Positions 1-42,049 of a stretch of DNA of 42,049 nucleotides are shown piece by piece; positions within the stretch are counted from its first letter, which is position 1; the number at the start of each line of letters is the position of its first letter. The stretch is taken from positions 1 to 42,049 of the forward strand of contig JAFGJB010000361.1 of assembly GCA_016929295.1 (NCBI GenBank). The letters are read 5' to 3'. The stretch comes from Candidatus Zhuqueibacterota bacterium. GTDB taxonomy: Bacteria > Zhuqueibacterota > Zhuqueibacteria > Residuimicrobiales > Krinioviventaceae. The position numbers were made by a program, and so were the translations under genes. A model generated the notes under the pieces. It ran no database searches and was not told where the DNA came from. It was given only the letters and a program-made list of their open reading frames with translations.

Positions 1-638
1 TCGCTCTTTTCCTGTGAGTTCGGATAATCGTCTATAATTTGTTGGTAGAGCACCTGGGCCTGCTCATGGTTCCCGGCTTGAGCGTGACAACGGGCCGCGC
101 GCAAAAGATATCGTGCTGCGAGCGGAGTCTGGTATTTTCTGGCGATCTGCTGGTATTTCGCCGCTGCCTCCGAATAGTGGCCCTGTTGCTCCAGGCAGGC
201 TGCTTCACCTGCCAGCGCCGCAGTCTTTATATAGTCATCGCCGCCGAACGAAGAGGCAAATTTACGAAAATGTTCCTGAGCCGCAGCATATTCGTCAATG
301 TTGTACAAAGACTGCGCAAGAAAAAAGCGCGCCAGTTTGCCACTCCTGGTGCGCCCGCCAGAATTCACGATGGATGTGAACAGCGTCACCGCATTCGTAT
401 AATCCCTCGATTCAAAAACCCGCATGGCATTTGCCAGCTCAACACTGGCGGTTGCCTCGGCCTTTTTTCCTATGTTGCTGATGATGAAAACCGCGGCGAG
501 AATCACGACCACGGCGATCGCGCCACTGAGGACATATTTTGAATTTTCATCAACCCAGTCGCGCACGCGCACGCTATAGGTTATGAACTTGTCTTCCTTG
601 AGCTGTTTTTTTGTTATCCGTTTTCGTGGTGTAAGCAT
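1..638 (-). CDS. TPR-repeat protein with one N-terminal TM helix (partial, runs off window start)
   Basis: Manual reverse translation from ATG at 638: MLTPRKRITKKQLKEDKFITYSVRVRDWVDENSKYVLSGAIAVVVILAAVFIISNIGKKAEATASVELANAMRVFESRDYTNAV..., open to base 1. Basic N-terminus, one TM helix, then TPR-like helices (AAAKYQQIARKYQTPLAARYLLRAARCHAQAGNHEQAQVLYQQIIDDYPNS). Confidence 0.8.
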   Translation of the reverse strand, partial: MLTPRKRITKKQLKEDKFITYSVRVRDWVDENSKYVLSGAIAVVVILAAVFIISNIGKKAEATASVELANAMRVFESRDYTNAVTLFTSIVNSGGRTRSGKLARFFLAQSLYNIDEYAAAQEHFRKFASSFGGDDYIKTAALAGEAACLEQQGHYSEAAAKYQQIARKYQTPLAARYLLRAARCHAQAGNHEQAQVLYQQIIDDYPNSQEKS

Positions 639-679
639 ACAGAATCCCGCATCTTGATAGTGAATTATTATAGCCTATA

Positions 680-708
680 AATATAGTATATCACAGCTTT
701 AAAAGCAA
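680..708 (-). promoter_or_regulatory. Candidate sigma70-type promoter for the TPR gene
   Basis: Minus strand reads TTGCTT-N17-TATATT about 45 nt upstream of the ATG at 638. Confidence 0.4.
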
Positions 709-731
709 GATTTAATAATAAATATCCGCAT

Positions 732-1118
732 TCAATGCATGCGAGTTGGATCGAAAGCTTCATGTGTGCCGATGACCACCAGCTCGTACATGTGACAGGT
801 CACCGTGGTGCTGAAACAGATGTCCAGCAACAGGAAAAATGCGACGAGCGTCGTGTTTTCGGTGCCCGCAATCTGCAGCAAAAGAGGCAAGGTGAAAATG
901 CCGATGAGCATACCGACCATGATGCTCAGAATTATTTTTACCCGGTTTCTCTTGCCGCCGCCAAAAAAATAGGAGACAAAAATGATAAAAAAACCGATGG
1001 CCACCGCGATATAGTAGATAATGTTGCTGTTCAGAACAAACCAGGAGAAACAGTAATCTCCGGAGGAGATGGCCTTTGATGCTGCCTGCAGCGAATCTTG
1101 TACGGCGGTTGTATCCAT
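732..1118 (-). CDS. Small multi-pass membrane protein of unknown function (128 aa)
   Basis: Three or more hydrophobic segments (IIYYIAVAIGFFIIFVSYFF, IILSIMVGMLIGIFTLPLLL, LVAFFLLLDICFSTTVTC); AAAGGAAG-type RBS upstream of ATG. Confidence 0.65.
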   Translation of the reverse strand: MDTTAVQDSLQAASKAISSGDYCFSWFVLNSNIIYYIAVAIGFFIIFVSYFFGGGKRNRVKIILSIMVGMLIGIFTLPLLLQIAGTENTTLVAFFLLLDICFSTTVTCHMYELVVIGTHEAFDPTRMH

Positions 1119-1333
1119 AATGTACTTCCTTTAGCAAATTTTTTAGAGTAGAGCATGGCCTCTTTCGGCGATGGTCGCATACCGCCGCCATTTTCACCCA
1201 TGCTGCCGATGAGTTAGCCATGCTGAAGACAATTTTAGACAAATATGGCCGAAATTGCAAGCGCTTTCTATCCAGAACCGTAAAACTTCAGACTCGGGTG
1301 ATGGACACTCTACAACATTGCGAAAATTCTAAT

Positions 1334-1625
1334 AAACCGCCGAGATCGCAAAGAAGCGCCGAGGTGCATGAGATTCTGGTTTTCTCGGTGACTCTCTGCA
1401 TTACAAATCTTCAATATTGTGTTTTTTTGGCAAAGCTTAGAGTCAAAAAAAGACTAAACACGAATTTCCACAAATTTTTCACGAATTTCCACGAATTCAA
1501 AATGATTGATTTTCTAATTTATGGTCCTTCCTGACCATTCGTGGTCATTCGTGTATCATTCGTGAGAATTCGTGTTCTCTTTTTTTAGTCTCGGCCGAAG
1601 GCCGCGCCAAGGGCTCTGCGGTTTG
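1334..1625. repeat. Intergenic repeat region with CACGAATT/AATTCGTG inverted-repeat units and flanking GCCGAG/CTCGG-type units
   Basis: Left side has CACGAATTTCCAC, CACGAATTTCCACGAATTC; right side has CATTCGTGG, CATTCGTG, CATTCGTG, GAATTCGTG. Outer units aaaccgccgagatcgcaaagaa (1334..) and ctctgcggttt (to about 1625). Confidence 0.65.
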
Positions 1626-1700
1626 TTTTTCTGAAAAGTGCATACTTTGCCACCCGTAACTGAGGTTTTACCGAGAACCCCTTAAAATCCTCTCCGCCCG

Positions 1701-1743
1701 CCTGCGGAACAGCCTGCAGAGGCACATTCTGCAGGCTCGCAGG
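1701..1743. repeat. Long interrupted hairpin 3' of the adaptor gene
   Basis: CCTGCG-gaac-AGCCTGCAGA-ggcacat-TCTGCAGGCT-CGCAGG: a 10-bp perfect inner stem extended by a 6-bp outer stem. No T-tract follows on the minus strand. Confidence 0.7.
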
Positions 1744-1754
1744 TTAGGTTCCTC

Positions 1755-2801
1755 TCATCGGATGATCCGCACCTTCGTCTGATCGCTCAAAGTTTCATAA
1801 CCCTTGACGATCAAACGATCGTCAACCTGCAGACCCTCGATGACCTCGACCTGCGTCGGATTCTCCAGTCCCGTGACAATGCGCCGACCGTGCGCCACGC
1901 CGCGATCAACCACATAAACGCGCCTGGCGCCGCGTGATTGGATGATGATGCTCTTGGGAATGACAATGGCGCTGTCTTTATGGGCGACGACGGTCTCCAC
2001 TTTGATGAACATGCCGGGACGGAATTTCCACTCCGGATTGTTGATTTCGATGGATGCTTTGAAGGTGCGAGTCTCGGAATCGATCGCCGGCGATACCTGC
2101 GTCACTCTTCCGTTTAACGTATCATCGGTCATTGTATAGTTGAGCGCTCGAACCATTTGATCGACTTCGATTCGCCCGAGATGTTTGGCCGGATAGCTCA
2201 CGTCCATGTATAACCTGGCATAATTCATGACCTTTGCCACAAGCGCGTTTGTCGAAATTCGCGTGCCCGGCGTGAAATAAGGGAGATCGACAATGATGCC
2301 GCGAAATGGAGATTGCACCTTGAGTTTTGCCAGCTGGATCTGCGCATTATCATAATTATATTGCGCATCGATAAAAGCCTGCTCCGCGTTCTTGAGCTCT
2401 CGCAGCGTGACGCCGCCCTTCTCATAAAGAGCCTGCTGCTTCTCAAACTCGCTTTTTGAAATGTCGAGATTGAGCTTTTGCGATTCGATCTTGGTGTTAT
2501 TCTCCAGCTCCGGATTGTCTATATGGACAATCACATCAGCGGGATTGACCACATCGCCCAATGTATAAAATTTTCCCCGCGCGTTTTTGCCCAATCGATA
2601 GTAGCCATCTGTCTCGGCTGACAGTTCAACTTCCTGCAATGCCCTGGCGGTTCCGGTCGTTTCGATAAACTCTTCAATCGATTTGAGCTTGACATCTTCC
2701 ACCGAGACGGGCACTGTGACGGACGTGTCAATTTCCACATCCTCTCTGCCGCAGCCCATCAGTAAAACGCCAAAGATCAGGATAGATAGTATTTTTTTCA
2801 C
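1755..2801 (-). CDS. Efflux periplasmic adaptor (membrane fusion protein, RND/HlyD type), lipoprotein
   Basis: Lipobox-like signal MKKILSILIFGVLLMGCGRED; adaptor features VELSAETDGYY, VQSPFRGIIVDL, WKFRPGMFIKVE. Confidence 0.9.
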   Translation of the reverse strand: MKKILSILIFGVLLMGCGREDVEIDTSVTVPVSVEDVKLKSIEEFIETTGTARALQEVELSAETDGYYRLGKNARGKFYTLGDVVNPADVIVHIDNPELENNTKIESQKLNLDISKSEFEKQQALYEKGGVTLRELKNAEQAFIDAQYNYDNAQIQLAKLKVQSPFRGIIVDLPYFTPGTRISTNALVAKVMNYARLYMDVSYPAKHLGRIEVDQMVRALNYTMTDDTLNGRVTQVSPAIDSETRTFKASIEINNPEWKFRPGMFIKVETVVAHKDSAIVIPKSIIIQSRGARRVYVVDRGVAHGRRIVTGLENPTQVEVIEGLQVDDRLIVKGYETLSDQTKVRIIR

Positions 2802-2861
2802 TGTGTCAACTCCTAAAAGTCAATCGATTTGCATTGGACAAAATGGACAATCCTGTTCGCA

Positions 2862-4316
2862 TCATTTCACTAAAAAATTCTCGGGAATCACAGCCTGATC
2901 GCGCACAAAATCGTACATAGCTAATATTTTGAGGTTCAGCAGAGCCAGTTTATAGTTGATGATAGAATCGGTCAACTGAATTTTGGCATCAGACAGCTGG
3001 ATTTGGTACAAATTGAGATCCATGCTCGTCAAATCGCCGTTTTTATAGCGTTCCAGATTTATCTCATAGGTCAAATCAGCGTTTTTGACATTTTGACCGG
3101 CGATCTCAATTTGATTGACCAGGTTTTGCAGCTGCCGGTGCGCCTGACGAATGCTGATGACGATGTCATTCTGTGTTTCTTCCTCCGACAGCTTGCGCGA
3201 TTCGATGGTCGCTTGCGAGGCTTTTATGCGCGCCTTGCGCTCTCCCCAGTCGTAGAGAGGGATTTCGAATGAGATGGCTGCCTGCCGGTTGCGATTCGGA
3301 CTGTCATACATGCTGTCAAATGTCCTGTTGACACCTTGAATGCCATATGTCAGGCTGATGCTGCCGCGAAATTCGTTGAGTGCCATGGTTTCCACCAGAT
3401 TGTTATAGGCCGACTGCACCTCGATTTCGCGCTGACGCAATTCCAGACGCTGTTCAAGTCCGTTGTCGATCGCTTTCTGCAGATCAACATTGATGACCGT
3501 ATGCGAGACATCACCGACAATTGCAATGGAATCCGGAATCGGCACACCGATGAGCTTTTTAAAACTGTCGAGAGAGTTTTGCAGCTGAACGAAATTATTT
3601 TGCACGCTCGATTCACTGTTGAGCAAATTCAATTCCGCCTGATATAACTCCTCCTTGGCAGCGATGCCGGCATCCACCTTGTTTTTGATGATCTGATAGC
3701 TGTTGTCGGTGTTGGCATACTCTTCGCGGGCAATATCATAGGCCAGCTGGTTGCGATAAATTTCATAAAAACTGTTGGTCACATCGTATTCAAGCGCCAA
3801 CTGTTGCAGCACATAATTGATGGTGGTATTCTCGAGGTCAAGCTCCAGCTCGTTCAGCGCCAGTTTTGTCCGATTATAGGTGAAGATCGGCTGGTCATAG
3901 GTCAAATAGAGATTATTGCTCCACGGATCGGTATCCGCGCTCCCCGCCTCGCTCCAGCCTTCAAGCCATTGCAGTCGATTGATGATTGAAAAAGTGCCAT
4001 CGGTCCACAGAATGGGTTGTCGAATTCTGAAATCCGCTGAACTGCTGGTGTTCTCGCTGCTATACCAGATATTGCGAAACCGGTCATAGCGTCGATCATA
4101 CGAGTAATTGTACGGATTGATCGACAGACTGAAATTGGATTTCAAGGCAGCGCGCTGAGCTTTTAGGGATTGGTTGCTGCGTTCGAGATTCAGTTCCGCC
4201 TGCCTGATCTGCGGGCTGTTCTGCGTGGCAATGCGCAGCGCATCGTCCAGGCTCAGCACCGTTTGCGAGTGCAGCCATCCACACAACATAAAACCGACAA
4301 TGATAAATTTTCTCAT
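2862..4316 (-). CDS. TolC-family outer membrane efflux protein
   Basis: 484 aa with signal peptide, LSLDDALRIATQNSPQIRQAELNLERSNQSLKAQRAA, coiled helical repeats, and FEIPLYDWGERKARIKASQATIES, typical of TolC/OEP proteins. Confidence 0.9.
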   Translation of the reverse strand: MRKFIIVGFMLCGWLHSQTVLSLDDALRIATQNSPQIRQAELNLERSNQSLKAQRAALKSNFSLSINPYNYSYDRRYDRFRNIWYSSENTSSSADFRIRQPILWTDGTFSIINRLQWLEGWSEAGSADTDPWSNNLYLTYDQPIFTYNRTKLALNELELDLENTTINYVLQQLALEYDVTNSFYEIYRNQLAYDIAREEYANTDNSYQIIKNKVDAGIAAKEELYQAELNLLNSESSVQNNFVQLQNSLDSFKKLIGVPIPDSIAIVGDVSHTVINVDLQKAIDNGLEQRLELRQREIEVQSAYNNLVETMALNEFRGSISLTYGIQGVNRTFDSMYDSPNRNRQAAISFEIPLYDWGERKARIKASQATIESRKLSEEETQNDIVISIRQAHRQLQNLVNQIEIAGQNVKNADLTYEINLERYKNGDLTSMDLNLYQIQLSDAKIQLTDSIINYKLALLNLKILAMYDFVRDQAVIPENFLVK

Positions 4317-4352
4317 AGTTCATCCTTTTCCAGACAGACAATCAGAGCCGCC

Positions 4353-7300
4353 TCATTTTTTCACCCATTTTATCGCATCCGCGATCACCATGCGGCCGTC
4401 TGATCTGTTGCTCAACTCCACCCGGGCGACACCGGAAAAGTGAAATATGCCGAGATAATTCCATCCCTGGGCGGATTGCGGATCCCACTCAACTTCTTCT
4501 GCACCATCGTCGTGATGAACAGTATAGTGAAAACTCTTGATAAAATCTCCGCCCCGCCTGCCCGGTTCGCCGCCTGGACCGCCAGGACCACCTCGGCCGC
4601 GAAACGGCAAATTCTCCGCATAGGCATAAACTTCGTACTGACCCGCACGCTCCAGCTCGGTTTCCCATACGACTTTTTTGTCACCATTGCCGCTGCGGAC
4701 AAAGTGAGCAGAATGGACAAAATCGCCATAAAAAATTGAATTGATGGTTTTTCGCCAGTTATCCGGAGCACGCCAGGGGCTGAAGGGCGTGTATTCTTCT
4801 TCATCGTCGCCCTGGATATTGAAAAGCCTTTTCAGGACGCTCTGCTGTCGTTCGCGTTCCACTTTAAAGCCCTCATCCTCGTTATCGACAATGATTTCGC
4901 CCTCAATGATCAGTTTCGGCGGTTCATCCAGGATATTGATGCCATCAAAAGGCTTGGCGCTCTTGTTTTCCTCAAACTCCTCCAGACGTTGCATGCTTTG
5001 CGACGGCAAATTTCGCGACACCAGCGTGTTGATCGTCAATGCTCTCGGCTGGTCATCCAACACAAAACCGATTTGCTTCGCCTGGCCTGGCGCCATATAG
5101 ATGGATCGCTGATAGTCTGTCGAGCCGACATTGAAGCGGCCAAAACCGCCGCCGGGACCTCCACCGGGACCGCCACCGGCGACAAAAAAGTCAAGGACGA
5201 CGACCCCGCCCACCGGTTCGGGATTATAGACATTGAGCAGCACCTGATATTTTGTGCGATCCCCCTGCAGAATTTTATAATTCTTCATATCGGTGAAATA
5301 AAAGCCCGGCACATTTTTCTGCTCATACCACGCCTGCAATTCACCCTGCAGATCGATGCCCAGTTCTGCTTTCATATTGTCGATCAGCTCGCCGCTGTTG
5401 AGAGTCTTGAATTGATACTTGTCCAGCAATTTGGCCAAAAACGTCTCCAGTTCTTCAATCCCGACCTTGCTCTCCAGATAGCGGAATAGATAGGAGCTTT
5501 TCATTTTCAGCACGGCGGACGCTTTGTCGACATTCTCCGGATCCGCCAAAATTTCCGCCAGTGAATGATCTTTCAAGGCGATGTTCGCTCGCTCATCGTC
5601 AGTGATCGCATCGCCAAAACGAGCCGGATTGAACGCGGACGTCTCCACCTTGCCTTTGAGAAAAGCCTCCAGCGCGGCATCGAGAATCGGCAAATCCGCT
5701 GCGGCGAGCGCATTCCTGAAATAGTAAAAGTTGGGAAAAATGGCATACAAGCCCGTTTCCTGCTGGCCGCCGGGGCCGAAAAATCGATTGGGCCGTGTGG
5801 CGAAAAGATCTCCCTCGATAAAACGCCGCAACGCCATATATTGCATCTCTTTTTCGGAGACGGTTTCATTTCGATCGCGCATGCGATCCAGCGAGCGGGC
5901 GATCTGACCATGGAAATCAAGGCCGTCCATCGCTGCGCCATTTTCCGGCAAGAACACCTGCATGGGTTGCACCCAGTCCTGATGAAAGCGCAGCGGTTTC
6001 TCAAAGGTCTTGAAATGGATGGGCACTTCGATGAGCGAAAATGATTTGAAGGGATAATCCACTTTGGTTTTCAATTCATAATCATTTTTGAGATCTCTAA
6101 TCAGAGGCGCCAACGTGTCCGACACCGCTGAGAGGGCCGGAAGAAAATAATGATGCGTCCTGTGCGTATAAAGATGATACGAAACGCTGTCGACGTCAAT
6201 GGAGCGTTTTTCATACTCGCCAATGACGAGAGAGATTTGCGGCAAAGGCGTCGGCGGTGTGAACTCAAAGCCATCCTCGGTCTGCACCGCCTCACCCTGG
6301 CTGATTGCCACGAGGCCCCTTTTTGTTTTCACCCTGAGCCTGTAGTCAGAAAAATTCTTTTGCCGAGGCGTGACGAGGGCGCTGCCCGTCGATACACCGG
6401 CTATAGGATACCAGTTCGCCTCCGAGGTGAGGAGCACATAATCCGGTTCAAGATAGCTGAAATCTTTGCCGCGCTTGTAGAGCATCAATTCATGCATTTT
6501 GTCCCGCTCCTCTTTTGGAGTGAGGAGATAAAATGCGCGATTGTCAATCTGACCGCTGTAGCGCATCGTCAGATTGGCGGCTTCACCCGGGCCAAGTGCG
6601 GCATCGATATTGATGATGTGCTGTTGTCGCGTGAACGGCGCCTCTTCGCCGTTCAATGTCACCTCGTGCACCTGCAAAGCTGGATTCAATGTCAGAATGA
6701 GCGATGCCATGGGCGCAGCCGTACTGTTCTGCAGCACCAGTTCGGCGGTCATCGACAGGCGGTTGCCGTCGTGTTGAAAATCAAGGTCATACGCTGTCAC
6801 GTCGGCAATCGGCTGATTTATATACTGGTCATTCAGAGCGATCATGTCGGCGCGCAATTTATCACCTGAACGAGCCTGCATGAAATAAAAGGCAAAGAGG
6901 CCCGAACCCACGACCATAAAAAAGATGGCCAGTATGGCCGCGACGGTCTGCATGGCCTTTGATTGGGGCAAGCGCTTGAAGAGCAGTATGGTCAGAAAAA
7001 TGAAACCAAGACCAAGTGACAGATAAGCTATTCGCTGCATCAGGAGAGATGTCAGGCGGGAAAAGCCGACGAAATCCGAATGGGAAAAGGGCAAAAAGAA
7101 TGCGACCGCGTCAAAAGTCGCCTCGAATTTCAGGTTCAGGACGATCAACGAGACGGCAAAATAGCCCAACAGTAGCAGAAATGTCACCGCCTGGTTTTTA
7201 ATCAGGCTCATGATAAAAAATGACAAGCCAAAGATAAAGATGAGCGTCGGAACACTCATGAGCAGCAGATAATAAAGATAGACGAGCGGCTGGAAGACGA

Positions 7301-7718
7301 CATCGGTAAAGATCACCTGAATGATGGCGGAGATGGCGAGCATGAGCAGATTGAGGCCCATGAAAACTGCGAAAAGCCCGATGGCTTTTCCGAGTATATA
7401 GTCACCGTTTGACATCGAGCGCATATAGATCACTTCGGTTGTATCGGATTTGCGATCGCGCTTTAAAAAATCGGATGCCAGGAAAAGGGCGATGACAGCC
7501 TGCGCGACATTGAGCAATATCATGTTGAAATAGGGCATGGACGACGGGATGCCTCGCATCTGCCATGGCATTGTATCGAACGCCTGTGCGAACATGACAA
7601 TATTGAAAAAGGTGAGGATGATGACGACCAGTCCGGCGAAAATTCTGAAGAACCAGCTTCGCAACAAGGTTTTAACCTCGTATCGCGTGATGGTCCATAT
7701 ATTTTTAATTGACAGCAT
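4353..7718 (-). CDS. ABC-2 type permease fused to an M1-aminopeptidase-like region (no HExxH) and a C-terminal golvesin/Xly-CBD-like domain
   Basis: 1121 aa. N-terminal ABC-2 TM region (LFLASDFLKRDRKSDTTEVIYMRSMSNGDYILGKAIGLF); middle region resembles the known ABC permease/M1 aminopeptidase fusion family (SFSLIEVPIHFKTFEKPLRFHQDWVQPMQVFLPENGAAMDG); Gly-rich linkers; C-terminus GWNYLGIFHFSGVARVELSNRSDGRMVIADAIKWVKK. Confidence 0.8.
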   Translation of the reverse strand: MLSIKNIWTITRYEVKTLLRSWFFRIFAGLVVIILTFFNIVMFAQAFDTMPWQMRGIPSSMPYFNMILLNVAQAVIALFLASDFLKRDRKSDTTEVIYMRSMSNGDYILGKAIGLFAVFMGLNLLMLAISAIIQVIFTDVVFQPLVYLYYLLLMSVPTLIFIFGLSFFIMSLIKNQAVTFLLLLGYFAVSLIVLNLKFEATFDAVAFFLPFSHSDFVGFSRLTSLLMQRIAYLSLGLGFIFLTILLFKRLPQSKAMQTVAAILAIFFMVVGSGLFAFYFMQARSGDKLRADMIALNDQYINQPIADVTAYDLDFQHDGNRLSMTAELVLQNSTAAPMASLILTLNPALQVHEVTLNGEEAPFTRQQHIINIDAALGPGEAANLTMRYSGQIDNRAFYLLTPKEERDKMHELMLYKRGKDFSYLEPDYVLLTSEANWYPIAGVSTGSALVTPRQKNFSDYRLRVKTKRGLVAISQGEAVQTEDGFEFTPPTPLPQISLVIGEYEKRSIDVDSVSYHLYTHRTHHYFLPALSAVSDTLAPLIRDLKNDYELKTKVDYPFKSFSLIEVPIHFKTFEKPLRFHQDWVQPMQVFLPENGAAMDGLDFHGQIARSLDRMRDRNETVSEKEMQYMALRRFIEGDLFATRPNRFFGPGGQQETGLYAIFPNFYYFRNALAAADLPILDAALEAFLKGKVETSAFNPARFGDAITDDERANIALKDHSLAEILADPENVDKASAVLKMKSSYLFRYLESKVGIEELETFLAKLLDKYQFKTLNSGELIDNMKAELGIDLQGELQAWYEQKNVPGFYFTDMKNYKILQGDRTKYQVLLNVYNPEPVGGVVVLDFFVAGGGPGGGPGGGFGRFNVGSTDYQRSIYMAPGQAKQIGFVLDDQPRALTINTLVSRNLPSQSMQRLEEFEENKSAKPFDGINILDEPPKLIIEGEIIVDNEDEGFKVERERQQSVLKRLFNIQGDDEEEYTPFSPWRAPDNWRKTINSIFYGDFVHSAHFVRSGNGDKKVVWETELERAGQYEVYAYAENLPFRGRGGPGGPGGEPGRRGGDFIKSFHYTVHHDDGAEEVEWDPQSAQGWNYLGIFHFSGVARVELSNRSDGRMVIADAIKWVKK

Positions 7719-7750
7719 GGGTTACGCCTTTCCGATGAAAAATTTACACA

Positions 7751-8632
7751 TCAGTTATCGAGACCATATTCCATGCGATAGACATACGCATGCTCAAGAT
7801 TTGGTTCGATCTCTGTGCCATGAAAATCGTGCAGTCCGTCCGCAACGACCTGCACCTCCCAACCGTCGGCAGACGGTATTGTTGCAATGACCGGATACTT
7901 TTCTTTTATTGTGTCAAGGTCACTGTCGAGTGCATTGATCTGAAAAACATGCCCCCTCGCTTCTGCGATCAATTTCTCCGGCGCATCATTGTAAATAAGC
8001 TCACCCTTGTTCAACAGCGCCATGGTGTTGCAGGTGCTCGAAATATCGCTGACAATGTGCGTGGAAAGGATGATGATGATCTCGCGATGCGTCATATCGG
8101 AGAGCAGATTGCGAAAGCGTATCCGCTCCTCGGGATCGAGACCGGTCGTCGGTTCATCCACGACCACGATTTTTGGATGTCCGATCAGCGCCTGGGCGAT
8201 GCCCAGTCTTCTTTTCATGCCGCCGGATAGTTTATTCGCCTGACGATCGCGGGCGTCATAGAGGCCGACCTTTTCCAGCATCTCGTCGACCGCTCTTTTG
8301 CGCTCACGACCATTGGTCAGGCCGGCGAGAGCGGCGGTATAGTCGAGAAACTCCCATGTGGACAATTTCGAAAAGACGCTGAAATCTTGCGGCAGATATC
8401 CCAGCATCGAGCGGATCTGGCGACGATGTCGCATGAGATCGAAATCGTCGACTTGCACAATGCCGCTGGATGGTTTCATCAAAGTGACGAGGATGCGCAT
8501 GAACGTGGTCTTGCCCGCGCCATTCGGGCCCAGCAGACCAAAGAGCCCTTCGTTGATCTCAAGATTAATGTTTTTAAGCGCCGAGAATCCGTTTTTATAC
8601 TGTTTATTTAGACTCTGGATCGTGATCTTCAT
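7751..8632 (-). CDS. ABC transporter ATP-binding protein
   Basis: Walker A GPNGAGKTT, signature LSGGMKRR, Walker B KIVVVDEPTTGLDP, H-loop STHIVSD. Confidence 0.96.
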   Translation of the reverse strand: MKITIQSLNKQYKNGFSALKNINLEINEGLFGLLGPNGAGKTTFMRILVTLMKPSSGIVQVDDFDLMRHRRQIRSMLGYLPQDFSVFSKLSTWEFLDYTAALAGLTNGRERKRAVDEMLEKVGLYDARDRQANKLSGGMKRRLGIAQALIGHPKIVVVDEPTTGLDPEERIRFRNLLSDMTHREIIIILSTHIVSDISSTCNTMALLNKGELIYNDAPEKLIAEARGHVFQINALDSDLDTIKEKYPVIATIPSADGWEVQVVADGLHDFHGTEIEPNLEHAYVYRMEYGLDN

Positions 8633-8746
8633 GAATTCCTCAAAAAGAATGGTCTCGATGCAGTGGACCGCTGCTGAAAGGTCTCTGCATTTTGGTTTTT
8701 GATACAGACGTGGGTAGTGGAAAAAAGTTCTAAGGGGGAAAAAGAA

Positions 8747-9667
8747 TTACCAGTACCAGTATTGCTTTTTGCCGATAAATTCGCGTTCAAAATGGTCGCG
8801 CAACATGATGAAGGCTTCTTCCACCTCATCGACGATATGGAAGAGATCGAGATCTTTGCGGCAGATGACGCCCCATTCGACGAGCTTTTCAAAATTGATC
8901 ACATCTTGCCAAAATTCTTTGCCATAGATGATGACATGCAATGGCTTTGACACTTTGAGCGTCTGCCGCAACGTGAGCAATTCAAAAAGTTCATCAAAGG
9001 TGCCGAATCCGCCCGGGAACACCACCAAGGCCTTGGCTAAATAGACGAACCAGAACTTGCGAATGAAAAAATAATGGAACTCAAAGGACAAATTCTCGCT
9101 GATATAGGGATTGGGCGCCTGTTCAAACGGCAAACTGATGTTCATGCCGATGGTCGGTGCGCCGGCTTCGGCTGCACCGCGATTGGCCGCCTCCATGATG
9201 CCCGGTCCACCGCCGGAACAGACGATGAATCTTCTATCCTCATCCAAATCCTTCGACCATTTGGCCAATTGATAGGCGAGCGAACGGGCATCTTCATAAT
9301 AGCGGGCCAACCGTACGCCGCGCTCGGCCTCGGCCAGCTCCCGGATCTGTTCTTCGGACGGCTCGGTTTGCGCCACTTTGGCTCTGGTCTGTTTCAGCTT
9401 TTCCACCGCATCGACGTGCGATTGTACGCGCGCCGAGCCATAAAAGACAACCGTATCTTTGATCTCGAAATGCTTCAGGCGACTCTCGACCTCGAGATAC
9501 TCGGCGAGGATGCGAATGACGCGGGCATCACCGCTATTCAAAAATTCATCATTTGCATAGGCTTTCACCAACTGCGGCTTTTTGTATTCGCGCGGATGGC
9601 CGTTAAAATGAAAAGCGCTTTCAGTCGTATGAGAATCGTAGATACTTTTTTTATCGCCCATTGGCAC
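8747..9667 (-). CDS. LOG family protein (TIGR00730-like, lysine decarboxylase-like fold)
   Basis: CSGGGPGIMEAANRGA and PGGFGTFDELFELLTLRQ (PGGxGTxxE) motifs. Confidence 0.9.
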   Translation of the reverse strand: MPMGDKKSIYDSHTTESAFHFNGHPREYKKPQLVKAYANDEFLNSGDARVIRILAEYLEVESRLKHFEIKDTVVFYGSARVQSHVDAVEKLKQTRAKVAQTEPSEEQIRELAEAERGVRLARYYEDARSLAYQLAKWSKDLDEDRRFIVCSGGGPGIMEAANRGAAEAGAPTIGMNISLPFEQAPNPYISENLSFEFHYFFIRKFWFVYLAKALVVFPGGFGTFDELFELLTLRQTLKVSKPLHVIIYGKEFWQDVINFEKLVEWGVICRKDLDLFHIVDEVEEAFIMLRDHFEREFIGKKQYWYW

Positions 9668-9675
9668 TCCTCGAG

Positions 9676-10431
9676 TTAAAGATGACGCTGCAGCCAGCGG
9701 CTCGTTTGAATGATGACCTGGCGTCGGTGCGCGGGTGATGCGAATGTATGCCCGGCATCCGGTATCTCCATGAAGTCAGCGGGTGGCAGAACAACATCGC
9801 GAAACCGCATGAAACCATTGACAAAGAGTTCGTCGTCCGCTGTGCCTTGCACGATGAATTTCGGCGCCGCAATGCGCGCCAGACAGCCCAGAATATCATA
9901 ATCTGACGCCTGAGCAAAAAAAGCTCGCTTGAGCAGCCAGCCGTCGTATTCGATCAGATTCGTGTCATGCGCGACGAGTTGATCGACACGCCGTTGATAC
10001 AAAAGCTTCAGATCCGGCACAGCGGACCACGCCACCAGGGCATCGACGGGCACAGCCGCTGCCGTCAGGATGGCGGTTGCCGCTCCGAGGCTGATGCCGA
10101 GCACAGCGATGCGCTCATAGCCGCCTTCGCGCGCCCAGGAGATGGCATCCTGCAGATTTTCGATGTTGCGCGATATCAGGGAGTCTTGAAATTCACCCTC
10201 GCTGTCGCCGGAACCATAAAAATCAAATCGCAGGGCATTGCAGCCATGCGCGGCAAAATCACGCGCCGCCTCGACAAAGAGCCTCTTGTCCTCGACCTTA
10301 TTGCCGGTGAAACCATGACACATGATGACCAGCTTTTTAGAGTCCACTTGATGATGGACGCCGACCAGTTGAGCATCGTGGCTGCGCAATGCGACGGGCT
10401 GTTCGTTCATCTGATATCTTGATTTTCGCAT
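9676..10431 (-). CDS. Alpha/beta hydrolase
   Basis: VIMCHGFTGNKVEDKRLFVEAARDFAAHGCNALRFDFYGSGDSEGEF; nucleophile elbow GISLGA; C-terminal DAGHTF. Confidence 0.9.
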   Translation of the reverse strand: MRKSRYQMNEQPVALRSHDAQLVGVHHQVDSKKLVIMCHGFTGNKVEDKRLFVEAARDFAAHGCNALRFDFYGSGDSEGEFQDSLISRNIENLQDAISWAREGGYERIAVLGISLGAATAILTAAAVPVDALVAWSAVPDLKLLYQRRVDQLVAHDTNLIEYDGWLLKRAFFAQASDYDILGCLARIAAPKFIVQGTADDELFVNGFMRFRDVVLPPADFMEIPDAGHTFASPAHRRQVIIQTSRWLQRHL

Positions 10432-10446
10432 GAGTGTCGCCCACTG

Positions 10447-11166
10447 TCAATTCAGTTTGCCGAGAATGCTTTGTAACTTTAATTTCCACACCATCCAGTA
10501 GGCCTCATGCACAATGCGCTTGGACATCTTGGATTCGCCCATCCGGCGATCGATGAAAATGATAGGCACTTCACCCAGACTAAAACCTTTTTTCCATGCC
10601 TTAAACTTCATCTCTATTTGAAAAGAATAACCATCCGACTGAATCCCGTCGAGATTGAGCGTCTCTAACACTTTTCGTCGATAGCAGACAAAGCCCGCGG
10701 TGCAGTCGTGCAGCGGCAAGCCGGTGATGAGGCGCGTATAAAAACTGGCGCCCATGCTCAGCAGCAGTCTGCTCAAAGGCCAGTTGACGACATTGACGCC
10801 GTTGACATAACGAGAGCCAACCGTGACATCATATTTCTCGCTGCCGGCGAGCAGCCTGGTGAGATCCTGTGGATCGTGCGAAAAATCCGCGTCCATTTCG
10901 AGGATGCGATCATAGCCATGCGCCAGAGCATATTTAAAGCCGGCGACGTACGCCGTACCCAGGCCGAGCTTTGCCTGGCGTTGCAGCAAAAAGACATCCG
11001 GATACAAGCGAGTCATTGCCTCGACGAGATCACCGGTGCCATCCGGCGAACCGTCATCTACAACAAGAACATGCAGGTCGGACAGGTGCAGCGCCTGAAC
11101 AGCATTGATCATGCGGGTGATATTGTCGCGCTCGTTATATGTCGGAATGATGACCAGTGATTTCAC
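10447..11166 (-). CDS. Glycosyltransferase family 2, polyprenol-phosphate mannose/glucose synthase-like (DPM1-like)
   Basis: IPTYNERDNITRMI, VVDDGSPDGTGDLVE, EMDADFSHDPQDL, GSRYVNGVNVVNWPLSRLLLS. Confidence 0.93.
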   Translation of the reverse strand: MKSLVIIPTYNERDNITRMINAVQALHLSDLHVLVVDDGSPDGTGDLVEAMTRLYPDVFLLQRQAKLGLGTAYVAGFKYALAHGYDRILEMDADFSHDPQDLTRLLAGSEKYDVTVGSRYVNGVNVVNWPLSRLLLSMGASFYTRLITGLPLHDCTAGFVCYRRKVLETLNLDGIQSDGYSFQIEMKFKAWKKGFSLGEVPIIFIDRRMGESKMSKRIVHEAYWMVWKLKLQSILGKLN

Positions 11167-11190
11167 AGCATACTCCCTTGGATGTCATTG

Positions 11191-12087
11191 TCATGGCGTC
11201 TCGCTCTCCAGCAGCGCTTTATACTTGCGCAGTCCACCCTCGGCATCGGACAGCTCCAGGCCCAGCGTGTACACCGCTTTGTCAACCACAAGCCCTGAAT
11301 TGAGCGGGCGCGCTGCTCGCTGTCTGAAACAGGCTGTTGAGATGGGTTTGATGAGAGATGAATCCAGATTGAAAATCTTGGCGACCTTGCCGGCGAAATC
11401 GAATCGGCTGATGATCTCACGGCCTGCCAGATGGACGACGCCGTGATACGAGGTGCGCACGAGATGCCACAAGGCGCGCGCCAAATCGTCGCTGAACGTG
11501 GTATTTCCGATCTGATCCGTCACAATATGGACGGGATCACCATTTCTCAGCTTGCCGATGAGCCAGTTGACGAAATCCGGCCTCTGGTTCGCGGAATATC
11601 CATAAAGCACCATGGTTCGAGCAATAGTAAAATTGAGCGGCGAGCCTTTGAGAACCTGTTCAGCCGCTAACTTGGACTGTCCATAAAATCCGACTGGATT
11701 GGGCGTATCATTCTCCCGATAGGGACCATTTTGACCGTCAAAGATATAGTCGGTGGAGAGGTGATAGATGCCGGCGTGCACGCGCCGCGCCGCTTGCACC
11801 AGATTCTCCATGGCGATGACGTTGACGAGCCAGCACAAATCCCTTTGATCCTCCGCCGCATCCACGTTGGTGAACGCAGCGGCATTGATGATGTGATCCG
11901 GTTCAACGCGATCGATGAGGTTTTTCACGGCATCGCGCTGGGTCAGGTCGCACGACCGATAGATATCGGCAGGAGTGAACTGGTGATCCTCGTGGATATC
12001 GGTCGCCACGACCGTACAGCCCGCCGGCGCAAATTTGACGAGGCGTTGCCCCAGGAGTCCATGACAACCGGTGATGAGAATTTTCAT
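11191..12087 (-). CDS. NAD(P)-dependent SDR, dTDP-4-dehydrorhamnose reductase-like (RmlD family)
   Basis: ITGCHGLLGQRLV Rossmann motif; STDYIFDGQNGPYRENDTPNPVGFYGQSKLAAEQ with YxxxK. Confidence 0.85.
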   Translation of the reverse strand: MKILITGCHGLLGQRLVKFAPAGCTVVATDIHEDHQFTPADIYRSCDLTQRDAVKNLIDRVEPDHIINAAAFTNVDAAEDQRDLCWLVNVIAMENLVQAARRVHAGIYHLSTDYIFDGQNGPYRENDTPNPVGFYGQSKLAAEQVLKGSPLNFTIARTMVLYGYSANQRPDFVNWLIGKLRNGDPVHIVTDQIGNTTFSDDLARALWHLVRTSYHGVVHLAGREIISRFDFAGKVAKIFNLDSSLIKPISTACFRQRAARPLNSGLVVDKAVYTLGLELSDAEGGLRKYKALLESETP

Positions 12088-12089
12088 AT

Positions 12090-12590
12090 TTATTCGGGTT
12101 TTTCCAGGTGATTTGTCACTTCAATTTTGCAGCCATTTTGGCGAAATTCGGTCAATTTTTCTTGCAACGCCGGCTGCTGCGCGGCCAGCATTTCGGCACA
12201 AAAGATAGCGGCATTTCGCGCGCCGGCCTTGCCAATAGCCATGGTCGCCACCGGCACGCCGGCGGGCATCTGTACGATGGCATACAAGGCATCGACGCCA
12301 TTCAACGCGGATCCCGCGAGCGGCACGCCGATGACCGGCAGGGTTGTGCAACTGGCAATGACGCCCGGCAAATGCGCCGCCATGCCGGCGCCGGCAATGA
12401 TGGCCGAGAAACCGTTTGCCGCAGCTGTCCTGGCAAACTCGCCGGTCTGCTGCGGCGTCCGGTGCGCTGATAATATGAACGTCTCGAATTCAATGCCGAA
12501 ATAATTCAGATACTCCTCGGCAGCGCCCATCACATCGGCATCGGATGCGCTCCCCATCACCAGCGCGACTTTCGTTCGCAGCTCCTTCAC
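12090..12590 (-). CDS. purE: N5-carboxyaminoimidazole ribonucleotide mutase
   Basis: MGSASDADVM, SAHRTP, IAGAGMAAHLPGV, PVIGVPLAGSALNGVDALYAIVQMPAGVPVATMAIG, canonical PurE motifs. Confidence 0.96.
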   Translation of the reverse strand: MKELRTKVALVMGSASDADVMGAAEEYLNYFGIEFETFILSAHRTPQQTGEFARTAAANGFSAIIAGAGMAAHLPGVIASCTTLPVIGVPLAGSALNGVDALYAIVQMPAGVPVATMAIGKAGARNAAIFCAEMLAAQQPALQEKLTEFRQNGCKIEVTNHLEKPE

Positions 12591-13618
12591 AATTCTGCCC
12601 TCGTTTGAAAGGTTAAGGCAATGCCGTCCAGCTGACGAATATATTGATATTTGCGTTGACCCGGTGCATAGACGGATAAATCGATCAGGTAGAGACGTCC
12701 GTCGCTTTCGTCATAAAAGCCGTACATGCGAAACGGCCCGCCCATGACATGTTTTTCATTTTGCCACACACCATCGAGACGGATGGCATAGCGGCCATTG
12801 AAATCGACAATTTTCTCCTGCACTTTGATGGTCTCGTCTTCATAGACATAGTCACCATCATAATATTTCGCAATGATATCCGCTCTCTTTTCCAGCATCC
12901 ATTCCTTTGTCAACAGAGACGGATCGTCCGTCGGCTGCCAATGGACGGAGATCCATCGTTGCGGATTGAAGCGGCGCAGCCAGACGTAGCGAATCTCGCT
13001 GGAATCGACGGCGACAAAATAATCGTGTTGCACCCGAACACTCCAGCCATGCCTGTCCATGAGTTTTTTGCTGATCTCTTGCTGCTCAAAGTGAATGAAA
13101 AGAGACTGGCGCACATGATCCGATAAATTCTCATCAAACAAGTTGAACAAACGATCGCCATTCTCTCGCAGATTTTGCCGCAGAGTGGGTATATCCTTTG
13201 ACACCGCCAATACCAGCAGCTGATTTTTCGCCCAGGCATTGGTCTTGTTGAACAGAAAGGCGCTGTCCGCCTGTATGCGCGACTGCGAGCCGGCGAGCAG
13301 TCTGTCGATCAAGTCGCGCATGCGCCCCTGCGCCTCGAGAGTGCCGACGACGAGGAGATTGGGGAAACGCGTCAATTTGTTCAGATCCTCAGGATTCTTG
13401 TGCAAAAGATTGAAAATCGACTCGGGTTGCGGTGTATTGATCTTTTTATCCATGACGGCCAGAACATCGTCGCCGATCTCCGCCCATTCAGTCGAGTCCG
13501 CAATGACGATGATCTTGTCCAGCGAGCCCAGCGAATCTCGCTTCATGCCGCACGAAAGGGCGACGATGAGCAGGGTCGTGATGAAAAATGCGGCCAGGAT
13601 ATTTATTTTTTTATTCAT
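12587..13618 (-). CDS. DUF4837-like lipoprotein
   Basis: ORF extends to 13750, but the internal start MNKKINILAAFFITTLLIVALSCGMKRD at 13618 has a GGAGG RBS and a lipobox-like signal and avoids overlap with the upstream gene. DKIIVIADSTEWAEIGDDVLAVM resembles DUF4837 proteins. Confidence 0.7.
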   Translation of the reverse strand: MNKKINILAAFFITTLLIVALSCGMKRDSLGSLDKIIVIADSTEWAEIGDDVLAVMDKKINTPQPESIFNLLHKNPEDLNKLTRFPNLLVVGTLEAQGRMRDLIDRLLAGSQSRIQADSAFLFNKTNAWAKNQLLVLAVSKDIPTLRQNLRENGDRLFNLFDENLSDHVRQSLFIHFEQQEISKKLMDRHGWSVRVQHDYFVAVDSSEIRYVWLRRFNPQRWISVHWQPTDDPSLLTKEWMLEKRADIIAKYYDGDYVYEDETIKVQEKIVDFNGRYAIRLDGVWQNEKHVMGGPFRMYGFYDESDGRLYLIDLSVYAPGQRKYQYIRQLDGIALTFQTRAEL

Positions 13619-14618
13619 TGGAAGATCCTCCATTCTGCAACGGAGCATGTTGAATATTTTCCGCCATCTTTCGCTCCTCGCGTCTGAGGGCGAAAATGAC
13701 GCCTCCGGGAATCGTTGCGGCGATGCCGATAATATACGCAAGAAATTCAAATGTCACAACCTTTGATGCAGCCAGTCCGATCGTTGAGAACAATGCCACA
13801 CCCGATTGTTCGCGCACTCCTATGCCGCCAAAGGAAATGGGCAGACTGGCGAACAACGCTACAATGGGGATAAAGATGAAGAAATAGAGTACGTTGGCGC
13901 TCACACCGACGGACAGCGCCGCATAATAGTGCGTCACGATGCGCAGCGTTTGCACGACGACTGAAATGCCGACGAGCTGCACAAGAATCAGGCGATGATG
14001 CCGAATCCGATTGGTGGCCATATAGACATCATTAATTTTCTCGTTTATAATGTTCGGCAATATCGGCTTGAACAGGCGCCCGAACGCTCTGCCGGCATTC
14101 TCATTAAAGAGCAGGAACAGCGTCATCAGCCAGACGACCAGGATGATGCCGATGAAATAAAGCGTTGTCGGCGATGCGAGCTGCCGGGCGCCCACAACTG
14201 ACACGCCCATCGCAATCGTGGTCATGGTGAAAAAGCCGACGAATCTGTCGAACATGACGGACGACACGGCAACCGTTGCATCGCCCACATGCCGTGCAAT
14301 ATCATAAATTCTGAACGCATCTCCTCCGATATAGCCGATCAAGAAATTATTGAAAAAGAGACCGACGTGATAATAGGACAACGCATGCATGAATGAACAG
14401 TGAACGTCTTGCGACCGCAACAGGAGAAACCACTGGAACGCACCTAAAAGGTTGCTCACCGCAAATGTGAGCAGAGCGACGAACACCCAGAACCAGTTCG
14501 CTGATGTGAGTTGAAAAATGATATTTTCAACGCCGATTCGTTGCAAAAGCCAGCCAATGAGAATGATGCTGAAGAGTATTTTGCCAATATTCGCAATGAA
14601 TTGTCGATGCCGCCTCAT
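13611..14618 (-). CDS. Lysylphosphatidylglycerol synthase TM region/UPF0104 (AglD-like) family membrane protein
   Basis: 335 aa multi-pass protein; FNNFLIGYIGGDAFRIYDIARH and PISFGGIGVREQSGVALF are family-type motifs. Confidence 0.85.
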   Translation of the reverse strand: MRRHRQFIANIGKILFSIILIGWLLQRIGVENIIFQLTSANWFWVFVALLTFAVSNLLGAFQWFLLLRSQDVHCSFMHALSYYHVGLFFNNFLIGYIGGDAFRIYDIARHVGDATVAVSSVMFDRFVGFFTMTTIAMGVSVVGARQLASPTTLYFIGIILVVWLMTLFLLFNENAGRAFGRLFKPILPNIINEKINDVYMATNRIRHHRLILVQLVGISVVVQTLRIVTHYYAALSVGVSANVLYFFIFIPIVALFASLPISFGGIGVREQSGVALFSTIGLAASKVVTFEFLAYIIGIAATIPGGVIFALRREERKMAENIQHAPLQNGGSSNE

Positions 14619-14668
14619 TCTCGGATAGTAGCCCTCAAAAGTTCAACCGTGATGTGATTGGTGATGCT

Positions 14669-17476
14669 CTAGTTCGTTTCTCCAGCATTTTTTCGCGCCT
14701 GGATGTCCTCTATCTTTCTCTTTGCTTCGGGATCATCCGGATGCTGCTTTTGCCACTCCTGCAGAATCGCAATCGCTTCATCGTAGCGCGCCTCTCGTTC
14801 GAGAAGACTCACATAGGCGCCAACGACTTCAGGATTCTCCGGCTCTTCATTGTAGGCAAAGGCGGCGAGGCGGGTAAAGTCATTTGGCCTGCCGGCAAAA
14901 TGATAGTATTGGCCGACCTGCAACGGCAAACGCACATCGGGCGCCGGGATGACCTCGAATGGCATGACTTGCTCCATCTTTTCCAATATATGTCCGAGCT
15001 TGTCGTAGCGCTGTTCGGTCAGATAGACATGCGCCAGGCGCAAAAAGGCGGCGCGATAATTTTGCAGCAGGCCGATGATATTATCATTAAAATAGACATC
15101 CGGATTGTTGAGATTGCGATATTGAAACACCTCCGTCAGGTTTTTCTCCAGCTTTTCGGTGTTCACCTGCTCGACTTTGTAAGGAACCAATTTGAAATCA
15201 AGTCCATCCATCCGCAGATAGTTGCCGAGATTGACTTTGTTCTGATCCGATACGGTGACGGCAAAGTAGATAGGCTTGTTCCAGCTATTGGCGCCGATGA
15301 TGTTTAAAACCATGTAATCCTGAATGCGTATGGCCTGGCCAAAGACCGTTGGCTCAACGGTGACACTGAGAGAAGTGTCGCGCAAGACTGCCTGATCTTC
15401 GAGCGAGACGAATTCGCCCAGATCTTTCAACGCCGCCAGGCGCGCCCGCGCGGGCACCGGAATTTTAATTTCACGCGTCTTCCAGGGGATGAGCTCCAGA
15501 CTGGCAATCTGTTTATCATCCAGGCTGATCGGCACCTTTGGCTCCTGATTTTTGAGCTGTTTGATATACCACGGTGTATTGAGCAGACTCAGGTTGACGA
15601 CGCGCACATCGCGGCGGATATCATACACATACTGCAAAAACCAGAGCGGGAATGTGTCATTATCGCCGTTGGTGAAGACGATCGCATCCGGCTCACAGGT
15701 TTGCAGAATGTTGTACGAATAGTCATATGCGACGTAATCGCCGGTGCGGTCGTGCTCGTGATAATTGTGCGCAAGCAAATTAACCGGCACTGCCAGAGCG
15801 GCCAGAGCGATGAAAACAATCGCCAGGCCGTTGCGCAGAGCCGTTTTATGCTGCATGGCTTCTTTCAGCCATTCGAGAACAGCAGTGACGCCGATGCCGA
15901 TCCACATGGCAAAGGCGAAGAACGATCCGACAAAAACATAGTCCCGCTCGCGCGGTTGTGGATCTTCCTGGTTCAGATAGATGACGATCGCGACGCCGGT
16001 CAATATGAAGAGGAAACTGATAAAAGATGCGTGCCGCCAGTGCTTGAAAAAGTGATGGAACATGCCGAGCAATCCCAACAGAAACGGCAGCCCCCACAGG
16101 CCGTTGAGTGAGATCAGCTCGGTGATGAAACCATCCGCACCCATGGTAGAGCCTTTGCCAATGAATTGCCAGCCGAAATAGCGCCAGTACATTTTATTCA
16201 ACTGGTAATTCCACATGAATTGCATCTGTTTGGTAAAATTGTAGGTTTCATAGTTGACATTTTTGTATTGATATTCGAACTGCCAGTCCGGCGGCAGTCC
16301 CTGGTAGCGACGCGGCAATGTGCCCCAGGTGCCGTATTGTTCACGATTGAGGTAACTCACCATGCCCTTGATCGTTTCAGGATCGTTTTCATCCACCTCC
16401 GGATTCAGATTCGATCGAATGTAAATCATCGTATAAGTGGAGTATCCCGTCAGGATCAACATGAGAGCCATCAGAGCCAGGGTGAGCACTTTGTACTGCC
16501 TTTTGTAGGTCTGGTATACACCGACGAGCACGGCCAGAATGACGACCAGCAAAGTCCATGCGCCGGCAGCACCTGCCAGGCGCGGGATATACTGGACAAC
16601 GCCCGGGTAGATCACCGCAAAAGCGACGGCGGTCGCCGCGAGGAAATAGGTATAAATTTGGAAACTGATGTCATCCGTTTTCTTCGGGCTGAAAAATGCC
16701 ATGATGATGAGAACGATGCCAATGAGGCCGAAATTGACGGCAAGCGGGATGCCGGCGGATAAACCGATGGCCAGCACCACCAGTGCCACGAGCACGGTGA
16801 TGCCAATGTAGGTGGCAAACTTTTTTAAAGTGACCGTGAGGCCATGCGAGTCGAGATATTTGAAAAAAATGACCAAAAAGATCGCCGGCAGGGCGAGAAT
16901 CATGAGCAAGTGCACCGCGATGGCGAGGCCGACGAGGTAGGCGATGATGAGCAGATAGCGTTCGCTGCCCGGCTGATCCGCTTTTTCCAGCCAGACCAGG
17001 ATCAGCCAGACAATTGAAGATGTGAACAGCATGCTGATGGCATAGACCTCGGCTTCAACAGCATTGAACCAAAAGGTATCGGTGAAGGCATAGCCCAAAG
17101 CGCCGATCAGGCCGCTGATAACTAGAATCATGCTGTCAAAGGCATCTTTCGGCTCGCCGCGCCAATGCTTGATCAGCCGCACGATGATCAGGTACAAGAA
17201 CAGCACCGTGATCGAAGAAGAGAGGGCCGAGATGATATTGACGCGCAAGCCAATGTCCGCAGCAATGGGAAGCATGGTGAAAATTCGTCCCAACAAAAGA
17301 TAAAACGGCGCACCCGGCGGATGCGGAATGCCGAGAATATAGGAACAAGTGATGAACTCACCGCAGTCCCAGAAAGATGTGGTGGGTGCGATTGTTCTGA
17401 GATAGACGATCAAAGAAAACAAAAATGCGAATCCGGCAAACACTCGATTGATCATTTTAAACTTGTACATTCTCAC
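14669..17476 (-). CDS. DUF2723 family GT-C-like membrane protein with C-terminal TPR-like region
   Basis: APTTSFWDCGEFITCSYILGIPHPPGAPFYLLLGRIF is the characteristic DUF2723 N-terminus; many TM segments; helical-repeat C-terminus. Confidence 0.92.
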   Translation of the reverse strand: MRMYKFKMINRVFAGFAFLFSLIVYLRTIAPTTSFWDCGEFITCSYILGIPHPPGAPFYLLLGRIFTMLPIAADIGLRVNIISALSSSITVLFLYLIIVRLIKHWRGEPKDAFDSMILVISGLIGALGYAFTDTFWFNAVEAEVYAISMLFTSSIVWLILVWLEKADQPGSERYLLIIAYLVGLAIAVHLLMILALPAIFLVIFFKYLDSHGLTVTLKKFATYIGITVLVALVVLAIGLSAGIPLAVNFGLIGIVLIIMAFFSPKKTDDISFQIYTYFLAATAVAFAVIYPGVVQYIPRLAGAAGAWTLLVVILAVLVGVYQTYKRQYKVLTLALMALMLILTGYSTYTMIYIRSNLNPEVDENDPETIKGMVSYLNREQYGTWGTLPRRYQGLPPDWQFEYQYKNVNYETYNFTKQMQFMWNYQLNKMYWRYFGWQFIGKGSTMGADGFITELISLNGLWGLPFLLGLLGMFHHFFKHWRHASFISFLFILTGVAIVIYLNQEDPQPRERDYVFVGSFFAFAMWIGIGVTAVLEWLKEAMQHKTALRNGLAIVFIALAALAVPVNLLAHNYHEHDRTGDYVAYDYSYNILQTCEPDAIVFTNGDNDTFPLWFLQYVYDIRRDVRVVNLSLLNTPWYIKQLKNQEPKVPISLDDKQIASLELIPWKTREIKIPVPARARLAALKDLGEFVSLEDQAVLRDTSLSVTVEPTVFGQAIRIQDYMVLNIIGANSWNKPIYFAVTVSDQNKVNLGNYLRMDGLDFKLVPYKVEQVNTEKLEKNLTEVFQYRNLNNPDVYFNDNIIGLLQNYRAAFLRLAHVYLTEQRYDKLGHILEKMEQVMPFEVIPAPDVRLPLQVGQYYHFAGRPNDFTRLAAFAYNEEPENPEVVGAYVSLLEREARYDEAIAILQEWQKQHPDDPEAKRKIEDIQARKNAGETN

Positions 17477-17485
17477 TCCTCGAAC

Positions 17486-18604
17486 CTATGTTTGAACATT
17501 TTTTTCGATAATCCGCATCGCCTTGGCGGCCGAATCATCCCAATTCCAGCGCTCGGCCCAGGCACGAGCATTGTCGGCAAGATAGCTCCTTTTTGTATCA
17601 TTTTGTAGTAAATCAACGACCGAATTCATCAGTTGTTTTATATCGCCATATTCGTACAAAGTTCCGGTTTTTCCGTCAATCACCGAGTCCACCAGTCCCG
17701 GGGAGCGCGCCGCCACAACCGGAACATGGCAGGCATTTGATTCGATGACCGTCAATCCCCATCCCTCCTTTGATGACGGATTGACGACGATCCACGATTC
17801 ATTGATCAAGCGCACTTTATCCTGTTGCGAGACATGACCGGTGAATTCGATATTTTTATCAACAGCCAGCAGCTGCGCCAGTTGGCGCAATTCCGGCAGG
17901 GCGTCGCCATCACCGATTATTTTGAGCGTGACATCAGGTATCTTTTTCACGATATCAGGCATCGCTCTGATGATATGATCGACACTTTTGTATTTTTTGA
18001 TGCGGCCGAGGTAACCAATGACCGGAGATGCGCTTTTCACCTCCGGCAGCACCTCATAGCGCTGCAAATCCACTGCGTTCGGCAACAAATCAATTTCCGA
18101 CCTCATCCCCCAGCGGCGCAGCTCTTCACGCGTGCTGTTTGAAACGACGGCAAACGGTGTTCTGCGATAGACGTAGCGCACAAAAAATTCCGACAGATAG
18201 ACATAAGAAGCATACTGGAAGGACACTTCAAGAAAAATGCTTTTGCCGAAAAAATGGTGCGCGATGGCGACAATCGGCTCCTTGACAAAGAACGGCGTGT
18301 AAAACGGGATTTTATTGAGATCATCGAACACAATGTCAAAACGATCTCTGTCGCGCAATTCGCGATAGGCGTGCGGGACGGCATAATTGAAAAAATCCCG
18401 TTTTCCGCGGCGGACGATGCGCACGCCATCGACAATCTCTTCACAGGGGGCGCCCTCAAAATGGCAACTCAGTAGTGTCACCCGATGCCCGGCCGCAACG
18501 ACGCGTTTGAATATCTCGTGAAAATGAACCTCTGCACCGCCTCCCAGTGGATGCGTGATGTCCTGCCAGTTTATGACCAGTATATTGAAGGATCGAGATG
18601 GCAC
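17486..18604 (-). CDS. Glycosyltransferase family 4
   Basis: GTG start at 18604 (VPSRSFNILVINWQDITHPLGGGAEVHFHEI) follows the upstream stop by 2 nt; the annotated extension to 18802 overlaps the methyltransferase. GYLGRIKKYKSVDHIIRAMPDI and NPSSKEGWGLTVIESNACHVPVVA. Confidence 0.9.
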   Translation of the reverse strand: MPSRSFNILVINWQDITHPLGGGAEVHFHEIFKRVVAAGHRVTLLSCHFEGAPCEEIVDGVRIVRRGKRDFFNYAVPHAYRELRDRDRFDIVFDDLNKIPFYTPFFVKEPIVAIAHHFFGKSIFLEVSFQYASYVYLSEFFVRYVYRRTPFAVVSNSTREELRRWGMRSEIDLLPNAVDLQRYEVLPEVKSASPVIGYLGRIKKYKSVDHIIRAMPDIVKKIPDVTLKIIGDGDALPELRQLAQLLAVDKNIEFTGHVSQQDKVRLINESWIVVNPSSKEGWGLTVIESNACHVPVVAARSPGLVDSVIDGKTGTLYEYGDIKQLMNSVVDLLQNDTKRSYLADNARAWAERWNWDDSAAKAMRIIEKNVQT

Positions 18605-18606
18605 GA

Positions 18607-19380
18607 CTAATCCTTTTTCACAGCGACGACGCCAATATCCATGAAAGTATAGAACGCCAGCTTTTGCTTCTTGAAATAGTCGCGCCAGCGGTCGCGAAGA
18701 GCGCCGAGAACGGGCGCTCGCGGCGGATATTGCGGCAGGGTGATGCCGACTTTTTTCAGCACTTCGCGCATGGCGCGATAGATGAAACTGGGCCGCATCC
18801 AATCACCATAGACACTCTGAATGGCATAACCGGCATCCCGGTGCAGCTTTTTCAGTTGGCCGATTGAAAACTCTGTCTCCCAGCCGGCAAACCAGCGGTT
18901 CAGCCAGATGAGCAGATGCTTGACGATGGTGTACAGATGATATCTCTGCGGTACATCGGAAATGTGCAGTCCGCCTGTCTTCGTGACGTAATAGCTTTCC
19001 GTGAGAATATCTCTCGGATGGGTGAAATGCTCGAGCAAACCTTGATGAAATATTATGTCAATCGAATCGGCCTTGAAGGGCAGATGAAAAGCATCGCCAC
19101 GCACGAGATGAACATTTTTCCGCTCTCTGATCGCCTGCTCTTTGATGCGGCGCAATGAATTGACCGCATAATCCAAAAGGATCGTCTGCGCCCCAAGATC
19201 AGCGAGTTTGAAGCTGTCCCGACCGGATCCGGCGCCAATTTCCACAATCCGCTTCCTGGCAATGTCGCCGTTGGCTCGAATCTGATCGACAATCCTGGTG
19301 GAATTGGGATACACCTGCTCCAACGATTTATCCCAGAAATCCTCCCATACCTGCTGATTATGCTGGCTGATTTTTATCAT
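18607..19380 (-). CDS. Class I SAM-dependent methyltransferase
   Basis: IVEIGAGSGRDSFKLADLGAQTILLDYAVNSL and IDIIFHQGLLEHF. Confidence 0.88.
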   Translation of the reverse strand: MIKISQHNQQVWEDFWDKSLEQVYPNSTRIVDQIRANGDIARKRIVEIGAGSGRDSFKLADLGAQTILLDYAVNSLRRIKEQAIRERKNVHLVRGDAFHLPFKADSIDIIFHQGLLEHFTHPRDILTESYYVTKTGGLHISDVPQRYHLYTIVKHLLIWLNRWFAGWETEFSIGQLKKLHRDAGYAIQSVYGDWMRPSFIYRAMREVLKKVGITLPQYPPRAPVLGALRDRWRDYFKKQKLAFYTFMDIGVVAVKKD

Positions 19381-19432
19381 TGATTCTCGATCACTAGCAA
19401 GTCCGATAGTGAATACAATCCAGGGGCGGATT

Positions 19433-21529
19433 TCAGCTCACCCAGGCCAGATTATATTTATCCTTAAAATGCTTGATGAAATAGCTCCGCGTAGTGCGAT
19501 GATCAGATTGGCCGAGCTGCGGATCGCGCTCCACAAGATCGAACGCCTCTTTTCGAGCGCTTTTCAGGATATCCATATCATGCATGACATCGGCAATCTT
19601 TAAATCAGGCAATCCGCTCTGTTTGGTGCCGAAATATTCCCCCGGACCGCGCAACTCCAGATCCTTGTCCGCGATTTTGAATCCGTCGGTCGTCTCGACC
19701 ATCACGTTCAGACGCTCGCGCGCCTCGCTGCTGAGCGCACCATAGGCAATCAGTATGCAGTATGACTGCTTGTCGCTGCGCCCGACGCGCCCGCGCAATT
19801 GATGCAGCTGCGAGAGACCGAATCGTTCCGCATGTTCGACGACCATGAGGGTGGCATTCGGCACATCCACACCGACTTCGATGACCGTTGTGCTGACGAG
19901 AATGTCAATATCGCCGTTCTTGAAGGACGACATGATCGCTTCTTTTTCAGCGCCTTTCAAACGGCCATGCAGCAATCCGACGCGAAATTCCGCGAATGTC
20001 GTCCCCCGCATCGCTTCATAGCTCTCGACAGCGGATTTCAAATCACTGTTTTCCGATTCCTCTACGAGCGGAAATACAATGTAAACCTGCGCGCCGCTTT
20101 TAACCTGCCGGCGCAGAAAATCATAGATCTTTTTGCGCTGCGATGCGAAACGCCATGCGGTGATGACAGGCTTGCGTCCGGACGGCATTTGATCGATGAT
20201 CGACACATCGAGATCGCCATACAACGTCAGCGACAATGTCCGTGGAATCGGCGTCGCTGTCATCACCAGCACATCGGGATTCACGCCTTTGTTTTTCAGT
20301 ATGGCGCGCTGCATGACGCCAAATCGATGCTGTTCGTCGATGATGACCAGGCCCAGTTTTTCGAACTCGACTCCTTCCTGAATGAGGGCATGCGTGCCGA
20401 CGATGATCTGCGCGCGTCCGGACGCAATGTCCGCCAAAGCAGCTGTGCGGACGCGTCCCTGCTGCCCTCCCAGCAGCAAAGTGATGTGCACATCAACGGC
20501 CTGCAGCATTTTGCCAATCGTCAAAAAGTGCTGTTCTGCCAGGATTTCCGTCGGCGCCATGATAGCCGCCTGATAGCCGTTCTCAACAGCAATGAGCATT
20601 GACACCAGGGCGACGATGGTCTTGCCGGCGCCGACATCGCCCTGCAGCAATCTGTTCATGGCTCTGGGCGATTTCATATCAGCGCGAATCTCGCGCAGCA
20701 CTCTTTTTTGCGCTTCAGTCAACTCAAATGGCAACGATTCGATGAGGCGCGCGACTTTATCGCCAACCTTGTCGAACGCTATGCCGCCGGCCTGTTCAGT
20801 GAACCTTTTCTTGCGAAAGGCCAGCATCAGCTCCATAAAAAAAAACTCATCGAACTTGAGTCGATGTCTGGCGTCCTCCAACGCTGCAAAGCTTTGCGGA
20901 AAATGTATCGTCCTGAGCGTCTGATCGAGCGGCATCAGTCCCTGTCTGTCGATGACATGTGGCGGCAAAATATCCGCAATCGGGCCCGCTTTTTCGATCA
21001 GTCGCGCGATGAGGCGTCGGAAGCCACGGCTGTCAAATCCGACCTGCGCCAGCGCATCGCCCGACGGATAGACCGGCACAATTTTGCCGGTGTTGTAGCC
21101 GCTGCTCTCCCGATCATCACCGAGCAGATCGAATTCCGGGTGGATCATTTGCAGAGTGCCATAGCGCGAAATTTCTCCACTCACCGCGAGCCAGTCGCCC
21201 ACAACAAACTTTTTTTGCCAATATCGGACATGCGTGAACCAGACGCAGGTCAAAATAGAGGTGTCGTCGCTCAGAGCCAGGACAAAGCGATTTTTGCGTC
21301 CTGGTTGCACACCCGCCTGTATGATCCTGCCGACGATCGTCGCCTCATCATCCTCTCCGAGATCGCGGATGGCCGTCACTGTCGAGCGATCCAGATAGCG
21401 CCGCGGAAAATAGTAGAACAGATCTTCCAGCGTCTCGATGCCGGCCCTGGCGAGAACGAGCGCACGTTTGGGACCAATCGACGAGAGCACCTCCACGGAT
21501 TGCTCGAGAAAGCCTCCTTGCGCTTTCAT
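19433..21529 (-). CDS. recG: ATP-dependent DNA helicase RecG
   Basis: [88 protein letters not shown]. Confidence 0.97.
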
Positions 21530-21546
21530 GGGCCCGGCTGAAAAAG

Positions 21547-22902
21547 CTAATATTGAGAAAGAACAGTGTATTCGAATGTCGTTTCGCCATCAGCGGGCAG
21601 GGCGACACTGAACTCGACCCGGTCGGCCGTCTTCTTTTTCACCGGCGGCGTCTGGCCGACGAGCTGCCAATCACCCCACCAATGTTCGATCACCGTCACG
21701 TTCACCGGCTCCTTTTTATGATTGCGCAGAGTGATCGCGATGGTCTGTTGTGTGCTGCGCTTGCTGATCTTTTGCGTGTCTTTTTCGACGCGTTCACCGA
21801 CAATATCAAATGCGTTGCCCATGGTCAGACGAACGGTCTCATCCTTGGGAGTGTGGTCTATGGCATCTTCACCAATGAATTCCTGCGATCCGTCGTCGTC
21901 ATTCTTGTAAACTCGAACCTTGCCTATTGGCAGCGGCATGCCGAGGCCATTTTCCTTTTTATTGTCAAATTCGAGCGTCACCTTGACTTTTTTCGCATCG
22001 CGTGCGCCATCATAGCTGTAGACTTTGGCCACTTTAGCTCTCTGCGGTTCAAACAGCGCCACCTGTTTGACCTGTTTGTCGCTGATGGTGGCAGGACGCT
22101 GCAGTGTGTAGAGATGATATTCAAAAAATTCTCGTTCTGCGAATCCGGCTTCGGCATCAGCCATCGCCATGGTGTACATCTCTTTTCGCAGCGGCCGAAT
22201 CGGCGCTTCCCTGACGCGATTGACGTCACCGGCGACCAGTTTGAGTTTGGCATCCCTGTAGGTCGCGCCGGAGTTGTTTTCCACGGACACCCAGCCGGCC
22301 AGGTCCAGTTCGGTGTCCTGTTCGTTCGCCACCGCGACGTACTCGGCGTGCCAGCTTATGCCGCTCGTCAGATAGCTCAATTCCGCTGTCTGAGCACCGG
22401 ATTTGTCCGTCTTTAGCAGCCAGGTGAGCGTTGGTCGGGTGATCAGCCCTTCCGGAAGATGCGGAAAAATGACGCTCTCGATAGCTGAATTTTTCACCGC
22501 CCGAATCTGCCCGTTCTCGGTTTGAATGACGACATCACCGCCCGCAGCGCTGAGCAGCAGGCCCTGATCTGTGCCGCCCTCCCTCATCGTGATGATGACG
22601 TTCTGATCGACATACTTTTGCAAAAGACGCTCCGTGCCAACCAGATCATACTCAAAATTCTGTTCCAGCAGCGTTATGCCGGATGGATCTGACAGGGATT
22701 TAAAATGAACGGATGTCGGGTCGATTTGTGCGGCGACATCGGTATATTTATACTCCTGCAGGCCTTTTTCGAGCGCGAGCTCGCGGACCTGACGCACCAG
22801 CGCCAGATTATCATTATAGATGGTCACCGCGACTGTCGGTTCGGCAGCGTAAAGTCCATTTGTTGTAGAGATCAGCAGCATGATGAAAATCCACTTTTTC
22901 AT
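21547..22902 (-). CDS. DUF4139 domain-containing protein, secreted
   Basis: Signal peptide; [93 protein letters not shown]. Confidence 0.9.
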
Positions 22903-22924
22903 GATTATCCCCGCAAATGTTAAA

Positions 22925-25630
22925 TTACTCTCGGACGAGCATTCGTAGACTCATCTTGAGTTTTTCCAGACTGGTCTCCCAGTCATGTTTTTTTTGTTTT
23001 TCCTTGTCGACAATTTCCTGCGGAGCGCGCGCGATGAAATTGTCGTTCGCCAGTTTCTTGGTCAAGCCGTCCAGTTGTGCGGTCAGGCGCACGATCTCTT
23101 TTTCCAGGCGATTCTTCTCCACATCCACATCGATGAGATCGGCCAACGGGATAAATAATTCAATTCCCGACACTACGGCGCTGGCGGCAGGATTCGGTCG
23201 CTCGACGTTGAATGAGAGAGATGCAATCCGCCCCAGCTTTTGTATGGATAAAATGTTTTTTTTCAGGACTGCAATTTTTTCGTCATCCGACTGAATGATC
23301 AGATCAGCTTCTTTCGCCGGCGGCACGTTCATTTCGCCGCGAATGTTGCGAATGCTGCCAATGATGTGCTGTAACAGAACCATCTCGCGTTCAGCGGTGC
23401 GATCATGCCATTTTTTAATATCTCGCGGATAGTCGACGTTCATGATGGAAGCTTTTTCATCTTCATGGCCGGGCAGAGCGTGCCATATTTCTTCTGTGAT
23501 GAACGGCATGAACGGGTGCAGCAATCGCAGGATATTGTCCAAAAGATAGAGTGCGATTGATTTTGCCACCAGTTGGCCACGCGGGTCACTCTCATCGTAC
23601 AGGCGAATTTTTGCCAGCTCGATGTACCAGTCACAATACTCGCTCCAGACAAAAGAGTAGAGCGCATGGGTGGCATCGTTCAGTTTGAATCCGTTCAGCG
23701 CCCGATCGATCACATGAATGGCTTTGTTCATGCGACTCAGGATCCACTGATCCGCAAGCGTCAGCTCGGAGGTGATTTGATCGATGGATAATAAATTCTC
23801 CTCCGGATTAATATTCATCAGCACAAATCGGCTGGCATTCCACAGCTTGTTGGCGAACTTTTGTCCAAGTTCGGTGCTCGCCTGATCAAAGCGAATATCG
23901 CCGCCCAGCGGCGTCGAGTAGAGCAAGGTCAGACGAACCGCATCAGCGCCATAGGCCGGGATGCCGTCTTTGGCGGAAGTGTTCTCGATCGCAAATGTGC
24001 CGATCGCCTCCTCATCGGCGCCGTTGAACAGCCACATTGGATCCGGTGAATTGCCCAGTGATTTGGACATCTTGCGACCCTTGAGATCGCGAATCATGCC
24101 ATTGAAATAGACATCCGAGAACGGAACATCGCCCATAAATTCGAACGATGCCATGATCATGCGGGCAACCCAGAAAAAGATAATGTCCGGACCGGTCACG
24201 AGCGTATTGGTCGGGAAAAATTTTTTCAAATCATCCGTATCATTCGGCCAGCCGAGTGTGCTGAATGGCCACAGCCAGGAGGAGAACCAGGTGTCAAGGA
24301 CATCCTCATCCTGGCGAAGACGGGTGCTGCCACACTCGCAGCACGCGAGCGGTTCCTGCCGCGACACCGTGATGTGCTCATTTTCGCAATACCACGCCGG
24401 AATTCGGTGCCCCCACCAAATTTGTCGACTGATACACCAATCGCGGATGTTTTCCATCCAGTAATAATAGGTCTCCTGCCAATGTGCGGGATGAAATCTG
24501 ATTCTTCCGCGCCGCACAGCCTCCAGCGCCGGTTTTGCCAGCGGCGGCATTTTGACGAACCATTGGGCGGACAAGTAAGGTTCAACGATATCATCCGAGC
24601 GATAGCAGCGCGGCACGGATATGATCTTTTTTTGCTCATCGCGAAGCAAATTCAGGGCTCGCAAATCCGCTAAAACTCTTTGGCGCGCCGCAAATCGATC
24701 CAGCCCTTTATAGGGTCCGGCATTTTCATTCATTGTGGCGTCGGCATTGAGGACATTGATCTGCTCAAGCTGACAGCGCAGACCCACCTCAAAATCATCA
24801 AAATCATGCGCCGGCGTGATTTTCACGGCACCGGATCCGAGTTCCGGATCGGCGTGTTCATCGGTGACAATGGGGATGTCCCGGTCGGTGAGCGGCAAAT
24901 GGACCTTTTTGCCAACGAGCTGTTTGTAGCGCGCGTCAGCCGGATGAACGGCGACGGCCGTGTCGCCGAGCATGGTCTCCGGTCGCGTCGTCACGACGAC
25001 AATCTCGCCGCTGCCATCGGCGAGCGGATAGGCGATGCTCCAGAATCGGCCCTCTTCTTCGCGATTGATGACTTCCTCGTCCGCCAGCGCGGTATGGCAT
25101 TGCGGGCACCAGTTTATCAGGCGGCGACCTCGATAGATGAGGCCGCGCTCGTGGAGGGCCACAAAGACTTCCCGCACCGCAGCGGACAATTGCGGGCTCA
25201 TGGTGAAGGCTTCGCGCTCCCAATCGCAGGATGCGCCCAGTTTACGCAGCTGCTTGAGGATGATGCCGCCATATTTCTCTTTCCACTCCCATACGCGTTC
25301 CAGGAACTTTTCACGTCCAAGGTCATTGCGCGTCAGATTTTCTTGCCGCAGCGCCTGCTCGACTTTATTTTGCGTCGCAATGCCGGCGTGATCTGTGCCT
25401 GGAATCCACAACGCTTCATAGCCCTGCATCTTTTTCCAGCGGATGAGCAAATCCTGAATGGTGTTGTTCAAAATATGACCCATGGTGAGCATGCCGGTCA
25501 CATTGGGCGGCGGGATGACGATAGTGTAGGTTGGTTTGTGTGAACGCACATCCGCGTGAAAAAACTTGTTCTCTTCCCAAATTTTATACCATTTATCTTC
25601 AACAAGCGTGGGATTATATACTTTGTCCAT
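22925..25630 (-). CDS. valS: Valine--tRNA ligase
   Basis: PPPNVTGMLTMGHILNNTIQD (HIGH region), GRKMSKSLGNSPDP (KMSKS), ValRS-type C-terminal coiled coil. Confidence 0.98.
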   Translation of the reverse strand: MDKVYNPTLVEDKWYKIWEENKFFHADVRSHKPTYTIVIPPPNVTGMLTMGHILNNTIQDLLIRWKKMQGYEALWIPGTDHAGIATQNKVEQALRQENLTRNDLGREKFLERVWEWKEKYGGIILKQLRKLGASCDWEREAFTMSPQLSAAVREVFVALHERGLIYRGRRLINWCPQCHTALADEEVINREEEGRFWSIAYPLADGSGEIVVVTTRPETMLGDTAVAVHPADARYKQLVGKKVHLPLTDRDIPIVTDEHADPELGSGAVKITPAHDFDDFEVGLRCQLEQINVLNADATMNENAGPYKGLDRFAARQRVLADLRALNLLRDEQKKIISVPRCYRSDDIVEPYLSAQWFVKMPPLAKPALEAVRRGRIRFHPAHWQETYYYWMENIRDWCISRQIWWGHRIPAWYCENEHITVSRQEPLACCECGSTRLRQDEDVLDTWFSSWLWPFSTLGWPNDTDDLKKFFPTNTLVTGPDIIFFWVARMIMASFEFMGDVPFSDVYFNGMIRDLKGRKMSKSLGNSPDPMWLFNGADEEAIGTFAIENTSAKDGIPAYGADAVRLTLLYSTPLGGDIRFDQASTELGQKFANKLWNASRFVLMNINPEENLLSIDQITSELTLADQWILSRMNKAIHVIDRALNGFKLNDATHALYSFVWSEYCDWYIELAKIRLYDESDPRGQLVAKSIALYLLDNILRLLHPFMPFITEEIWHALPGHEDEKASIMNVDYPRDIKKWHDRTAEREMVLLQHIIGSIRNIRGEMNVPPAKEADLIIQSDDEKIAVLKKNILSIQKLGRIASLSFNVERPNPAASAVVSGIELFIPLADLIDVDVEKNRLEKEIVRLTAQLDGLTKKLANDNFIARAPQEIVDKEKQKKHDWETSLEKLKMSLRMLVRE

Positions 25631-25683
25631 TATTCCCTCAAGATTGCGATTGCACGTAACACCCGTAAAAATATAAGGTAGGG

Positions 25684-25712
25684 AATATACTCAAATGGTC
25701 ATAAATAGTCAA
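25684..25712 (-). promoter_or_regulatory. Candidate sigma70-type promoter for valS
   Basis: Minus strand TTGACT-N17-TATATT between the lexA-operon terminator and the valS start codon. Confidence 0.6.
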
Positions 25713-25722
25713 TGAAATTTAG

Positions 25723-25753
25723 AAAGGAAAAGCCTTGCGTTGCGTCGCAAGGC
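25723..25753 (-). terminator. Rho-independent terminator of the lexA transcription unit
   Basis: Minus strand GCCTTGCG-acgcaa-CGCAAGGC (8-bp perfect stem) followed by TTTTCCTTTC. Confidence 0.75.
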
Positions 25754-25828
25754 CTGTCATTCTTTCACTGCAGGCATCCCCTGTTCATCGGCTTTATGGC
25801 AGTCGCGCGCTGCGCGTCATTCTGCACA

Positions 25829-26101
25829 TCAAACAATCGACGCTTCGCAGGTCATTTGCTTTCTGATTTCATCCATTGCTTCACGGCGGCTTGCATCGTC
25901 CGCAGCGTAGTAAAGTTTGTGACAGGAATGCTGCAAGTTGTTCTGTCGTGCGGAATCTGTTCGCTGCGGTGAATGCGGCGAGGCCAGATGTGTTTGGATA
26001 TAGAGATGTTCGGTCAGGTAGTCAAAAATCTCCTGGCTTGAATTGCTGAAGGCGAGCAGAGAATCGGCCAGATTCATCGAGGCAGCCATGCTATTTTTCA
26101 T
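25829..26101 (-). CDS. Small protein of unknown function (90 aa), last gene of the lexA unit
   Basis: ATG preceded by a CCGGAG RBS-like sequence; 26 nt after the upstream ORF stop; terminator about 75 nt after its stop. Confidence 0.6.
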   Translation of the reverse strand: MKNSMAASMNLADSLLAFSNSSQEIFDYLTEHLYIQTHLASPHSPQRTDSARQNNLQHSCHKLYYAADDASRREAMDEIRKQMTCEASIV

Positions 26102-26127
26102 GTTAAACTCCGGTTTAAATTGTACAG

Positions 26128-26403
26128 TTATTGCACCTCGTGCATTGAAATATGGTCTATATTTTCAAAGAGATCGGCCTGAACAGCATTTTTTTGTGCT
26201 TTTTCCAGACGTTCCAGCTCTTCAATTCTCACATCCAGAGCGTCCAAAAGTTGCATATGGTCGCCGGAGAGCAGCTTGGTGGCAAATTCTTTTTCAATCA
26301 TCTGCAGGGTGTCGTCGAGATTCGCGGATTTGAATTTCAGCAGCTCCAGATCATTGAAATTTGCCCAATACTTTTCCCAGTCAGGCAAGGAGCGTTTAAC
26401 CAT
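26128..26403 (-). CDS. Small protein of unknown function (91 aa from internal ATG) with C-terminal QADLF motif
   Basis: ORF extends to 26445, but MVKRSLPDWEKYWANF... at 26403 has a GGAG RBS. Predicted helical, ends KNAVQADLFENIDHISMHEVQ. Confidence 0.68.
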   Translation of the reverse strand: MVKRSLPDWEKYWANFNDLELLKFKSANLDDTLQMIEKEFATKLLSGDHMQLLDALDVRIEELERLEKAQKNAVQADLFENIDHISMHEVQ

Positions 26404-26441
26404 AATGTTCTCCTTTTTCTCCTCTTGAGTGGCTGCAGAGA

Positions 26442-26861
26442 TCAAGCTGCATTCACGTAGGCCGCTATCGGGCCAGACTGAAAGTCGTCAAGGAATTCCC
26501 CCCGGACGATATCGTGAATGGCGGCAAAAATCTTCTCCTTCCATGCGAACAGCTCGGACTTCCAGTTGCTCAGCTCGAAACTGAGCAGCGTACCATGCTC
26601 ATAATGATCATAGATTTCGCAGTCAATATTGTCCCACAGCTCGTCGATCTCTTTCGACAGATCGTCATGGTGAAACTGGATATAGGCGTAAAACTCATCA
26701 TATGACATGTTGTAATTGTCATATAATTTTTCAAACGCTTCATTGACGTCATCGAGGATTTTTTCCATCAAATCAGCGGGATTTTCGAGCTCTTGTATGG
26801 CAAAAATATTGTCAGAAAGAGCGGTAAACGCATCCAATTTCGCTTGATCCTTTTTCATCAT
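26442..26861 (-). CDS. Small acidic protein of unknown function (139 aa)
   Basis: Starts 11 nt after the lexA stop with AAGGAAGGG RBS; 31 D/E versus 10 K/R by direct count. Confidence 0.72.
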   Translation of the reverse strand: MMKKDQAKLDAFTALSDNIFAIQELENPADLMEKILDDVNEAFEKLYDNYNMSYDEFYAYIQFHHDDLSKEIDELWDNIDCEIYDHYEHGTLLSFELSNWKSELFAWKEKIFAAIHDIVRGEFLDDFQSGPIAAYVNAA

Positions 26862-26872
26862 TCATCCCTTCC

Positions 26873-27493
26873 TTAAAATTTTCTCAGCAAACCGCGCACC
26901 AGACCAATGATATGAAAATTCGGATAGTCCCGCTCGACATAGATCGGCTGCATCGTCTGATTTTCCGGCTGCAGTCGCAGGCGGTCGTGTTCCTTGTAGA
27001 ATCGTTTCACCGTCGCCTCGTCATCCAGCAGAGCGATGATGATGTCGCCATTTCGACACGATTCCGCCCGTTGTACGACCAGGATGTCTCCGTCACGAAT
27101 GCCGGCATCGATCATGCTCAAGCCACGCACCCGCAGCAAAAAAGAATCGGAGTGGCCCGCCCACTCGGAATCGATGAACATGTCGCCCTCTTTCTCTTCA
27201 TAAGCCAGTTGCGGCATGCCGGCTTGAACATGCCCGAGGATCGGCAAACTGCGAATACGATCCGCGGTTAAATCGTGTGGATCGACTATCCCCAGAGATC
27301 GCGACTTTCTGTCATCCTTGATGAGATGGCCCTTGTCGCGCAGTATGGTCAACATCTTGTGAATGCCCGCTGTGGATGACTGCCCAAACATCTCTGCCAG
27401 TTCCCGAATGGTGGGCGGATAGCCATTCTGCGCCTGAAACTCGCGTATGGCATCGAGGACCTGCTGCTGCTTTGTCGTCAATTCATGTATCAT
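26873..27493 (-). CDS. lexA: LexA repressor
   Basis: N-terminal wHTH LTTKQQQVLDAIREFQAQNGYPPTIRELAEMFG; cleavage site VQAGMP; catalytic Ser in GLSMIDAGI; catalytic Lys in ATVKRFYKE. Confidence 0.97.
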   Translation of the reverse strand: MIHELTTKQQQVLDAIREFQAQNGYPPTIRELAEMFGQSSTAGIHKMLTILRDKGHLIKDDRKSRSLGIVDPHDLTADRIRSLPILGHVQAGMPQLAYEEKEGDMFIDSEWAGHSDSFLLRVRGLSMIDAGIRDGDILVVQRAESCRNGDIIIALLDDEATVKRFYKEHDRLRLQPENQTMQPIYVERDYPNFHIIGLVRGLLRKF

Positions 27494-27495
27494 AG

Positions 27496-27561
27496 GTGAA
27501 CATTTCTTTTAAATATGATCATTTGTTTACCTATATTAACAATATTATGAACATTTGTCAA
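27496..27561 (-). promoter_or_regulatory. lexA promoter with three AAATGWTCAY repeats (candidate autoregulatory operator)
   Basis: -35 TTGACA (27556-27561), 17-nt spacer, -10 TAATAT (27533-27538). Repeats on the minus strand: AAATGTTCAT (27547-27556), AAATGATCAT (27515-27524), AAATGTTCAC (27496-27505). Confidence 0.7.
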
Positions 27562-27628
27562 GTATTATTTTCATTTTTTTACAAATTATCTAACCTAGAC
27601 TATTCCTGCTGCAGCATAGCTGCAAGTC

Positions 27629-27703
27629 AAACGTGAAAAGTGAGATGTTTTATCGCCTGGAACGAGCCTAATTGCAACGTCTCACGTCTGACGTTTCACG
27701 TTT
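27629..27703. repeat. Imperfect inverted repeat of the ACGTGAAA/TTTCACGT type
   Basis: Left AAACGTGAAAAGTGAGATGTT (27629-27649); right AACGTCTCACGTCTGACGTTTCACGTTT (27676-27703), reverse complement AAACGTGAAACGTCAGACGTGAGACGTT. Confidence 0.7.
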
Positions 27704-27841
27704 CACTCTTTTGCTGTTCAAAAGATTGCCAAAATAACAAAACTTTTCAGAATAATAAATTCAATCTTGGAGTCTTCGTGCCTCGTGTGGAATTTTTCAA
27801 GATAAAAAAGGGGACGGAGAAGGCGCTGCGGCCGTCATGGT

Positions 27842-28501
27842 TCAATAATAGACGCGGTATCTTTTCTTTTCGAATAGTTTGATGAGAACGACGCCGCCGA
27901 CAAAACCACCGACATGCGCGAACCAGGCGACGCCGCCGCCGGTGGAAGAAATGAACGCGTTCAAAATTTGCAGCAAAAACCACAAACCGAGGACAACGAA
28001 TGCCGGCCATTCGAGGCGTCGCCACAACCAGACGACGGGAAAGAGCGGCACAATGATGTGCACGCGAGCGCGTGGAAAACGAACGAGATACGCCCCCAAA
28101 ATGCCGCTGATCGCACCGCTCGCTCCGACCATGGGTATGTCCGAGGCTGGATCAAAGATAAAATGACTTGAAAAGGCGATCACACCGCAGACGAGATAAA
28201 ACAGGATGAAACGGCCATGGCCGCAGATCCCCTCGATATTGTCGCCAAAAATCCAGAGATAAAGCATGTTGCCGGCAATATGCATGAGGCCGCCATGCAA
28301 AAACATGGAGCTGAAGATGGCATAGAGCTGCCGCCCCTGGACGATTTTGCCGGGGACAGCGCCAAAATGGTATAAAAACGCCATACTGTCATCCGGCGAC
28401 AGCCTCCATTGATAGATGAATACCGCGACATTGATCGCGATAATAGTGATCGTCAATGTGGGAAAGAGCCGTCTGGGATTGTCATCTCGAATGGGTATCA
28501 T
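27842..28501 (-). CDS. Rhomboid family intramembrane serine protease
   Basis: ORF extends to 28894, but start MIPIRDDNPRRLFPTLTITIIAINVAVF at 28501 avoids overlap with the M23 gene. HIAGNMLYLWIFGDNIEG, GASGAISGILGAYL (catalytic Ser), AHVGGFVGG (catalytic His). Confidence 0.93.
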   Translation of the reverse strand: MIPIRDDNPRRLFPTLTITIIAINVAVFIYQWRLSPDDSMAFLYHFGAVPGKIVQGRQLYAIFSSMFLHGGLMHIAGNMLYLWIFGDNIEGICGHGRFILFYLVCGVIAFSSHFIFDPASDIPMVGASGAISGILGAYLVRFPRARVHIIVPLFPVVWLWRRLEWPAFVVLGLWFLLQILNAFISSTGGGVAWFAHVGGFVGGVVLIKLFEKKRYRVYY

Positions 28502-28502
28502 A

Positions 28503-30626
28503 TCAATCGATATAAAATGTATTCGTCTGTGCGGCGACATTGCCGCAGCGGTCTTTGAGAACAATTTCCACTGTGTGTTCACCTTTTGCCAGAGGGTCGT
28601 CGGGCGTATAAAAAAGGGCCAACGACTCGGGATCATACTCGGCAATGACCTTTTTGCCATCCAGCTTGAGGAGACGATTCGCCTCTCCGGAAATACCGGA
28701 CAGCATATCTTTGAATGTCGAACGCAACTGCGGCGTCGCCGCGCTGAAATGAGCGCCATTGGCCGGTGACAACGAATAGAGGACTGGCGGCTCGACATCG
28801 CGCACCAACGCATAGGCGCCAAAATTGCCAACACGCGCTGATAGTCGATGATCGGCGGCGTTTCTGTCATTGCCGACGAAGCGCACGCTGTCACCTGCTT
28901 TTATATAGACGCCAAGCTTGCCTGGCAGTGAATCATTCTGAGGATAGACGAGCGAGATGGTGGCGCCTTTGTTGAGCGCCACATCGCTCGGCAATATTCT
29001 GTAAAAATCGCCCACAATATCATAGCCGTTATTTTTCGCCGGCGTGGAGTCAGTACGGAGAAAAAGATCCTTAAAGAGCGAATTCTCGGCGAAATCAATT
29101 CTGCACAGGCCATCTTGAGAATAGACCGTTTTTCGCTGTCCGCGCGGTATGGTGGTGAACTCGATCCACTCACTCTGCATGAGCGTGTCACCGGCATCCG
29201 TCACATAGGTGATGGTGAGAGGCAATGGCCCCTGGTCGCAGCCGGAGAGCGGCCAGGCGCCAACAAAAGAGTTGGCCGACCTGGGGGTGAGTGGCATTCT
29301 GTAGGTTTTGCCGGAACAGAGCCAGCCCGATACGACCGGCTTTTGCGATAACGGAATCAGCGCCGTCAGTTGCAGGCGAATGTGCCGATCGTAAAATTGC
29401 GTTTGCACATTTATATTTCTTTGTTCCACCGCAGCGCTGTCATCAACGGGGATGCCGGGAGGCGGCGACGGACCATAGATCATATCACTCGCCATAACAT
29501 CACCGCCGAACGCGGCGTCGCCATTCACAATCAATCTGCCGGTGATAGACGACATATTTCCCCAGTAATCTCGAACGACTATTTTGAAACTGTGGGAACG
29601 GCCGCTCATTTTCAGCACTCCAGGCGGAATCTCGACAATCTCCTCGGCTGGGCCAGCCGCTTCATGCGCACTATCGGCAAAATCAACCACGCCGGCGTAC
29701 AATTCGTCACACGAATAAAATGACAGCCTGTTGCCGAAATCACGAAAAAGATTGTAAAAAGTGCCAATGCCATGAGCCCGCTGCCGGTAGTCTCGGTCCA
29801 GGTCGTAATGATTATTGACAGAGTAGCTGAATTTGTCATATTGCGCTGAAAAAATCAACTGCTCATCAATATAGAGTTCATTTCGATAGGTGCCAAATGA
29901 ATGGTCGACGCTATCCATCTGATCAAAGGCATCGATGCCAAAGCCAATCCGGCCCGACACCGCAATCGCACGGCTCAATTCATATTGACTCATTCCGGAT
30001 GTCGGCGAAAATATTTTCGGCCGGTAATCGCCATCTACAGATGACAGCGCATCGAGCGGCTGCAGTAAAATCTTGGTGATGCGCGGCGGGATGTTGTCGA
30101 TGACCGTATATCCTCTTAACAGTGGATTGAACGGATTCGACGCCGCATCGCGCATCTCAAAGTGCAGATGCGGATAACCGACGCCGCTGTCGCCGGATAA
30201 TGCGATGAGATCCCCCTGTTTGACCGGAAATTGCGCTTTTTCCAGATAGAGCTGAATGTCATAATTGTTGCGTTTTTTCTGCTCCGATTTGACGTACGCC
30301 GCGATCTCGTCGCTGAATTTATCCAGATGGCCGTAAACGACGATTTCGCCCGTATCCAGCGTCAGGTAAAGTGCGCGACCATAGCCGAATGGCGAGACCT
30401 GGATGCGCGAAATATAGCCGTCGCGAATGGCGTAAATCGGATATCCGGTCATCCCCCAGGTCTTCACATCCACGCCGGCATGAAATCGACCGCCGCGTGA
30501 TTCCGCAAATGTCGATGTGAATAATTGACTGGCATCCGTCGGCCATATGTACTCCGGCTCATCTGCGACAGAGACTGCGACAAAAATGTTCAACAGAAGG
30601 ACGAAGAAAAGAATTGCTCGATTCAT
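28503..30626 (-). CDS. M23 family metallopeptidase with large C-terminal extension
   Basis: GRFHAGVDVKTWGMTGYPIYAIRDGYI and HLHFEMRD (HxxxD and HxH); signal peptide; Ig-like C-terminal region. Confidence 0.88.
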   Translation of the reverse strand: MNRAILFFVLLLNIFVAVSVADEPEYIWPTDASQLFTSTFAESRGGRFHAGVDVKTWGMTGYPIYAIRDGYISRIQVSPFGYGRALYLTLDTGEIVVYGHLDKFSDEIAAYVKSEQKKRNNYDIQLYLEKAQFPVKQGDLIALSGDSGVGYPHLHFEMRDAASNPFNPLLRGYTVIDNIPPRITKILLQPLDALSSVDGDYRPKIFSPTSGMSQYELSRAIAVSGRIGFGIDAFDQMDSVDHSFGTYRNELYIDEQLIFSAQYDKFSYSVNNHYDLDRDYRQRAHGIGTFYNLFRDFGNRLSFYSCDELYAGVVDFADSAHEAAGPAEEIVEIPPGVLKMSGRSHSFKIVVRDYWGNMSSITGRLIVNGDAAFGGDVMASDMIYGPSPPPGIPVDDSAAVEQRNINVQTQFYDRHIRLQLTALIPLSQKPVVSGWLCSGKTYRMPLTPRSANSFVGAWPLSGCDQGPLPLTITYVTDAGDTLMQSEWIEFTTIPRGQRKTVYSQDGLCRIDFAENSLFKDLFLRTDSTPAKNNGYDIVGDFYRILPSDVALNKGATISLVYPQNDSLPGKLGVYIKAGDSVRFVGNDRNAADHRLSARVGNFGAYALVRDVEPPVLYSLSPANGAHFSAATPQLRSTFKDMLSGISGEANRLLKLDGKKVIAEYDPESLALFYTPDDPLAKGEHTVEIVLKDRCGNVAAQTNTFYID

Positions 30627-31885
30627 AGGCTCTTTTCTGCTATTGAGTTCAAAATTTCTGCCAATTGACGCGTCTGATATTTCCGCTCGAACTGATTGAC
30701 ATACTCTTGATCAATTTTAATCAAATTCCAGTTGGTATCCAAGAATTCTTTCAGGCTCGCACAGATTTTGTCCGGCTGAAAAGAAGGGACAATCCTGGCG
30801 AGATTGTATGGCGCCAGGAGCTGATTGGTGTAGAGACTCGTGCTGATGGCGAAAATCGGTTTTTGCGCGCCAATGTACTCAAAGGTCTTGCCGGGAATGA
30901 AGGTGTCGATCGGCCGCGCGTTGGCAATCAGGAGCAATGCGTGCGCGTTTTGCACAAAGGTCAGTGCATCCGCATGGTCCCTGTGGCCGATGATCTCGAT
31001 GCTGTCGTGTAAACCGCGCCGCCGCACCATGTCGGCAAAATTGCCCAGCGTGTCGAGTCCGACGAACTGCAGGCGTAATGACTTGAAGGCGGCGGGAGCA
31101 TGTTGCTTCAATAACAGCAGCGCCTCCAGCAAGGGCGCCGGATCGGCAAATTTGTTGATCGTGCCGCTGTAGCACAGGGTATATTTGTCATTTTCCCGGC
31201 GGACGAGCTTCAGGTCATCTGCATCAAAGCCATTGCTGATGAGAAAATATTTGCCGTCCTGATCTGATTTTTTCAACGACGCCTCGATGCCCGGAGATAC
31301 GGACACGACAGCTGATGCGTCCCTGACAACCCGCGTCTGCTGCGCCATATGTCGTCTGGCTTGCCATTTTGTCGGTTCGTAGACGACGTGGCTGCCCGCC
31401 CAGCCGTCGCGGAAATCTGCCACCCAGGCCAGTTTGAACTTTTTTGCAACCGCGCGACCGATCAGATGCACCGAATGCGGCGGCGATGTGGTCAACAGGG
31501 CGTCGAATTTGATTTTTTGCACCAGTTCACGACATGCCTTGAACGCAAACGGGCGCCAGAGAATTTTGCTGTCCGGCAGCAGAAAAAACGGCGCCACTCT
31601 TTGATTCATGAAAGCACTCCATCCTCTTGCAGCCGCCGGCAGCTGTGCGCGCCCGGTGTGCGCCATCATTCGCTGCGGATCAAACGATTCCGTTCGAATG
31701 ACGCGCGCCCCCTTGACATCCTGCATGAGCGATTCATCGGTTGCCCAATAGGCAATCGGCTTGACCGTGACAACCGTCGGTTGCCAGCCGAACTGCGGCA
31801 AATATTTCACAAATTTCGCCACGCGTTGCGTGCCGCCCAGACCGAGCGGCGGAAAATAGTATGTCAAAATGAGCAGATTTTTCAT
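30623..31885 (-). CDS. Glycosyltransferase (GT4-like)
   Basis: LILTYYFPPLGLGGTQRVAKFVKYLPQFGWQPTVVTV; YTLCYSGTINKFADPAPLLEAL; ANARPIDTFIPGKTFEYIGAQKPIFA. Confidence 0.9.
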   Translation of the reverse strand: MKNLLILTYYFPPLGLGGTQRVAKFVKYLPQFGWQPTVVTVKPIAYWATDESLMQDVKGARVIRTESFDPQRMMAHTGRAQLPAAARGWSAFMNQRVAPFFLLPDSKILWRPFAFKACRELVQKIKFDALLTTSPPHSVHLIGRAVAKKFKLAWVADFRDGWAGSHVVYEPTKWQARRHMAQQTRVVRDASAVVSVSPGIEASLKKSDQDGKYFLISNGFDADDLKLVRRENDKYTLCYSGTINKFADPAPLLEALLLLKQHAPAAFKSLRLQFVGLDTLGNFADMVRRRGLHDSIEIIGHRDHADALTFVQNAHALLLIANARPIDTFIPGKTFEYIGAQKPIFAISTSLYTNQLLAPYNLARIVPSFQPDKICASLKEFLDTNWNLIKIDQEYVNQFERKYQTRQLAEILNSIAEKSL

Positions 31886-31906
31886 AGCGGAAAAAGCACT
31901 TTGGCG

Positions 31907-32635
31907 TTACAATAAATAGTCAGTCTTGACCCGTTTCATGCTGGCGAAGATATTCTCGCGCGCGCCGTTCACCCGCGATTCCAGTTCGCCAAGCCATTGT
32001 TTGATGAACTGCCGCCGTGAATGACCATCTGTCGGGCACTCCTGCTCGATCGTCGGCGTGCGTCGTTCGCTGCAAAACTTTTTGATCATCACTTCATCGA
32101 CATAGACGAGAGGACGCAGCACATGATACTTGCCATGAAACACGGCCAGATTGGGGATCATGGTGCTGATCTCGCGATTCCAAATCATATTCATCAGCAG
32201 CGTTTCAATGATATCGTCTTTGTGATGGCCAAAGGCAATTTTATTGCAGCCGAGCTCCTGGGCAATTTCAAAGATCTTTCTGCGTCGCAGTCTGGAACAG
32301 AGGAAACAGGGGCGCTCGCGATTCGCCTCACTGTGCGCGTACGGTCCAATATCCGTGCGAAGGACTCGATAGCTTACGCGCAATTTCTTAAAATAGGCCT
32401 CCAATTTATCGCAGCGTTCATCCGCACGCTCGCCAAAGCCGAGATCAATATAGACAGCACACAAACGGATATCATCCGCAAAAGTCCAGATATGCAATGA
32501 CAACAGCTCGAGCAACGCCATGGAATCGGCGCCGCCGGAGACCGCGACCAGAACCGCATCATGGTCGGCCAGCATGTTGTATTCACGAATAGCTTTATCC
32601 AGACGCGCCTTGATGGCGATGTGCAACTGTGTCAT
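31907..32635 (-). CDS. TtcA-like PP-loop ATPase (tRNA 2-thiocytidine synthetase family)
   Basis: PP-loop VSGGADSMALLELL; CFLCSRLRRRKIFEIAQELGCNKIAFGHHKDDIIETLLMNM, including the CxxC motif; ECPTDGHSRR near the C-terminus. Confidence 0.88.
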   Translation of the reverse strand: MTQLHIAIKARLDKAIREYNMLADHDAVLVAVSGGADSMALLELLSLHIWTFADDIRLCAVYIDLGFGERADERCDKLEAYFKKLRVSYRVLRTDIGPYAHSEANRERPCFLCSRLRRRKIFEIAQELGCNKIAFGHHKDDIIETLLMNMIWNREISTMIPNLAVFHGKYHVLRPLVYVDEVMIKKFCSERRTPTIEQECPTDGHSRRQFIKQWLGELESRVNGARENIFASMKRVKTDYLL

Positions 32636-34737
32636 GGTCGACCTTTTTCCAATTCCTCTTCGAGATCGCGAATGAAGCTTTTCATAAACAGATCGATCGC
32701 CTCGGGCGCCACATCTCCCTGACGCGCGAGTTCCAGCTCCTGCTGTCCCAGGGCATACTCGCCGGCACGAATGTGCGCCATTCCTTTTTTATAGATGATG
32801 ATCGACACCCACTCTGCTTTTTTATAAAGATTGGCATATTTCAAGGCTTCGTCATAGTCGTTTTGCGCGCGCAGCCAGCGTTTGCGCGCAGCCGCTGTAT
32901 CAGCTGCTTTGGTCACGCTTCGGATGACGCCTTCAATATCCGGTATATACTTGTAAAAGCGCGCCGCATATTCAAAACTCTGCTGCGCGCTCTTCCATTG
33001 TTCCAGCTCGAAAAAGATATCACCAGTATGTTCTTCGGTATTGGCAAGCCCGACGGTATCGGCCAGCATTTCCATCAGATCGCCGGCGGTCTGAAAATGA
33101 TCCAGCGCTTTTTGTTTTTCATCCAACTCTTTCAAGGTGACGGCGAGATGATAGCCGGCATCCGCTGATTCGCGATCATCATCCAGATACTGTGCCAATG
33201 CCGCTGCCTGCTGCAGATAGTCAGTCGATTTTTTGAGAAAATTGCTCTGGCGCATGAGAATGCCGAGCTTGGTCGCGAGCTGCACAACCTTGAGCGTGTC
33301 GCCGATCTGCAGATAACTGTCGGCGCTGTTATCAAAAAAATCCCACGCTTCGATAAGCCTGTTTTCGGAAAATTCTATCGATCCAAGGCGATAATATATC
33401 AAGGCCAATGTATGCACGTCATGCAATTGCCTGCAATAATCAAGCGCTTCTTTATAGATTGTCGCCGCCTCTTGCGGGCGCCGCAATTTTTCCAACGTGT
33501 CGCCGTTCTGCAGCAGAGAAAACAGCAGACCGAATAAATTCATGCCTTTTTGAAAATTATCGAACGCTGCCCGCGAGGCATCCAGACTGGCGACGAGCTC
33601 TCCCCTCTCCTTCAGATGAGAGGCCTGATTGAGCTTGATCCAGCCAAACTCTTTATCATCTGGTGAAAAAGTGTGCGCCAGCGACTCATAGAGAAGCGAC
33701 AACGCCCGATGGTTGTCCGTTAAAAGATGGCCAGGCGCCTGCTGGAGCGTCTGGATATTTTTGAGCAACAGCGACTTGGCGGCGTCGCTGCGTCCTTGCC
33801 ATTGCGAGACAAGCTCGTTGATAGCCCCGTACGTTTGCGGCAGCAAACTCTGCCCCAGAGCGTGGCCGTACGCCGAATCAAATGGCCAGGAAAACAGGTG
33901 AAATCCGTCATAGGGAAGCCATAGAGGCAGGCTATTATCCATGATCGATGCTTTGCCAGTTTGCGCCGGAAAATAAAGCTGTGAGTCGCCCTGCCGAGGG
34001 AAGAGAAAGAGCGCTTGTGCATGCAGGTGCGTCAGGAACGAATCCGCCCGCGCCGGCGTCACCGGCCAGTCTTGTGCGCCGAGCTCTGACACTTTGATCT
34101 TGAGATCGTGAACGTCATAGTCGTACAGAAAGGATTGCGCGGCCGCCACTCCTTTGAGCGTGCGTCGCAAGGCGGGAGAATGCAAATCGTCAGTAAAAAA
34201 CAGGACACCTTTTTCACTGCTATGAAAGCCATAGCCCATATCACGCATGTTCAGCCAGATCATATCGACAAAGGACTGCAGTTTTTGCATGACCTCGGAC
34301 AGATCGATATCTGGCAGCGATAAATTGATGACGAGATCGCTGACGAATATATCACTCGGAAACTCGACGGCCTTGACATACAAGTTGTGCCCCCCTTTGA
34401 TTCTTTGCAGATAGAAGAAAAGCACAATGTCGAGGCCACTGCTTTGCGCGAAATCGAGCAAATCAACCGCATCATATTTGACAGTGAAATTCGCGAGAAA
34501 AACCGCATGAAAGTGCGCCTGAATCGAGTCAACCGGAACCAGACTGTATCGCGTTGCCGAGGATAAAATGCGAGCAAAAGATGCATAAATTTGGTCTGCC
34601 AAAACAATAGATTCCTGCGTTTCGACGGACACCACATACATCTTGCGCATCGAGACTTTTAAGGTGTTCCTCCCCGCCTGCGAACCATTTGCCATGAAAA
34701 TGAGCAAAATGAATAGGATCTTGCGCTGTGCTGTCAT
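32632..34737 (-). CDS. Secreted TPR-repeat protein
   Basis: Signal peptide; C-terminal TPR array (ALIYYRLGSIEFSENRLIEAWDFFDNSADSYLQIGD; ADAGYHLAVTLKELDEKQKALDHFQTAGDL). Confidence 0.8.
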   Translation of the reverse strand: MTAQRKILFILLIFMANGSQAGRNTLKVSMRKMYVVSVETQESIVLADQIYASFARILSSATRYSLVPVDSIQAHFHAVFLANFTVKYDAVDLLDFAQSSGLDIVLFFYLQRIKGGHNLYVKAVEFPSDIFVSDLVINLSLPDIDLSEVMQKLQSFVDMIWLNMRDMGYGFHSSEKGVLFFTDDLHSPALRRTLKGVAAAQSFLYDYDVHDLKIKVSELGAQDWPVTPARADSFLTHLHAQALFLFPRQGDSQLYFPAQTGKASIMDNSLPLWLPYDGFHLFSWPFDSAYGHALGQSLLPQTYGAINELVSQWQGRSDAAKSLLLKNIQTLQQAPGHLLTDNHRALSLLYESLAHTFSPDDKEFGWIKLNQASHLKERGELVASLDASRAAFDNFQKGMNLFGLLFSLLQNGDTLEKLRRPQEAATIYKEALDYCRQLHDVHTLALIYYRLGSIEFSENRLIEAWDFFDNSADSYLQIGDTLKVVQLATKLGILMRQSNFLKKSTDYLQQAAALAQYLDDDRESADAGYHLAVTLKELDEKQKALDHFQTAGDLMEMLADTVGLANTEEHTGDIFFELEQWKSAQQSFEYAARFYKYIPDIEGVIRSVTKAADTAAARKRWLRAQNDYDEALKYANLYKKAEWVSIIIYKKGMAHIRAGEYALGQQELELARQGDVAPEAIDLFMKSFIRDLEEELEKGRP

Positions 34738-35585
34738 AAATCGTCTGATTTGTCTTGCGTCACTTCTCGACGGGCAGAACGGCCGATTTTGGCGTTGCCA
34801 AGTGGTATGCTGATTTTAATTGACTCGCCCGCCGGCTGCAGATGGGACCGCGAGATTTTGGCGGAAGAGCCATAAAACTCCAGGAGGCGGCGCTTCATCT
34901 GACTGTAAATAGCATCGCGACTGGCAGGCGGCCAGGTCTCGTCATCGCTCTCGTCGACATGATCCGCAACTTCCAGGACCAGCGAGCTCTCCGCCTGGCG
35001 GCAGGCGAGCATCACTGTCACCGGACTCGTTTGCAGCTCGGCGCTGTAGCGAATGCAGCCGTCGATGTATGGAAACAAGATGAGGCTGGGGAATGGAATC
35101 TCGTAACACTGGTGCGAAAATTGTTTTTTGACAACCAGACGGTCGCCCAGTCTCGATTTTTCAATGGTCAAATAGAGGTCCACGGCTTTGAATTCTTCGC
35201 CCAGGAAGGTCTGATTTGATCTTTTCATCTCGGTCACGGTTCGCACAAAGTTAGCCAGATTCTCGATATCTTTGCTCGCACGAACGGGATCAAACAACAC
35301 AAGTGCGGCAATATTGTGCAGCGTATTGTAGAGAAAAAGACAGGTCACCGGCTCGGGCACCGGCTGCAGCTCCGGCTCGAGCGCGGCGACAACATGCCCG
35401 GCAGCGAGCTGGGAGACGGATCTGCGCGATTTTTGCACTAAAAAACCGATGGCCAGTCCGGCGAGCGATGAAATCAGGAAAAGCGGCCACCGTAGAGCGG
35501 GAAAAAAAAGCGCCGTGCTGCTGCCGATCAGAGCGCCCAGCAGAAGAAAAATGACGAATGGATGTCGATTGAATAGTCTATTCAT
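34734..35585 (-). CDS. LytS/YehU-type sensor kinase homologue, apparently degenerate
   Basis: Two N-terminal TM helices; CLFLYNTLHNIAALV...ANFVRTVTEMKRSNQTFLGEEFKAVDLYLTIEKSRLGDRL matches His_kinase (PF06580) architecture, but the acceptor His and ATP-binding boxes look altered. Confidence 0.72.
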   Translation of the reverse strand: MNRLFNRHPFVIFLLLGALIGSSTALFFPALRWPLFLISSLAGLAIGFLVQKSRRSVSQLAAGHVVAALEPELQPVPEPVTCLFLYNTLHNIAALVLFDPVRASKDIENLANFVRTVTEMKRSNQTFLGEEFKAVDLYLTIEKSRLGDRLVVKKQFSHQCYEIPFPSLILFPYIDGCIRYSAELQTSPVTVMLACRQAESSLVLEVADHVDESDDETWPPASRDAIYSQMKRRLLEFYGSSAKISRSHLQPAGESIKISIPLGNAKIGRSARREVTQDKSDDL

Positions 35586-37599
35586 ACACTCTTATCACTG
35601 TCATGAAAGTGAGCGGCAGCACACCTGAAATCCTTCGCCGCAGCACCGGATGCTGTTCGCGATGTCCGAACCGGCTTGAATGCCACGCCGTTTCGATCAA
35701 AATATCGTCCTGTTCACAAGATGCGGGGCTACATTCAAACTCGACGGAAAACGTGCTGAACTCTGCCGTCATCGCACGCGTTCCCGCCACGACGGTGCAT
35801 GGCGCAAGATGAAAATACGCATCTATATGATGATATCCAAGGCCGGATATGCAATCTTGCACCATCCATCGATCACGTTGCTGTTCGATACGCCGACAAT
35901 GGTTGGCATGCAGACGCCGGTATCCGTCATGCGCCGCCTGAGCCACTCCCACATCCGGCAGTTCTTCAATATGCTGCAGAACGCATGTCGCCCGGCGTCC
36001 CCATTGAAACGGCGCCAGTTGCATCGACTGATCCTTCCCATCAATGGTGACGGTGTTGTGCGCGCGCGTGCCGCGATAATAGCTGCGCTCGGCGCCGGCG
36101 CCAATATATAAAAATGTTCCACTATCGATGAGAACGTTTTGGCCATGCACCGCCAAATTGATGGCCAATGCATCCGCATGCCCGTGCGCCGCCATTTTCC
36201 CGTAGCCGAGCGGGCCACAATCAAAAACCAGTTTTTGCTCGCAGGGCTTTTGTTGAGAGAATATGACATAGCCGCCATGGTCAAAATGGCGTAACCGTTG
36301 CGACGCATCGTGCGCGGATAACCGCTCATAGCGGCGAACAGCCTCTTCTCCCAGCAGCCATAATGTCGCTTCGGACAGCTGTCGAGAGTGCAGCTTGAAA
36401 TCCGGCCGCTGAAACAACGCAGCCGCCGTGCTCAATAAACAGTGACAGGAATTTTCCTCAACCTCGACGAGCCTGAGCGCCACTCCTCCGTCCTCATCGC
36501 CAATGTGGGGAATGGCGCCATCCCGGGTACACAGCGCCATATAAAAATCGGCCATTTTCTCCAGCCGCTGCACGACGCTCGCCGGCGGCGTCACCCGAGC
36601 CTGCTCGGCAGCGCCGAGGGCCAGCACGACAAAATCGAATAAATAGCGCTGATAATGGATTGTCTGCTCTTTTGCGACGCCGTCCTCATGCACCTGGGCT
36701 AACACCTCGCGAAACAGAATTCGGAAGCCGCTTTTTCGCCACTCTTCAGCCTCATCATATTCCGGGAAATAGCAGCCGGCATAAATCAGACCAAGCGCCT
36801 CACCGATCAGGTGATTGTTCGCCGATGAATATCCGGAGAGATGTCGGCTGATGAACAGTGCGTGTTGTCGAATGGCGTGCAAAATGCGCGCACACAGCGC
36901 GGAATTCAGCTGATCACTATGCTGGATAAAAAAAAGCGCCCATGTCCAGGAGACCAGTCGCAGCGCGCATTCGAGCGAGCTCGTCCAGTTCACGCCCTTT
37001 TTGTAGGGATTTTTGTCGAGCCAGTCACGCCATTGCCGACAGAGCGCTTCGGCATAGGTCGCGTCGCCGGTCAGAAAAAATGCCTTTCCAAGAGTGACAA
37101 AGTGCTGGCAGCGATTCAGCTCCCAGACATACTTGACTTCCCTGACCGTGTCGCCGGAATAGTAATTGATCCGGCGCCGATCGCTGAGCGGGATACTTTT
37201 CTGCTGCAGGGGATCATAATGCCAATCGATCGCCTCGGAGAACAGCAGCGACTGTCCGAACAGATTGAACTCACGACGCGTCGCTCGTTCAGCGGCTGCG
37301 ATGGTGCTCAACCGATGTTCGGAAAAATAGCTGTCATAAAGGCGCTTAAAGTTAGCCTCCCCGCTCCTCTGCCAGGCGAATATCTTTTTATTATAAAGAC
37401 TGAACTTTTTCTCCAGTGGTGGGACAGCGCACCCCATTCCGGAGACCAGGAGCTGCAACGATTCCGTGCCGCGCTGCTGCCGGCGCACAGTTGCAAGCTT
37501 ATCCCTGACGGCGATGAAAATTCGGTAAAAAATCTCCGGCAGATTCATGGCGCGGAGACGGATGATTTTTGCGCGCAAGCTTTTTGACATCCTCATCAT
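35578..37599 (-). CDS. Heparinase II/III family protein
   Basis: ORF extends to 37644; Met codons near 37599-37590 are plausible starts overlapping the dinB stop. NPYKKGVNWTSSLECALRLVSWTWAL, SANNHLIGEALGLIYAG, GHADALAINLAVHGQNVLIDSGTFLYIGAGAERSYYRGTRAHNTVTIDGKDQS. Confidence 0.92.
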   Translation of the reverse strand: MMRMSKSLRAKIIRLRAMNLPEIFYRIFIAVRDKLATVRRQQRGTESLQLLVSGMGCAVPPLEKKFSLYNKKIFAWQRSGEANFKRLYDSYFSEHRLSTIAAAERATRREFNLFGQSLLFSEAIDWHYDPLQQKSIPLSDRRRINYYSGDTVREVKYVWELNRCQHFVTLGKAFFLTGDATYAEALCRQWRDWLDKNPYKKGVNWTSSLECALRLVSWTWALFFIQHSDQLNSALCARILHAIRQHALFISRHLSGYSSANNHLIGEALGLIYAGCYFPEYDEAEEWRKSGFRILFREVLAQVHEDGVAKEQTIHYQRYLFDFVVLALGAAEQARVTPPASVVQRLEKMADFYMALCTRDGAIPHIGDEDGGVALRLVEVEENSCHCLLSTAAALFQRPDFKLHSRQLSEATLWLLGEEAVRRYERLSAHDASQRLRHFDHGGYVIFSQQKPCEQKLVFDCGPLGYGKMAAHGHADALAINLAVHGQNVLIDSGTFLYIGAGAERSYYRGTRAHNTVTIDGKDQSMQLAPFQWGRRATCVLQHIEELPDVGVAQAAHDGYRRLHANHCRRIEQQRDRWMVQDCISGLGYHHIDAYFHLAPCTVVAGTRAMTAEFSTFSVEFECSPASCEQDDILIETAWHSSRFGHREQHPVLRRRISGVLPLTFMTVIRVYE

Positions 37600-38813
37600 G
37601 TGCTCGGCCCCGGACTTTTTTTGTCGGGCTGTTCGCGTATCCACTGCGAATCGTGTTGATGATGAATGAGACTTGCGCGCGTGATCGCCTTCTCACCGAA
37701 CTTTTCTCTGATCTCATCCATCACGTCATCGACCTTGGCAGCAGCCGGCGCCGGCGCAAATAAATCGAGCTGTCCCTCGCCCTTTTCCAGTTGTGATACA
37801 GCCACGCCAACAAGTCGCACTTTGTCGCGCTGCAAATGCGCATAGAGCTCGCCTATATTTGCAAAAATATCATCAAAATGATTGACAAAAGTGTTCAGAG
37901 TGCGCGAACGGGTGAACGTGGTAAAATCGTGCAGCCGAATTTTCAGCGTGATGGTACGACCGCGATATTTTTGCCGCCGCATCTCCCGCGCCAGCTCGTT
38001 GCATAGATAACGCAGCGTATTGTGAATGGTCTCCTCATCATCGCTGTCCACATCAAAGGTCACTTCCTTGCTGATCGATTTTGCTTTGCCGGACGTCTCA
38101 ACGGCGCGATCGTCAATGCCATGCGCCAGACGATAAAAGTGCAAACCGGTCTGGCCAAATCTGCGATATAATTCATCCTGCGTCAAACGCGCCAGATCGC
38201 CGATGGTGTGAATGCCCAGCTGCTGCAAGCGCGGCAGCGTCTTGACGCCGACACCCCACAGTCGCGAAATGTCCAGCGGCTGCAAAAAGGCCTCCACATC
38301 AGCTTCCTCGACAATGACCAGGCCATCCGGCTTGCGCAGATCGGACGCGACCTTGGCGACAAATTTGTTCGGCGCAATGCCGATGGAGGCCGTCAGCTCA
38401 ACCTCCTGGCGAATGCGTCTCTTTATGTCGCAAGCCAGTTTTTCCGGCGTCCCGTGCAATTTGTAGCTGGTGGTGATATCCAGAAAAGCTTCGTCAATGC
38501 TGAGCTGTTCAATATCGGGAGAGTAGCTGTCGAGGAGTGACATGATCTGATGCGAGACATCTGCGTAGCGGTGGCCGCGCGGAAAGACATATATCGCATC
38601 GGGACAACGTCGATACGCCTCACTTATCGGCATTGCCGAATGAATGCCGTATCGGCGCGCCTCATAGCTGCAGGTCGAAACGACGCCGCGCCCTCGGCCG
38701 CCTTTGGGATCAGCGCCAACGACGAGCGGCTTGCCGCGATAGGCGGGACAATCGCGCTGCTCGATGGCCGCGAAAAAGGCATCCATGTCAATGTGTAAAA
38801 TGATGCGCGACAT
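37596..38813 (-). CDS. dinB: DNA polymerase IV (Y-family)
   Basis: ILHIDMDAFFAAIEQRD, YEARRYGIHSAMP, YSPDIEQLSIDEAFLDIT, TASIGIAPNKFVAKVASDLRKPDGL. Confidence 0.97.
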   Translation of the reverse strand: MSRIILHIDMDAFFAAIEQRDCPAYRGKPLVVGADPKGGRGRGVVSTCSYEARRYGIHSAMPISEAYRRCPDAIYVFPRGHRYADVSHQIMSLLDSYSPDIEQLSIDEAFLDITTSYKLHGTPEKLACDIKRRIRQEVELTASIGIAPNKFVAKVASDLRKPDGLVIVEEADVEAFLQPLDISRLWGVGVKTLPRLQQLGIHTIGDLARLTQDELYRRFGQTGLHFYRLAHGIDDRAVETSGKAKSISKEVTFDVDSDDEETIHNTLRYLCNELAREMRRQKYRGRTITLKIRLHDFTTFTRSRTLNTFVNHFDDIFANIGELYAHLQRDKVRLVGVAVSQLEKGEGQLDLFAPAPAAAKVDDVMDEIREKFGEKAITRASLIHHQHDSQWIREQPDKKSPGPST

Positions 38814-38817
38814 TACA

Positions 38818-39282
38818 TCAAACCATTTTTTTCTCGCGTTTGCCGTGATTCAGCTGCGGCATCCGTTCGACGGTGCGACAAAAATGATCAATCGTCGCTC
38901 GCCATTCATCATCCGAGCTGTATTCGACAACCTGCAAATTGGGATCGCGATTGCCGGTGATCATACAAGAGATGAACAATCCTCTCTCATGCAGAGCCAG
39001 AACCGATTTGCCGATATGCAGCGCACAGGCGATCTCGTAACCGACGCCGAGAGACGGATTGGAAATTTCGGCAATGACAGCATCAGACGCTGTGAGCCAT
39101 TGCACATCGCGCTGGTAGATTTGCGCGGGCGTCAGTTTTTTTTCCGCATCCAGCACATTGGGATCAATGATGTGCTCTGTGGGGACGCGGTGTCCCAGCG
39201 ACTGCAGATGGCGGACGATTTTAATATAGGTGTCCAGATAAGCTCGCCCACCCGCAATTGAACCACAAAAATAGATGATCAT
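38818..39282 (-). CDS. DNPH1/Rcl-like 2'-deoxynucleoside 5'-phosphate N-hydrolase (nucleoside 2-deoxyribosyltransferase superfamily)
   Basis: IIYFCGSIAGGRAYLDTYIKIVRHLQSLGHRVPTEHI...QRDVQWLTASDAVIAEISNPSLGVGYEIACAL closely follows DNPH1 motif order (YFCGSIRGGR, TEH, D-WL--AD-VVAE--PSLGVGYE). Confidence 0.85.
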   Translation of the reverse strand: MIIYFCGSIAGGRAYLDTYIKIVRHLQSLGHRVPTEHIIDPNVLDAEKKLTPAQIYQRDVQWLTASDAVIAEISNPSLGVGYEIACALHIGKSVLALHERGLFISCMITGNRDPNLQVVEYSSDDEWRATIDHFCRTVERMPQLNHGKREKKMV

Positions 39283-40097
39283 CAGTTTTTTCTCATCAAT
39301 ATAATATACGATCGAACGCCCTCTTTGACTAACAACAGGGCGATCTTTTCGATCAGCGTATAATGCGCGACATAGTAAGAAAGCAGTGACAGCCGTTGAA
39401 AAAGGTCCTCATTCCAGCGACCGAATGTTTTTGAACGCAGTCGCTTGTTCAAACGTCGCCCCAGCCACAGGATGACGGCGGGTATTTTGGCGGCATATTT
39501 CACTTCTTTTTCCAGGGTTCCCGCCTCCAGGACCTCAAGGCCAACCTGACGGGCGAATTCGGCCAGCTCTTCCGGACGATAGGCGGTGTGGAAATAGCTG
39601 CCACCCCAACTTGCCTCCACGCCGTAATCCGCCATGGCGCCGAGGCCGGCCCAGGTCGGCCGCTCGCCTTTATAATTCGGCGTCGTCAGCAGGGCGCATC
39701 CGTCCGTTTTCAGCACATGATATATGGATTCGAACACGGCCTGGGGATGAAAGCAATGTTCGAGCAGCTCGCTGCACAGCACGCGATCAAAAGAGCGAGG
39801 TTTGAAACAGTGCAGCCGCTCGGCATCGGCCACGACATAATAGAGCAATGTATCGCGACGAGCGCGTTGTAGCGCCGTCCGGCTGAGATCAACGCCAACG
39901 CGAACGCCATCATAGTGCTGCAGATACATGCCTCGATTCGTGCCAATTTCCAATAATGAGCCGGACTGTTTTTTCAGCCAGGCGCAGATAAAGCGCTTTC
40001 GCAATCTGCCGCGCAAAGTGCGATAGACCTGTTCCTCTTCAGGATAAGACTCGCCCACTTTATCATAAAAATCTTTTAATGCTATCTGGTCCTTCAT
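39282..40097 (-). CDS. Class I SAM-dependent methyltransferase
   Basis: LLEIGTNRGMYLQHYDGVRVGVDLSRTALQRAR, FDRVLCSELLEHCFHPQAVFESIYHVLKTDGCALLTTPN. Confidence 0.9.
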   Translation of the reverse strand: MKDQIALKDFYDKVGESYPEEEQVYRTLRGRLRKRFICAWLKKQSGSLLEIGTNRGMYLQHYDGVRVGVDLSRTALQRARRDTLLYYVVADAERLHCFKPRSFDRVLCSELLEHCFHPQAVFESIYHVLKTDGCALLTTPNYKGERPTWAGLGAMADYGVEASWGGSYFHTAYRPEELAEFARQVGLEVLEAGTLEKEVKYAAKIPAVILWLGRRLNKRLRSKTFGRWNEDLFQRLSLLSYYVAHYTLIEKIALLLVKEGVRSYIILMRKN

Positions 40098-41590
40098 GGA
40101 GCTTCTTTGATACAGGCGCGATGCAAAATTCGTCTCACAGATGACAACTCATCCGCACCAAAAAATCGGACCAGGAACAACGCTGCCGGATAGAACAGAA
40201 AAAGTCCGATTTTAAGGAGCACGTCCGCAGCGAACAGATCCAAACGACCGAGCGCAAAGAGTGCGGCGACGACCAGCGTCATTTTCAGCAGCCGCCCCCA
40301 CTCATATTGCACGGGATAGAGCCTCTGCCCGACGACATAGAGCGCCGCGGCCATGATCATATAGGCGATCACGCGCGCCCAGGCCGCGCCGACAAATCCA
40401 ATCGTCGGAATGAGCAGGTAGAGGGCCGCCACATTGCCGAGCACGCCGGCGCCAGTGATGAAGGGCAGGTATTTCGTCTTCTTTTCCAGATAGATGCCAA
40501 TGATGAAATTGAGATAGGCGGCATAAAATATATAAGCCAGGAAGATGATCGGCACGACCACGGTGCCCTCCCAATATTCCTGGCCCAGCAGACTGAAATT
40601 GCCGATCCGCAACCTCACAATATCATCGATGAACAGGGAAAAAAATATAAAGACAACGCTGCACGCCAGCATCACATAGGTGAACACCTTTTTGAATACC
40701 TGGCGGGCATTTTCCTGCTTGCAGGTGGAGAGGAAAAACGGATGCCAGGCGAAGCGAAAAGCGGTGATGAACAGCGCCATGAACATGCCCATTTTGGCAT
40801 TCGGGCCATAGAGACCGACCACCTGCACCGAATCAAGACGCTCGAGGATGATCTTGTCAATCGTATCCATGAGCCCGACAGAGAGCGTTGACGGCAGATA
40901 GGGAATGCCAAAGGCGAGCAATTCCCTGAACGTCGGCCAATGAAAGATGAATTTAAAATGCCGCAGGGAGACGGGCGCCATCAATAGAAAAGTCAGGGCC
41001 GATGATATAAGATTGGCGACAAAAATGCCTTCGATGCCCATCTTCAGATTGACGATGAGCACAATGTTGCAGACAAAATTAATGACGACGTTGAGAAATT
41101 TAAAAAAGATGAACTGCACCGGCTTTTCCTCGGCGCGAAGGATGAGAAAGGGCATGAGCGTCATGGAATCAAAGAAGAGGATGCCGGCCGAGAGAATGAT
41201 CATCCACGGCAGATCAACCGGCAACGCATGAATCTCGGGGCTGAAGAGTCGCGCTGCCAGTGGCCCGCGAGCAAAAATGATGACCGCGGACAGAAAAAGG
41301 GAGGTCAGTAAAATGGAATTATAGGCGGTCGAAAAAACCCGGTTTCGGCCCGCAGGTGTGTCATCCAAAATGTAGAAACGAAAAAAAGCGGTGTCGAGGC
41401 CATAGGAATAGACGACCGTCAGGATGACGATATAAGAAAAAACAAGGGTGTAAACTCCCAGCTCATCCTTGGCAAAGGTGTTGGAATAGAGCGGAATCAG
41501 CAAAAAAGTGATGAGTCGATTGAGGATATGCCCAATACCGTAGACGGCAGAGTGCTGAAAGAGTCGTTTAATGCTTATAAAAATGGACAT
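40094..41590 (-). CDS. Polysaccharide/oligosaccharide flippase (Wzx/MATE-like)
   Basis: 498 aa multi-pass protein; AVYGIGHILNRLITFLLIPLYSNTFAKDELGVYTLVFSYIVIL N-terminus and GIPYLPSTLSVGLMDTIDKIILERL. Confidence 0.9.
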   Translation of the reverse strand: MSIFISIKRLFQHSAVYGIGHILNRLITFLLIPLYSNTFAKDELGVYTLVFSYIVILTVVYSYGLDTAFFRFYILDDTPAGRNRVFSTAYNSILLTSLFLSAVIIFARGPLAARLFSPEIHALPVDLPWMIILSAGILFFDSMTLMPFLILRAEEKPVQFIFFKFLNVVINFVCNIVLIVNLKMGIEGIFVANLISSALTFLLMAPVSLRHFKFIFHWPTFRELLAFGIPYLPSTLSVGLMDTIDKIILERLDSVQVVGLYGPNAKMGMFMALFITAFRFAWHPFFLSTCKQENARQVFKKVFTYVMLACSVVFIFFSLFIDDIVRLRIGNFSLLGQEYWEGTVVVPIIFLAYIFYAAYLNFIIGIYLEKKTKYLPFITGAGVLGNVAALYLLIPTIGFVGAAWARVIAYMIMAAALYVVGQRLYPVQYEWGRLLKMTLVVAALFALGRLDLFAADVLLKIGLFLFYPAALFLVRFFGADELSSVRRILHRACIKEAP

Positions 41591-41750
41591 CTGAATTCCT
41601 CGTGGTAGTAGAGGCTCCTTTCATGCAAAGATACAAATTTTTTCGCAAACTTGGCATATCTTTTCCATTGCGGAAAATTTCGACTCTTATTAATCTGGCC
41701 AAAAATAGCATAACATTTTTCATCCATCTAACTATCAACGAAAAAGTAAA

Positions 41751-41783
41751 GTCATCCCCGCGAAGGCGGGGAACCATTCAGAA
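41751..41783. repeat. Short palindromic dispersed repeat of the TCATCCCCGCGAAGGCGGGGA type
   Basis: CCCCGC-gaag-GCGGGG hairpin flanked by gtcat and aaccattcag. Confidence 0.7.
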
Positions 41784-41858
41784 ATAAGGAGTTGCTGCTC
41801 AATGGATGCCTGCCTTCCAGGTTGTTGCAGACTTGGAGAAGCAAGCGGAAAAGCTAGT

Positions 41859-41960
41859 CCTCTCTCCCCCCGCGGGGGAGAGAGACAGAGTGAGGGGGGA
41901 TTGTAACATTAAACTTATCACCCTCACCCTGGCCCTCTCCCTCGAGGGCTCGTCTTTACC
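41859..41960. repeat. GC-rich palindromic repeat (CCCTCACCCTGGCCCTCTCCC family)
   Basis: CTCTCTCCCCC/GGGGGAGAGAG hairpin, then TGAGGGGGGA ... TCACCCTCACCCTGGCCCTCTCCCTCGAGGG. Confidence 0.7.
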
Positions 41961-42049
41961 CTTATTTTTTACTGGACACGGGGAGAGAAATTTTGTATAT
42001 TATCTGTGTGAACGCTCTAGCTCAAATAAATTCATCAACGTTAATCACA

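Follow-up and report, generated by a model that had tools for sequence, protein, structure and literature searches.

A LexA2-headed operon encodes two undescribed families of small proteins, one with a putative sliding-clamp motif

Organisation of the locus

The window, by which we mean the whole 42 kb stretch of DNA analysed, corresponds to contig 130 of G000, a genome assembly of 4.3 Mb in 367 contigs. On its minus strand, a promoter is followed by a lexA gene, here called lexA2, and by three small genes, with intergenic gaps of 11, 38 and 26 nt. The unit ends at an intrinsic terminator, beyond which lies valS. Promoter, lexA, the three ORFs, their gaps and the terminator had been described in a sequence-only reading of the locus and proved exact to the base on re-reading. 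To that description the present analysis adds the operators, a second LexA, the QxxLF at the C-terminus of Orf2, the upstream dinB and the narrow range of orf3. The features are as follows.

27547..27562, minus strand: putative LexA2 operator site 1, CTTGACAAATGTTCAT, over the -35 box; 12.0 bits, second-best in the window
27533..27561, minus strand: sigma70-type promoter of lexA2, TTGACA-N17-TAATAT, with TTGACA at 27561-27556 and TAATAT at 27538-27533; read directly
27515..27530, minus strand: putative LexA2 operator site 2, GTAAACAAATGATCAT, just 3' of the -10 box; 15.7 bits, best in the window
27496..27511, minus strand: putative LexA2 operator half-site 3, TAAAAGAAATGTTCAC, beside the start codon; 9.9 bits, seventh in the window
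26873..27493, minus strand: lexA2, 206 aa; Pfam PF01726 and PF00717, invariant residues, tree
26442..26861, minus strand: orf1, 139 aa, acidic helical protein with C-terminus -NAA; conservation, dN/dS, model
26128..26403, minus strand: orf2, 91 aa from ATG, helical core and flexible tail; conservation, dN/dS, model
26167-26181, minus strand: QADLF, putative beta-clamp motif of Orf2, residues 75-79
25829..26101, minus strand: orf3, 90 aa, lineage-specific; relatives, dN/dS
25732..25753, minus strand: intrinsic terminator, 8-bp stem GCCTTGCG/CGCAAGGC; read directly
25731-25721, minus strand: T-rich tail of the terminator, TTTTCCTTTCT; read directly
37596..38813, minus strand: dinB-like DNA polymerase IV gene, clamp motif QLDLF, outside the operon

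Starting at an alternative TTG, the orf2 frame would encode 105 aa.

A second LexA

LexA2 has the features expected of a LexA protein of the S24 type: the LexA DNA-binding domain (PF01726) and the S24 peptidase domain (PF00717), an A-G cleavage site, a Ser/Lys dyad and a predicted operator at its own promoter. All 18 LexA2 proteins of the order retain A91-G92 as cleavage site and the catalytic pair S126/K163. The genome also encodes LexA1 (contig 366), which is about 40% identical to LexA2. In a tree of 43 LexA sequences, with a midpoint root used for drawing only, the order's 18 LexA2 proteins fall into a single clade (100/99). This clade joins LexAs from f8, f12 and f13 (96/94), and the combined group is separate from LexA1 and from the LexAs of f6, f9, f10 and f11. 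An additional LexA is also present in several f8 and f12 genomes. No protein matching the canonical LexA DNA-binding domain was found in the two genomes of genus g3 (G003 and G009), which may have lost LexA altogether.

Operators and extent of the regulon

Most lexA2 genes of the order are preceded by a promoter layout like that of the window, with GTGAACAnnTGTTCAC repeated near -38 and -18 relative to the start codon; several have further copies at -70 or -100. Among the sites of the window, the position of site 2 (near -38) is conserved in most relatives, that of site 3 (near -18) in many and that of site 1 (near -70) in some. No clear LexA2 site was detected upstream of lexA2 in G017, where the start codon is uncertain. 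When a matrix trained without the window's own genome and its same-genus relative G001 was scored over the whole 42 kb, the top two sites both fell on the lexA2 promoter. The operators of the window are degenerate, and the best score (15.7 bits) lies inside the range of the best scores of shuffled windows (mean 11.7, maximum 16.7 bits), so the case for them is made by ranking and conserved positions and not by score alone. Together with the retained catalytic residues, this ranking indirectly supports SOS control of the cassette.

LexA1 appears to have a different box, GGTGA-n7/8-TCACC, found before most LexA1 genes of the order and not seen for the LexA1 of G007. Elsewhere in the class, boxes vary by family: GTGAACAnnTGTTCAC occurs with LexA2 and in f13, GGGTACATTAATACCC in f8 and f12, and GGTGTACAAATGTACACC in f6.

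A search of G000 for LexA2 sites with at most one mismatch returned nine candidates, each lying wholly or mostly within an open frame and none of them preceding a recognisable repair gene, and a wider LexA2 regulon was rejected on these results. Weak targets may escape such a pattern, since it misses the two-mismatch operators of the window itself. Across the order, seven of the 12 strict LexA2 sites are at lexA2, and nothing in these searches indicates a large regulon. LexA control of recA was likewise set aside, as neither the LexA1 nor the LexA2 box was found within 200 bp of recA.

Conservation and selection

The order lexA2-orf1-orf2 is kept across 18 of the 22 genomes of the order, in five families. 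LexA2 and Orf1 co-occur in the same 18 genomes, and wherever orf1 is present in the order it lies directly behind lexA2. Orf2 is found in 20 of the 22 genomes and directly follows orf1 except in G019. In that genome, a reverse-strand oxidoreductase-like gene separates the two, and no operator was found before orf2, isolating it from the LexA2 operators. The contig of G008 breaks off within orf1. Both genomes of genus g3 encode orf2 beside valS, without an operator, lexA2 or orf1. That G004 seems to lack lexA2 may be an artefact of a contig end, which cuts orf2 there. Neither lexA2 nor orf2 was found in G002.

The arrangement of lexA and small genes is shared by most genomes of the order; in genus g3 and G019, orf2 is uncoupled from LexA2. 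The earlier grouping of all three small genes into one lexA unit stands across the order for orf1 and orf2. Beyond close relatives it does not extend to orf3, whose relatives were found only in G001 and G006, so that it spans two genera (G000/G001 and G006).

In the closest same-genus pair (G000-G001), dN/dS was 0.04 for lexA2, 0.14 for orf1, 0.16 for orf2 and 0.21 for orf3, the last value coming from this one pair. Over the pairs with measurable dS, it ranged from 0.04 to 0.11 for lexA2, from 0.10 to 0.27 for orf1 and from 0.02 to 0.20 for orf2. Orf1 and orf2 are therefore under purifying selection. For these two genes, conservation and synteny were found in relatives and dN/dS is not near 1, and the proposal of a lexA-headed cassette of small genes of no known family is borne out by order-wide synteny and by selection. 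The nearest same-genus relative, a candidate division KSB1 genome, carries the cassette on contig RQOI01000045.

Outside the order, the Orf2 profile matched nine genomes of families f8, f12 and f13. In all nine, the Orf2 relative is encoded next behind a lexA gene, once with an assembly gap between the two. Eight of these lexA genes were included in the tree, and all eight group with LexA2. In G040, one of the f13 genomes, the Orf2 relative is followed after 18 nt by a gene for Pol IV.

In family f3, a short cysteine-rich ORF with a core of about 72 residues is encoded behind orf2 in all four genomes (L037:8638-8856, L040:2873-3091, L045:8693-8914 and L049:4220-4540). This protein had no Pfam or NCBIfam match.

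Orf1 and family searches

No convincing match to Orf1, Orf2 or Orf3 was retrieved from Pfam, NCBIfam, PHROGs, PADLOC or the PDB in sequence or fold searches, in agreement with the earlier failure to recognise a family for any of them. Structure models were made for Orf1 and Orf2, and the BFVD fold search, likewise without a convincing hit, covered Orf1. None of the three proteins matches a polymerase family or contains an ImuB or DnaE2 domain, and the searched libraries contain no description of the Orf1 and Orf2 families. The Orf1 profile aligned with a chain named H12 (4e-5, 44 residues covered) and with PMS1 (0.003), neither of which was taken as homology. A phage or plasmid origin of Orf2 was discarded, no match to it having been found in phages or plasmids.

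Orf1 of the window is acidic (pI 4.2) and helical (model pLDDT 80). Its relatives differ in charge. Residues P28 and W100 never vary, and W107 is nearly invariant. No membrane segment was found in Orf1-3, the highest 19-residue Kyte-Doolittle mean being 0.54 in the window and 1.36 among all members. The C-terminus is AA in eight of 17 Orf1 members, compared with five of 285 long ORFs, and in all seven Orf2 relatives of f8 and f12. The tags of local tmRNAs have ALAA or AMAA at their ends. This tmRNA-like end is enriched in Orf1 and in the f8/f12 Orf2 relatives and is not universal, as Orf1 ends in N in five f3-type genomes. Rapid turnover of Orf1 by ClpXP would be a guess.

Remote Orf1-like matches (E from 2e-8 to 3e-5) occur in family f7 away from lexA, beside a putative membrane protein gene (L165:5313-5675, L166:5320-5586 and L167:5047-5409). 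The one examined had no Pfam match.

The C-terminal motif of Orf2

All full-length Orf2 proteins of the order end in Q-x-[SDEN]-L-F after a variable linker. Across 16 aligned sequences the Q, L and F show no variation (zero entropy), while few parts of the protein vary more than the linker. The same tail is found in G003, G009 and G004 and on the second contig of G013. Among 285 long ORFs from the sampled loci, none has Q-x-x-L-F in its last 17 residues. The clamp motif of Escherichia coli Pol III alpha is QADMF, from which the QADLF of the window differs by one residue. Local Y-family polymerases (DinB and UmuC) carry QLSLF, QTNLF, QLNLF, QLDLF and similar motifs. With respect to the bacterial clamp-binding consensus QL(S/D)LF, which is found at C-termini (PMC9690074), the Orf2 tail is a relaxed match, with Q, L and F invariant and a residue other than L at position 2. 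AlphaFold predicts a helical core at about residues 9-66 with a pLDDT of about 87 and is less certain of the tail. Orf2 may bind the clamp through QxxLF. The Orf2 relatives of f8, f12 and f13 lack the motif; as they still sit behind lexA, the function of the Orf2 core may not need the clamp.

Possible roles of the cassette

Operons headed by a second LexA are known mainly as imuABC mutagenesis units. In Pseudomonas putida, LexA2 heads and controls its own operon, lexA2-imuA-imuB-imuC (dnaE2), in which ImuB has a clamp motif (PMC3901139). The cassette described here resembles it in having LexA2 at its head and a downstream product with a putative clamp motif. It differs in lacking a polymerase-like ImuB, DnaE2 and a RecA-like ImuA, in place of which the same design drives two small, unrelated proteins of new families. 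For this order, which belongs to a little-studied bacterial group (KSB1), a full-text search of open-licence papers found none on lexA. The polymerase helpers UmuD and YolD are small SOS proteins whose genes accompany that of a Y-family polymerase, and they recall the lexA-Orf2 relative-Pol IV arrangement of G040; they differ in that no sequence match was found and that direct linkage to a polymerase is seen in one genome only.

From the operon, its operators, its conservation, the selection on it and the motif, all read from sequence, we infer a private SOS cassette built like lexA2-imuABC with new effectors, in which Orf2 would act at damaged forks as an adaptor tethered to the clamp. We consider the chances of this reading to be about evenly balanced. 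LexA2 would repress only, or mainly, its own operon through the operator sites over the promoter. After DNA damage, RecA filaments would trigger its self-cleavage at A91-G92, leading to a burst of lexA2-orf1-orf2(-orf3) expression. The flexible tail of Orf2 could then dock on the sliding clamp and so place the conserved helical N-terminal domain at damaged forks, with a possible influence on polymerase exchange or translesion synthesis. Orf1 would be a co-expressed, SOS-induced protein, probably a short-lived partner or regulator. The order-wide linkage, the distinct LexA2 box, the kept catalytic residues and the invariant QxxLF argue for the adaptor, as do the predicted poor order of the Orf2 tail and the Pol IV gene beside the G040 relative. 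Against it stand position 2 of the motif, the motif-less relatives and the degenerate operators of the window.

Other roles can be envisaged for the same genes. SocAB, the clamp-targeting toxin system of Caulobacter, also includes a small protein with a clamp-binding motif, and SocB inhibits elongation while bound to the clamp through the usual motif (PMC9690074; also PMC12795458). By analogy, SOS-induced Orf2 might fill the hydrophobic pocket of the clamp and, as a checkpoint, slow replication, with Orf1 controlling or delivering it; the small protein, the two-gene unit and the damage-type repressor would suit such a module. We regard it as unlikely, since a constitutive growth inhibitor without its partner would be expected to be lost, yet Orf2 is kept without Orf1, LexA2 or an operator in genus g3 and without an operator in G019. 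No match to SocB or to an antitoxin family was found, and the cassette differs from SocAB in being LexA-headed. The retention of Orf2 favours, over a simple toxin, an adaptor that does no harm and can be of use outside LexA control, and the persistence of Orf2 where no canonical LexA was found suggests that SOS control is not essential to it.

It is distinctly unlikely that Orf1, or Orf1 with Orf2, blocks cell division and is proteolysed via its AA end. SOS division inhibitors are typically encoded beside lexA and turned over from the C-terminus (PMC6851548), which the enriched AA ends and the local tmRNA tags would fit. However, yneA, sosA, divS and chiZ are small, divergent genes next to lexA under an SOS-type operator, whereas orf1-3 lie behind lexA2 on the same strand and encode soluble proteins without the membrane segment common to Gram-positive inhibitors, and Orf1 ends in N in the f3-type genomes; an inhibitor, if any, may be of the soluble SulA-like type. 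A DinI-like feedback role on LexA2 or RecA, with Orf1 and Orf2 modulating repressor cleavage and QxxLF serving another contact, seems decidedly improbable. The small size and acidity of the proteins and their tight coupling to the LexA2 lineage, motif-less relatives included, are consistent with it, but Orf2 persists in the g3 genomes, where no canonical LexA was found, and its motif is of the same type as those of local clamp binders.

Returning to the clamp-tethered adaptor, Orf2 may be a damage-response factor of a new type that works at the replication fork. A fuller version is tentative, its chances falling somewhat short of even: taken jointly, Orf2 would be a new SOS effector family, a lexA-encoded, clamp-tethered polymerase manager whose clamp tail was gained in the order; LexA2-linked relatives outside the order would bear another, perhaps degron-like, tail; and the cassette would control fork access without a polymerase, under a LexA whose regulon is one operon. 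A clamp-binding SOS protein without a polymerase domain would, if real, bear on fork management during damage. The motif makes the hypothetical protein Orf2 directly testable for binding to DnaN and for an effect on replication or mutagenesis.

Neighbouring Y-family polymerases

About 10 kb separate lexA2 from the dinB gene, which lies upstream on the same strand. Five relatives (G003, G009, G015, G017 and G019) likewise have a Y-family gene on the contig that carries the cassette or orf2, 7-13 kb upstream of it. This linkage is only suggestive of a functional neighbour, and a Y-family polymerase such as DinB would be a plausible co-actor of Orf2.

The two g3 genomes have completeness values of 98% and 95%. 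Their S24 proteins are only UmuD-like and phage-type and adjoin an SRAP-like gene and a UmuC gene (L112, L113, L173 and L174). In the class, Y-family polymerase genes are also encoded behind LexA1 genes and behind one f13 lexA of the LexA2 type, the lexA-Pol IV neighbourhoods being L116 (G040), L169, L176, L177, L178 and L181.
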